This document shows, in pieces, positions 1-47,665 of a DNA stretch of 47,665 nucleotides; position 1 is the first letter of the stretch; each line of letters opens with the position of its first letter. The stretch comes from Gammaproteobacteria bacterium. GTDB taxonomy: Bacteria; Pseudomonadota; Gammaproteobacteria; HK1. The notes beneath the pieces are model-generated. The model saw only the letters and a list, made by a program, of their open reading frames with translations. It was not told the DNA's origin and did not search any database. The DNA lies in the NCBI GenBank assembly GCA_009937425.1, contig JAACFO010000045.1, positions 1 to 47,665 of the forward strand, read 5' to 3'. A program made the translations under genes and the position numbers.

Positions 1-15
1 GGCCTCGACAATCCC

Positions 16-122
16 CCCTCACCCCAACCCTCTCCCCCTGAAGGGGGGAGAGGGGGCACAATTTTCGCCCTAGACCGAAGGGTCCCCCGCTCCCTCGATG
101 GGAGCGGGGACAGGGGTGAGGG
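16..122. repeat. Paired REP-like palindromic modules, inverted
   Basis: Two hairpins lie here: arms 28-38/44-54 (CCCTCTCCCCC and its complement) and arms 85-94/100-109 (CCCCGCTCCC). They are enclosed by an outer inverted repeat, CCCTCACCCC at 16-25 against GGGGTGAGGG at 113-122. Each hairpin therefore carries a CCCTCACCCC tail, and the two modules face each other like a bacterial interspersed mosaic element. The same tail-plus-hairpin unit recurs at about 27637, 27891 and 27946. It lies upstream of the first gene and contains no gene. The family name is my inference; the symmetry is seen directly. Confidence 0.8.
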
Positions 123-292
123 TGAAAAAAAGGAGCCTCCAACGAAGCCCCCTCCTCCAACCGCTCTCCACCCAGACCGCTGCAACCCCCAATGTGACCC
201 CCATTGCACCCCGGAACCATTGCGGTCCTCCAACCCCTAAAGGAATGCCGGTTGTATGTCGTTATTAAAGGTCAATCGCCAGGAATTCCACC
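123..292. other. Leader region of the first gene, C-rich
   Basis: This gap is pyrimidine-rich, with C runs around 150-240, and has no convincing sigma70 promoter. A Shine-Dalgarno-like AGGA at 281-284 precedes the ATG at 293. No small gene is supported here. Confidence 0.4.
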
Positions 293-1228
293 ATGAGCGT
301 TGCAACACACCCGGAACTGGACAGTTTTGCCCGCACCAATGCCATAGACGGGCTTACGGAGCCGAGCCTGCGCGCCATCGCCGAGGGACGCGAAGGCTAC
401 AGCATCGAAGCAGCACGGCGTTTTCTCGCATTTCAGACCCGTATCGACGCCGAGCTTCTCAAACACCCGATCATTACCGACAATGCCTATACGGCATGGT
501 TCGAGCACGGTCAGAAAAGCCATGAGCAGATCATGAGCTTCATCGTGCAGTTCTCTGTGTTCTCCAACCAGTTTCTGGTTGCCCAGCTGCAGAAAACCCT
601 CAATGCCGACACCCTCGAAGGCATGCGCGCATCCAAGGAGATCCTCGCCAACGAGATCGGCGTGGTCTTCAACGCGCCCGGCAAAAGAACATCGGATGTC
701 ACCGAATCCGAGAGCCGGGGCGACGCGGAACTCGTCTCCACCGAAGGCAGCGTGGACGGTGGTGTGTTCCGCTTTCGCGCCGCGCATTTCGAGTGGCTGC
801 TGCGCATCGCTGAAAAGCTCGGGCTGCGATTCCATGACATGGGGCGGCGCATCCACGGCACGGAAACCACCTTGTTCTTCTGTGACGAACTGATCCGGCT
901 CTACGGCAGTGCGGATTACATGATCTCCCAGTCCGCCAGCTACGCCGTGGAGAACTGGGCCGCGGCGGGATTCTGGGATCAGCTCGTTACCGGTCTGGTC
1001 AAATACAACACACAGATCGAATCGCCCCTGCCGTTGGCGTTTTTCACCTGGCACGCCCGCATAGAAGGCCAGCATGCGCAACATACCCAGGAAGAGTTGG
1101 AAGAGCTTTATTTCGACCGCGAGGTGGAGGAAGACGCATTCATCGAAACGGGCAACGAAATGCTCGACGGTGTAGCGGCTTTCTGGAACGGTCTGGACGA
1201 GCAGCGCCGGCGCATCGCCGCCATCTAG
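293..1228 (+). CDS. Heme-oxygenase-like diiron (HDO) family redox enzyme
   Basis: A 311-residue, mostly helical protein that I place in the heme-oxygenase-like iron redox enzyme superfamily (CADD, UndA and SznF types). Near the C-terminus, H254-x3-E258-x2-H261 matches the H-x3-D/E-x2-H metal signature of that fold. E220 in an ENWAAAGFW helix and E71/H77 in EHGQKSH are candidates for the other ligands. A DGGVFRFRAAHFEW stretch sits in the middle. The start is fixed by AGGA 8 bases upstream. It is followed 84 bp later by a tryptophanase on the same strand, so an amino acid or an indole-type product is a possible substrate. The reaction is unknown. The superfamily call is moderately sure, while the ligand assignment comes from spacing only. 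Confidence 0.72.
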   Translation: MSVATHPELDSFARTNAIDGLTEPSLRAIAEGREGYSIEAARRFLAFQTRIDAELLKHPIITDNAYTAWFEHGQKSHEQIMSFIVQFSVFSNQFLVAQLQKTLNADTLEGMRASKEILANEIGVVFNAPGKRTSDVTESESRGDAELVSTEGSVDGGVFRFRAAHFEWLLRIAEKLGLRFHDMGRRIHGTETTLFFCDELIRLYGSADYMISQSASYAVENWAAAGFWDQLVTGLVKYNTQIESPLPLAFFTWHARIEGQHAQHTQEELEELYFDREVEEDAFIETGNEMLDGVAAFWNGLDEQRRRIAAI

Positions 1229-1250
1229 TCGGCCCACTTAGTCGGCCCAC
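1226..1250 (+). repeat. 13-bp-period direct repeat over a stop codon
   Basis: TAGTCGGCCCAC occurs at 1226-1237 and again at 1239-1250. The first copy contains the TAG stop of the preceding gene, and the second gives another in-context TAG. It looks like a slippage duplication at the gene end. Confidence 0.75.
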
Positions 1251-1262
1251 GTGTTCGGCAAG

Positions 1263-1278
1263 GGCCCCTGAAGGGGCT
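1263..1278 (+). terminator. Short GC hairpin upstream of tnaA
   Basis: GCCCC (1264-1268), loop TGAA, GGGGC (1273-1277) with a possible G-U closing pair outside. There is no T tract, so it may be a weak attenuator or an mRNA-processing hairpin rather than a true terminator. It lies 35 bp before the tryptophanase start. I see no TnaC-like leader peptide with the expected Trp codon. Confidence 0.3.
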
Positions 1279-1312
1279 ATGATCGGGGAGTATCCACTAC
1301 CCCGGTTACTCC

Positions 1313-2686
1313 ATGCGCACCATTATCGAGCCCTTTCGCATCAAGGCGATCGAGCCTATTCGCATGACCTCCCGGGATGAGCGCGAAAAGCTCATCCAGG
1401 AAGCGGCTTACAATGTTTTCCTCCTGCCCGCCCGCGATGTTCTCATCGATTTGCTGACCGACAGCGGCACCGGCGCCATGAGTGCCGCACAATGGGCGGG
1501 AATCATGCGCGGCGACGAATCCTACGCCGGTAGCGACAGCTACTATCGCTTCGAGAATGCCGTTAAGGACATTTTCGGTTTTTCCCATGTTATCCCCACT
1601 CACCAGGGGCGCGCCGCGGAACGGATTCTATTCAGCACCGTTTGCAGCACCGGGCAAACGGTGCCCAGCAACAGCCACTTCGACACCACGCGGGCGAATA
1701 TCGCCTATGTGGGCGCCGAGCCGGTGGATCTGCCCTGTGTCGAATCGAGAGTGTTGGCCGATCCACATCCCTTCAAGGGCGATATGAACCTGGAAGCGTT
1801 ACAACACCTGCTGGAGCAATGCGAACCGGGCAAGGTGCCCCTTGTCATGTTGACCATCACCAATAACTCTGGAGGTGGTCAACCGGTTTCCATGGCCAAC
1901 ATCCGCGCCACATCGAAGATCTGCCGCAAGCACAAGGTGCCCCTGTACATCGACGCCTGCCGTTTCGCCGAAAATGCCTACTTCATCAAGCAGCGGGAAC
2001 GCGGCTATGAGGACGTCGCCCTCATCGATATCGCCCGTGAGATGTTTTCCTGCGCTGACGGCTGCACCATGTCGGCGAAGAAAGACGGCATGGCGAATAT
2101 CGGCGGCTTTCTCGCAAGCAATGACGAGCAACTGACGCGGGAGGAACGCAATTTACTGATCCTCACCGAAGGCTTTCCGACCTACGGCGGTCTTGCCGGT
2201 CGCGATCTGGAAGCCATTGCGGTGGGACTCTACGAAGCACTGGAGCTCGACTACCAACATTACCGAATCATCTCCACTGAGTATCTTGGCCAGCACATCG
2301 CCGCCGCCGGCGTACCCATCGTGCAACCTCCCGGCGGCCACGCCATCTACATCGATGCCGCCAGCTTCTGCCCGCAAATTGCCCCGCTGGAGTATCCCGG
2401 CATCACCCTGACCGTAGAGTTGTACCGGGAAGCCGGCGTTCGCGCCGTCGAGATCGGAAGCGTCATGTTCGGCAGCGTCGATACCGAAAGCGGGCAGGAG
2501 CAACCGGCCCCGAATGAGCTCGTGCGCCTGGCCATTCCGCGGCGTGTTTACACCCAAAGTCACATCGATTACGTGGTCGAGGCGATCGTCAACGTATTCG
2601 AAAGAAGAGACGCGCTGAAGGGCTATCGCATCATCGAGCAACCGGCATTGCTGCGACATTTCAGCGCACACTTTGCGCCACTCTAG
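1313..2686 (+). CDS. tnaA: Tryptophanase (tryptophan indole-lyase)
   Basis: A PLP-dependent beta-eliminating lyase of 457 residues, predicted to split L-tryptophan into indole, pyruvate and ammonia. The N-terminus EPFRIKAIEPI, the LLTDSGTGAMS segment and IPTHQGRAAE match the tryptophanase/tyrosine phenol-lyase family. The PLP lysine is K257 in MSAKKD. Three positions that separate the two enzymes all favour tryptophanase: D124 (Thr in tyrosine phenol-lyase), I381 (Arg there) and H449 in LRHF (Phe there). The conserved N-terminus supports the ATG at 1313 although no good ribosome site precedes it. It sits between an HDO-like enzyme and an MFS carrier. A related beta-lyase with another substrate remains possible. 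Confidence 0.85.
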   Translation: MRTIIEPFRIKAIEPIRMTSRDEREKLIQEAAYNVFLLPARDVLIDLLTDSGTGAMSAAQWAGIMRGDESYAGSDSYYRFENAVKDIFGFSHVIPTHQGRAAERILFSTVCSTGQTVPSNSHFDTTRANIAYVGAEPVDLPCVESRVLADPHPFKGDMNLEALQHLLEQCEPGKVPLVMLTITNNSGGGQPVSMANIRATSKICRKHKVPLYIDACRFAENAYFIKQRERGYEDVALIDIAREMFSCADGCTMSAKKDGMANIGGFLASNDEQLTREERNLLILTEGFPTYGGLAGRDLEAIAVGLYEALELDYQHYRIISTEYLGQHIAAAGVPIVQPPGGHAIYIDAASFCPQIAPLEYPGITLTVELYREAGVRAVEIGSVMFGSVDTESGQEQPAPNELVRLAIPRRVYTQSHIDYVVEAIVNVFERRDALKGYRIIEQPALLRHFSAHFAPL

Positions 2687-2699
2687 GCAAGCAGCCGAG

Positions 2700-3923
2700 A
2701 TGAATCGCAGGGACGCGACGGGGGCACCGGCAAATAACGATCACCTGATCGGCATCGCGTTCGGATTGGGCCTTGCCTTCCTGGCCGCCTATCAGCAATT
2801 CAAGCTTCCCGTGGTGCTCCCCGTGCTGCTGGCGGACTACAGCTACGACCGGACCCTCGCCGGCGGCTTCATGTCCATTTACGGCTTCTTCGGCCTGTTT
2901 CTTTCCATTCCCCTCGGACGCGCCATTGAGCGTCACGGCGCCGCGTCGCTGATCGCGTGGGCGCTTCTACTGATGGTCCTCGGTAACGGGATCGGGCTGT
3001 TCAGGCCGGAGTCCGGCTGGCTGATGCTGACCTCCCGGGGACTCGAAGGCATTGCATTCGCGGTGCTCGCCATCGGCGGGGCGGCGCTTGCCAACGCCAA
3101 CGCGAGCCCGCGTTCGCTGCCGCTGGTGGCCGGCTTAATGGCCACCTGGATCCCCGTGGGTCAGCTCTCGGCTACTGTTCTCGCGCCCATCGCCATCGCC
3201 ACCAGCAGCTGGCGTATGCTGTGGTACGTGGGCATCGGTGCAACAGCGCTGTTTTTCCTCTGGACAATCATCAACCGCATTTCCGGAAGCGTCGTTCTCA
3301 CACCACCTGCTAGCGTCGCCACGGACAAGTCCGGCGCGAGCACGGACATCACACCCCGTGAACGGCGCGGGCTGATTCTGACCGCGCTCCTGTTCATGCT
3401 CTGGTCCGGGCAGTACTTCGCTTATATGACCTGGTTGCCCCAGTATCTGGTGGAAGTCCACGGACTCGCTATTACCCAGGCCCAGTGGGGTTACGCCATA
3501 CCCGTGAGCCTGGTGATGGTGGTCTGCGTGGTTACCGGCCTGCTGCTGCAGCGGGGACTTTTTTTAGGCACGCTGCTGGTTAGCGCACTCATCACCCAGG
3601 CGGCGGTCTGGTGGCTGCTGCCTTTTACCGGCGGTGGTATCAGCGGCATTGCGTCGCTGGTTGCATACGGAGCCGGGGCCGGGGTGGTGCCCGCATGCTT
3701 GTTCGCCTTACCGAGTGTTATTCTGCAGCGCGGACACAATACGGCGCGGGCCTTCGGCATCGTCATGACCGGTCGCAACATGGGCGTACTCATCGGCCCG
3801 GTGCTGGTGGCGCAAGCCTTCAAGATGACCGACAGCTGGGACCTGGCGGCACCGATATTCGGCACGGTCACCAGTCTATGTCTGGTCACGGCTATTCTGT
3901 TGGCGAGGCAACTGCACCGATAA
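2700..3923 (+). CDS. MFS transporter
   Basis: A major facilitator superfamily carrier of about 407 residues with roughly twelve hydrophobic segments. Helix 1 is IAFGLGLAFLAAY, followed by the loop IPLGRAIERHG, the usual basic loop between helices 2 and 3, and a hydrophilic central loop near residues 205-230. I chose the ATG at 2700, 13 bp after the tryptophanase stop. A TTG at 2673 in the same frame would overlap that gene. Its place in the run suggests import of the lyase substrate (a tryptophan-like amino acid) or export of its product, but the direction and substrate cannot be seen. Confidence 0.85.
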   Translation: MNRRDATGAPANNDHLIGIAFGLGLAFLAAYQQFKLPVVLPVLLADYSYDRTLAGGFMSIYGFFGLFLSIPLGRAIERHGAASLIAWALLLMVLGNGIGLFRPESGWLMLTSRGLEGIAFAVLAIGGAALANANASPRSLPLVAGLMATWIPVGQLSATVLAPIAIATSSWRMLWYVGIGATALFFLWTIINRISGSVVLTPPASVATDKSGASTDITPRERRGLILTALLFMLWSGQYFAYMTWLPQYLVEVHGLAITQAQWGYAIPVSLVMVVCVVTGLLLQRGLFLGTLLVSALITQAAVWWLLPFTGGGISGIASLVAYGAGAGVVPACLFALPSVILQRGHNTARAFGIVMTGRNMGVLIGPVLVAQAFKMTDSWDLAAPIFGTVTSLCLVTAILLARQLHR

Positions 3924-3941
3924 ACCGGAGCCTGCACATCG

Positions 3942-4661
3942 ATGCAGACCAACCTCCACATTCAAGCCATCACCTTCGACGCCGCCGGCACCCTTATCCG
4001 AGTCGCCGAACCCGTGGGTGAGACCTACGCGCGCATCGCCAAAAACATAGGTGCAAGCTTGTCGCCGGCGGCACTGGATGCCGCTTTTCGTGACGTGTTC
4101 CCAAGCATGTCGGCCATGGCCTTCCCGGGTCTGGACGAAGCGTCGATTGCCGATGCCGAACGTGCCTGGTGGCGGCAGCTGGTGGAGCAGGTCGTCCGGC
4201 ACGCTGGTGGTGTCAGCGAATTCGACGCGTACTTCGAGGCGCTGTTCAACCACTACGCCAGCGGCACCGCCTGGCGGGCGTATCCGGAAACCCACCGGGT
4301 ATTGAAATCGGTGCGCGCGCGGGGCTTAGGCGTTGGCGTGGTTTCCAATTTCGATTCGCGCCTGCCGCCGATACTGCGGGAACTGGGCATCGAGAGCTTG
4401 GTCGACAGCGTGATTTATTCCACCGGTTGTGGCGCCGCCAAACCCGACGTGCGCATTTTCCAGCACGCGATGCGCGCCCTGGGATCCACGCCGGAGACCA
4501 CGCTGCATGTGGGAGACAATCTTCGCGCCGATTACCATGGCGCTTCCGGGGCCGGAATGACGGCTGTATACCTGAATCGGAGGAAACAACCTGCCCCACC
4601 AGACATACCGAGCGTCCGGGATCTGAGCGAGCTCGAGGCCTTTATCGTCCGGGGTCGGTAG
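3942..4661 (+). CDS. HAD-superfamily hydrolase, atypical motif I
   Basis: A 239-residue HAD-IA type protein. Motif I is FDAAGTL, with nucleophile D13. The second acidic residue of the usual DxDGT motif is replaced by A15, which removes the general acid/base and resembles HDHD3-like members. Motif II is VVSNFDSR, the motif III lysine is in GAAKPDVRIF, and motif IV is HVGDNLRADYHGA. A helical cap lies between motifs I and II. It starts 18 bp after the MFS gene and is probably the last gene of the 293-4661 run. Phosphatase activity is doubtful given A15. Confidence 0.8.
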   Translation: MQTNLHIQAITFDAAGTLIRVAEPVGETYARIAKNIGASLSPAALDAAFRDVFPSMSAMAFPGLDEASIADAERAWWRQLVEQVVRHAGGVSEFDAYFEALFNHYASGTAWRAYPETHRVLKSVRARGLGVGVVSNFDSRLPPILRELGIESLVDSVIYSTGCGAAKPDVRIFQHAMRALGSTPETTLHVGDNLRADYHGASGAGMTAVYLNRRKQPAPPDIPSVRDLSELEAFIVRGR

Positions 4662-4715
4662 GAGGGACGGTTTCGAAGCGATACTTGCCGCGGGTCTGAC
4701 GCTGAACTGGTTTCC

Positions 4716-5633
4716 TCAAACGGCAGTTTCCGCTGCCGCCGCCTCTTCGATGATCCATTCCCGGAAAGCGGCGATGCGCGGCTCGTCCGCCAGCCCCTCC
4801 GGGCACACCATGTAGTAGGCGAAAGACATACGCGAGCCGTAGGCGAATGGCCGCACGAGCCGCCCCTCCTTGAGATCGTTGCCGGCGAGAACCCGGCTAC
4901 CGAGCACCACGCCCTGTCCATTCACCGCCGCCTGCAGGGCCAGACTCGTGTGGCTGAAATGCAGCCCCCGGCGGACCTCGATATCCCCTATTCCCGCCGA
5001 GTGTAGCCACATGTTCCAGTCCGGCCAGTAATCATCCTGGGCATAGCCGTCCACGTGCAGCAGCGTATGCCAGTGCAAATCGTTGAGCTCGCGCAAGGGA
5101 TGTTCTGCGTCCAGAAGGCGCGGACTGCAGACGGGAAAAACCTCTTCGGACAGCAGGCAATCCACACGCATGCCGGGATAGTCCCCCAGCCCGTAGCGCA
5201 GGCCCACGTCCACATCGTCGTGGACCAGATCGACGATGCGATTGTCCGCATCCAATCGTATGTCGATATCCGGATGCAGCACCCGGAAGCGCTCCAGGCG
5301 CGGCATCACCCAGGTAGCGCCGAAAGACGGCGGCATGCTTACCGTCAGAGGGCGATTGAGGTCTCGGCGACGAAAAGTCTCCACCACCTCGGTGACCCGG
5401 TAGAAGACCTCGCTCAGACCGGGCAACAGGGACTGTCCCGCGGGGGTCAGCTGTAATGCCCGGTTCAATCGGTCGAAAAGCACGCTGCCCAGGTCGTGTT
5501 CCAGGGCCTTCACCTGGTGCCCAACCGCCGCCGGAGTGACGTGCAGTTCCTCGGCGGCCTTGCTGAAGCTCAAGTGGCGCCCGGCGGCCTCGAAGGCGCG
5601 CAAGGCGTTGAGTGAAGGTAATCGTGATGGCAT
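4716..5633 (-). CDS. LysR-family transcription regulator, GcvA type (1)
   Basis: A 305-residue LysR regulator. The winged HTH covers roughly residues 4-63 (LPSLNALRAFEAAGRHLSFSKAAEEL, written here as its start LPSLNALRAFEAAGRH). A LysR effector domain follows from about residue 90. The LNALRAFEAA start is typical of the GcvA subgroup, so I start at the ATG at 5633 rather than the in-frame ATG at 5729. It is divergent from the DUF1127 gene at 5771 and convergent with the HAD gene ending at 4661. By family habit it should regulate itself and its divergent neighbour; the inducer is unknown. Confidence 0.9.
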   Translation of the reverse strand: MPSRLPSLNALRAFEAAGRHLSFSKAAEELHVTPAAVGHQVKALEHDLGSVLFDRLNRALQLTPAGQSLLPGLSEVFYRVTEVVETFRRRDLNRPLTVSMPPSFGATWVMPRLERFRVLHPDIDIRLDADNRIVDLVHDDVDVGLRYGLGDYPGMRVDCLLSEEVFPVCSPRLLDAEHPLRELNDLHWHTLLHVDGYAQDDYWPDWNMWLHSAGIGDIEVRRGLHFSHTSLALQAAVNGQGVVLGSRVLAGNDLKEGRLVRPFAYGSRMSFAYYMVCPEGLADEPRIAAFREWIIEEAAAAETAV

Positions 5634-5678
5634 TGGATCCACTAAAGAAAACCTATTCTGAGCTGAAAGAAAGATCGT

Positions 5679-5706
5679 TTGTAGATTTAGCAGATAAGTC
5701 CATAAT
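5679..5706 (+). promoter_or_regulatory. Candidate promoter for the DUF1127 gene
   Basis: TTGTAG at 5679-5684 and CATAAT at 5701-5706 are separated by 16 bp in an AT-rich divergent region. The -10 fits five of six bases and the -35 is weak. Downstream at 5733-5748 lies an imperfect dyad, GTGTCG-AT-TACGTCAC, that could be an operator. Confidence 0.3.
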
Positions 5707-5770
5707 TTGACTATAGATAATGCCTTCAAGAAGTGTCGATTACGTCACATTTTATGAAAGGAAATATAGC

Positions 5771-6031
5771 ATGAATACGAACACAATTCGGATTGGCGCG
5801 GATCTCGGGGTGGAAACTTCCCGGGCACGGCCACGAATCTCCGATTTCAGCGGATTGCTGACCTGGGCGAAGGGCCGCGTCGCGGCAGTGGACCGGGTCA
5901 GGCAGCGGCGCCGGGCTATCAGCGAGCTGGTCCGGATGTCCGATGCACGCCTGGCGGATCTGGGGATTCCGCGGGGCCAAATCCCGGAAGTCGTGGACGG
6001 ACTGATCGCCCGGGAAGGACCCGGCATCTAG
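5771..6031 (+). CDS. DUF1127 (YjiS-like) small protein
   Basis: An 86-residue protein. Its C-terminal half is a DUF1127 domain: basic RQRRRAISELVRMSD, then ARLADLGIPRGQI. AAAGGAA at about 5757-5763 is the ribosome site for the ATG at 5771. DUF1127 proteins are small cytosolic proteins, several of which bind RNA or modulate phosphate and carbon metabolism; the role here is unknown. The gene is divergent from LysR 1 and meets LysR 2 tail to tail, sharing CTAG at 6028-6031. Confidence 0.85.
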   Translation: MNTNTIRIGADLGVETSRARPRISDFSGLLTWAKGRVAAVDRVRQRRRAISELVRMSDARLADLGIPRGQIPEVVDGLIAREGPGI

Positions 6032-6939
6032 CTGTCGACGCTGGATATCAGCCAGTCGCGAAATCCCGTGACCCGGGGCAGGTTGCTGCTGGCCGCTGGA
6101 TAGACGATGTAATAACCCATGCCGTCCCGCGCTCCAGAATCGAAGGGTTGCACCAGATGACCAGCCGCGATTTCGTCCCCGGTAAGGGCCGTGTGCAGCA
6201 ATCCGACCCCCTGGCCGGCGAGCGCCGCGCTGTAGGCGAGATTGGTATCGTCGAATGTCGGCCCGTGGGCCACATGGGCATTGCCGACACCGGCACCCGC
6301 GAACCAATCCTGCCAGGGGCCATAACTGAAGCTATGCAGCAGCCTGTATTTCAGCAGATCCTCGGGTCGCTCCACGGGCGGACCGTCCTCGAGCAAGCGC
6401 GGACTGCACATGGGCGTGACGGTTCCGGACATCAGCGGGATCGATTCCAGCCCTGGCGCGCTGCCGTCGCCGATGCGCACCACCAGGTCGGCCCCGGCGG
6501 TGCCGGGCTCCACGTCGCTCATCCACGGCGCCTCGTGCAGACGCAAATCCAAATCCGGATGCTCACACCACAGGCGTCCGAGCCGCGGCGCCAACCATCG
6601 CACGGCGAAGGCCGACGTCATGGTGACGTGCAACGGAGCATCGCTTTTCGCCTGCAGCAGGCTGGTCGTCGCCCCATGAATTTGATTGAACGCCGCCTCG
6701 ATGACCGGCAGATACCCACGTCCGGCTGCGCTCAGCCGCACGGCCCGGGTGCGGCGCTCGAACAACGGCATCCCGAGCCATTCCTCCAGAGCCTTCACCT
6801 GATGGCTGATGGCGCCATGGGTGACGTTCAATTCCTCAGCGGCCGCGCTGAAGCTCTCGTAACGGGCTGCCGCCTCGAAGGCACGCAGGGCATTGAGGGG
6901 CGGCAGGCGCCGGCTCACGCTTCGGGTCCACGGGTACAC
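6028..6939 (-). CDS. LysR-family transcription regulator, GcvA type (2)
   Basis: A 303-residue paralogue of the LysR gene at 4716-5633, with the same RLPPLNALRAFEAAAR opening and HTH (residues about 10-70), followed by a GcvA-like effector domain. I use the GTG at 6939; another GTG at 6918 would give a start closer to the usual family N-terminus. Neither has a clear ribosome site. A T-N11-A dyad lies immediately upstream (6941-6957), which fits autoregulation. The stop TAG lies in the CTAG shared with the DUF1127 gene. Confidence 0.9.
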   Translation of the reverse strand: MYPWTRSVSRRLPPLNALRAFEAAARYESFSAAAEELNVTHGAISHQVKALEEWLGMPLFERRTRAVRLSAAGRGYLPVIEAAFNQIHGATTSLLQAKSDAPLHVTMTSAFAVRWLAPRLGRLWCEHPDLDLRLHEAPWMSDVEPGTAGADLVVRIGDGSAPGLESIPLMSGTVTPMCSPRLLEDGPPVERPEDLLKYRLLHSFSYGPWQDWFAGAGVGNAHVAHGPTFDDTNLAYSAALAGQGVGLLHTALTGDEIAAGHLVQPFDSGARDGMGYYIVYPAASSNLPRVTGFRDWLISSVDS

Positions 6940-6940
6940 A

Positions 6941-6957
6941 TGTGAGAAATTCTAACA
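6941..6957. promoter_or_regulatory. LysR-type operator (T-N11-A dyad)
   Basis: TGTGAGAAATTCTAACA has dyad symmetry TGT-x-AGAA-x-TTCT-x-ACA, with mismatches only at the x positions, and contains T-N11-A. It sits one base upstream of the LysR 2 GTG and about 90 bp upstream of the divergent small ORF. That is where an autoregulatory LysR site is expected. Confidence 0.6.
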
Positions 6958-7044
6958 TATCTGTGAGGAAGGATCCTTTGTCAGGTAGCTGAATTATCTC
7001 TACAGTTTCAATACACGCAACTTATATACATGAGGAATTTACAC

Positions 7045-7269
7045 ATGTTCACCACCGTTATGTACGGCTTCATCAACGAAGTCACACGCCAGCCCGCCAG
7101 CGCTGAAATCCCTTTAGTTGCGACCCGCCGTGCCAGGCAGAGACATTCGCTGACGCGTTCCGGGCACAAGAGCCGGCAGGCCGCCAAGCCCAGCCAGCGT
7201 CAAGTGAAATTGCCCGGCACGTACCGTGTATTCGCCGACAGCTTCAAGCGTGCCGCCGGTTTTAACTGA
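7045..7269 (+). CDS. Small basic protein, unknown
   Basis: A 74-residue Arg/Lys/Gln-rich protein (for example RRARQRHSLTRSGHKSRQ), ending in GTYRVFADSFKRAAGFN. I do not recognise a family. GAGGA at 7032-7036 lies at the right distance for the ATG at 7045, better than the in-frame ATG at 7030. It is divergent from LysR 2 across a LysR-type operator, the same arrangement as DUF1127 with LysR 1. Its composition suggests nucleic-acid binding, which is inference. It could be a spurious ORF, but the ribosome site and context support a real gene. Confidence 0.55.
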   Translation: MFTTVMYGFINEVTRQPASAEIPLVATRRARQRHSLTRSGHKSRQAAKPSQRQVKLPGTYRVFADSFKRAAGFN

Positions 7270-7298
7270 GAACGCATTTTTCTGCAGCGATCAGCTCA

Positions 7299-7325
7299 CA
7301 GGGACAGATTTCAAATCTGTCCCTG
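7299..7325. repeat. Perfect palindrome at the hyuB 3' end
   Basis: Thirteen-base arms (CAGGGACAGATTT and its complement) flank a single central base. The hyuB stop (TCA on the plus strand, 7311-7313) lies in the centre, so the last residues of HyuB are encoded by the palindrome. The sequence resembles the AAATC-TGTCCCTG repeats often seen near REP-associated tyrosine transposases. It can also act as a hairpin terminator for hyuB and for the gene ending at 7269. Confidence 0.75.
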
Positions 7326-9032
7326 ACGCAGGCGATTGGTGGCCTTCTCGTCTACCGCGCCGTCGGCAGTGAGCACCACACCATAGTCGCGCTCCGCGGC
7401 TTCGCGGCTCACCAGTTCGTTCACCACGTCGTCGCGCACGCGTTCTGCGTCCCGCGCGAGTGGGTTCCCGAAACCACCGCCGCCGGGCATCTCCATGATC
7501 AATCGATCGCCACCGGGAACCTGTTGCCGCCCCTTGGCGCGCAGTTCCGTCCCCGATGCCAGGCGCACGCGCCCGTTCAAGCCACTGGCGCCACCGCTGC
7601 GCCCGCGGGCTGGATAGGTCACCCGGTCGAACATGGACGACATGGCAAAGGACGCACCCTCGCCGTTGGAAATCTCCATCACTTGACCGGTACCACCACG
7701 GTGCTCGCCGGCGCCGCCGGAATCCGTGCGGTACTCCTTGCGCCACACGATGATGGGCGAGATGGCCTCGTTGATCTCCACCGGCGTATTGCGTACCCCC
7801 GAAGGGAATGCGGTGGCCGACAGACCGTCGCTGTTGGGACGTGCGCCGGTGCCGCCGTTGTGGAAAAGGGTCACGGTAAAGGGCGTGGCGTCGACGAACT
7901 TCCCGGATATCCCGTGGCCCGCATACAAAACTGGATTCCACAGGCACGAGGTACCCTCGGCGGGCACGCGGCCATCCACCGCCTGCTCGAGGCAACCGAG
8001 CACCACGTCGGGAAGCATCTGGCCGATGGCGTGACGCGCCGCCACGGCACAGGGATGGGGAGCATTGAGAATCGAACCTGGCGGCGCGCTGACCCGCACC
8101 GGCTCCAGGGAGCCTGCGTTGTTCGGTATCGACCCGCCGACAACGCAGCGGGCGCCGAATGACGCATAGGCTTGTGTATAGGTCACCGGCACGTTGATGC
8201 CGTAGGTCGAGATCGCCGAGGTACCCGTGAAGTCGATGTCGATGCCGGTCTCGGAAATGGTCATGGCCGCCACCAGATCCACCGGCTCCTCGTAGCCGTC
8301 GATGCGCATGCTGTTGCGATAGGTACCGGCGGGCAGCTTGCGGATCTCTTCCAGCATGGAGTCCCTGGAACTCGCGATGACGAAATCGCCGAGGGCGCGC
8401 ACGTCGTCGAGATCGAACTCATCCATCATCTCCACCAGACGCTGGCATCCGGTCTCGTTGCACGCCGCAAGCGAATAAAAGTCGCCTTCCACCTGCACCG
8501 GCTCGCGCACGTTGGCGCGCACGATTTCCAGCAACGACTCGTTCATCACACCGCGGGAGGCGAGCCGCATGAGAGGGATGTAGATCCCCTCCTCGTAGAC
8601 CTGCCGGCCATCGGGACCAAAGCCCAGACCACCCACATCCACCACGTGACTGGTGGAAGCAAACAGCGCCACCATGCGGCCGTTTTTGAACGTCGGCGTG
8701 ACCACAGTGAAATCATGCAGGTGGCCGGTCCCCATCCAGGGATCGTTGGTGATGTAGACGTCACCCTCTTTCATGCTGGAAGCGGGAAACTTTTCGAGGA
8801 AAAAACCCACCGATGCCGCCATGGCATTCACGTGTCCCGGCGTTCCGGTAAGCGCCTGGGCCAGCATGCGGCCGTTGAGATCGAACACACCGGCGGACAA
8901 ATCACCGGCCTCGCGCACGGTATTGGAAAATGCCGTGCGGATGAGGGTTTGCGCCTGCTCCTCGACTACCGCGATCAGCCGGTTCCACATGAGCTGGTTG
9001 TGAATTTGCGCAAGCGGTGAATTGGCTTTCAT
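7311..9032 (-). CDS. hyuB: Hydantoinase B / oxoprolinase-type subunit
   Basis: A 573-residue HyuB family protein, the partner of HyuA in ATP-dependent N-methylhydantoinases, 5-oxoprolinases and related carboxylases. Family segments include NRLIAVVEEQAQTLIRTAFS at the N-terminus, DVYITNDPWMGTGHLHDFTV, and a glycine-rich PGGGGFGNPLARD close to the C-terminus. It starts 14 bp after hyuA with AGAGGCAGC as ribosome site, so the two are translated together. The substrate is a cyclic amide or similar compound; sequence alone does not separate hydantoin from 5-oxoproline. The C-terminal residues RQGQI come from the repeat at 7299-7325. Confidence 0.92.
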   Translation of the reverse strand: MKANSPLAQIHNQLMWNRLIAVVEEQAQTLIRTAFSNTVREAGDLSAGVFDLNGRMLAQALTGTPGHVNAMAASVGFFLEKFPASSMKEGDVYITNDPWMGTGHLHDFTVVTPTFKNGRMVALFASTSHVVDVGGLGFGPDGRQVYEEGIYIPLMRLASRGVMNESLLEIVRANVREPVQVEGDFYSLAACNETGCQRLVEMMDEFDLDDVRALGDFVIASSRDSMLEEIRKLPAGTYRNSMRIDGYEEPVDLVAAMTISETGIDIDFTGTSAISTYGINVPVTYTQAYASFGARCVVGGSIPNNAGSLEPVRVSAPPGSILNAPHPCAVAARHAIGQMLPDVVLGCLEQAVDGRVPAEGTSCLWNPVLYAGHGISGKFVDATPFTVTLFHNGGTGARPNSDGLSATAFPSGVRNTPVEINEAISPIIVWRKEYRTDSGGAGEHRGGTGQVMEISNGEGASFAMSSMFDRVTYPARGRSGGASGLNGRVRLASGTELRAKGRQQVPGGDRLIMEMPGGGGFGNPLARDAERVRDDVVNELVSREAAERDYGVVLTADGAVDEKATNRLRQGQI

Positions 9033-9046
9033 TGCTGCCTCTACTA

Positions 9047-11140
9047 TCAGGTGGCCGGTGCGCCGCGCCGTTCCAGGATGATATATCCGCGCCCGTCGAT
9101 GTGCGCATCGAAATCCGGAGCCACCACCGTGGTGGTCTGGGATTCGCTGACGATGGCCGGACCCGGGATACGCATGCCGGGTGACAAGCTGTCCCGGGCA
9201 TACACGGGCACCTTCTCGTAATCCGCTGTGCGCGTATTGAAAAGCTTGCGCGTCCCGTTGGCCGCCGGCGCGCCACCAACCGTCGCCGGCTCTGCCACCG
9301 GCCGCGGGTCATCCACCGGCCCCGTCAACGTCAGCGCCCAGGTCAACACCTCCACATCCATGTCGGGAATAGTGCGCCCGTAGAATCGCGTATAGGTCTC
9401 ATCGAATGCCTGCTGCAGCGTCTCTGCATCCCGGGTCTCCAGTTGCCGCAGAGGCAGGGGAACGCTGACTTCGTGTCCCTGCCCCACGTAACGCATGTAC
9501 GCGACCCGCTGTTCATGGAGATCGTCACCCGGCGCTCCCAGGCGCACGACCGCTTCGGCCTCTTCACGCATGCCGTCGAACATGCTGCTGATAGTCGCCG
9601 CATCGAGGGCACTCAAGCGCATATACCGGCTGCGCACGACCTCGTAAGAAACCGGGGCATTGAGGAAACCAACCGCCGAGCCAACACCGGCATCGGTGGG
9701 GACGATAACCGTGGCAATCCCCAGCTTCTCGGCAAGCCGCGCGGCATGCACCGGCGCGGCGCCGCCGAAGGCGATCAAGGCGCGCCCTCCGAGATCCTTG
9801 CCGCGCTCGATGGCGTGCACCCGGGCCGCATTCGCCATGTTCTCATCCACCACCTCACTGATGGCGAAGGCCGCCAGCGGTGAATCCAGATTCAACACTT
9901 CGCCCACGTCGGCGCTGACCGCCGTGCGTGCACGCTTGCCATCGAGCTGCATGCTGCCGCCGGCGAAGCCGTCCGGATCGATGCGCCCCAGCAGCACATC
10001 GGCATCGGTTACCGTGGCGCGGGTGCCGCCGCCGCCGTAGCAGGCGGGGCCGGGTTCGGAACCGGCGCTTTCCGGGCCGATATTGATGCGCTTCAAACCG
10101 TCTACCCGGGCGATGGAGCCGCCGCCGGCACCGATCTCCACCATTTCGATCACGGGTATGCGCAAGGGCAAGCCGCTGCCCTTGGTGAAACGGTAAATAC
10201 GGTCCACCTCGAAGGTGCGCGAGGACTGCGGCTTGCCATCGTCGATGAGGCAGATCTTCGCCGTGGTACCGCCCATATCAAAAGACAATACCTGGTCGAG
10301 CCCCTGAGCGATGGCGATACGGCTGGCGAGTATTGCGCCGCCCGCGGGGCCCGACTCCACCAGGCGGATGGGGTGGCGTGCGGCGGTCTCCACGGTGGTC
10401 AAACCACCGCCCGATGTCATCAACAGCAGCGGACAGGAAAAGCCGGCGTCTCTGAGACGCGCATCCAGGCTCCGCACATAGCGCGCCATGATCGGTTGCA
10501 CGTACGCATTGGCGCAGGCGGTGGAGAGGCGTTCGTACTCGCGGATCTCGGGGCAAGCCTCGGAAGAGAGCGTCACGAGAAGCTCCGGCAGAGCCCTGGC
10601 GATGCGCTCGGCGACCTGTTCCTCGTGGCTGCTGTTGGCGTAGCAATGCAAAAGACCGATGGCGACACTCTCCACTGCGTGTTCCTCGAGCTTGACAATC
10701 ATCGCATCCACGGACCCGAGATCCAGTGGCACAAGAACCTTGCCCAGGGCATCGACACGCTCCGTTACCGGCAAACGCAAATATCTCGGCACCAACGGTT
10801 TGGGCTTCTGCACCTCGATGTCGTACTGCTCGAAGCGATTCTCGTAGGCCATCTCAACGGAATCACGGAAGCCTTCGGTGACAACCAGGGCGGTGCGCGC
10901 ACCCTTGCGCTCGATGATGGCGTTGGTGGCCAGCGTGGTACCGTGAATGACCACGCCCACATCGCCGGCATTCACCCCCGCCGCCTCGATGACCCTGGCG
11001 ATACCCGTCATGACGCCCTCTTCCGGCGCCGATGCCGTCGTCAGCACTTTGCTGGTCACGTTCTTGTCGCCGATGGCAAGGGCAACATCGGTGAAGGTGC
11101 CGCCGATATCGACGGCAAGCCGGGTGGAAGAATTACTCAC
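9047..11140 (-). CDS. hyuA: Hydantoinase A / oxoprolinase-type subunit
   Basis: A 697-residue ATP-binding subunit of the hydantoinase/oxoprolinase family, with an ASKHA-type phosphate loop AVDIGGTFTDVAL at residues about 9-21. HGTTLATNAIIERKGAR and LLMTSGGGL follow, then SFDMGGTTAKICL, a second phosphate motif. It is expected to use ATP to open a cyclic amide together with HyuB. The start is a GTG at 11140 preceded by AGGA. It lies 38 bp after the lipoprotein gene on the same strand. The nearby liv-type importer and DUF1445 protein suggest uptake and breakdown of a lactam-like or amide compound. Confidence 0.93.
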   Translation of the reverse strand: MSNSSTRLAVDIGGTFTDVALAIGDKNVTSKVLTTASAPEEGVMTGIARVIEAAGVNAGDVGVVIHGTTLATNAIIERKGARTALVVTEGFRDSVEMAYENRFEQYDIEVQKPKPLVPRYLRLPVTERVDALGKVLVPLDLGSVDAMIVKLEEHAVESVAIGLLHCYANSSHEEQVAERIARALPELLVTLSSEACPEIREYERLSTACANAYVQPIMARYVRSLDARLRDAGFSCPLLLMTSGGGLTTVETAARHPIRLVESGPAGGAILASRIAIAQGLDQVLSFDMGGTTAKICLIDDGKPQSSRTFEVDRIYRFTKGSGLPLRIPVIEMVEIGAGGGSIARVDGLKRINIGPESAGSEPGPACYGGGGTRATVTDADVLLGRIDPDGFAGGSMQLDGKRARTAVSADVGEVLNLDSPLAAFAISEVVDENMANAARVHAIERGKDLGGRALIAFGGAAPVHAARLAEKLGIATVIVPTDAGVGSAVGFLNAPVSYEVVRSRYMRLSALDAATISSMFDGMREEAEAVVRLGAPGDDLHEQRVAYMRYVGQGHEVSVPLPLRQLETRDAETLQQAFDETYTRFYGRTIPDMDVEVLTWALTLTGPVDDPRPVAEPATVGGAPAANGTRKLFNTRTADYEKVPVYARDSLSPGMRIPGPAIVSESQTTTVVAPDFDAHIDGRGYIILERRGAPAT

Positions 11141-11178
11141 TGCAGAATCCTGTTACGACCTGACCACGGACCCGGAAT

Positions 11179-11805
11179 TCAACGGCACAAGGGCCATACC
11201 TGATACCAATGCCGGCACTTGAAACGATCTTCGCACTGGCGAAGCTGGGCGCCGTACTCCCTTGCCTGCCGGTCGACGCGATCGGCGATGCGCACGATGT
11301 CCGGCTTGCGCTTGTAGCTGCCGCGGGAATAGCCGCCGCGGCCTTCATGGTAAGCCAGATACATGCGTTTTGGGTCCCATTTGGAGATACCGAGATACTT
11401 GTTGCTCTTGTAGTTGTACCAGCCGATGAAATCCAGGGCGTCCTCCATGTCCGAGCGGCTCTTGAAAAACCCGCCGGTCTCGTCCTCGTATTCCTCCCAG
11501 GCCTCGTCCTTGGCCTGGGCATAACCCTCCGCCGACGACTTGCGTCCCAGGGGGATGAACAGGAACCAGTCCCTGGGCGGCTTTGCGTCGTGACGGAAAG
11601 CCGACTCCTGTTTCACGAAGGCCATGAGAATGTGGGGCGGCGTGCCCCACTTGTCTTGAGATTCCGTGGCCGCATCGTACCACTCGGGATACTGATCGAA
11701 TATGGCGCACAGGTTGTCCTGCTTTTTCGGCGGCGCGGATGCGCAGCCGGCCATCAGCGCGATAACCACCGCAAAGACAACAGGGATCACCCTGGCCGCA
11801 ATCAT
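11179..11805 (-). CDS. Lipoprotein with transglycosylase-like SLT domain
   Basis: A 208-residue exported lipoprotein. Hydrophobic residues 6-18 are followed by a lipobox LMAG-C21. The mature part has HILMAFVKQESAFRHDA, where the Glu of QES matches the catalytic Glu of SLT-type lytic transglycosylases, and a later IGWYNYKSNKYLGIS and AYHEGRGGY in place of the usual SLT motifs. It probably acts on peptidoglycan at the inner face of the outer membrane. Its position upstream of hyuAB looks accidental rather than functional. Confidence 0.8.
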   Translation of the reverse strand: MIAARVIPVVFAVVIALMAGCASAPPKKQDNLCAIFDQYPEWYDAATESQDKWGTPPHILMAFVKQESAFRHDAKPPRDWFLFIPLGRKSSAEGYAQAKDEAWEEYEDETGGFFKSRSDMEDALDFIGWYNYKSNKYLGISKWDPKRMYLAYHEGRGGYSRGSYKRKPDIVRIADRVDRQAREYGAQLRQCEDRFKCRHWYQVWPLCR

Positions 11806-12033
11806 GTGTTCAATCGGTACGCCTGTCAGCCGGAATCGGCGATAGTATAAAGACTGTGGGGTCGAATATCAGCGCTCAGGTCGACGCGCTCTCAATCTTC
11901 GTCGCGCCGTATGCATCGATTCGCTTCTTGCCATGAGTGCAACAATAGATGGCCGCTGCTGAGAGATGACTTACAGGCGAATTACAGATGGCTCATACCT
12001 GGGCGGGAGAATCCCACGGATCGATGGTATAAA

Positions 12034-12879
12034 ATGACTCTCGAGCCTGCAGCCGACACCGGTATTCCCATGGCCAGAGCACTATCCGAAAGCCCGGCGC
12101 TGCCCGTCGACTCCGTCGACGCCCGGCGGCTGATCCGCTCCGGCGCCCATACCGGCCACACGGCGGCCATGGCGCCGGCATTCGTGCAGGGAAATCTGTG
12201 TATTCTGCCCTCGGAGTACGCCACCGACTTCGCGGCCTTCTGTCAGCGCAATCCCAAACCCTGCCCGCTCATCGGCACCAGCGCCGCGGGGGATCCCCGT
12301 CTGCCAGCGCTGGGCGAGGACCTGGACATACGCACGGATGTCCCCGGCTACCACGTGTACCGCGACGGCCGGCTGGTGGACGAGCCAACGGATATCACCG
12401 CGTATTGGCGCGATGACCTGGTGAGCTTCGTGCTTGGATGCTCGTTTTCTTTCGAGCAGCCGCTCATGGAGGACGGCATTCGGCTGCGCCACATCGAGCG
12501 CGGTGACAACGTCGCCATGTACAAGACCAACATCGATACCGTCGCCGCGGGACCGTTCAGCGGCAAGATGGTGGTTTCCATGCGGGCGCTCTCTCCGGCC
12601 GAAGCCATCCGCGCCATTCAGGTGACCTCACGCTATCCGAATGTGCATGGTGCACCGATACACATCGGCTTACCGGAGCAAATCGGTATTGCAGATGTGG
12701 AAAAGCCTTTCGCGGGAGATGCGCCGAAGATGGCCGAAGACGAGATCCCGGTGTTCTGGGCCTGCGGCGTGACACCCCAGGTCGCCGTGGAGCAGGCGCG
12801 GCCAAGCCTGTGCATCACCCACAAACCGGGCAGCATGATCATTACCGATCTAAAGAATCGGGAACTGGCAGACGGTTAA
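12034..12879 (+). CDS. Putative hydro-lyase, DUF1445 (YcsI) family
   Basis: About 281 residues. [65 protein letters not shown] and [14 protein letters not shown] are typical of DUF1445. In animals this domain is fused to D-glutamate cyclase, an enzyme of the D-glutamate/5-oxoproline route. I choose the ATG at 12034; the ATG at 12070 gives 269 residues, also within the family range, and the frame stays open back to 11911. It ends 4 bp before livF on the opposite strand. With hyuAB nearby, a role in 5-oxoproline or cyclic-amide metabolism is plausible but unproven. Confidence 0.85.
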
Positions 12880-12883
12880 CCCA

Positions 12884-13588
12884 TCAGGCGCCGAGAAAAA
12901 TACGCTTCACTTCCGTGCTGTTGAGCAAGTCCGCCGACGCGCCAGCTAGGGCCAGCCGGCCGCTTTCCAGTATGTAGCCGCGGCTCGACATGTTGAGTGC
13001 GACCTGAACATTTTGTTCGATGAACAAAATGCTGACGCCCTCGGCGTTAACCCGATCGAAAGCGTCTTTCATCTCCTGCACGACACCCGGCGCCAGCCCC
13101 AGGAAGGGTTCATCCACCATCAACAGGCGCGGCCGCGACATGAGGCCACGGCCGAGAGCAAGCATCTGCTGCTCGCCGCCGCTCAAGGAGTGCGCCGCCT
13201 GACGTTCGCGTTCCTTGAGACGCGGGAACAATACGTAGATCTCCTCCAGGGTTTGCTCCCGGTGGGGCTTGGCATCGGGGTGATAAGCTCCGAGCCAGAG
13301 ATTCTCACGCACGGTCAAATAGGGAAACACACGTCGGCGTTCCAGGATGTGCGCAAGGCCGAGTCGCACGATGTCGTGGGTGGCCTGGCCGTCGATGCGT
13401 TTACCGGCCAACTCGATGCTGCCGGAGCGGGGCTTCAACAGCCCCGAGATGGTGTTGAAGACCGTGCTCTTCCCCGAACCGTTGGGCCCCAACAGGCTCA
13501 CCATTTCGCCTTCCGCTACTTCCAGGGAGACGCCCCAGATTACCTGGTAGTCGCCGTAGCTGACCTCGATATTCGAGACCTTAAGCAT
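12884..13588 (-). CDS. livF: Branched-chain-type ABC importer, ATPase LivF
   Basis: A 234-residue ABC ATPase. Walker A is GPNGSGKST, the signature is LSGGEQQ, Walker B is LLMVDEP, and the H-loop position is occupied in LFIEQN. The ILERRRVFPYLTVRENL segment is typical of LivF. The start at the ATG at 13588 overlaps the livG stop by 8 bp, so it is coupled to livG. It works in the cytoplasm on the inner face of the LivHM pore. Confidence 0.93.
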   Translation of the reverse strand: MLKVSNIEVSYGDYQVIWGVSLEVAEGEMVSLLGPNGSGKSTVFNTISGLLKPRSGSIELAGKRIDGQATHDIVRLGLAHILERRRVFPYLTVRENLWLGAYHPDAKPHREQTLEEIYVLFPRLKERERQAAHSLSGGEQQMLALGRGLMSRPRLLMVDEPFLGLAPGVVQEMKDAFDRVNAEGVSILFIEQNVQVALNMSSRGYILESGRLALAGASADLLNSTEVKRIFLGA

Positions 13589-14300
13589 AGGCACCGCCCA
13601 GGTACGACTCGATAACCTGCTGGTTGTTCTGGATAGCCTCGGGAGAGCCCTGAGCGATCTTGCGACCCAGATGCAGTGCAAGAATATCGTCTGCCAGCGA
13701 CATCAGCACCTGCATGTTGTGTTCGATGATGACCAAGGTCATGCCTTCACTCTTGAGCCGCTCTACCAGCTTGATGAGCCCGGGAAGCGTGCGCTGATCC
13801 ACGCCACCGGTCACTTCGTCCATGAGCAGCAGACGCGGCCGCGTCGCCATGGCGCGAGCGAGCTCCAGGCGTTTGCGCTGGCCGGTGCTGAGAGCCTGGG
13901 CATGATGTTTGCGCTTCTCCAACAGGCCGACGAAGCTCAGGGCTTCCAGTGCGAGTTTCCGTGCCGCGGCCAGGCGCGGTGTATGCTGCATGACGCCAAC
14001 CATGACGTTCTCTTCCACCGTCATGTCGGTGAAGGGTTTGAGTTTTTGAAAGGTGCGCCCGACTCCGAGGCGGTTGATTTGGTCGGGTCTAAGCCTACGC
14101 AGGCGTTTTCCCGCGAAACGCACTTCGCCTGCATCGGGTGGCTGATAACCCGTAATCAAATCGAAAAGTGTCGACTTGCCGGCGCCGTTTGGGCCGATGA
14201 CCCCGAGTATGGTGCCCTCATCGACGTTGAAGGAAATGTCGTTGTTGGCCGTCAGACCACCAAAACGCTTTGTCAGGCCTTCAACCTCGAGCATCGCCAT
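13581..14300 (-). CDS. livG: Branched-chain-type ABC importer, ATPase LivG
   Basis: A 239-residue ABC ATPase with Walker A GPNGAGKST, GVGRTFQKLKPF, signature LSTGQRKRLELARAM, Walker B LLLMDEV and H-loop IIEHNM. The signature has T in the second position instead of the common SGGQ, as in many LivG proteins. I use the ATG at 14300, with a GAAGAGA-like site upstream; the ATG at 14318 is also possible. It overlaps the end of livM and the start of livF. Confidence 0.92.
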   Translation of the reverse strand: MAMLEVEGLTKRFGGLTANNDISFNVDEGTILGVIGPNGAGKSTLFDLITGYQPPDAGEVRFAGKRLRRLRPDQINRLGVGRTFQKLKPFTDMTVEENVMVGVMQHTPRLAAARKLALEALSFVGLLEKRKHHAQALSTGQRKRLELARAMATRPRLLLMDEVTGGVDQRTLPGLIKLVERLKSEGMTLVIIEHNMQVLMSLADDILALHLGRKIAQGSPEAIQNNQQVIESYLGGAYA

Positions 14301-15357
14301 CGTCGGTCTTCTCTTCATCCGTGGCCTGTCTATGCATCTTTACTGCTCCAACGAGCCCTTCGGGCTTGAAAATGCAGATGAGCACGATGAGCGCGCCATA
14401 GATCATGAGGTCCAACGTGCCCCCGGTGCCACCGAAGTAGATGCGGGTCACCTCCGAGAGGGGTACCAGTACTGCGGCGCCGATGATGGGACCCCATAGG
14501 GTACCGGCACCGCCCATGACCGCCATCAACACGACCAGAATCGACATGGACAACGGAAACACCGAATCCGGATCGATAACCAACACGTACTGGCAGTAGA
14601 AGGCGCCGGCCATGGACATGAGCGCCGCCGAGATCATGAAAGCGTACGATTTATAGAGCGTGACGTTTACGCCGAGACTGCTGGCCGCTTCCGGCTCGTC
14701 GCGAATGGCCCGGAAGTAGAAACCGATGCGTGAACGGTCCAAGCGCCTGACGATAAAGCACGCGAGGGCGAGAAACGCGAGAATGATGTAGTAGTAAGGC
14801 AGTTTGGTGCCGTGAAACTGAAAACTCAGGAGCGGTTGCTCGCGCACAATAGGCAGGAATATTCCCGATGCGGCACCGACGAGTTCCCAGCGCTGAACGA
14901 AGATCTGCACGCCTACGCCGATCAACAAGGTGGCGATGGCAAAGTAGTGTCCGCGCAACCGGAATGTCGGAATGCCGATGGCGACGGCCATGGCCATTGC
15001 AATCAACACGCCGACCAGCATGCCGATCCAGGGCGAAAGCCGGTAGGCAAAGAACAAATACCCCGTGCTGTACGCGCCGATGCCGAAGAAAGCGGCGTGG
15101 CCCAGAGAAATCTGACCACAGAACCCCGCCAGGATATTCCAGGACTGCGCCATCAATGCATACATGAATATGGTGATCATGACGTGGACGTAGTGTGGAT
15201 ACGACGACTCGAATACGTGCGGAAACACGAGCACCACGAGCCCAAGCGCCACATAAAACGCCTTGCGTATGGTCGATGCCCGCGTGTGCAGCGGTTCCGC
15301 CATGGCCAATGCCAGCAATTTGCCGTCCGCGGCGGTGGTAGATTGCGCGTCTGCCAT
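14281..15357 (-). CDS. livM: Branched-chain-type ABC importer, permease LivM
   Basis: A 358-residue membrane permease with about eight to ten hydrophobic segments. LAGFCGQISLGHAAFFGIGAY carries the GQxSLGHA hallmark of LivM, IGIPTFRLRGHYFAI follows, and the C-terminus has the IFKPEGLVGAVK hallmark. The ATG at 15357 overlaps the livH stop by one base (TGATG), so translation is coupled. The frame stays open much further upstream, but that part lies over livH in another frame and is not part of this gene. Confidence 0.93.
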   Translation of the reverse strand: MADAQSTTAADGKLLALAMAEPLHTRASTIRKAFYVALGLVVLVFPHVFESSYPHYVHVMITIFMYALMAQSWNILAGFCGQISLGHAAFFGIGAYSTGYLFFAYRLSPWIGMLVGVLIAMAMAVAIGIPTFRLRGHYFAIATLLIGVGVQIFVQRWELVGAASGIFLPIVREQPLLSFQFHGTKLPYYYIILAFLALACFIVRRLDRSRIGFYFRAIRDEPEAASSLGVNVTLYKSYAFMISAALMSMAGAFYCQYVLVIDPDSVFPLSMSILVVLMAVMGGAGTLWGPIIGAAVLVPLSEVTRIYFGGTGGTLDLMIYGALIVLICIFKPEGLVGAVKMHRQATDEEKTDDGDARG

Positions 15358-16223
15358 CAGAAGCGCCCGAACAGCCCTTTCGGCCGGAACACGACGATGA
15401 CCAAATAAAGACCGAACACGATCAGCATCTTGTAGGACGGATCGATGAGCAACCCGCCGACAGATTCGACCAGGCCGATGAGAATGCCCGCCACGAGGCT
15501 GCCAAGAATGCTGCCGAATCCTCCCATGGCCACCGCCACGTAGGCGAGCAGCGCAAACTCCAGACCGACCTCGGGAAACACATAGTAGAAGGTGCTCAGG
15601 AAGACCCCGGCAACGCCGACGCAGGCGGCGCCGATCCCCCATCCGAGGGCGAACATGCGGTCGGTTGGGATGCCCATGAGTTCCGCCGCCTGGCGGTCCT
15701 GGGAAGTGGCCTGGAGGGCGAGACCGGTCTCCGTGCGCGTGATGAAAAAATACAGAAATCCGAAGGCGAGCAGACAGCCAACGCTGGCGACGATCTGCGG
15801 CTGACCGAGGAAAATACCGGCGATTTCGACACGGCCCTCGACAACGGGGTTGATAATGGTGCGAAAATCCGGGGTCCACAGGAACTGCGCCAGTGCGCGC
15901 AGGAAAACCGCGAGACCGAAAGTGGCGCATATCTGCGCCAGCATGGACGCACCGAGGATGTGGCGAATGATGCCGTAGTGGGTGGCCACGCCCATAAAGA
16001 ACAATAGCGTCGCGCATAACGGCACCGAGTACAGGGGGTCCAGACCGAACATCGCCCACAGCCAGAAGGCCGCATACATGCTGATCATCATGAATTCACC
16101 GTGGGCGAAATTAACGATCTCCATGAGCCCGAAAATGAGGCTCAGACCCGCGGCGATGAGAGCGTAAACGAGCCCCATCAGCAACCCGCTGATGACGGCC
16201 TGAATGACGATTTCCCAGGTCAT
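15357..16223 (-). CDS. livH: Branched-chain-type ABC importer, permease LivH
   Basis: A 288-residue membrane permease of the LivH type: GLLMGLVYALIAAGLSLIFG, then MEIVNFAHGEFMM, the NFAHG hallmark, and a C-terminal VFRPKGLFGR. The ATG at 16223 has AAGAGGG upstream. It is the first gene of the livHMGF operon and diverges from the binding-protein gene across a 200 bp regulatory region. Confidence 0.93.
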   Translation of the reverse strand: MTWEIVIQAVISGLLMGLVYALIAAGLSLIFGLMEIVNFAHGEFMMISMYAAFWLWAMFGLDPLYSVPLCATLLFFMGVATHYGIIRHILGASMLAQICATFGLAVFLRALAQFLWTPDFRTIINPVVEGRVEIAGIFLGQPQIVASVGCLLAFGFLYFFITRTETGLALQATSQDRQAAELMGIPTDRMFALGWGIGAACVGVAGVFLSTFYYVFPEVGLEFALLAYVAVAMGGFGSILGSLVAGILIGLVESVGGLLIDPSYKMLIVFGLYLVIVVFRPKGLFGRF

Positions 16224-16263
16224 GTGAAAGCCCTCTTCCGGCTTCGAACGATCGAGCGCCCCC

Positions 16264-16377
16264 GAACAGACTGTGTACGTGAGGGCTTGCCCGGGATCAA
16301 GGGCTGTTCGACGCCCGCCGCCGTGATAGTCTGTTCCATACCTGCGGCCAACTACCCTCGCAGACCAGGGCTTGCCC
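16264..16377. promoter_or_regulatory. Divergent liv control region with repeats
   Basis: A 9-bp inverted repeat is split by 55 bp: GAACAGACT at 16264-16272 and AGTCTGTTC at 16328-16336. AGGGCTTGCCC occurs twice in direct orientation, at 16282-16292 and 16367-16377, 85 bp apart. These lie between livH and the binding-protein gene and could be operators. No regulator gene is adjacent. Confidence 0.4.
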
Positions 16378-16423
16378 ACGGTTCCGACGAGGTCCGCATG
16401 CTTAAACAACAGGGGGGTATCCC

Positions 16424-17698
16424 ATGAAAATCACGAAACTACTTTCTTTTGTCGTCCTTGCCGCGCTGGCGGCCCTGCCCTTGGGACGGGCGACAGCCGC
16501 CCAGAACGAGGTGGTCATCGGCGTCATCTACCCGCTCAGCGGCCCCGTGGCCCAGGCAGGCATCGATGCCGTGGCGGCCCTCAATACCGCCGTCGAGATC
16601 ATCAACAACGAGTCGAATCTCAACGTACCGCTCGCCAAGGGCAAGGGGCTACCCAATCTTGGTGGCGCAAAGATTCGTATCGTGGTCGCCGATCATCAGG
16701 GCAAGCCCGACATCGGACAAGGCGAAGCCGAGCGCATGATTACCCAGGAAGGCGTACACGCCATGTACGGCGCCTACTACAGCAGCGTGACCGCCGCTGG
16801 CAGCCAGGTGGCCGAGCGCAATCAGATTCCCTGGGTGAACGGCGAATCCACATCGCCGAAGCTCACCACCCGGGGCTTCAAATGGTTCTTCCGCACCACG
16901 CCCCACGATGGCGAGTTCACCCAGCTGATGTTCGAGTTCATGAACGATTTCAAGAAAAAGCTCGGCAAGGAACTCAAAAGCGTCTCCATCTTCCACGAAG
17001 ACACCCTGTGGGGCACTGACAGCGGCTCGGTGCAGAACAAGATGGCCAAGGAGAACGGTTACAAGGTGCTGCAGAAGATCGCCTACCGGGCGAAAACGAC
17101 ATCTCTCACGCCCTCGGTGCAGATCCTCAAGGCCGCGGACGCCGATGTATTCTTACCATCGTCTTATACTTCCGATGCGATGCTCTTCATGCGCACCGCC
17201 AAAGAGCTCGACTTCAATCCGAAGCTTCTTGTTGCTCAGAACGCCGGCTACACCGATCCCACGTTCGTTGCGACACTGGGTAACGACGCGGAGGGTGTCA
17301 TCACCCGCTCACCGTTCAACACGGATCTGGCGAAGACCATCCCGTTGATCAACGAGGTCAATGCGGCCTTCAAGAAACACTCCGATGGTCGCGACCTCTC
17401 CGACGTTCCGGTGCGCGCATTCACGGGCTTCATGGTGCTGGCAGATGCAATAAATCGTGCCGGTTCCACAGATCCTGAGAAGATCCGCAAGGCGCTGACG
17501 GAAACCAACATGCCCTCGGATCAGCTCATCGTTCCGTGGAAAGGCATCAAGTTCGGTCCTGACGGTCAGAACCAGCTGGTGCGGGGCATTCTCATGCAGG
17601 TGCAGAAGGGTAAGTACTGTACCGTGTATCCCTTCGATCTGGCTTCCTGCGAGCTCGTCTACCCGATGCCGACCTGGTCGGAAAAAGCCAAGATGTGA
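16424..17698 (+). CDS. ABC importer periplasmic binding protein, Leu/Ile/Val-amide class
   Basis: A 424-residue periplasmic binding protein of type I fold. Signal peptide: KITK, a hydrophobic core (residues 6-20), and a likely cut after ATA at about residue 25. The mature start NEVVIGVIYPLSGPVAQAG is typical of the hydrophobic and polar amino acid and amide binding class. AGGGGGGT precedes the ATG. It should deliver substrate to LivHM. C-terminal cysteines in KYCTVYPFDLASCE may form a disulfide. Proximity to hyuAB suggests an amide, lactam or amino-acid ligand, which is inference. Confidence 0.92.
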   Translation: MKITKLLSFVVLAALAALPLGRATAAQNEVVIGVIYPLSGPVAQAGIDAVAALNTAVEIINNESNLNVPLAKGKGLPNLGGAKIRIVVADHQGKPDIGQGEAERMITQEGVHAMYGAYYSSVTAAGSQVAERNQIPWVNGESTSPKLTTRGFKWFFRTTPHDGEFTQLMFEFMNDFKKKLGKELKSVSIFHEDTLWGTDSGSVQNKMAKENGYKVLQKIAYRAKTTSLTPSVQILKAADADVFLPSSYTSDAMLFMRTAKELDFNPKLLVAQNAGYTDPTFVATLGNDAEGVITRSPFNTDLAKTIPLINEVNAAFKKHSDGRDLSDVPVRAFTGFMVLADAINRAGSTDPEKIRKALTETNMPSDQLIVPWKGIKFGPDGQNQLVRGILMQVQKGKYCTVYPFDLASCELVYPMPTWSEKAKM

Positions 17699-17704
17699 CC
17701 GCTG

Positions 17705-17734
17705 GGCTGCCCGCTCCACGGGGAGCGGGCAGCC
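17705..17734. terminator. Bidirectional terminator hairpin
   Basis: Perfect 13-bp stem (GGCTGCCCGCTCC at 17705-17717, complement at 17722-17734) with loop ACGG, placed between the binding-protein stop and the convergent aminotransferase stop. The following T tract is weak, so factor assistance may be needed. Confidence 0.75.
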
Positions 17735-17744
17735 TTGAACCGAA

Positions 17745-18890
17745 TCAGCGGGAAGCCGCTGCGCTCGTTACCACGCTTCGACAGGTGTCTTCCAGGGCCT
17801 CCAGAGCGCGCTGGAACCTGGCAAGGGGTAAGGCGCCGAATCCGAGACGGAAAACGCGCCGCTCGTCCAGGAAGCGATCGCCGCTGGCCATGTTGATCTG
17901 GCGCTGGGCCGCGAGACGATAGAACTCTTCCACATCGGCATCATCGTAGACCGACTGTTTGAGTCTTATGCAACATAAGGCCCCGGCATCCGGTCGTACC
18001 CACTCGACCAGATCGGCGTTTTTCGCCACCCACTCTTCGACGCAGCCCAGCGCCACACCCAAACGGGCGTTTCTGTCGCCAAGAATGTGATCGGCGTTGA
18101 CCAGGATCTGGGCAGCCAGGCGCTCGTCCAAAATCGAACTGCTGATAGCTGTCTTGCCCTTGCCGATTTTCAGGTGCGCCAGCAACTCGGGATCACTGCA
18201 GGTGATCCAGCCGAGTCGCAACCCCGGTGCGCCGTGGGCTTTGGACAAGGACGAGACAGTCAGCACCCGCTCGGACAATGTTGCGCCGGACGGCTCCGCC
18301 CCGTCGGCGCCATAGGCTGCTTCGCGAAAGGTTTCGTCCAGCAACAAATAGGCCTCGGGTGATCGCTCACGCATGATCCCGAGAATCGACGCCATGACAT
18401 CGAGGCTGGTGGCAACACCCGAGGGATTGTGGGGGGACAGGAGAAGCACCAGCTTGGTGCGCTCATTGAGTAGAGGCGCGAGCCGCTCCACGTCGATCAC
18501 GTAACTATCATCGAATTGAACCGGCAGCGATCTCATTACCGCCCCCAATGCCTGGATGATGTCGAAAGTTGCGGGGAAGCCCGGAGTAACGGTGACGACC
18601 TCGTCGCCCTGATCACATAAACAAAAAACCGCCAGGTGCAGGGCCCCGATGGCGCCGTTCGTAGTCAGCACGTGATCGGGATGCACTCCGACGCTGCTCG
18701 CGATCCCGGCCCGCAGCGCGTCGTTGCCCGACGTCGTGCCGTAGCCCGCGCTTGTCTCGCGAAGCTCCGCAACCAGCCCATCATCCAGCACTTCTGCAAA
18801 TGACAGATTATTCGAGGTGCTTCTGCCGAGATCGTAACCGACGTCAGTCTCCTCCAGCGGATGCGCGCTCGTATAAAGAATTTTTCGCAT
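17745..18890 (-). CDS. Class I/II PLP aminotransferase
   Basis: A 381-residue fold-type I aminotransferase. TTNGAIGALHL occupies the phosphate-binding loop region. SPHNPSG carries the conserved Asn, LLLDETFREAAYG the Asp that contacts the PLP ring, and SSLSKAHGAPGLRLGWI the Schiff-base Lys. RVFRLGFG supplies the carboxylate-binding Arg. The substrate is not evident. It is distantly similar in layout to the aminotransferase at 37248-38372. It converges with the liv binding-protein gene and diverges from the secreted-protein gene at 18984. Confidence 0.85.
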   Translation of the reverse strand: MRKILYTSAHPLEETDVGYDLGRSTSNNLSFAEVLDDGLVAELRETSAGYGTTSGNDALRAGIASSVGVHPDHVLTTNGAIGALHLAVFCLCDQGDEVVTVTPGFPATFDIIQALGAVMRSLPVQFDDSYVIDVERLAPLLNERTKLVLLLSPHNPSGVATSLDVMASILGIMRERSPEAYLLLDETFREAAYGADGAEPSGATLSERVLTVSSLSKAHGAPGLRLGWITCSDPELLAHLKIGKGKTAISSSILDERLAAQILVNADHILGDRNARLGVALGCVEEWVAKNADLVEWVRPDAGALCCIRLKQSVYDDADVEEFYRLAAQRQINMASGDRFLDERRVFRLGFGALPLARFQRALEALEDTCRSVVTSAAASR

Positions 18891-18945
18891 GCTGAAAGAC
18901 TAACCCTTTTCCGCCAATTCCGCGTTTAAAGGCCTGAATGTCTAA

Positions 18946-18962
18946 CCCGCGGTCACCGCGGG
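18946..18962. promoter_or_regulatory. Dyad upstream of the secreted-protein gene
   Basis: CCCGCGG-TCA-CCGCGGG, a perfect 7-bp-arm dyad, lies just ahead of the AGGAG site for the gene at 18984. It could be an operator or an mRNA hairpin that limits ribosome access. Confidence 0.4.
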
Positions 18963-18983
18963 CACTCATGCAGGAGATGACAA

Positions 18984-19817
18984 ATGAGAACTAACACCTT
19001 GATATTGTACGCTTTATTCAGCTTCCTCGGTGCGGCAACCCCTATCACCGCGTGGGCTTCGGAAAGAATCCAGACCGAGCAGATTGGTGTATCCATCGTC
19101 GCCGACGATGGCAGCGTCTTTGCCCGCTACGATCTGGCTGATCGTTCCCAGCGTGGCAAGTTGCGTGCCTATCTGGAGGCCGAGCGCGGCCGCAACTACG
19201 GAATTCGCGTGCACAACTACACCGGCGGTCGCATTGGCCTGGTCATCGCCGTCGACGGGCGCAATATCATTTCGGGCCGAAAATCCCACCTGAGCACCAA
19301 GGAGCCCATGTATGTGCTCGGGCCCTACGAACAGGCCACCTACGACGGCTGGCGCACCAGCAACACCAATGTGCACCGGTTCATCTTCACCGATGCGGCG
19401 AACTCCTACGCCGACGCCTGGGGTGATCGCAGCGCCATGGGTGTTATCGCAGTGACGGCATTTCGGGAAGTACCCCGGGTCCAGCCCCAACGGCGATCGG
19501 GAGGCCAGGAGATGGCGCCCAGCGCCAGCGCGCCGGGTGAATCCCGCTCCGAAAAATCCATGCAGTCCGCGGATGCCGCCGAGGCTGCCGGCACGGGATT
19601 CGGCGAAAGTCACAATTCACCCAGCGTGCGCGTGCACTTCAAACCCCAACGGCATGCATTCGCGAAGCAATTCCTGAAATACGAATGGCGCGAAACGCTG
19701 GTGCGCCTCGGCGTCATTCGCGAATCACCGCCGATTAATCGCTTCTGGCCCGAGCAACTCGGTCAGGCGCAAAACTATGCTCCTTATCCGCCGGGCTACT
19801 GGAACCAGCGCCGCTGA
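18984..19817 (+). CDS. Secreted protein of unknown function
   Basis: A 277-residue exported protein. The signal peptide ends at about residue 26 (AWA-SE). A beta-rich domain follows at about 30-165, with GRNYGIRVHNYTGGRIGLVI, VDGRNIISGR, a GPYEQATYDGWRTS segment and FIFTDAANSYADAWGD. A Ser/Pro/Gln-rich linker covers about 166-215. The tail ends in PPGYWNQRR after a stretch rich in aromatic residues. I do not recognise a named family. Its pattern (short strands, GWR motif) suggests a periplasmic or envelope domain. AGGAG at 18971 supports the start. Confidence 0.7.
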   Translation: MRTNTLILYALFSFLGAATPITAWASERIQTEQIGVSIVADDGSVFARYDLADRSQRGKLRAYLEAERGRNYGIRVHNYTGGRIGLVIAVDGRNIISGRKSHLSTKEPMYVLGPYEQATYDGWRTSNTNVHRFIFTDAANSYADAWGDRSAMGVIAVTAFREVPRVQPQRRSGGQEMAPSASAPGESRSEKSMQSADAAEAAGTGFGESHNSPSVRVHFKPQRHAFAKQFLKYEWRETLVRLGVIRESPPINRFWPEQLGQAQNYAPYPPGYWNQRR

Positions 19818-19823
19818 AGGCCG

Positions 19824-20531
19824 TTAGAATCCGAGCCAGCGGGTAAAACCGTCCACCGGATCCCGATCGGTTCGCCAGATGTTTTCCGGAGCTCGAGCGT
19901 TGCGGTAACCAATCGCCATGCCGCAGACGATGATCTCCTCGTCAGGAACCGGCAGATGGCGGCGGACGATACTGTGATAGTTGGCGAAAGCGGCCTGGGG
20001 GCAGGTGTGAAGCCCCCGGCCGCGGGCCGCGAGCATGATGTTCTGCATGAACATGCCCAGATCCAGCCAGCTGCCAATATTGAGCCGCCGCTCAATGGTA
20101 ATGATCAACCCGATGGGCGCATCGAAGAATTGGTAATTGCGCGCCCGCTGCTCGTGCATGCGCTCCGTCTGACCGCGTTCGATGCCCAGGGATCCGTACA
20201 GGCCCCAGCCGCAGGCCCGCCGACGGCCCAGATACGGTTCGAACCAGTCCGTCGGGTAGTATTCGAACTCGCGCTCTTCGCGTTCCGGATTCGCCTCGAA
20301 ATCGGCGAGTATGTCGGCACTCAAAGCCTTCTTGACCTCGCCGGCGAGCACATAAACCTGCCACGGCTGCGTATTCGTGCCGCTGGGCGCATACCGCGCC
20401 ACGTCGAGAATTTCCTCAATGCTCTTCCGGGGCACGGGCCGATCGAGAAAGGAGCGCACGCTGTGCCGGGATCGGATTGCCTCATCGATGGACGTGGCAA
20501 CGTCGTCCATGGACTTTTTCTTCGCGCTCAT
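19824..20531 (-). CDS. Nitroreductase-family FMN oxidoreductase
   Basis: A 235-residue protein of the FMN nitroreductase fold: AIRSRHSVRSFLDRPV near the N-terminus for FMN phosphate binding, RYAPSGTNTQPWQVYVL for the flavin, then SWLDLGMFMQNIMLAARGRG and IVCGMAIGY. The ATG at 20531 overlaps the nadE stop (ATGA), so it is translated with nadE; the longer open frame upstream is inside nadE. It reduces a nitro, quinone or enone substrate with NAD(P)H. The coupling to NAD synthesis is notable but may be chance. Confidence 0.88.
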   Translation of the reverse strand: MSAKKKSMDDVATSIDEAIRSRHSVRSFLDRPVPRKSIEEILDVARYAPSGTNTQPWQVYVLAGEVKKALSADILADFEANPEREEREFEYYPTDWFEPYLGRRRACGWGLYGSLGIERGQTERMHEQRARNYQFFDAPIGLIITIERRLNIGSWLDLGMFMQNIMLAARGRGLHTCPQAAFANYHSIVRRHLPVPDEEIIVCGMAIGYRNARAPENIWRTDRDPVDGFTRWLGF

Positions 20532-22459
20532 GGAATTGCGAATACCTCGTCGATGGATGACTCGAGCACGCGTTTGCGCCGCTCGTCGTAAACCCTCGGG
20601 GTATAGTCCGGGAGCTGGCTCTCGCGCAGATCGAAGCCGAAGGCACGCTTGCTGACGACGATGATGGGGGGCGCTTGAATGCGCTTGAAGTAACTGATTT
20701 GCATTTGCCGCGCCAGCCACTCCAAATCTTCCAGCCAACTTTTCGAATCCCGGAAATAAGCGCGAAATTTATCCACTTCCGTCCACTCGAGGGCGTCCAA
20801 TAAGCTGCCGTCCAGATACCAGCCGAGAATATCCGCGGGGTGACGGCGATACTCGATCATCTGGCGCAGCAATGCGTCGTGATAGCCGTACTTGATGGGA
20901 TCGCCAAGGCCTTTGGTAACATCCTGCGCGTCGGACAGTTCGGCACTGGGCACGGTGCTGCCGTCCAGGAGATTCTCGGGAATGATCTCTTTTCCGTGGA
21001 CATGGGCATTCAGGTAACGCGCGAGGGCATGGACTTGCGGCTTGTAAAGGTCGGCGATGGGCGCGAGTGCACCGTTCACATCTCCATACAGGGTCGCGTA
21101 GCCCAGCGCCACTTCGGTCTTGTTGCCGTTATTGGTAAATATGAGCCCATGCTTGGCCGCAAGCCCGGCGAGCATATCGGCGCCGCGGATTCTGGCCTGC
21201 AGATTCTCGTCCACCAGGCGCGTGTAGTCGCCTTTTTCCCGGGCAAAGTGCGTTGCCTTAATCTTTTGGGCGAGCTGCTGGTAGATATCATCGATGGGGC
21301 AGCTCAGGTAATCGACGCCGAGCCTTTCGCACAGCACTTGCGCGTTGGCTCGCGTAACATCGGCATTGAAGCGGGTCGGCATGTTAACGGCGAATACCCG
21401 CTCCGGACCGCAGACTTGCGCGAGTAGACACGCCACCACGCTCGAATCGATGCCACCGCTGACACCGATGAGGTAGCGGCTGCGCCGGCCGCGGGTGTCG
21501 TCCAGGTGTGCTATTCCCGTCAGCAGCGCATCGTAGATGGCTTCGATCTCGCTTTGCGCGTCGCTGACCGGCGAGGCCTTCTCGCCGACAACGAGCATGT
21601 CCTCGGACCAATGAGTAGCGCGCGCGCTGATACTGCCGTCACTGTCGTAGGCTGTCGTGTCGCCGTCGAAGACCAGAATGTTCTTGCCGTTGTTTTGCGC
21701 ACCCACGTGATTGACGTAGAAAAAAGGCAGCGGCGAGCGCGCCAGCACCTCGCGCACGGTTCTGTTGCGCTTGTCGTTCTTCTGCCAGGTCCACGGCGAT
21801 GCCGATAGATTGAACACGGCCTGCGCGCCATTCGCATGATAGGCTCTCAACGTGTCGAGAGTGTCGCCGCCGCAGTTATAATCCTGGCACCAGATATCCT
21901 CACAGAGTTGCACGCCGAAGCGGAAGCTGCCGCCGTCCCGGCGGGGGACTTCGAAGGGCACCATCCAGTCGTACACGGACCGGCCGGTGCTTTCCGCGAG
22001 CTTGCGCAGGGAGTAGAAGTGCCGGTCATCGTCGAAGAAGCGGTAATTGGGATGCAGCGTCTTGGGGTGGACCCCCGCCGGCAGGCCAGCCGGAACAGCG
22101 TCGCGCCCTACCGCCTGGCCATCGTGGCATACGTGCACGGCGTTGTACTTGCGCGCTCGGCCGTCCTCACCGATAGCGGCTTTGTCCATCACCACGTTAC
22201 CGAAGATGACCGTCATCCCGCGGCTCGCGGCACGGATGTCGTCGCTATAGGCGGCGAAATCCTCCACCAGGGTGTCCAGCTCCCAGGTATCGCCCATGAG
22301 ATAGCCGGGGATGCACATCTCGGAGAACACCACCACTTCGGCGCCCGCCTTTCGGGCATCATCGATGAAGTCGACCATGCGCGCGGCATTGCGCTCGGGC
22401 CGGCCGGGAATGACCTCCATCTGCACCAGGGCGATGGGGGGCAGATCAGTGAATGCCAT
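20528..22459 (-). CDS. nadE: Glutamine-dependent NAD+ synthase
   Basis: A 643-residue two-domain enzyme that makes NAD+ from nicotinate adenine dinucleotide. The N-terminal nitrilase-like glutaminase domain (about 1-300) has VVFSEMCIPGYL with the catalytic Glu, a Lys region, and GVQLCEDIW with the nucleophile Cys. The C-terminal synthase domain (about 310-643) has the PP-loop IGVSGGIDSSVVACLL and FTNNGNKTEVALGYATLYGD. The length matches the long glutamine-using form. The ATG at 22459 is in the family position. Nitroreductase overlaps its stop. Confidence 0.95.
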   Translation of the reverse strand: MAFTDLPPIALVQMEVIPGRPERNAARMVDFIDDARKAGAEVVVFSEMCIPGYLMGDTWELDTLVEDFAAYSDDIRAASRGMTVIFGNVVMDKAAIGEDGRARKYNAVHVCHDGQAVGRDAVPAGLPAGVHPKTLHPNYRFFDDDRHFYSLRKLAESTGRSVYDWMVPFEVPRRDGGSFRFGVQLCEDIWCQDYNCGGDTLDTLRAYHANGAQAVFNLSASPWTWQKNDKRNRTVREVLARSPLPFFYVNHVGAQNNGKNILVFDGDTTAYDSDGSISARATHWSEDMLVVGEKASPVSDAQSEIEAIYDALLTGIAHLDDTRGRRSRYLIGVSGGIDSSVVACLLAQVCGPERVFAVNMPTRFNADVTRANAQVLCERLGVDYLSCPIDDIYQQLAQKIKATHFAREKGDYTRLVDENLQARIRGADMLAGLAAKHGLIFTNNGNKTEVALGYATLYGDVNGALAPIADLYKPQVHALARYLNAHVHGKEIIPENLLDGSTVPSAELSDAQDVTKGLGDPIKYGYHDALLRQMIEYRRHPADILGWYLDGSLLDALEWTEVDKFRAYFRDSKSWLEDLEWLARQMQISYFKRIQAPPIIVVSKRAFGFDLRESQLPDYTPRVYDERRKRVLESSIDEVFAIP

Positions 22460-22557
22460 GCAGGTTACTCAATTGCTGGATTACGCGAGCATCCACGGTA
22501 CTATCCGCCCCCGTCAAGCGCCAAGACCGGCGTCAAGCCCATAAACAGGAGCCACTC

Positions 22558-23667
22558 ATGGCCAATCCAGTAATAAAGGCCAACGCTTCGCGGATCCTCA
22601 TCACCGTGGCGGCCTTCGTGGTGGTGGTCGCCGGAATGCGCGCCGGCGCGGACATCATCGTGCCCTTTTTGCTGGCGCTGTTCATCGCCATTATCTGTGC
22701 ACCGGCTCTCGACTCGCTGGAGCGGCTGGGGCTGCCCAGGGCGGCGGCCATGATCGTAGTCGTCGCCGCCATCGTCGCCTTTGGTATCGGTATCACGGGT
22801 CTGGTCGGATCCTCCTTGAATCGGTTCACTGCGAGCCTCCCCGAGTATACGCAACGCCTCAACGACTACACCCACGCCGTGGAGGACTGGCTCAATAACC
22901 GCGGGGTGCCCTTCGACGCACGGGAGCTGCGCAATCTCATGGACGCCAGCAGGGTGATGAGACTGGCCGCAGACATATTCAACAGCTTCGGCGGAGTGCT
23001 GACCAATGCCTTCCTCATATTCCTGACCGTCGTATTCATCCTGTTCGAGATGGGCAGCTTCGCCATAAAACTGCGTGCAGTGGTGGACGACCCCGACGAT
23101 GCCCTTGCACGTTTCGGCAACGTCACCGGAAGCATCAAGCGCTACCTGGCCATAAAGACCATGACCAGCCTCCTCACCGGCGCCGTCATCGGCATCAGTC
23201 TGGCCTTCCTCGGCGTCGAGAACGCCGTCCTCTGGGGGCTGCTCGCCTTCATGCTCAACTACGTACCCAACATCGGCTCCATCATCGCAGCGGTGCCGGC
23301 GGTATTGTTCGCCCTGGTGCAAATCGGTGTCGGCGGCGCGCTGGCAACGGCGGCGGTCTTCGCAATCGTGAACGTGATCATCGGATCTGTGCTGGAACCG
23401 CGACTCATGGGCCGCGGGCTGGGATTGTCGACGCTGGTGGTGTTCGTATCCCTGGTGTTCTGGGGCTGGGTACTGGGGCCCGTCGGAATGTTCCTGTCCG
23501 TACCGCTCACCATGACCGTCAAGATCGCCCTCGACGCCAGAGAGGGCACGCGCTGGATCGCGGTCATGCTCGGCTCGGGTCACGAGGTTGCGCAGGCCGA
23601 GCCAGCGGCGGCTGGACCGGGGGCGAATGCGATAGAATCCGGCCCCAACGCATCCGGGGAGGATTAA
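22558..23667 (+). CDS. AI-2E family transporter (PerM-like)
   Basis: A 369-residue membrane protein of the AI-2E/PerM family. About seven to eight hydrophobic segments are seen: three near the N-terminus, a soluble stretch at about 80-150, then a membrane cluster containing LLAFMLNYVPNIGSIIAAVP (the NYVPNIGS hallmark) and EPRLMGRGLGLS. The role in the family ranges from autoinducer-2 export to ion exchange; none can be chosen here. AGGAG precedes the ATG at 22558. It runs 1 bp into the gap before the ligase gene. Confidence 0.9.
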   Translation: MANPVIKANASRILITVAAFVVVVAGMRAGADIIVPFLLALFIAIICAPALDSLERLGLPRAAAMIVVVAAIVAFGIGITGLVGSSLNRFTASLPEYTQRLNDYTHAVEDWLNNRGVPFDARELRNLMDASRVMRLAADIFNSFGGVLTNAFLIFLTVVFILFEMGSFAIKLRAVVDDPDDALARFGNVTGSIKRYLAIKTMTSLLTGAVIGISLAFLGVENAVLWGLLAFMLNYVPNIGSIIAAVPAVLFALVQIGVGGALATAAVFAIVNVIIGSVLEPRLMGRGLGLSTLVVFVSLVFWGWVLGPVGMFLSVPLTMTVKIALDAREGTRWIAVMLGSGHEVAQAEPAAAGPGANAIESGPNASGED

Positions 23668-23668
23668 C

Positions 23669-25036
23669 ATGAAGGCAAGTGAGGTTCGCACCAGCGAGGA
23701 TGCCCGTCGCATTGTCGAGCAGCGAGAGCTCAGTCACGTCAAGGTCGGCATATTCGACATGGACGGGATCTTGCGCGGCAAGTACATGTCTCGTGACAAG
23801 TTCTTCTCTGCCCTGGACTCGGGCTTCGGCTTCTGCGACGTGGTGCTCGGCTGGGATCCCCATGATCAACTCTATGACAATGTCAGCTATTCGGGCTGGC
23901 ACAAGGGCTATCCCGATGCGCCGGTGCGCATTGTTCCCGAGTGTTGCCGCGAGCTGCCCTTCGAAGAGGGCGGGCTGTTTTTCATGGCCGAGTTCGCCCC
24001 ACCCGCCGACGAGTTGTGTCCCCGCCACTTGTTGCGACGGGTGTTGGGCCGCGCCGCCGATATGGGTTTGAAGGCCTACGCCGGCTTCGAGTACGAATTT
24101 TTTGTCTTCAACGAAACCCCGAACACGGTTCGCGAGAAAAACTATCGCGATCTCGAGCCGATGGCGCCGGGGTTTTTCGGCTATTCGGTTCTGCGAAACA
24201 CCGTGCACTCGGACTTTTACCGGGATCTCCTCGCGCTCGGCGAAACCATGAATTTCCCCATCGAGGGCCTGCACGAAGAGACTGGGCCGGGGGCCCTGGA
24301 GGCGGCCATCACCGTGGATGAAGGGCTGAGTGCCGCGGACAAGGCGTCGCTGTTTAAATCATTCACGAAGATTTTTGCCCAGCGCCGAAACATGATGGCG
24401 ACCTTCATGGCCAAGTGGTCGCCGGACTGGCCCGGGCTGGGCGGTCATATTCACCTGTCGCTGCAGGATGCCGCGGGCACGGGTGTGTTCCATGACCCCG
24501 GCAAGCCCGGCAACATGAGCGATAGCATGCGTCACTTCGTCGCTGGGCAGCAAAGACTCATGCCTGAACTGCTGGCCATGATCGCGCCCACCGTCAACGC
24601 CTTCACGCGGCTGATCCCCGGTTTCTGGGCCCCAACCGACGCCAGTTGGGGCGTGGACAACCGCACTTGCGCCCTGCGGGTGATCAGCGGCAGCGAAAAG
24701 TCCCAGCGGGTGGAATTTCGCATCGGCGCAGCGGACGCGAATCCCTATATTATTCTGTCCGCCGCCCTGGCGTCGGGATTGTGGGGCATTGAGAACAAGG
24801 TGGAGCCCGAGGCGCCGGTGCAGGGCAACGCCTATGAGAAGAAGTTTCCCCGGCGGCTCGCGCTGCCGCGCACACTCTGGGAAGCAGCCCAGGCTTTAAA
24901 GACATCGAAGATGGCACGGGAGTGGTTCGGCGACGCCTTCGTGGATCACTACGTCGGCTCCAGGGAGTGGGAGGAGCGCGAGTTCCGCAAACACATCACG
25001 GATTGGGAAATGCAACGCTATTTCGAGATTATTTAG
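23669..25036 (+). CDS. Glutamine-synthetase-like gamma-glutamyl ligase
   Basis: A 455-residue member of the glutamine synthetase family, closer to PuuA or glutamyl-amine ligases than to housekeeping GlnA. Metal and ATP motifs are visible: YAGFEYEFFVF, EETGPGALEAAI, GGHIHLSLQD, and a substrate/phosphate segment VDNRTCALRVISGSE plus RVEFRIGAADANPY. These ligases use ATP to join glutamate to an amine. Its ribosome site (GGGAGGA) lies inside the preceding gene. It is coupled to aldehyde and alcohol dehydrogenases, which suggests a gamma-glutamyl route for an amino alcohol or amine. Confidence 0.9.
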   Translation: MKASEVRTSEDARRIVEQRELSHVKVGIFDMDGILRGKYMSRDKFFSALDSGFGFCDVVLGWDPHDQLYDNVSYSGWHKGYPDAPVRIVPECCRELPFEEGGLFFMAEFAPPADELCPRHLLRRVLGRAADMGLKAYAGFEYEFFVFNETPNTVREKNYRDLEPMAPGFFGYSVLRNTVHSDFYRDLLALGETMNFPIEGLHEETGPGALEAAITVDEGLSAADKASLFKSFTKIFAQRRNMMATFMAKWSPDWPGLGGHIHLSLQDAAGTGVFHDPGKPGNMSDSMRHFVAGQQRLMPELLAMIAPTVNAFTRLIPGFWAPTDASWGVDNRTCALRVISGSEKSQRVEFRIGAADANPYIILSAALASGLWGIENKVEPEAPVQGNAYEKKFPRRLALPRTLWEAAQALKTSKMAREWFGDAFVDHYVGSREWEEREFRKHITDWEMQRYFEII

Positions 25037-25039
25037 ATC

Positions 25040-26431
25040 ATGACTGACTACCTGAAATGCATTAGTCCGGTGGACGGCAGCGTGTATGTGGAACGCCCGC
25101 TGGCGAGTGACCACGATGTCGCCGAGGCCCTGGCGCGGGCCCGCGACGCGCGGAACAGCTGGGGCCGGATGCCGGTGGAGGAACGCTGTGCCCTGTTGGG
25201 CAAAGCCGTGGACGCCTTCGTCGCCCAGGGGCCGGCCATCGCTGAGGAAATAAGCTGGCAGATGGGCAGGCCCGTGGCACAAAGCCCCGGGGAGATCGGC
25301 GGATTCGAGGAACGCGCCCGCCACATGCTGGCAATCGCCCCGGAAACCCTTGCCGACGTCGCCGTGGCACCGAAAGAAGGCTTTACGCGCTTTGTCCGGC
25401 GGGTTCCCGTGGGCGTAGTGTTCGTCATCGCGCCGTGGAATTTTCCCTACCTGACGGCGGTAAACTCCATCATCCCGGCACTGGCCGCGGGCAACACCGT
25501 GTTGCTGAAACACTCGGCCCAGACACCGCTGTGCGCGGAGCGCTTCAGCGAAGCATTCAAAAAGGCGGGGCTGCCGGCGGGCGTGTTCCAGCACCTGCAT
25601 CTTGGCCATGGGTCGGCACTCGGGCTCATCGAAAGCGATGGGGTCGATTTTGTTGCCTTCACGGGATCGGTGCCGGCCGGACACGCCGTACAGCGATCCG
25701 CAGCCAAGCGCTTTATCGGTGTTGGACTCGAGCTGGGCGGCAAGGATCCGGCCTATGTGCGCGCCGATGTGACCGTTGAGCACGCTATCGAAAATGTCGC
25801 CGATGGGGCCTTCTTCAATGCCGGGCAATCCTGCTGCGGTATAGAGCGCGTGTATGTGCACGAAGCGGTCTACGACAGCTTCGTCGAGGGGATCGTGGAG
25901 CTGGTAGGCGGTTATCGCCTTGGCAATCCCATGGATACCGACACCACCCTCGGGCCCGTGGTGAAAGCCAGCGCCGCCGAGCACGTGCGTTCCCAGATTG
26001 CCGAGGCGGAAGCCGCCGGCGCCAGGGCGCTGATCGATCCGGCGAAATTTCCCGCCGGTGTCGACGGCTCGGCATATCTGGCGCCCCAGGTCCTGGTGGA
26101 CGTGGATCACGGCATGCGGGTGATGACCGAGGAAAGCTTCGGGCCGGTGGTGGGCATCATGAAGGTAAGCTCCGACGAGCAAGCCATCTCTCTGATGAAC
26201 GACAGCGAGTTCGGACTGACGGCGTCGGTGTGGACCAATGACGAGACCTCGGCACTCGCCATCGGTGAGAAAATCGCCACCGGCACCTGGTTCATGAACC
26301 GCTGCGACTACCTGGATCCTGCGCTGGCCTGGACCGGCGTCAAGAATTCCGGACATGGTTGTACTTTGTCGCGGGTTGGTTACGAGCAACTGACGCGGCC
26401 CATGTCGTTTCATCTGCGGACAAGAATATGA
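25040..26431 (+). CDS. NAD(P)-dependent aldehyde dehydrogenase
   Basis: A 463-residue ALDH superfamily member with VIAPWNFPYLTAVN, the TGSVPAG cofactor motif, LELGGKDPAYV with the general-base Glu, and NAGQSCCGIERVYV with the catalytic Cys. ESFGPVVGIM and a LSRVGYEQLTRP tail complete the fold. It begins 4 bp after the ligase gene and shares ATGA with the alcohol dehydrogenase gene. In this trio it would oxidise a gamma-glutamyl aldehyde to an acid, which is inference. Confidence 0.93.
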   Translation: MTDYLKCISPVDGSVYVERPLASDHDVAEALARARDARNSWGRMPVEERCALLGKAVDAFVAQGPAIAEEISWQMGRPVAQSPGEIGGFEERARHMLAIAPETLADVAVAPKEGFTRFVRRVPVGVVFVIAPWNFPYLTAVNSIIPALAAGNTVLLKHSAQTPLCAERFSEAFKKAGLPAGVFQHLHLGHGSALGLIESDGVDFVAFTGSVPAGHAVQRSAAKRFIGVGLELGGKDPAYVRADVTVEHAIENVADGAFFNAGQSCCGIERVYVHEAVYDSFVEGIVELVGGYRLGNPMDTDTTLGPVVKASAAEHVRSQIAEAEAAGARALIDPAKFPAGVDGSAYLAPQVLVDVDHGMRVMTEESFGPVVGIMKVSSDEQAISLMNDSEFGLTASVWTNDETSALAIGEKIATGTWFMNRCDYLDPALAWTGVKNSGHGCTLSRVGYEQLTRPMSFHLRTRI

Positions 26432-27609
26432 GTACAGAGCTGGACAACATGCGTGGTAACTGGGGCTTTCCCACATCGGTGCGCTTCGGAGTGGGCCGTA
26501 TCGTGGAATTGCCCGAGGCCTGCCGGGAGCTGGGTATTGAGCGGCCCCTCGTAGTCACCGACAAGGGACTCGCGTCGCTCCCCATGCTCGCGGATGCCGT
26601 GAGCATGCTCGTGGATGCCGGGCTGGGCGCTTCCTTGTTCTCCGATGTGCAGGGCAATCCCGTCGAAGCCAACGTCGATGCTGGTTTGCAGGTCTACCGC
26701 GACGGCGGGCACGACGGCATCGTCGCCTTCGGTGGCGGCAGCGCCATGGACGTGGGCAAGTGCATCGCCCTCATGGTCGGCCAGTCCCGGCCCATCTGGG
26801 ATTTCGAAGATCGCGAGGACTGGTACACGCGGGCGGATGCCGACGCCATTGCGCCGGTGATTGCCGTTCCGACCACATCCGGTACCGGCTCGGAGGTGGG
26901 TCGTGCCGGTGTCATCACCAATCTCGAGGACCACACCAAGCGCATCATCTTCCACCCGAAGATGCTGCCTGCCATCGTCATCGAGGATCCCGAAGTGACC
27001 GCTGGTTTACCGGCGCATCTGACCGCGGCCGTGGGCATGGACGCGTTGTCCCATAACATGGAAGCTTATTGCAGCCCGTTGTTTCATCCCATGGCCGACG
27101 GCGTCGCCGTGGAGGGCATGCGCCTGATCAAGAACTGGTTGCCGGCGGCCTGCGCCGACGGCAACGACCTGGAGGCCCGAGGCAATATGCAGGTGGCATC
27201 GTCCATGGGCGCAACGGCCTTTCAGAAGGGTCTCGGCGCCATGCACTCCCTCAGTCACCCCTGCGGTTCGCTGCTGGACACGCACCACGGCCTCACCAAT
27301 GGTGTCGTCATGCCCTACGTGCTCGCTTTCAACGGCGAAGTGATCGAGGAAAAAATGACGGCGCTGGCACGTTATCTGGATCTTCCCAATCCGTCGGGTA
27401 AGAGCGTGCGGGACTGGGTACTGCACCTGCGCGAGGAGATCGGCATCGCCCACACCCTGGCCGGGATTGGTGTCAGCGAGGAGCTGATCCCACGGCTTGC
27501 GAAGATGGCGGTGGACGACCCGACGGCACCGACCAATCCCGTGAAACTGACGGTGGCGAATCTGGAGACGCTCTATGCGAATGCCATCAATGGTGCGTTG
27601 GCATCGTAG
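26428..27609 (+). CDS. Iron-containing (group III) alcohol dehydrogenase
   Basis: A 393-residue Fe-ADH: FGVGRIVELPEAC, cofactor motif GGGSAMDVGKCIAL, TTSGTGSEV, and metal ligands in GMDALSHNMEAY (Asp and His) and GAMHSLSHPCGSLLDTHHGL (two His). The ATG at 26428 overlaps the ALDH stop, so it is translation-coupled. I use this start rather than the in-frame ATG at 26359 inside the ALDH gene. Its last about 80 bp are duplicated 252 bp downstream (27779-27861). It probably oxidises an alcohol group for the ALDH. Confidence 0.92.
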   Translation: MSTELDNMRGNWGFPTSVRFGVGRIVELPEACRELGIERPLVVTDKGLASLPMLADAVSMLVDAGLGASLFSDVQGNPVEANVDAGLQVYRDGGHDGIVAFGGGSAMDVGKCIALMVGQSRPIWDFEDREDWYTRADADAIAPVIAVPTTSGTGSEVGRAGVITNLEDHTKRIIFHPKMLPAIVIEDPEVTAGLPAHLTAAVGMDALSHNMEAYCSPLFHPMADGVAVEGMRLIKNWLPAACADGNDLEARGNMQVASSMGATAFQKGLGAMHSLSHPCGSLLDTHHGLTNGVVMPYVLAFNGEVIEEKMTALARYLDLPNPSGKSVRDWVLHLREEIGIAHTLAGIGVSEELIPRLAKMAVDDPTAPTNPVKLTVANLETLYANAINGALAS

Positions 27610-27636
27610 GATCGCAGGAGAGCATCAATCGAAGCC

Positions 27637-27675
27637 CCTCACCCCGGCCCTCTCCCCGCAAGCGGGGAGAGGGGG
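27637..27675 (+). repeat. REP-like module, duplication unit 1
   Basis: CCCCTCACCCC tail followed by a CCTCTCCCCGC / GCGGGGAGAGG hairpin. It corresponds to the module at 27946-27988 in unit 2. Confidence 0.75.
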
Positions 27676-27758
27676 GAAGATTTGGCAAAGGTCACAATTT
27701 CGTCAATTCGTCTCTTCCTGCATCGCATATCGCCATCCTGCTCATTATTCTGTGAACA

Positions 27759-27923
27759 ATGACCCGCGCGGCGCTCATCACCGACCAACCCCGTGAAACT
27801 GACGGTGGCGAATCTGGAGACGCTCTATGCCAATGCCATCAATGGTGCGTTGGCATCGTAGGATCGCAGCATAGCATCAAGCGAAGGGTCCCCTCTCCCG
27901 CCCGCGGGAGAGGGACAGGGTGA
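27759..27923 (+). pseudogene. Chimeric ORF at the duplication junction (54 aa)
   Basis: An ATG-to-TGA frame of 54 codons. Its first seven residues, MTRAALI, are those of the downstream response regulator. It then switches, at the duplication junction, into a wrong-frame reading of the dehydrogenase 3' end, and finally into REP-like sequence (RRVPSPARGRGTG). It keeps the regulator's upstream region, so it might be transcribed and translated, but the product has no recognisable domain. I treat it as a by-product of the duplication. Confidence 0.6.
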
Positions 27924-27925
27924 GG
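27891..27925 (-). repeat. REP-like module present only in unit 2
   Basis: Hairpin CCCTCTCCCGC / GCGGGAGAGGG followed by AGGGTGAGGG, i.e. a tail-plus-hairpin module on the minus strand. It lies in the 59 bp absent from duplication unit 1. Confidence 0.75.
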
Positions 27926-27945
27926 GTGAGCGGCCTCGGTAATTC

Positions 27946-27988
27946 CCCCTCACCCCGGCCCTCTCCCCGCTCGCGGGGAGAGGGGGGA
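27946..27988 (+). repeat. REP-like module, duplication unit 2
   Basis: CCCCTCACCCC tail and hairpin CCCTCTCCCCGC with its complement, facing the module at 27891-27925 across about 20 bp. Together they form a back-to-back pair; the left-edge pair is arranged the other way round. Confidence 0.75.
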
Positions 27989-28069
27989 AGGTTTGGTAAA
28001 GGTCACAATTTCGTCAATTCGTCTGTTCCTGCATCGCATATCGCCATCCTGCTCATTATTCTGTGAACA

Positions 28070-28774
28070 ATGACCCGCGCGGCGCTCATCATTGAAGACG
28101 ATCCCACGCTTGCCGAGCTGGTGCAGTTACACCTGCGCGACGTGGACTGCGCCGCCGACATTGCCGATGACGGCGTCACCGGATTCGAGATGTTCAAGGA
28201 TGGAAACTATGAGCTCGTGGTGCTCGACATCATGGTGCCGCGCAAAGACGGGCTATCCGTGTGCCGGGACATCCGCCGGCTGCCTGGCTACGTGCCAATT
28301 CTGATGCTGACCGCGAAGTCCACGGAACTGGATCGGGTGCGGGGATTGGAAACCGGCGCCGACGACTATCTGACGAAGCCGTTCAGCGTTCGCGAACTGG
28401 TGGCGAGGGTCAAGGCGTTATTGCGGCGTGTGGATGCCCTCTCCCCGGAGACAAGCGGCGGCGTCGAGAACGAAATCATCGAGCGCGGCACGATGCGCAT
28501 CACCGTATCCAAACGCCAGGTGACCGTCGACGGCGAGGACATCACCTTGACCGCCAAGGAGTTCGATCTGTTGGCGCATTTCGCGCGCAATCCCGGGCAG
28601 GTCTTCAACCGGGTGCAGTTATTGGACCAGGTGTGGGGTTACAACCACGAAGGCTACGAGCACACGGTTAACTCACACATCAATCGACTACGCGCGAAAA
28701 TCGAAATCGACCCCGCCAAGCCCGAATACATACTCACCGTGTGGGGCGTGGGCTATAAGTTCGCCGAGATCTAA
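28070..28774 (+). CDS. OmpR/PhoB-family response regulator
   Basis: A 234-residue two-component regulator. The receiver domain (4-120) has acidic IIEDDP, phospho-acceptor D53 in VLDIMVP, T81 and K103 in TKPF. The C-terminal winged helix (about 140-232) has LTAKEFDLLAHFARNPGQVF and VNSHINRLRAKIE with the recognition helix. The ATG at 28070 lacks a strong ribosome site; the upstream region is duplicated (27779-28091). It is followed 4 bp later by its sensor kinase. Confidence 0.95.
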   Translation: MTRAALIIEDDPTLAELVQLHLRDVDCAADIADDGVTGFEMFKDGNYELVVLDIMVPRKDGLSVCRDIRRLPGYVPILMLTAKSTELDRVRGLETGADDYLTKPFSVRELVARVKALLRRVDALSPETSGGVENEIIERGTMRITVSKRQVTVDGEDITLTAKEFDLLAHFARNPGQVFNRVQLLDQVWGYNHEGYEHTVNSHINRLRAKIEIDPAKPEYILTVWGVGYKFAEI

Positions 28775-28778
28775 AGCG

Positions 28779-30257
28779 ATGTTTCGAACCCTGTACGCCA
28801 AGCTTGCCCTGGGACTGGTGGTGCTGATTGCCGCCATGGGACTGGTCTACGCCCTGGTCAGCTTTTCCGCAACGCGCCACTATCTCGCTGAGGTCAATCA
28901 GCAACTCAATCGTGACCTGGCGCGCAATCTGGTTGCCGATCGCGATCTGGTTGCCGAAGGCCGTCTCAACGAGCTGGCGTTGAAATCCATGTTCCACGAT
29001 TACATGTTGATCAATCCCAGCATCGAGATTTATCTGCTCGATCTCGACGGGCGCATCCTTTCGTACTCCGCGGATCCCGGGAAGGTCAAGCGAAAGCACG
29101 TATCCCTGAAACCCATCGATGCCTTTCTCGACGACTCGGCAAGCTTTCCGCTTCTCGGGGATGACCCGCGCAGCCACGACAGGCGTAAGGTTTTTTCGGT
29201 GACTCCCGTGCCATCCGCGGAGTCGCCCCAGGGGTACTTATATGTCGTATTGCGCGGAGAAATGTACGATTTTGTCGACGAGTTCGCCGAGGGTAGTTAC
29301 TTCGCGCGCCTCAGTGCCTGGGCAGTAGCAGCAACCCTCGCCTTCGGTCTGCTGGCGGGGCTCATCGTATTTCGACTACTCACGCGTCGCTTGCAGCGGC
29401 TGACCGCCGCCATGGACAACTTCCGCCTGAGTGATTTCAGCGAGCCTGCCTACTTCCAGAAAAAACCCGCCCTCGCTGCGCCGGACGAGGTAGATCGCCT
29501 GGGTGTTACTTTCGATCAAATGGCCGGGCGCATCGTCGAGCAAATCCAGGAACTCAAACAGCAGGATTCTCTCAGGCGTGATTTGGTCGCCCAGGTCTCC
29601 CACGATTTACGTACCCCACTGGCAGCCCTGCACGGCTACCTGGAGACCCTCAAGCTCAAGGAAGGTACTCTTACAGCCGAACAACGCGCGGATTACTTCG
29701 CCATTGTTCTGCGTCAAAGCGAGTACCTGACGCGCCTGGTGGGCGAACTGTTCGAACTTGCGAAGCTGGAGGCGCAGGAAGCGTCACCGCAACGCGAGCC
29801 TTTTTCATTGCCGGAACTGGTTCAAGACGTGGTGCAGAAGTTTCAGCTCAAAGCCGGCGAGTGCGAGGTTGAGCTGGCCATGGAGTTGGATGCGGATTTA
29901 CCGCTGGTTTGCGCCGATATTGCCTTGGTGGAGCGCGTGCTCGACAATCTCATCGACAATGCCCTCACCCACACACCGCCAGGGGGAACCGTGCGGGTCC
30001 CGGTTCGCCGTGACGCGGAGCAAGTAATTCTCTGCGTCGCCGACACCGGCAGTGGCATTCCGGAAGGCGATCTACCGCGCATTTTCGACCGTTTTTATCG
30101 CGTAGCGGATCAACAATCCGGAAATGGCCATGCGGGCCTCGGGCTCGCCATCGCGCGGCGCATCGTCGAACTGCACGGAAGCGAGCTCGATGTGCGAAGC
30201 CGACCCGGCGAGGGCACCACATTCGCCTTCGGCTTGCCGGTGTGGAACGCCCCGTAG
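28779..30257 (+). CDS. Sensor histidine kinase
   Basis: A 492-residue membrane kinase paired with the preceding regulator. TM1 is at about 8-30, a periplasmic sensing region at about 31-177, TM2 at about 178-200, a HAMP linker at 200-255, a DHp domain with H275 in QVSHDLRTPL, and a catalytic domain with the N-box DNLIDNALTH, the G1 box DTGSGIPEGDL, the F-box region FDRFYR and G2 GHAGLGLAI. The signal it senses is not evident. It starts 4 bp after the regulator stop. Confidence 0.95.
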   Translation: MFRTLYAKLALGLVVLIAAMGLVYALVSFSATRHYLAEVNQQLNRDLARNLVADRDLVAEGRLNELALKSMFHDYMLINPSIEIYLLDLDGRILSYSADPGKVKRKHVSLKPIDAFLDDSASFPLLGDDPRSHDRRKVFSVTPVPSAESPQGYLYVVLRGEMYDFVDEFAEGSYFARLSAWAVAATLAFGLLAGLIVFRLLTRRLQRLTAAMDNFRLSDFSEPAYFQKKPALAAPDEVDRLGVTFDQMAGRIVEQIQELKQQDSLRRDLVAQVSHDLRTPLAALHGYLETLKLKEGTLTAEQRADYFAIVLRQSEYLTRLVGELFELAKLEAQEASPQREPFSLPELVQDVVQKFQLKAGECEVELAMELDADLPLVCADIALVERVLDNLIDNALTHTPPGGTVRVPVRRDAEQVILCVADTGSGIPEGDLPRIFDRFYRVADQQSGNGHAGLGLAIARRIVELHGSELDVRSRPGEGTTFAFGLPVWNAP

Positions 30258-30277
30258 ATGCGAACAAGAGCAGCACG

Positions 30278-31126
30278 ATGGTTATAAGAGAATCCGTCCC
30301 CGCCAAAGTTCTTCTACTGGGCGACCCGGGGCTGCGTAAAGATTGCCGGCCCGTCGATGATGTCAAGAGCGCAGACTATTGCTACGACCGCGATCGCCTG
30401 CACGCCACCCTGGACAGCTTTCGCGCCCAACACGGCTTCGGCCGTGCCATATCCGCTCCCCAGATAGGCGTCGCACTGCGTTTCATCGCCGTCAATTTGG
30501 GCGACCAGCCGTTCACCATGATCAATCCAGAAATCACCTGGCGCTCAGCAGAGACGTTCACCATGTGGGACGACTGCATGAGCTTTCCTTTTCTGCTCGT
30601 GCGCGTTCGCCGCCACCGCGCCATTTCCGTGCGCTACCTGGACGACAATGGTAATACCAAGATCATGGACAAGCTCGATCAAGCGACCTCTGAGCTGCTG
30701 CAGCACGAAATCGATCACTTGAACGGGATACTGGCGGTGGATCACGCCCTGGATGCGGACGCCATCGTCAGCCGCGAAGTATTCGAGGAAAACCCGGACT
30801 GGTTCACCGGCAAAGTCGACTACGTTATCGCAACCGCCGACGCTTTGTCGAATAACTCGTCGACCTGCTTGTCGTCGATGATCAGCGGCGGACAAGTGGC
30901 CACTGCGTCGCCGGGCAGCCCGCGCACGATGAGTCCGTGTTCGAAGATTTTTTCCGCGACTATGGCGCCCGCTTTGACGTCCGCCGAGAACTGCTCGCGG
31001 CTACTCTTGTCTGCAACGATTTCCACCGCCCCGATGAGACCGATTCCTCGCGCTTCGCCCACCAGCGGGTGTTCCGCCAACCCCTGCAGACGCGTCTGGA
31101 AATGCGGCGTTACCTCACGCACATGA
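30278..31126 (+). CDS. Peptide-deformylase-like protein, missing its normal stop
   Basis: A Def-fold protein with a divergent motif 1 (GRAISAPQIG rather than GxGLAAPQ), motif 2 WDDCMSF with the metal Cys100, and motif 3 HEIDH (residues 143-147). The core ends near residue 184 (GKVDYVI). From there the frame continues for 98 residues that lie antisense to the convergent aminotransferase gene and read as Ser/Thr/Pro/Ala-rich filler. A normal stop around 30830 therefore seems to be lost. The gene begins 20 bp after the kinase with AAGAG as ribosome site. Whether it deformylates nascent peptides or acts on something else is open. Confidence 0.7.
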   Translation: MVIRESVPAKVLLLGDPGLRKDCRPVDDVKSADYCYDRDRLHATLDSFRAQHGFGRAISAPQIGVALRFIAVNLGDQPFTMINPEITWRSAETFTMWDDCMSFPFLLVRVRRHRAISVRYLDDNGNTKIMDKLDQATSELLQHEIDHLNGILAVDHALDADAIVSREVFEENPDWFTGKVDYVIATADALSNNSSTCLSSMISGGQVATASPGSPRTMSPCSKIFSATMAPALTSAENCSRLLLSATISTAPMRPIPRASPTSGCSANPCRRVWKCGVTSRT

Positions 31127-32172
31127 CCGACAATGTCGCGCTCCTCGTAAATCTTCAGGGTCTCCAGGGCAACGGCGGCCGATACCGGGTGGCCACCGTA
31201 AGTGTGGCCGGAGCCGTAGGCTCCAAGCTTGCGGCTTTGTTCGACGAATGCCTGGTAAATGGGGTCGGAAATCATCACGGCGGCGATGGGTAGGTAAGCC
31301 GAGGACAGCTGCTTCGCGCAGGTGACGATATCCGGCTTGATACGGTAAGTCTCCGAGCCCCACATGTTGCCGGTGCGCCCGAATCCGCAGATCACCTCGT
31401 CGGCAACCATCAGCACGTCATGACGGTCGAGCACTTTTTGGATTTTCTCGAAATAGGTCGCCGGCGGAGTAAGCACGCCGCCCGCGCCCATCACGGGCTC
31501 CGCCACGAAGGCGGCGACGGTGTCTGCACCTTCGGCCTCGATGAGATCGTTGAGGCTGTCGGCGAGGCGCGTCGCAAATTCCTCCTCGGACTCCCCGTTC
31601 TTGCCGTAACGGTAATAACACGGTGTGTCCGTATGCAGAAAGCGATCGAGGGGAAGATCGAAGTCGTTCTGCATCAAGGGGATCGCCGTAAGACTTCCAC
31701 CGGCGATAGTGACACCGTGATAGCCGCGCTTGCGCGAGATAATCTTCTTCTTTTCCGGACGATCCAGAGCGTTGTTGTAGTACCAGATCATCTTGATAGC
31801 GGCGTCCACCGCCTCGGAGCCCGAGTTCACCAGGAACACTTTCCCCATGTCCCCCGGGGCGATCTTGATGAGCGTCTCACAAAGCTCGATGACAGGTATG
31901 GTCGAACGGTGCGCGAAGGTGTGGGCGAAGGGCAAGGTGCCGAGCTGCTTGACCGCGGCATCCACCAGGCGCTGCTCGCTGTAACCCAGGGCCGTGCACC
32001 ACAATCCGGCGAGACCTTCCAGGTACTGGTTACCCTCGTCGTCCCAGATGTAAATGCCCTCACCGCGGGTGAATACCGTCGGCCCGCGTTGCTCGTGGAG
32101 CGCGAGATTGGTGTAGGGATGCATGGCATAGGCCACATCTCTGGCGGCAAGGGAATTCGGGGCGTGGGACAT
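30820..32172 (-). CDS. Class III omega-aminotransferase
   Basis: A 450-residue PLP enzyme of the omega-amino acid/diamine transaminase type: GLWCTALGYS at the N-terminus, VNSGSEAVDAAIKM for phosphate binding, AEPVMGAGGVLTPP, VADEVICGFGRTG with the PLP Asp, and TCAKQLSSAYLPI with the Schiff-base Lys. The partner is probably pyruvate or 2-oxoglutarate and the donor an omega-amine such as beta-alanine or putrescine. AGGAG upstream of the ATG is clear. Its last 307 bp are overlapped by the tail of the deformylase frame. It lies 101 bp downstream of the SDR gene. Confidence 0.92.
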   Translation of the reverse strand: MSHAPNSLAARDVAYAMHPYTNLALHEQRGPTVFTRGEGIYIWDDEGNQYLEGLAGLWCTALGYSEQRLVDAAVKQLGTLPFAHTFAHRSTIPVIELCETLIKIAPGDMGKVFLVNSGSEAVDAAIKMIWYYNNALDRPEKKKIISRKRGYHGVTIAGGSLTAIPLMQNDFDLPLDRFLHTDTPCYYRYGKNGESEEEFATRLADSLNDLIEAEGADTVAAFVAEPVMGAGGVLTPPATYFEKIQKVLDRHDVLMVADEVICGFGRTGNMWGSETYRIKPDIVTCAKQLSSAYLPIAAVMISDPIYQAFVEQSRKLGAYGSGHTYGGHPVSAAVALETLKIYEERDIVGHVREVTPHFQTRLQGLAEHPLVGEARGIGLIGAVEIVADKSSREQFSADVKAGAIVAEKIFEHGLIVRGLPGDAVATCPPLIIDDKQVDELFDKASAVAIT

Positions 32173-32273
32173 GACGACTCCTGTTAAGTCGAATCGTGGC
32201 GTGGTGGAACGGAAGCGCTAGTGTATTCGACTTGGGCAGAGGATTGCCAAACACCCAGGCCATTCAGACTGGG

Positions 32274-33023
32274 TCAAACGTGCTGGCCACCATTTATATG
32301 CACCTCTGTGCCGGTAACATAACTCGCCTGGGGTGAACACAGGAAGTAGATGGTGCTGGCGACTTCCTCCGGGGAACCGAGGCGGCGCAGTGGAATTTGC
32401 CTGACCAACTCCTCGGTGCCCGGTGACAGAATGGCTGTGTCGATCTCACCGGGCGCAATGGCGTTCACACGCACCCCCAGGGGGCCGAAATCCGCCGCCA
32501 TTTCCCGGGTGAGCGCCGCCAGCGCCGCCTTGGAAGTGGCATAGGCGCTGCCCGCATAGGGGTGCACGCGGCTGCCGGCGATGGAGGTGATGTTGATCAC
32601 CGTTCCCTGGGCCGCCTTCAGCTCTTCCAGCAGGCCGTGGGCGAGTGCAAGGGAAGCGAAAAAGTTCACTTGAAATACCTGTTGCCAGGTATCCGGGTCC
32701 CAATCGAGGGTTCCCAATCTCTGTCCATCCGGCCCCTTTGGTGAAATACCCGCGTTGTTCACCAGTGCGCTCAGGGCGCCGTCGTCGAGCCGTGAACGCA
32801 TCTCGGCGATCCCCGCCTGCAAAGCGTCCCCATCGGCGAGATCGATTTGTATGTGATCCTCCGGCCCCGCCTCCCATGGACAGTCTTCCGGGAAGGGCTG
32901 ACGGGAGCAGGTGATCACCCGCCAGCCGGCGCTGGAGAAGCGCTTTACCGTGGCATGGCCGATGCCGCGGCTTGCGCCGGTCAAAATGAGTGTACGCCTG
33001 GTAGTGCTCTGCTCGTCCGCCAT
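32274..33023 (-). CDS. Short-chain dehydrogenase/reductase (SDR)
   Basis: A 249-residue classical SDR: cofactor motif TGASRGIGHAT (residues about 15-25), NNAG, and catalytic Ser, Tyr and Lys in SIAGSRVHPYAGSAYATSK. The C-terminus YVTGTEVHINGGQH is typical of the FabG-like subgroup. I use the ATG at 33023 rather than the in-frame start at 33065. It precedes the omega-aminotransferase on the same strand, so the two may form an operon acting on an amine-derived aldehyde or ketone. Confidence 0.9.
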   Translation of the reverse strand: MADEQSTTRRTLILTGASRGIGHATVKRFSSAGWRVITCSRQPFPEDCPWEAGPEDHIQIDLADGDALQAGIAEMRSRLDDGALSALVNNAGISPKGPDGQRLGTLDWDPDTWQQVFQVNFFASLALAHGLLEELKAAQGTVINITSIAGSRVHPYAGSAYATSKAALAALTREMAADFGPLGVRVNAIAPGEIDTAILSPGTEELVRQIPLRRLGSPEEVASTIYFLCSPQASYVTGTEVHINGGQHV

Positions 33024-33147
33024 TTTTTCATCTGCGCCCACGGCCCGCGGGGGGCCTCGTGTCAACTATCATAATCGGTCCCCGTCGCACCTGCAGGAAT
33101 GCGGCACGGTAACTGTTACTATCGATACCGTTTTCCATGGGTGCACT
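33024..33147. other. Divergent promoter region between SDR and ltaE
   Basis: A 124-bp gap between the two starts. It contains GTAACTGTTAC near 33108-33118, a short dyad that could be an operator. No clear promoter boxes are seen, and no small gene is supported. Confidence 0.35.
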
Positions 33148-34182
33148 ATGAACAACATCGATCTACGCAGCGACACCGTCACCCGACCAACCGACGCCAT
33201 GCGCCAGGCTATGGCCAACGCGGAGGTCGGCGATGACGTCTACGGCGAAGACCCCACGGTCAATCGCATCGAAGCACTGGGTGCGGAAATGCTCGGACAG
33301 GAAGCGGCCGTGTTCGTCGCCACCGGCACCCAGGGGAACTTGCTGGCACTGCTCAGCCACTGCCGGCGCGGTGACGAGTACATCGCCGGGCAGAATGCCC
33401 ACGTTTACCGCGCGGAGGGCGGCGGCGGCGCGGCCTTGGGCGGCATACAGCCACAGCCCATGGATTTCCAGGACGATGGCACGCTGGACCTGGATCAGGT
33501 GGCGAAGCTGGTGAAACCGGACAACTATCACTTCGCACGCACCCGGCTCCTATGCCTGGAGAACACCCAGTCGGGCAAAGTCCTGCCCCTGGACTACATG
33601 GCGCGAGCCCGCCGGCTCGCCGATGATCACGGGCTCGCCCTGCATCTGGACGGTGCGCGGGTCTTCAACGCCGCGGTCAAGCTGGGTATTCCTGCCGATA
33701 CTATCAGCGCTCCCTTCGACAGCGTGTCCGTATGCCTGTCCAAGGGGTTGGGGGCTCCCGCCGGATCCTTGTTGTGCGGCGCGCCGGATTTCATCACCGA
33801 AGCCAGGCGCGGGCGCAAGATGCTTGGCGGCGGCATGCGCCAGGCCGGGGTGCTGGCGGCCGCCGGGATTGTCGCTCTGGAGCAACACGTGGACCGCCTC
33901 GCCGACGATCACGCCAATGCTCAACAGCTGGCCGATGGACTTGCCGGCATCGACGAGCTGGAGGTGGATCCATCGGCGGTGCAGACCAACATGGTGTTCG
34001 TTCGGGTGCGCAGCGACGATGGGGCGAGCTTCTCCCAGGCTCTGGGCGAGCAGAACATTACCATTCCCGGTACCAGCCCCATGCGACTGGTAACCCATCT
34101 CGATGTTAACGGGGACGACATATCCCGGGTCGTCGACGCCGCGAGGCGTTTTTTCGCCGGCAACCAACGCCGCGCCGGCTGA
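33148..34182 (+). CDS. ltaE: Low-specificity L-threonine aldolase
   Basis: A 344-residue PLP enzyme that splits threonine and allo-threonine into glycine and acetaldehyde. LRSDTVTRPTDAM opens the protein, followed by DDVYGEDPTVN and CLENTQSG, and the Schiff-base Lys lies in VSVCLSKGLGAPAGS. GGGMRQAGVLAAAG and a TNMVFVRV stretch complete the fold. The frame is open from 32911, but the conserved start is MNNIDLRSD at 33148. The glycine it makes could feed the folate pool together with fhs at 45032. Confidence 0.92.
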   Translation: MNNIDLRSDTVTRPTDAMRQAMANAEVGDDVYGEDPTVNRIEALGAEMLGQEAAVFVATGTQGNLLALLSHCRRGDEYIAGQNAHVYRAEGGGGAALGGIQPQPMDFQDDGTLDLDQVAKLVKPDNYHFARTRLLCLENTQSGKVLPLDYMARARRLADDHGLALHLDGARVFNAAVKLGIPADTISAPFDSVSVCLSKGLGAPAGSLLCGAPDFITEARRGRKMLGGGMRQAGVLAAAGIVALEQHVDRLADDHANAQQLADGLAGIDELEVDPSAVQTNMVFVRVRSDDGASFSQALGEQNITIPGTSPMRLVTHLDVNGDDISRVVDAARRFFAGNQRRAG

Positions 34183-34463
34183 GACATCACCGATCCACGC
34201 ATTGCCGGCAACCTCCTGAGTCGCCGGCTAAACGCCGATAGGAGTAAGGCCCGACAGCGGGCGCAACCAACTTGCACAAACACGGTTCTTTCTGAAAAGC
34301 TCATGCTTTGGACCACACTCGGGGGCCAGAAGGCAGTTTGACGCCAACCGGGCGCGCATTCTGCTAACCTCGATCTCATATCGATAACCGCTAGTAATTA
34401 ACCGGGATCCGGCCGCCGGCGAAGCCATTTCGATGCGCATCGCGGCACCCAGGACGAACCTTC
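34183..34463. other. Gap upstream of the Ser/Thr kinase
   Basis: A 281-bp region without a supported gene. Two GCCGGC copies near 34202 and 34223 can pair into a 6-bp stem and might help end ltaE transcription. TTGACG at 34338-34343 is a weak -35 candidate, with no good -10 at the correct distance. Confidence 0.35.
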
Positions 34464-37259
34464 ATGGCGCGAGAGAGGCATCACAACGCTCTACCCAGCG
34501 GCTATAAGCTGCATTGGTATGTGATCGGCTCTGTCATCGGCAAAGGCGGTTTTGGAATCACCTACCTGGCCCTGGACACGAATCTGGACCAGCGCGTGGC
34601 GATAAAAGAGTTTCTCCCGGTGGAGCTCGCCACACGCAGCAACGACAGCCATGTGCATCCGATTTCCGAGGATCACGGCGAGACCTACGGCTGGGGACTC
34701 AATCGATTCGTTACCGAGGCTCGCACCCTGGCGAAATTCCGCCACCCCAATGTCGTACGGGTGATGAGCGTGTTCGAGGCCAACAGCACCGCCTACATGG
34801 TGATGGAGTACGAACGCGGCGAAAGCCTGGAAAAACTTCTCAAAAGCAAAAAAATCAGCGGCGAAGCCAAGCTGCGTTCCATAGTCATGCCGCTGTTGGA
34901 TGGACTGAAGGTCGTCCACGAGGCGGGGTTCATCCATCGCGACATCAAGCCGGATAATATCTACCTGCGCGAGAACGGCACACCGGTGCTGTTGGATTTC
35001 GGCTCTGCGCGCCAGGCTATCGGCGTCGCGACGCGTACTCTGACAGCACTCGTGACGCCGGGTTACGCGCCCTTCGAGCAGTACGACACTTCCAAGGCAG
35101 GAGAGAAAAAGCAGGGTCCGTGGACCGACATCTATTCCCTGGGCGCGACGCTTTACCGCGCGGTCACGGGAAAGGGTCCGCCGGACGCCATGGGCCGGGT
35201 CAACGGGGTCATGGCCGGCACGGATATTTTAAAACCTGCAAGCGAAGCGGCGTCAGGTGAGTATTCACCGGCGTTCCTCAGCGCCATCGACTGGGCGCTG
35301 GAATTTCTGCCGGAGAACCGTCCCCAATCCATCGATGAGTGGCGGGTGGTGCTCGCGGGACGCGAAACCCGCCCGCCGCCGGCGATAATTCCCAATGTCA
35401 CCACCGACTTTGCCCGCGCCGCACCTACCCGGGTGCACACCGAGGTTTTTGATCCCTCTGCCCCCGGCGAACGCGCCGCGCCGCCCGCGGCCACCGGCAC
35501 CCGCGGAAAACCGGACAGCACCGGCGCGCGCCCCTCGGCCAGGATGTCCGCCAAGACCTCGGGCACGTCCACCGCTGGCGGCACCTCGGGTATGGTCGCG
35601 ACCGATCGCATCGCACCTCCGGCTCCGCCAAGGGCAAACAACGACTCGGAGCCTAAAGATCCTAACCATCGCAGCATCGGGCGCCGATTCGCGGAAGTGA
35701 GTGTCGTTGCCATAATCATCGGCGCAATGGGGACGTGGTATTTTCTTACCCAACCGACGGACCGAACGACTTCGCGAACACCGGTTGCCGCGGCCAGGGA
35801 CAGCGAGAAAGTACCCAGCGCGGATTTGCTGGCCGCGTCCAGGATCGCCGAACAAAAAGCCTCTGCAGAGAAGCAGGCAAGAATCGACGAGCAACGCGCC
35901 AGCGAGCGAGCCGAACACGACGCGGAACTCGCCAAGGCACGTGCCGCGGCGGAGTACGAGCGCAAACGCGCCGACATCGAGCAGCTGCTGCGTGAAGCGA
36001 CAGCGGACATAGCCGCGGACAGACTCACCACACCCGCCGACAAGAATGCCTTCTCGCGATTTCGCGCGGTGCTCGCCCTGGATCCTGCCAACAGCGCTGC
36101 CCTCGAGGGTCTGCACAATATCCTGACCCGCTATCTCGTCCTGGCGAAAGCGTCGGCGAACGACAACAACTTCGATGTCGCCAAGGGATACCTGAACAAG
36201 GCGGACGCCGTCAGCCCCGGCGCCGAAAGTATTGCGGCTGCGCGCGTCGCACTGGACAAACGCAAGACGACCCACGCGCAAGAGCAGCAACGCATCAAAA
36301 CCGAAGCGCGTCAGGCTGCCGAGGAAGAGCGAGAGCGCATGCAGGCCGCGCGCCGTGCCACCGAAGAGGAGCGCAAGCGTCTGGAGGTCGCGCGTCAGGC
36401 GGCGGAAGAAGAGCGGCGCCGCATAACCGCCGAGCGCGAAGCCGAGATCGAACGAAAGCGACTCGAGCAAGAAGCGATCGTGACGGCGAAGCTCGAGGCG
36501 GACTTCAAGAGATCCCAGGCAATCGCCGCGCTGCTGGCATCTGCCGAAGAGGCGTTCGAGGCCGATCGTCTAACATCACCGCCAGACGACAATGCGCTTT
36601 CGGACTTCAAGGAAGTGCTCGCCATCGATCCGCAGAATGCACAAGCCGACATGGGTGTGCAACGCGTCGCCGGTCACTACGCGGCACTTGCGGTCAAAGA
36701 GATTGCGGCTTACCGATTTGACGAGGCCGAGTCATTAATCGACCAAGCCGACACAATCTACGCTGGCATTCCAGGCATCGCACAAGCGCGACAAGAGCTA
36801 CGCGGCGGCAGAGCCGCCTACGATGGCAGGCGTCCCATCACGAAGCCACCGTTTCGAATCACCTTGCCGCCGGTCACCGGCGCCAATACCTGCGGCAGCG
36901 ACGACCCGGCCATTGACATCGAGAAGTTCAGCGCCCGTTTCTTGGATGCGGACGGAGAACTGGACTACGTTCTCACGTTCACAAACCCCAACGACAGCTG
37001 GGAGGCTTCTGGCGTCAACAATGAACCGCGGGCCGAGCGGCTCTATGTGCTGGGCCGCAAAGAAAAGCTCGACGGTGCCCTGATGTACTGGTTCAGATCC
37101 GTGGGCACACAGTGCTTCAAAGTTCACATGGACGCCTACCTCGTGGATCTTCAAACACGAACAATCTACGTGGAGAAAGGTCCGAAGTCGGATTTGCAGG
37201 ACTTAACGAATTCCCTGGTCAAGCAGTTCAAGAAAGGCCGACAAGCGCTAAGCCCTTAG
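34464..37259 (+). CDS. Membrane Ser/Thr protein kinase with internal repeats
   Basis: A 931-residue kinase of the bacterial PknB/Hanks type. The G-loop is IGKGGFGITY (25-34), the Lys is K48 in VAIKEF, the catalytic loop is HRDIKPDN (158-165), DFG is at 178-180, and GYAPFEQY is an activation-loop feature. A low-complexity Pro/Ala/Thr linker at about 301-405 leads to one TM at about 409-429. The outer part has a charged helix, repeat A (about 507-598), a coiled coil with three 14-residue repeats (615-656), repeat B (about 690-781), and a C-terminal beta domain from about 795. The kinase faces the cytoplasm and the rest is periplasmic. Confidence 0.92.
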   Translation: MARERHHNALPSGYKLHWYVIGSVIGKGGFGITYLALDTNLDQRVAIKEFLPVELATRSNDSHVHPISEDHGETYGWGLNRFVTEARTLAKFRHPNVVRVMSVFEANSTAYMVMEYERGESLEKLLKSKKISGEAKLRSIVMPLLDGLKVVHEAGFIHRDIKPDNIYLRENGTPVLLDFGSARQAIGVATRTLTALVTPGYAPFEQYDTSKAGEKKQGPWTDIYSLGATLYRAVTGKGPPDAMGRVNGVMAGTDILKPASEAASGEYSPAFLSAIDWALEFLPENRPQSIDEWRVVLAGRETRPPPAIIPNVTTDFARAAPTRVHTEVFDPSAPGERAAPPAATGTRGKPDSTGARPSARMSAKTSGTSTAGGTSGMVATDRIAPPAPPRANNDSEPKDPNHRSIGRRFAEVSVVAIIIGAMGTWYFLTQPTDRTTSRTPVAAARDSEKVPSADLLAASRIAEQKASAEKQARIDEQRASERAEHDAELAKARAAAEYERKRADIEQLLREATADIAADRLTTPADKNAFSRFRAVLALDPANSAALEGLHNILTRYLVLAKASANDNNFDVAKGYLNKADAVSPGAESIAAARVALDKRKTTHAQEQQRIKTEARQAAEEERERMQAARRATEEERKRLEVARQAAEEERRRITAEREAEIERKRLEQEAIVTAKLEADFKRSQAIAALLASAEEAFEADRLTSPPDDNALSDFKEVLAIDPQNAQADMGVQRVAGHYAALAVKEIAAYRFDEAESLIDQADTIYAGIPGIAQARQELRGGRAAYDGRRPITKPPFRITLPPVTGANTCGSDDPAIDIEKFSARFLDADGELDYVLTFTNPNDSWEASGVNNEPRAERLYVLGRKEKLDGALMYWFRSVGTQCFKVHMDAYLVDLQTRTIYVEKGPKSDLQDLTNSLVKQFKKGRQALSP
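36306..36431 (+). repeat. Three 42-bp tandem repeats in the kinase coiled coil
   Basis: The DNA encodes residues 615-656 as three copies of a 14-residue unit (ARQAAEEERERMQA, ARRATEEERKRLEV, ARQAAEEERRRITA), which equals two heptads each. Such a region can change copy number by slippage. Confidence 0.75.
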
Positions 37260-38372
37260 CATTCGGCACCCATCCAGGAACTCACCGATACGTTCCAGAC
37301 CTCGATGCAGGTACTCCGGATCGGCCCCGAAGCCGATGCGCAAGTATCCATCGAGGCCGAAGCAATCGCCGGCGACGATCAACACGGACTTTTCCTCACG
37401 CAGGCGCGTGGTGAGTTCGGTGGAGTTCATGTCCAGGTGATAACGGACGAAAGCCATGCCGCCCGCTTTGGGCGGCGTCAACGTCATTTCCACCGGTTGC
37501 TCCGCGATCCAAGCCTGCAGAGTCGCGAGATTATCTCTAAGAAGACTGCGGTTGCGTTCGAGAATTCTCGCACGCAGTGACGGTTGCAGCGCGAACCTCG
37601 CGACCTCGTCGCTGAGGATCCCGGGAGCGATGCTGGTGTAGTCGGTTCGCGCCCATGCGGCCTCGATGAAATCCACGGGCCCCACCAACCACCCGAGACG
37701 CAGCCCCGGCAAGGCGTACGCTTTGGACAATCCGCCAGTGATGACGAGCCGATCGTAACGCCCCCAAAAACTTGCGCTGTCCTTTCCATCCAACTCCGCG
37801 CCTCTGTAGACCTCATCGACGAACAGCCACGCGCCGCAGCGCTGCGCCGCCGAGACAATAGCGTTCATGGCTTCAGCGGAGAGCGTCATGCCGGTGGGGT
37901 TGTTGGGATTGCAAATCGCGATCACCTTTGTTCGCGCCGTGACAAGGGTGTCTAACTCGTCCAGATCCGGTTGCCATCCAAGCTCGGCGCGCAGGCGAAG
38001 CGGGCGCACCGTCACACCCATGGCGCGGCTGATGCCGCGGATCTGCAAATAATTGGGCACCATGTAAACGATTTCGTCACCGTCGTCGAGAGTGCTCCAT
38101 GCGGCAACGAAATTCGCCTCGGCCGACCCGTTCGTGACCACCACGTTGTCGCTGCCAGCACCGGGATAAAGCGCCGCGATTGCTTCGCGCAAGACGATAC
38201 TGCCGTTGGTCTGACCGTAGCCCAGACGTAAGTCCGCCAGCGCGGCAACGTCTTTTTCTTCCAACAGCTCGTTGAGCGTGTAGGGATGCACACCGCTCTC
38301 GGTCAGGTTGAATTCGACGCGGTTCTCCCACAGAGATTGCACGCGTTCCAGCTCGAAAATCTCTATCTGCAT
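37248..38372 (-). CDS. Class I/II PLP aminotransferase
   Basis: A 374-residue fold-type I enzyme: LRLGYGQTNGSIVLREAIA, TNGSAEANFVA, CNPNNPTGMTL with the conserved Asn, LFVDEVYRGAEL with the PLP Asp, and TGGLSKAYALPGLRLGWLVG with the Schiff-base Lys. YLRIGFG gives the carboxylate Arg. Its end overlaps the kinase end by 12 bp (37248-37259), tail to tail. It is 10 bp downstream of the deacylase gene on the same strand, so the two probably act in one pathway: removal of an acyl group followed by transamination, or the reverse. Confidence 0.88.
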   Translation of the reverse strand: MQIEIFELERVQSLWENRVEFNLTESGVHPYTLNELLEEKDVAALADLRLGYGQTNGSIVLREAIAALYPGAGSDNVVVTNGSAEANFVAAWSTLDDGDEIVYMVPNYLQIRGISRAMGVTVRPLRLRAELGWQPDLDELDTLVTARTKVIAICNPNNPTGMTLSAEAMNAIVSAAQRCGAWLFVDEVYRGAELDGKDSASFWGRYDRLVITGGLSKAYALPGLRLGWLVGPVDFIEAAWARTDYTSIAPGILSDEVARFALQPSLRARILERNRSLLRDNLATLQAWIAEQPVEMTLTPPKAGGMAFVRYHLDMNSTELTTRLREEKSVLIVAGDCFGLDGYLRIGFGADPEYLHRGLERIGEFLDGCRMLRA

Positions 38373-38382
38373 TTTTCTGATC

Positions 38383-39489
38383 TCAATCGGTTAGTAAAGC
38401 GCCGGCATGCCGATCGGGCAGACTCTCGTTTCCGGCGACTTTGCACACCACTTTCCCCGGGCGTGCCAGGCGATCCTCGGTGCGGCCGTAGAGAATTCCA
38501 TCGCAGCGGCACCTGAGTTCGGTGCGCGACGCGGCGAAATCCGAATTCATGGGATCCACGATCACTGCCACCACGTCCCCGGCAGCAACCGCGTCGCCGG
38601 GTTTCTTCGCATAAGCAATGACGCCACCCACCGGTGCTCGGATCATGTCGACCCCATCCAGGGGCGTGGCCGCGCACCGGGCGTCGGGCAGCGGTCCCGG
38701 TTCACCGTCGACGATACCCCGGCGCTGCAGAAACCGGAATAAATTGTCGGCATCCTGCGCCGCCATGGCTTCATCCACATCGCTGCGCCCGCGATACTCC
38801 ACGGTTCCAGACAAGCACGCCGCCGGAATAGGATGCTCGGGATAGCGCTCCGCCAGCGCCCACCATGGGCCACCGACGGCCTCATCGAATGGAACGCCGC
38901 CGGAGACAGTTGCCAGCAGCGTCGCCTGGCTGCCGATTTGGGCAGAAAGATCGGCAGCACCGGGCCACAAGGGTGTTCCCAGGTAAAGATGCAGCACGGC
39001 CTCGGAGTCGCAATGTAAATCCAGTGCAATATCGGCGTCGAAAGCCAGGCCAAGCAACGTGTGGCGCAAACACGCGACCTCATCGGCGGGCCGCATTGCA
39101 TCCAGCGCGTCGCCCATGGCCGCGCGTATCAGGTCAACGTTGGCCGCCCCGTCAGCGCTCAACCGCCCGGCGATATCTCCGTCCAGCGCGTCGAATAGAT
39201 CCAGGAAACCGCGATTGAAGTTACCCGAGCCTGCGAGTGCAAAGCGGCCCATGGCGCGGCCCTGTACAAACTGGGCCAGCCCGATGGGATTTGCCACGGG
39301 CACGACCACCACCTGGCCGCGGATGGCGCCCTCCCCGGCAGCCCGGGTCAGCCTGTCCACAAGGTGATTCAGCACCAACATCGCCGGGAGCTCGTCCGCG
39401 TGCAGGGACGCCTGCAGGTAGGCCTTTGGCCGCGCCTCGCCTGCGCCGAAGCGCAGCACGCTGAGATTGCGCTCGGTACCCGCGCTCAT
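38383..39489 (-). CDS. M14-type deacylase (succinylglutamate desuccinylase/aspartoacylase family)
   Basis: A 368-residue zinc hydrolase of the AstE/AspA family. Zn ligands H30 and E33 lie in LHADELPAML, the third His (H159) in DIALDLHCDSE, and NFNRGF (91-96) is the substrate Arg region. A C-terminal beta-barrel segment has RAPVGGVIAYAKKPGDAV. It should remove an acyl group from an N-acyl amino acid. Close relatives include N-acetyl-diaminobutyrate deacetylases of ectoine breakdown, but no other ectoine gene is in the window. It precedes the aminotransferase by 10 bp. Confidence 0.85.
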   Translation of the reverse strand: MSAGTERNLSVLRFGAGEARPKAYLQASLHADELPAMLVLNHLVDRLTRAAGEGAIRGQVVVVPVANPIGLAQFVQGRAMGRFALAGSGNFNRGFLDLFDALDGDIAGRLSADGAANVDLIRAAMGDALDAMRPADEVACLRHTLLGLAFDADIALDLHCDSEAVLHLYLGTPLWPGAADLSAQIGSQATLLATVSGGVPFDEAVGGPWWALAERYPEHPIPAACLSGTVEYRGRSDVDEAMAAQDADNLFRFLQRRGIVDGEPGPLPDARCAATPLDGVDMIRAPVGGVIAYAKKPGDAVAAGDVVAVIVDPMNSDFAASRTELRCRCDGILYGRTEDRLARPGKVVCKVAGNESLPDRHAGALLTD

Positions 39490-39543
39490 TGCAGGCAGCG
39501 GGATCCGATCACGGCGTATTTCTTTTGAATGACTGATTTGCTT

Positions 39544-39555
39544 CCCCCCCCCCCC
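39544..39555 (+). repeat. Run of twelve C
   Basis: A homopolymer of 12 C at 39544-39555 in the divergent gap between the deacylase and HAD genes. It is a likely slippage site and a place where sequencing errors are common. Confidence 0.85.
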
Positions 39556-39665
39556 AGCACCCGCGCCAGCGGGTCAATCTACCACGCCTTGTTGCCGATC
39601 ACGCTTTGCCTTAAGCTGCGCGCCGTTTATTGTCGACGCTATATTAAAGGAGTCCGCCGTCCATC

Positions 39666-40421
39666 ATGGTAAAAGCCATCACATTCGACCTCTGGGACAC
39701 CGTCATCCACGACGATTCCGATGAGGGCAAGCGCAAAGCTCAGGGACTCGCATCGAAGCGCGATGCCCGCCGGGAGCTGGCGCTGGCGGCGCTCGACCGC
39801 AACGCTTCCCTGGACAAATCGGCGCTGCTGACCGCCTACGACACCATGGAGGCGGCTTTTAATCGCGTCTGGCATCAGCAACACGTGACCTGGACGGTAG
39901 ATGAGCGTGTCTCTGTGCTGCTGCAAGGCCTCGGGCGCACGCTGCCCGACGCCGATCGCGGAGAGTTGGTGCAGGCACTGGAAGAGATGGAAGTGACCGT
40001 GCCGCCGAACCCCATCGACGGTATCACCGAGGCCATCGCCGCTCTCGCCGGCACCTACAAGCTGGGAGTGGTTTCCGATGCCATCTACTCCCCCGGGCGC
40101 TGCCTTCGTCAGTGGCTGGAGATGCACGATCTGTTACAGCATTTCGACGGTTTTGCCTTTTCCGACGAGGTCGGTCACTCGAAGCCCCATCGTGACATGT
40201 TCGCCTCGGCGGCAGCGCAACTTGGCGTGGAATTTCGCGACATGCTGCACATCGGCGATCGCGATCACAACGACATCAAGGGTCCCCACGCCCTCGGCAT
40301 GAAGGCCGTGCTTTTCACGGCGACCCGGGATCTCGACAAGGATCACACGACAGCGGATGCTATCTGCCCCCGGGCCGCGGAATTACCCGAAACCATTCGC
40401 CGCATCGCCGGCGATACCTAG
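39666..40421 (+). CDS. HAD-IA hydrolase (phosphatase-like)
   Basis: A 251-residue HAD protein with a complete motif I, FDLWDTV (D8 nucleophile, D11 general acid). Motif II is VVSDA, the motif III Lys is in GHSKPHRDMF, and motif IV is HIGDRDHNDIKG. A helical cap is inserted after motif I. AAGGAG at about 39647 lies rather far (14 bases) from the ATG at 39666. It is followed 10 bp later by an amidotransferase-like gene, with which it probably forms a two-gene operon. The phosphate substrate is unknown. Confidence 0.88.
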   Translation: MVKAITFDLWDTVIHDDSDEGKRKAQGLASKRDARRELALAALDRNASLDKSALLTAYDTMEAAFNRVWHQQHVTWTVDERVSVLLQGLGRTLPDADRGELVQALEEMEVTVPPNPIDGITEAIAALAGTYKLGVVSDAIYSPGRCLRQWLEMHDLLQHFDGFAFSDEVGHSKPHRDMFASAAAQLGVEFRDMLHIGDRDHNDIKGPHALGMKAVLFTATRDLDKDHTTADAICPRAAELPETIRRIAGDT

Positions 40422-40431
40422 GACAAAAAAA

Positions 40432-41289
40432 GTGGCCAATCACCCGAGATTTCTCGTTATAGACGGCTATCGGCGCGACGGGCGCGAAGAGCTGGCGTCG
40501 GGTGGGGCAACGCCGGCCGGCGAGCTTTATTCGCAAATGCTCACGAAGTGTCACCCGGGCTGCGACGTGGACATCGTGTACCCGGCGGACCCCGGTAATT
40601 CGCTCCCCCGGGGGGCAGCGCTGGAGGCCTACGACGGCCTCGCCTGGACCGGCTCCAGCTTGACGGTGTACGCCGACGACCCAGCCGTAACACCACAAAT
40701 CGAGCTGGCCCGGGCAGCCTTCGAAGCGAAGCTACCGAGCTTCGGAAGCTGTTGGGCCGCGCAAATCGGTGTGGTCGCCGCCGGTGGCGTGTGCGCCGCC
40801 AATCCCCGCGGACGTGAAATGGGCATTGCACGCAAGATAACGCTGACACCGGAAGGCCGCGCCCATCCGCTGTATATTGGCAAACCCAGCGTATTCGATG
40901 CCTTCATCAGTCACGAAGACGAATGCACGCACCTGCCGCCGGGCGCCGTGCTGCTCGCCGGCAATTCTTTTACCAGTGTCCAGGCCGTTGCAATCACCCA
41001 CAAAGGGGGAACCATCTGGGCGGTGCAATATCACCCGGAATACGACCTTCACGAGATCGCGCGACTCACCTACTGCCGCATCGAACGGCTGACGAAAATG
41101 GGATTCTTCGCCGACACCGAAGCTGCCCACGATTACGTCAACAAGCTGGAAGCCCTGTACCAGGATCCGAGTCGGCGGGATCTAGCCTGGCTGCTGGGTG
41201 TCGACGCCGATGTCACCAACGAAGACGTGCGTCTGGCCGAGGTGCGCAACTGGATCGAGCTACTGGTTCTGCCGAACATGCGCTATTGA
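40432..41289 (+). CDS. Class I glutamine amidotransferase-like protein
   Basis: A 285-residue GATase1 protein. The nucleophile Cys is in FGSCWAAQIG and the His-Glu pair in VQYHPEYD. The start is a GTG at 40432 with AGGAC upstream, and VANHPRFLVIDGYR is the true N-terminus. It resembles stand-alone GMP-synthase-like amidotransferases, which can act as gamma-glutamyl hydrolases. It could hydrolyse gamma-glutamyl products made by the ligase at 23669, but it is 13 kb away and adjacent to a HAD enzyme. It ends 7 bp inside the convergent HAD gene. Confidence 0.82.
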   Translation: MANHPRFLVIDGYRRDGREELASGGATPAGELYSQMLTKCHPGCDVDIVYPADPGNSLPRGAALEAYDGLAWTGSSLTVYADDPAVTPQIELARAAFEAKLPSFGSCWAAQIGVVAAGGVCAANPRGREMGIARKITLTPEGRAHPLYIGKPSVFDAFISHEDECTHLPPGAVLLAGNSFTSVQAVAITHKGGTIWAVQYHPEYDLHEIARLTYCRIERLTKMGFFADTEAAHDYVNKLEALYQDPSRRDLAWLLGVDADVTNEDVRLAEVRNWIELLVLPNMRY

Positions 41290-42026
41290 GAAGGGATCAG
41301 CGACTCCAACGCCAGCACGTCGTCCAGAATATGATCGCAGTGGGATTCGAACAGATCGCGGGTACCGGCCCCACTCAAGACACCGACCACCAGCCCGGCG
41401 CCGGCGGCGCGGCCCATATGCAGATCGTGGAGCGTATCTCCCACCACCAGCACCTCGGCGGGCTGCAGGCAAAGCCGATTGCAAAACGCGCTGACCATCC
41501 CCGGATCGGGCTTTACCCCGAAGCCGCTGTCATAGCCACAGATAAAACTGAAATAAGCGTCGATCCCGAGCACTGACACAGTGGCCTCGGCCAAAGCCTC
41601 GCTGTCCATGGTGGCGATGCCAAGGCGCAAGCCGCGCATGGTCAAGCGCGTGAACAGTGACGCCAGGTCGCCCACCGGCACCGCACGCGCGGGAACATCG
41701 CCGGCAAAAATTTCCTCGAGCTGAGTCAACAATTGCATCGCGTCGTCGAGGCCGCACTCCTTCGCCCACAGCCGAGCAATATCGCGATTGGTGCCGGATG
41801 CCAGCGCCATCCCGGGCTTGCAGCGCCCGGTCTCGTGGTCGTAACCGCCGATGGCCAGTAACTGGTCGGCAAGCCCCGGTCGACCCACCGCGCGGCTTAC
41901 CGCATCCGCCGCGGTTCGATAGGCAGGCATCCAGCTGGCATGAAAATCCAGCAACGTGCCGTCCTTATCGAACAAAATTCCCCTGATTGCCACCGCCTCA
42001 GTTCCAAGCCCGGCCGCGAAGCTCAT
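41283..42026 (-). CDS. HAD-IA hydrolase (phosphoglycolate phosphatase-like)
   Basis: A 247-residue HAD protein with canonical motif I FDKDGTLL, motif II GIATMDSE, motif III Lys in FGVKPDPGMV, and motif IV VVGDTLHDLHMG. The start at the ATG at 42026 overlaps the methyltransferase stop as ATGA; an in-frame GTG at 42041 is less likely. It is tail to tail with the amidotransferase gene (7-bp overlap). The gene pair methyltransferase-HAD suggests small-molecule metabolism, with no specific substrate visible. Confidence 0.88.
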   Translation of the reverse strand: MSFAAGLGTEAVAIRGILFDKDGTLLDFHASWMPAYRTAADAVSRAVGRPGLADQLLAIGGYDHETGRCKPGMALASGTNRDIARLWAKECGLDDAMQLLTQLEEIFAGDVPARAVPVGDLASLFTRLTMRGLRLGIATMDSEALAEATVSVLGIDAYFSFICGYDSGFGVKPDPGMVSAFCNRLCLQPAEVLVVGDTLHDLHMGRAAGAGLVVGVLSGAGTRDLFESHCDHILDDVLALESLIPSQ

Positions 42027-42856
42027 CGGCGCCTGGCGCACAGAAAGGTCGCCTGGCCCACATGCACGCGTTCGGCATCATGATCGGCAACGAAGTTTTC
42101 CAGCTCACCGCGGGCATCCATGTCGCGCACACGCTTCTGTACCTGTTCCAGCTCTGCGGCGCTCAGCATGGCCCAAACCGAGTCGCCGGCGCGCCATGTT
42201 GCGTCCAGAGGTCCGCGGGGATCGTAATAACTGTGTCCCTGCATGACCGCGTCGGTGGGAACAAATCGCCCGCACAGGTCGAATCCGCTGGCGACGATCA
42301 TGCTTTCCAGCTCCAGCAACGGCGCGTGGCGTTCGATCATGCGCTCCGCGGTCGCCTCGATGAGCGGAAAGAACCACCAACCACGGCGCAGCTGCTCGTG
42401 GCTGCAGAAGTTCACCACCAGAACTCCGCCGGGGCGCAGCACCCGGGCAAACTCGCCGATCACCTTGCGCATCAGAGGATAACCCTTCGATGCATCATCC
42501 GGCAGATGGTGCAGCACCTGGTTGATCATGACCGCGTCGGCACTGATGGAGTCCATGGGCAGGCAATCGATGGCGGCGCGGTGAAAGCCGATGCGTCCGG
42601 CCACCTCGGCTTCCTCCATCTTGGCTCGGGCGACCCCCAACATGGCGTCGTTCATATCGACCGCCGCGATATGCGCCACGTGGTCCAGGAGAGCCCGGGA
42701 GTAGTTGCCCGTTCCGCAGCCGGCATCGACGAGAACCTGCTCCGACAGTGGCCGGGGACCCCGGGCCAGGCAGCCCAGAATGATCTCGGTTCCGATGGGC
42801 ACACGGGTCGCATCGTAGTGGGCGGAGGTGGCGGTATAGTCCTCGTAACTGCTCAT
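42023..42856 (-). CDS. SAM-dependent class I methyltransferase
   Basis: A 277-residue methyltransferase with motif I VLVDAGCGTGNYSRALL, motif II region AAVDMNDAML, and MINQVLHHLPDD, followed by LRPGGVLVVN. The fold is Rossmann-like with a C-terminal lid. The acceptor substrate is unknown. It is the first gene of a pair with the HAD hydrolase and is divergent from the MoxR gene across 82 bp. Confidence 0.9.
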   Translation of the reverse strand: MSSYEDYTATSAHYDATRVPIGTEIILGCLARGPRPLSEQVLVDAGCGTGNYSRALLDHVAHIAAVDMNDAMLGVARAKMEEAEVAGRIGFHRAAIDCLPMDSISADAVMINQVLHHLPDDASKGYPLMRKVIGEFARVLRPGGVLVVNFCSHEQLRRGWWFFPLIEATAERMIERHAPLLELESMIVASGFDLCGRFVPTDAVMQGHSYYDPRGPLDATWRAGDSVWAMLSAAELEQVQKRVRDMDARGELENFVADHDAERVHVGQATFLCARRR

Positions 42857-42938
42857 GCTCTGGAAGCCTCAGGTGTGGATGCCGGGATGTTAGAGGCGAG
42901 CCATGAAAATTGCACCCGATACATTACAATAGCGCCCC

Positions 42939-43790
42939 ATGAACGATTCGAGATTCCAGGGCACCGATTCTTACGTCACTACCGATGATTTGACCATGGC
43001 GGTAAATGCCGCCGTCACCGTCGAACGGCCGCTGCTCGTCAAGGGCGAGCCCGGCACCGGCAAAACACGCCTTGCCGAGGAAGTGGCGGCGGCGCTCAAT
43101 CGCCCGCTCATCGCATGGCATATCAAGTCCACCAGCAAAGCACAACAAGGCCTCTACGAATACGATGCCGTGGCGAGACTGCGCGATTCCCAGCTCGGTG
43201 AGGCGCGCGTGCACGACATCGCCAACTACATCGTCAAGGGTAAGCTCTGGGAGGCTTTCGAAAGTGAGGTCCAGCCGGTTCTGCTCATCGACGAAATAGA
43301 CAAAGCCGACATCGAGTTTCCCAATGACCTTCTGTTGGAACTCGATCGGATGGAGTTTCACGTCTACGAAACAAAACAGCAGATCAAAGCGAGACAACGT
43401 CCCATCATCTTCATTACCAGCAATAATGAGAAAGAACTCCCCGATGCCTTCTTGAGGCGATGTTTTTTTCACTATATCCGCTTTCCCGACAAGCAAACCA
43501 TGGAGAGCATTGTGCGCGTCCATTTTCCCGACTTGAAAAAAGACATCCTGAGGGAGTCCCTGGAAGCATTCTTCGATCTGCGGGACGTGCCGGGATTGAA
43601 AAAGAAACCCTCGACCTCGGAGCTTCTCGACTGGATTAAGCTGCTGGTTGCTGAGGACATTCCGGCGAGTGCGTTGCGAGAAAAGGACGATGGCAAGCTC
43701 ATTCCACCGCTCTATGGCGCCCTGCTCAAGAACGAGCAGGACGTCCATCTATTCGAACGGCTCGTGTTTCTGAACCGCAGACGGAACTGA
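42939..43790 (+). CDS. MoxR-family AAA+ ATPase
   Basis: A 283-residue AAA+ chaperone. Walker A is KGEPGTGKT (about 35-43), Walker B LLIDEIDKAD (about 115-124), sensor 1 ITSNNEKELPDAFLRR with the arginine finger. MoxR proteins act with VWA partners to mature protein complexes or insert metal cofactors. The VWA partner follows 8 bp downstream. TACAAT at 42925-42930 is very close to the ATG at 42939, so a very short leader is possible. Confidence 0.92.
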   Translation: MNDSRFQGTDSYVTTDDLTMAVNAAVTVERPLLVKGEPGTGKTRLAEEVAAALNRPLIAWHIKSTSKAQQGLYEYDAVARLRDSQLGEARVHDIANYIVKGKLWEAFESEVQPVLLIDEIDKADIEFPNDLLLELDRMEFHVYETKQQIKARQRPIIFITSNNEKELPDAFLRRCFFHYIRFPDKQTMESIVRVHFPDLKKDILRESLEAFFDLRDVPGLKKKPSTSELLDWIKLLVAEDIPASALREKDDGKLIPPLYGALLKNEQDVHLFERLVFLNRRRN

Positions 43791-43798
43791 TCCGAACA

Positions 43799-44977
43799 TT
43801 GCTCGTCGACTTCTTCCTCATGCTTAGAAGCGCCGGGATCCCTGTCTCGGTAACCGAATACTTGACTCTGCTCGATGCGCTGTCCCGGCGTGTCGCGGGT
43901 TATAGCGTCGATGATTTTTACTACCTCGCGCGGGCGTCTCTGGTGAAAGACGAGCGTCACTTCGACCGCTTCGACCGCGTATTCGGCGCGCACTTCCAGG
44001 GCATGCAGGAATTGTTCGACGAAGTTGTCGGGGAAATACCCGAAGAGTGGTTGCGCCTGGCGGGCATGGGCAATTTGAGCGAAGAGGAAAAACAGCAAAT
44101 CGAAGCGTTGGGCGGCTGGGAGAAGCTCATGGAGACCCTGCGCGAGCGACTCGCCGAGCAACGGGAACGCCACCAGGGCGGCTCGAAGTGGATCGGTACC
44201 GGCGGCACCTCGCCTTTCGGCGCTTACGGCTACAACCCGGAAGGCGTTCGAATCGGCCAGAATGGTTCGCGAAACCGCCGCGCCGTAAAAGTCTGGGACC
44301 GTCGCGAGTTCAAGAATCTGGACGACAGCGTGGAGATCGGCACGCGCAACATCAAGGTCGCGCTACGGCGTTTGCGCCAGTTTGCCCGCCGTGGCGCCGC
44401 CGAGGAGCTGGACCTCGACGATACAATCCGCTCCACCGCACGAAATGCAGGGTTGCTCGACCTGAAGCTGGTGCCGGAGCGGCACAACAGTGTGAAAGTG
44501 TTGTTGTTTCTTGACGTCGGCGGCTCGATGGAGGACCACGTCAAGATATGCCAGGAACTATTCTCCGCCGCACGCTCGGAATTCAAGCATCTGGAGTACT
44601 ACTACTTTCACAACTTCATTTACGAATCCGTATGGAAGGACAACGGCCGGCGCATGCGCGAAAGGGTTCCCACCGATGAACTGATGCACACCTACGGCAG
44701 CGATCACAAACTGATTTTCATCGGCGACGCATCCATGAGCCCCTACGAAATCATTCACCCTGGCGGCAGCGTCGAGCACTGGAACGAGGAGCCGGGGGCC
44801 GTTTGGATGGGCAGGCTGCTGCACACTTATGGCAACGCCATCTGGCTCAATCCTGAACCGGTTCAACGCTGGGAGTACACGCCTTCCATCGGCATTACCC
44901 GAGAGATCATGAACGAGCGCATGTTTCCGCTCACCCTGGCGGGGTTGGACCAGGGGATTAAGGAATTGCAGAGTTGA
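43799..44977 (+). CDS. VWA-domain protein, CoxE-like, MoxR partner
   Basis: A 392-residue partner of the MoxR ATPase. It starts at a TTG at 43799; the family N-terminus DFFLMLRSAGIPVSVTEYL supports this over the ATG at 43820. Residues 1-230 form a helical region. The VWA domain is near 233-392. Its metal-dependent adhesion motif is D239-V-G-G-S243, in which Gly replaces the middle Ser of DxSxS, so metal binding may be weakened. No CO dehydrogenase or methanol dehydrogenase genes are nearby, so the client is unknown. Confidence 0.88.
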   Translation: MLVDFFLMLRSAGIPVSVTEYLTLLDALSRRVAGYSVDDFYYLARASLVKDERHFDRFDRVFGAHFQGMQELFDEVVGEIPEEWLRLAGMGNLSEEEKQQIEALGGWEKLMETLRERLAEQRERHQGGSKWIGTGGTSPFGAYGYNPEGVRIGQNGSRNRRAVKVWDRREFKNLDDSVEIGTRNIKVALRRLRQFARRGAAEELDLDDTIRSTARNAGLLDLKLVPERHNSVKVLLFLDVGGSMEDHVKICQELFSAARSEFKHLEYYYFHNFIYESVWKDNGRRMRERVPTDELMHTYGSDHKLIFIGDASMSPYEIIHPGGSVEHWNEEPGAVWMGRLLHTYGNAIWLNPEPVQRWEYTPSIGITREIMNERMFPLTLAGLDQGIKELQS

Positions 44978-44979
44978 AG

Positions 44980-45010
44980 AAATAAATCAGGGTCAGAGAC
45001 GGATTTATTT
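44980..45010. terminator. Hairpin between VWA and fhs genes
   Basis: AAATAAATC (44980-44988), a 13-base loop, then GATTTATTT (45002-45010): a perfect 9-bp stem with a U-rich side in both directions. It lies between two convergent genes and could end both. The loop AGGGTCAGAGACG with AAATAAATC resembles repeats linked to REP-associated transposases in gammaproteobacteria, like the one at 7299. Confidence 0.6.
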
Positions 45011-45031
45011 CGAGTTGATCCGCTCTCAGCT

Positions 45032-46708
45032 TTAGAACAGCCCTTCGATTTCGCCCTTCTCGTTGATGTGGATGGCTTCCGCGGCTGGAGCCCTCGGCAA
45101 TCCCGGCATCGTCATCATTTCCCCGCACAGCGCCACCACGAACTCGGCGCCCGCGGACAAGCGCAACTCACGTATGGGTATGACGTGACCTTCGGGAGCA
45201 CCCTTGGCACTGGCATCGGTGGAAAAGCTGTACTGGGTCTTCGCCATGCACACGGGGAAATGCCCGTAGTTTTCTTGCAGTAGCGCGAACCGATTGCGCA
45301 CCGCCTGCTCGGCGCTGATGTCCGAAGCAGCATAAATGTTCGTGGCGATGGTCTTCACCTTGTCCCACAGGCTCATGTCGTCGGGATAGAGAGGCGTGAA
45401 CGATGCTTCTCCGGACTCCACCACCTCCACGACCTGGCGGGCGAGCTCTTCGGTTCCGGCGCCGCCGTCGGCCCAATGGGACGCGACGATGGCTTCGGTG
45501 CCGTGCTCCGCGGCTACATCGCTGACGACCTGCATTTCCGCCGGTGTGTCCGTTATGAATTGATTGATTGCGACGACCACCGGCACACCGAAGCGCTTCA
45601 AGTTTTCGATGTGACGGACCATGTTCGCGCAACCGGCGCGCACGGCGTCGACATTCTCTGCCTTGAGATCGGCCATGGCGACGCCGCCGTGCATCTTCAA
45701 CGCTCGCAGGGTCGCCACCAGCACCACGGCGCTCGGCTCGAGTCCCGCCTTGCGGCACTTGATGTCGAAAAATTTCTCGGCACCCAGGTCCGCGCCGAAG
45801 CCGGCCTCGGTTATTACGTAGTCGGCGAGCTTGAGCGATGCCTTGGTCGCCACCACCGAGTTACAGCCGTGGGCGATATTCGCGAAGGGTCCACCATGAA
45901 TAATGGCGGGGTTGTTCTCCAGGGTCTGCACCAGGTTCGGTTGCAGCGCGTCGCGCAACAGCACCGTCATTGAGCCATCAGCCTTCAACTCGCTGGCGGT
46001 CACGGGGGCTCGATCCCGGGTCTGACCGACCACGATGTTGCCCAGGCGCCGGTGCAGGTCCTCGAGATCATTGGCAAGGCAGAAGATCGCCATGACCTCG
46101 GACGCCACGGTAATGTCGAATCCGTCCTGGCGCGGAAAGCCGTTGCCGATTCCCCCAAGCGAGCACACCGTGCTGCGCAAAGCGCGGTCGTTCATGTCCA
46201 CCACGCGACGCCAGGAAATGCGGCGCGCGTCCAGGCCCAGCGCATTTCCCCAGTGAATATGATTGTCCAGCATGGCGGCGAGCAGATTGTTGGCCGTACC
46301 GATGGCGTGAAAATCCCCGGTGAAGTGCAGGTTGATATCCTCCATGGGCACCACCTGGGCGTATCCGCCACCGGCCGCCCCGCCCTTCATGCCGAAGCAC
46401 GGGCCGAGACTCGGCTCGCGCAAACACACCAGGGACTGCTTGCCGATGCGGTTCAGACCGTCGCTCAAACCTACCGATGTCGTGGTCTTACCTTCGCCGG
46501 CGGGGGTGGGCGTAACCGCCGTAACCAGAACCAGCTTGCCGTCCGGACGGTTCTTCAATGAGGCGACGAAATCGTGGGACAACTTTGCCTTGGTCGGTCC
46601 GTAGGACAGCATCGCGTCCTCGGGAACACCGAGTTTCTCGCCAATGGTCCGAATGGGTAACAGATGCGCCGCTCGGGCAATCTCGATATCGCTTTTTACT
46701 GTCGCCAC
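45032..46708 (-). CDS. fhs: Formate-tetrahydrofolate ligase
   Basis: A 558-residue enzyme that makes 10-formyl-THF from formate, THF and ATP. P-loop [36 protein letters not shown], and [20 protein letters not shown] are family hallmarks, with [14 protein letters not shown] near the active site. The start is a GTG at 46708 with GGGAGGG upstream. It supports one-carbon metabolism together with threonine-aldolase-derived glycine. A palindromic operator candidate lies 63 bp upstream. Confidence 0.97.
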
Positions 46709-46770
46709 GTGTGAAACCCTCCCCCTTGATGACGCCCCAATCCGGCCTCGGCGCGCGGAGTATACAGTAT

Positions 46771-46782
46771 CTGGTATACCAG
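46771..46782. promoter_or_regulatory. Palindromic operator candidate upstream of fhs
   Basis: CTGGTATACCAG is a perfect 12-bp palindrome, preceded at 46760-46765 by another GTATAC. It has the TGGTATACCA form of several GntR-family (FadR/FCD type) sites. It is 63-74 bp before the fhs start. No GntR gene is in the window. Confidence 0.5.
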
Positions 46783-46792
46783 CCCTATGGGG

Positions 46793-47491
46793 TCAACCGG
46801 TAGGCAACAGGTGAGCGTCGATTAAATTCAGCAACCAGTCCGCCATGGGTTGGTCGAAGCGCCTGGCGTCCGCCTGCTGGCGTTCGCGTCCGTGGGCACC
46901 CGGTTCACTCAGCATGTGGGCCGATGCGTCCAACCATTCGTCGCGCATCTGTGGTGTGGCCTCTGGATGGAACTGCAAACCGAACGCCCGGCGACCGGCG
47001 CGAAACGCCTGGTTGGAATAAACCTCACCGGTTGCCAGCAACTCGCCGCCGTCGGGGATATCAAAACCCTCGTGGTGCCACTGATAAACGTGTAGTGGGC
47101 CGGGAAGGATGCTTTCCCCTGCCTCAGTGGGTGCTATCGGCACGAAACCAATCTCGTGCAAGCCGCCGGGATGCGGGCCAACCTCTGCCCCAAGGGCCCG
47201 CGCCAACAGCTGACCGCCCAGGCACAATCCCAGATACGGCCGGTCGTCCGCTACCCAGCGCTGGACCCAGTCCAGCTCGGCGCGCATGTAGGCATGGTGC
47301 TCGGCGTCGTTAACACTCTGAATGCCCCCGTAGACCACCACCGCTGCATGGTCCTCGTCATGCCCGGGAAGAGCATCGCCCCGGGACGGGTTGCACCATT
47401 GCAGCGCGAAGCCGCGGCGGGACAGGTGGCTCGCCACCCTGTCCTGGCGGCCATCGTCCATGTGTTGTATGAGCAGAACCTTCTCTGGCAC
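46793..47491 (-). CDS. Class I glutamine amidotransferase-like protein
   Basis: A 232-residue GATase1 protein with YLGLCLGGQLLARALG (nucleophile Cys) and FGLQFHPEAT (His and Glu). I start at the GTG at 47491, where VPEKVLLIQHMDDG begins the fold and GGGAGG lies upstream; the longer open frame to 47617 has no homology-like character. It belongs to the GMP-synthase-like stand-alone group, whose members include gamma-glutamyl peptide hydrolases. It lies upstream of fhs on the same strand, with the operator candidate at 46771 between. Confidence 0.85.
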   Translation of the reverse strand: MPEKVLLIQHMDDGRQDRVASHLSRRGFALQWCNPSRGDALPGHDEDHAAVVVYGGIQSVNDAEHHAYMRAELDWVQRWVADDRPYLGLCLGGQLLARALGAEVGPHPGGLHEIGFVPIAPTEAGESILPGPLHVYQWHHEGFDIPDGGELLATGEVYSNQAFRAGRRAFGLQFHPEATPQMRDEWLDASAHMLSEPGAHGRERQQADARRFDQPMADWLLNLIDAHLLPTG

Positions 47492-47579
47492 CTGGCGCCG
47501 CCTCCCGTAATTGCGGGTGGCGGCGAGTGTATCACCGTGTTGCGGCGCAATATGCAGGCTACAATCCCGTATTGGAGCC

Positions 47580-47633
47580 TCGGGTGAAATTCCCGAACTG
47601 TCTCCCAAAGGGAGCATCTTGGCACGGTTCGGG
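47580..47633 (+). promoter_or_regulatory. Structured leader-like element at the window edge
   Basis: Two adjacent hairpins, TCGGG-TGAAATT-CCCGA (47580-47596) and CTCCC-AAA-GGGAG (47602-47614). The segment CCCGAAC (47592-47598) can also pair perfectly with GTTCGGG (47627-47633). Two mutually exclusive folds are thus possible, as in riboswitches and attenuators. The controlled gene, if any, would start beyond 47665. The family is not recognised. Confidence 0.35.
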
Positions 47634-47665
47634 GTAACATGATTTTGTAATCCTGAGGTAACGAC

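Follow-up and report, generated by a model that had tools for sequence, protein, structure and literature searches.

The first gene of the window, by which we mean the whole analysed stretch of 47,665 nucleotides from a gammaproteobacterial contig, encodes a heme-oxygenase-like metalloenzyme (HDO) that we predict from sequence and genomic context, with a probability of roughly 60%, to hydroxylate phenylalanine at position 4 without a pterin, supplying the homogentisate pathway in the place of PhhA, with tryptophan lysis as an addition in this organism. Bacterial phenylalanine hydroxylation is attributed to pterin enzymes. Because HDO is encoded among genes for tyrosine breakdown in genomes that almost never possess PhhA, the pterin-dependent phenylalanine 4-monooxygenase (PF00351/TIGR01267), it is predicted to be a pterin-free replacement for that enzyme. 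The HDO gene is followed on the same strand by genes for a tryptophanase-type lyase, an MFS transporter and a HAD protein (Table 1), as the initial annotation had stated, and this set of four is kept in a sister genome.

Table 1. Features at the beginning of the window and of the corresponding operon (L011) in the sister genome
Feature	Position	Strand	Remarks
Repeat-like non-coding stretch at contig end, 5' of HDO gene	1..292	.	Stops throughout the single translated frame
HDO gene	293..1228	+	311 aa; predicted pterin-independent phenylalanine 4-hydroxylase, role assigned from context and phyletic pattern
Tryptophanase-type beta-eliminating lyase gene	1313..2686	+	457 aa; D124, I381, H449; K257 at the predicted PLP lysine
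MFS transporter gene	2673..3923	+	416 aa; TTG start; 14-base overlap with lyase gene
HAD hydrolase gene, REG-2-like subfamily	3942..4661	+	239 aa; motif I D-A-A-G-T
GcvA-type LysR regulator gene	4716..5729	-	PRK11139 364.5 bits (cut-off 288); convergent with the four-gene cluster
Sister L011 hppD	4818-5873	same as rest of operon	
Sister L011 hgd-like	5875-6854	same	Two overlapping frames
Sister L011 fahA	6927-7799	same	Short
Sister L011 HDO	8001-8936	same	Followed by lyase, MFS, HAD

In the sister genome (G001), the operon has the order hppD-hgd-fahA-HDO-tnaA-MFS-HAD on one strand, with an MFS relative of 69% identity and a relative of the HAD protein as well. In the window's own genome, another contig (G000:C300) carries hppD, the hgd-like gene and fahA as its final three genes and ends 53 bases past fahA in a repeat-like 'CTCTCCC...' tail resembling the start of the window. 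Since fahA is situated directly 5' of HDO in the sister operon, we infer that this contig and the window are continuous, the contigs themselves being unjoined. The repeat-like stretch at the start of the window is likely the gap between fahA and HDO, and the four genes are most likely the downstream end of an operon for aromatic amino-acid breakdown severed by the contig end. The homogentisate genes were invisible to the initial annotation because the window starts at the contig end between fahA and HDO.

Pfam assigns the lyase to Beta_elim_lyase, the transporter to MFS_1 and the fourth protein to Hydrolase/HAD, and gives no match for HDO. The HAD protein scores 195.8 bits against the NCBIfam model DREG-2 (cut-off 155.2), and its motif I, as read from the translation, is missing the usual second Asp, in line with the earlier remark that the usual general acid is lacking. 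The MFS and HAD proteins probably play accessory parts, and the GcvA-type LysR regulator may control the four-gene cluster. A search of the window against Rfam gave no match, and scans of it for promoters and terminators remained at chance level.

The AlphaFold2 model of HDO (pLDDT 89.0) has a heme-oxygenase-like helical fold and was matched by Foldseek and VIA-align to CADD, BesC, FlcD, HrmI, and UndA; judged by this model, the first protein has the fold of the HDO superfamily, as the initial annotation had anticipated. Six residues, E121, H165, E220, H254, E258, and H261, are invariant in an 82-row alignment of HDOs. Among the 120 best homologues, H254, E258, and H261, which form the HxxxExxH pattern recognized earlier, are each conserved in 120/120, H165 likewise in 120/120, E121 in 119/120 (one gap), and E220 in 118/120. 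Sequence pattern and helix position in the model assign these residues to a predicted metal set of three histidines and three carboxylates, with HxxxExxH in the last core helix; the spacing between E121 and H165 is 43 residues and includes an inserted stretch. E220, H254, E258, and H261 are thereby retained from the metal site proposed in the initial annotation, and E71 (73/120) and H77 (81/120), poorly kept in these homologues and in the 82-row alignment, are ruled out as ligands.

Fold and 3-His/3-carboxylate set with HxxxExxH are shared with CADD/NePabS, UndA, BesC, HrmI, AetD, and SktA. According to the accessible part of a 2026 review, HDOs of this type serve cofactor or natural-product synthesis (PMC13108848). 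HDO is not a member of the CADD family, as it scores 22.9 bits against TIGR04305 (cut-off 200). A profile made from the 82 HDOs found no significant relative among solved structures, the best hit being an unrelated xylanase (E 0.079). One search retrieved 4636 homologues of HDO. Homologues carry the database name 'PQQ biosynthesis protein C' or are called hypothetical.

A scan of named genomes gave 219 places encoding an HDO relative, and the best 80 of these 219 were used, with flanks of up to 8 kb, many of them shorter, and with many loci on short contigs. One or more of the genes hppD, hgd-like, fahA, and maiA lie near HDO in 57 of these best 80 loci and all four are present in 35/80, HPPD being encoded in 53/80, the HGD-like protein in 50/80, FAH in 45/80, and MAAI in 39/80; none of the four is near HDO in the remaining 23/80, partly on account of short contigs. 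Acetoacetyl-CoA synthetase is encoded near HDO in 15 of the same 80 loci, and PhhA in none of them (0/80). Clear hppD-hgd-fahA-maiA-HDO operons exist at four loci (L100, L101, L103, and L104). HPPD is recognized by Pfam and NCBIfam models, MAAI scores above its own equivalog cut-off, and the HGD-like protein, of 378 aa, has a match to HgmA_N but a score below the TIGR01015 cut-off. HPPD is present in 47/47 HDO genomes tested, the match in G088 being marginal. This genome, which encodes HDO, belongs to the Oligoflexia.

PhhA (PF00351) occurs in 1/81 HDO genomes (1/50 and 0/31 in two sets), and in that sole case, Moritella PE36, it is encoded apart from the HDO operon. In a class-wide set of 370 genomes that are at least 90% complete, PhhA is present in 55, HDO in 10, and both in 0. 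As a matched control we considered the genomes strongly matching the same short HGD-like gene (n=15): the 8 with HDO have no PhhA, and 6 of the 7 without HDO do (Fisher p 0.0014). In two of these six (G386 and G041), the gene for PhhA comes first, followed on the same strand by hppD-hgd-fahA-maiA, and the homogentisate operon of G375 and G395 has it as the last gene. Considering all 33 PhhA-containing pathway genomes without HDO, PhhA is encoded beside HGD in 4/33 and not in 29/33, as judged from coordinates on contigs that are often short. The predicted reaction of HDO is that of PhhA, and the two would occupy the same point of the pathway and, in some genomes, the same place in the operon, but PhhA is unrelated in fold to the heme-oxygenase-like model of HDO, and a pterin is not expected for HDO. 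HDO has no Pfam match to PF00351, and what we propose is PhhA-like work and not identity with PhhA.

Among genomes with canonical HmgA and without HDO, PhhA is present in 27/44 and absent in 17/44, and one further genome (G140) has neither HDO nor PhhA, so that absence of PhhA alone is weak evidence. A 58-row tree of the HGD-like protein requires at least 4 changes for HDO and at least 4 for PhhA, and a test of independent pairs gave 2 supported pairs, 1 pointing the opposite way and 1 without difference (p 1). With so few independent events, the Fisher values overstate the exclusion between HDO and PhhA, which could reflect a few old events. We also considered HDO as an enzyme of tyrosine biosynthesis and discarded this idea, the pattern being uninformative: 9/54 HDO genomes are without TyrA and all 9 are also without prephenate dehydratase. 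PDT was found in 5/22 genomes searched vs 14/14 controls.

For the proposed phenylalanine hydroxylation, HDO would bind two metal ions, most likely iron, activate O2, and transfer one of the oxygen atoms to the para carbon of phenylalanine or perhaps of phenylpyruvate. The two electrons might come from a general donor; a gene for an electron donor was not recognized in the operon. Tyrosine would then be transaminated to 4-hydroxyphenylpyruvate, which HPPD and the short HGD would convert via homogentisate to fumarate and acetoacetate. In the genus-level group to which the window belongs, a tryptophanase-type lyase would have been added next to HDO, likely cleaving tryptophan to indole, pyruvate, and ammonia, and with this addition phenylalanine, tyrosine and tryptophan would all be dealt with by a single operon. 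Our searches of the open-licence PMC literature found no report linking heme-oxygenase-like proteins to the homogentisate pathway or to phenylalanine hydroxylation, and no pterin-independent or diiron phenylalanine hydroxylase. As far as the accessible part of the 2026 review goes, no aromatic-ring hydroxylation by an HDO is described (PMC13108848).

HDO might instead act elsewhere in the same pathway, for instance by converting tyrosine to 4-hydroxyphenylpyruvate through oxidative deamination, or be an accessory to HPPD or to the short HGD-like enzyme. Such a role, which we consider rather unlikely, would agree with the strong linkage of HDO to hppD and hgd-like genes, with the finding that no aminotransferase was recognized in the HDO operons L100-L104, and with the occurrence of HisC-type aminotransferases near HDO in 3 of the best 80 of 219 loci. 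However, the hppD-hgd-fahA-maiA operons headed by PhhA (L139 and L140) are equally without a recognized aminotransferase, so that, as far as the named pathway genes go, the two operon types visibly differ in having either PhhA or HDO, and the short HGD-like enzyme exists without HDO in 7 genomes of the class. Another analogy is offered by DtpC, an HDO-domain protein of Acinetobacter that, according to the accessible part of the report, needs HDO-type residues for protection (PMC13232832). That HDO would likewise protect against oxidative stress and simply ride along with an oxygen-using pathway seems highly improbable to us, considering how tightly it is tied to one catabolic pathway and its mutual exclusion with PhhA.

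The initial annotation had placed HDO and lyase together in a route for a tryptophan- or indole-derived compound. The identity of the lyase agrees with what had been read from its residues: D124, I381, and H449 are the same in 8sij 'Tryptophanase 1' and correspond to T, R, and F in the tyrosine phenol-lyase 1c7g (HMMER alignments), and D124 and H449 are retained by all of the best 120 homologues (120/120), 115 of which have I and 5 V at position 381. The protein thus combines the Beta_elim_lyase fold, the PLP lysine and the D/I(V)/H specificity residues of tryptophanases. It scores 677.3 bits against the 'tryptophanase' subfamily PRK13238 of NCBIfam (cut-off 285) and falls under the TnaA equivalog cut-offs (545.7 vs 750 and 501.4 vs 825.8) as well as that for tyrosine phenol-lyase (530.4 vs 720.7). 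As only the broader PRK13238 was passed, the lyase is filed as tryptophanase-type and not as TnaA, with which it has fold family and catalytic and specificity residues in common but whose equivalog cut-offs it does not reach. Its sequence suggests that it likely breaks down tryptophan.

A joint tryptophan or indole route is an improbable explanation for HDO itself. HDO adjoins the lyase in the window and in the sister operon, and in 11 cases an HDO entry and a lyase entry of the database have longest contigs of exactly the same length, which indirectly suggests that the pair recurs in metagenomes. Tryptophan 2,3-dioxygenase is encoded near HDO in 7 of the best 80 of 219 loci, and brominated tryptophans are substrates of the HDOs AetD and SktA according to the accessible part of the review (PMC13108848). 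In contrast, relatives of the lyase, MFS, and HAD genes are near HDO in 1 of the best 80 of 219 loci, all at the sister locus L011, versus 57/80 for homogentisate genes; among 55 relatives the sister genome is the only one with strong matches to both HDO and lyase, and a phmmer search with HDO found no AetD chain at E<=1. Co-occurrence of the four genes, which the initial annotation had suggested might be conserved, thus holds for the sister locus and not for the other 79 of these 80, many of which are on short contigs, and a conserved HDO-tryptophanase pair is rejected beyond the genus-level group. The sister operon starts with hppD-hgd-fahA, and the tryptophan or indole route received little support for HDO. 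The initial annotation knew of no pathway combining the two enzymes and had overlooked aetokthonotoxin synthesis, which, in the accessible part of its description, involves both an HDO (AetD) and a tryptophanase (AetE) (PMC10654658). HDO and tryptophanase are paired in the window as they are in that pathway, but aetokthonotoxin synthesis starts from brominated tryptophan, whereas HDO is here grouped with homogentisate genes.

We favor, by a little more than even odds, the wider proposal that this widespread HDO family supplies the pterin-independent phenylalanine hydroxylase so far missing from methanotrophs and many other bacteria. It would be a diiron enzyme of heme-oxygenase fold that has displaced PhhA in the homogentisate operon; among HDOs it would be without precedent both in serving primary amino-acid catabolism and in hydroxylating an aromatic ring. 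If true, the first step of phenylalanine breakdown would be filled in methanotrophs and many Gammaproteobacteria, the database names of the homologues would be corrected, and the HDO superfamily would gain a role in primary metabolism together with a new reaction.

The four-gene cluster is adjoined by a tandem pair of GcvA-type LysR regulator genes, both pointing toward it and thus convergent with it, and the first of these may regulate the cluster. For the hydantoinase B/A pair, which lies downstream of the cluster in the locus of the sister genome G001 too, the top NCBIfam models are caprolactamase beta/alpha, with scores under the cut-off. Farther along the window, a glutamine-synthetase-type gene and an aldehyde dehydrogenase gene stand side by side, a layout known from polyamine breakdown. 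Window positions 1-292 and the end of locus L108 are repeat-like, G+C-rich contig-end tails that resemble each other, and they probably caused the assembly break.

Features of the window and of two further loci
Feature	Position	Strand	Basis
GcvA-type LysR regulator	window 4716-5729	-	domain/family model matches
GcvA-type LysR regulator, second of tandem pair	window 6028-6939	-	domain/family model matches
Hydantoinase B + A pair, plus D-glutamate cyclase/hydro-lyase-type protein	window 7311-11140 and 11911-12879	- and +	
Glutamine-synthetase-type gene, directly followed by aldehyde dehydrogenase	window 23669-26431	+	
Short homogentisate-dioxygenase-like protein, about 378 aa	L012:5104-6240; L108:7568-8704		

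Two prephenate dehydratase genes are present in the window's genome (G000:C247 and G000:C73), as they are in G001 and G007. Among the genomes searched (54 for TyrA, 22 for prephenate dehydratase), neither was found in nine encoding HDO, the predicted pterin-independent phenylalanine hydroxylase (G088, G098, G099, G442, G443, G445, G453, G455, and G461); these might be auxotrophs, be incomplete, or employ a different route. Three HDO loci share a single MAG name (L071, L080, and L082), which might point either to an expanded gene family or to a bin of mixed origin.

The short homogentisate-dioxygenase-like protein, scoring below the HmgA equivalog cut-off, is a frequent neighbour of HDO and of the pterin-dependent PhhA alike. 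Tryptophan 2,3-dioxygenase is encoded close to HDO at seven of the 80 loci analysed, the best 80 of 219 (L013, L015, L024, L041, L045, L046, and L050), and therefore another form of tryptophan breakdown has entered the HDO neighbourhood.
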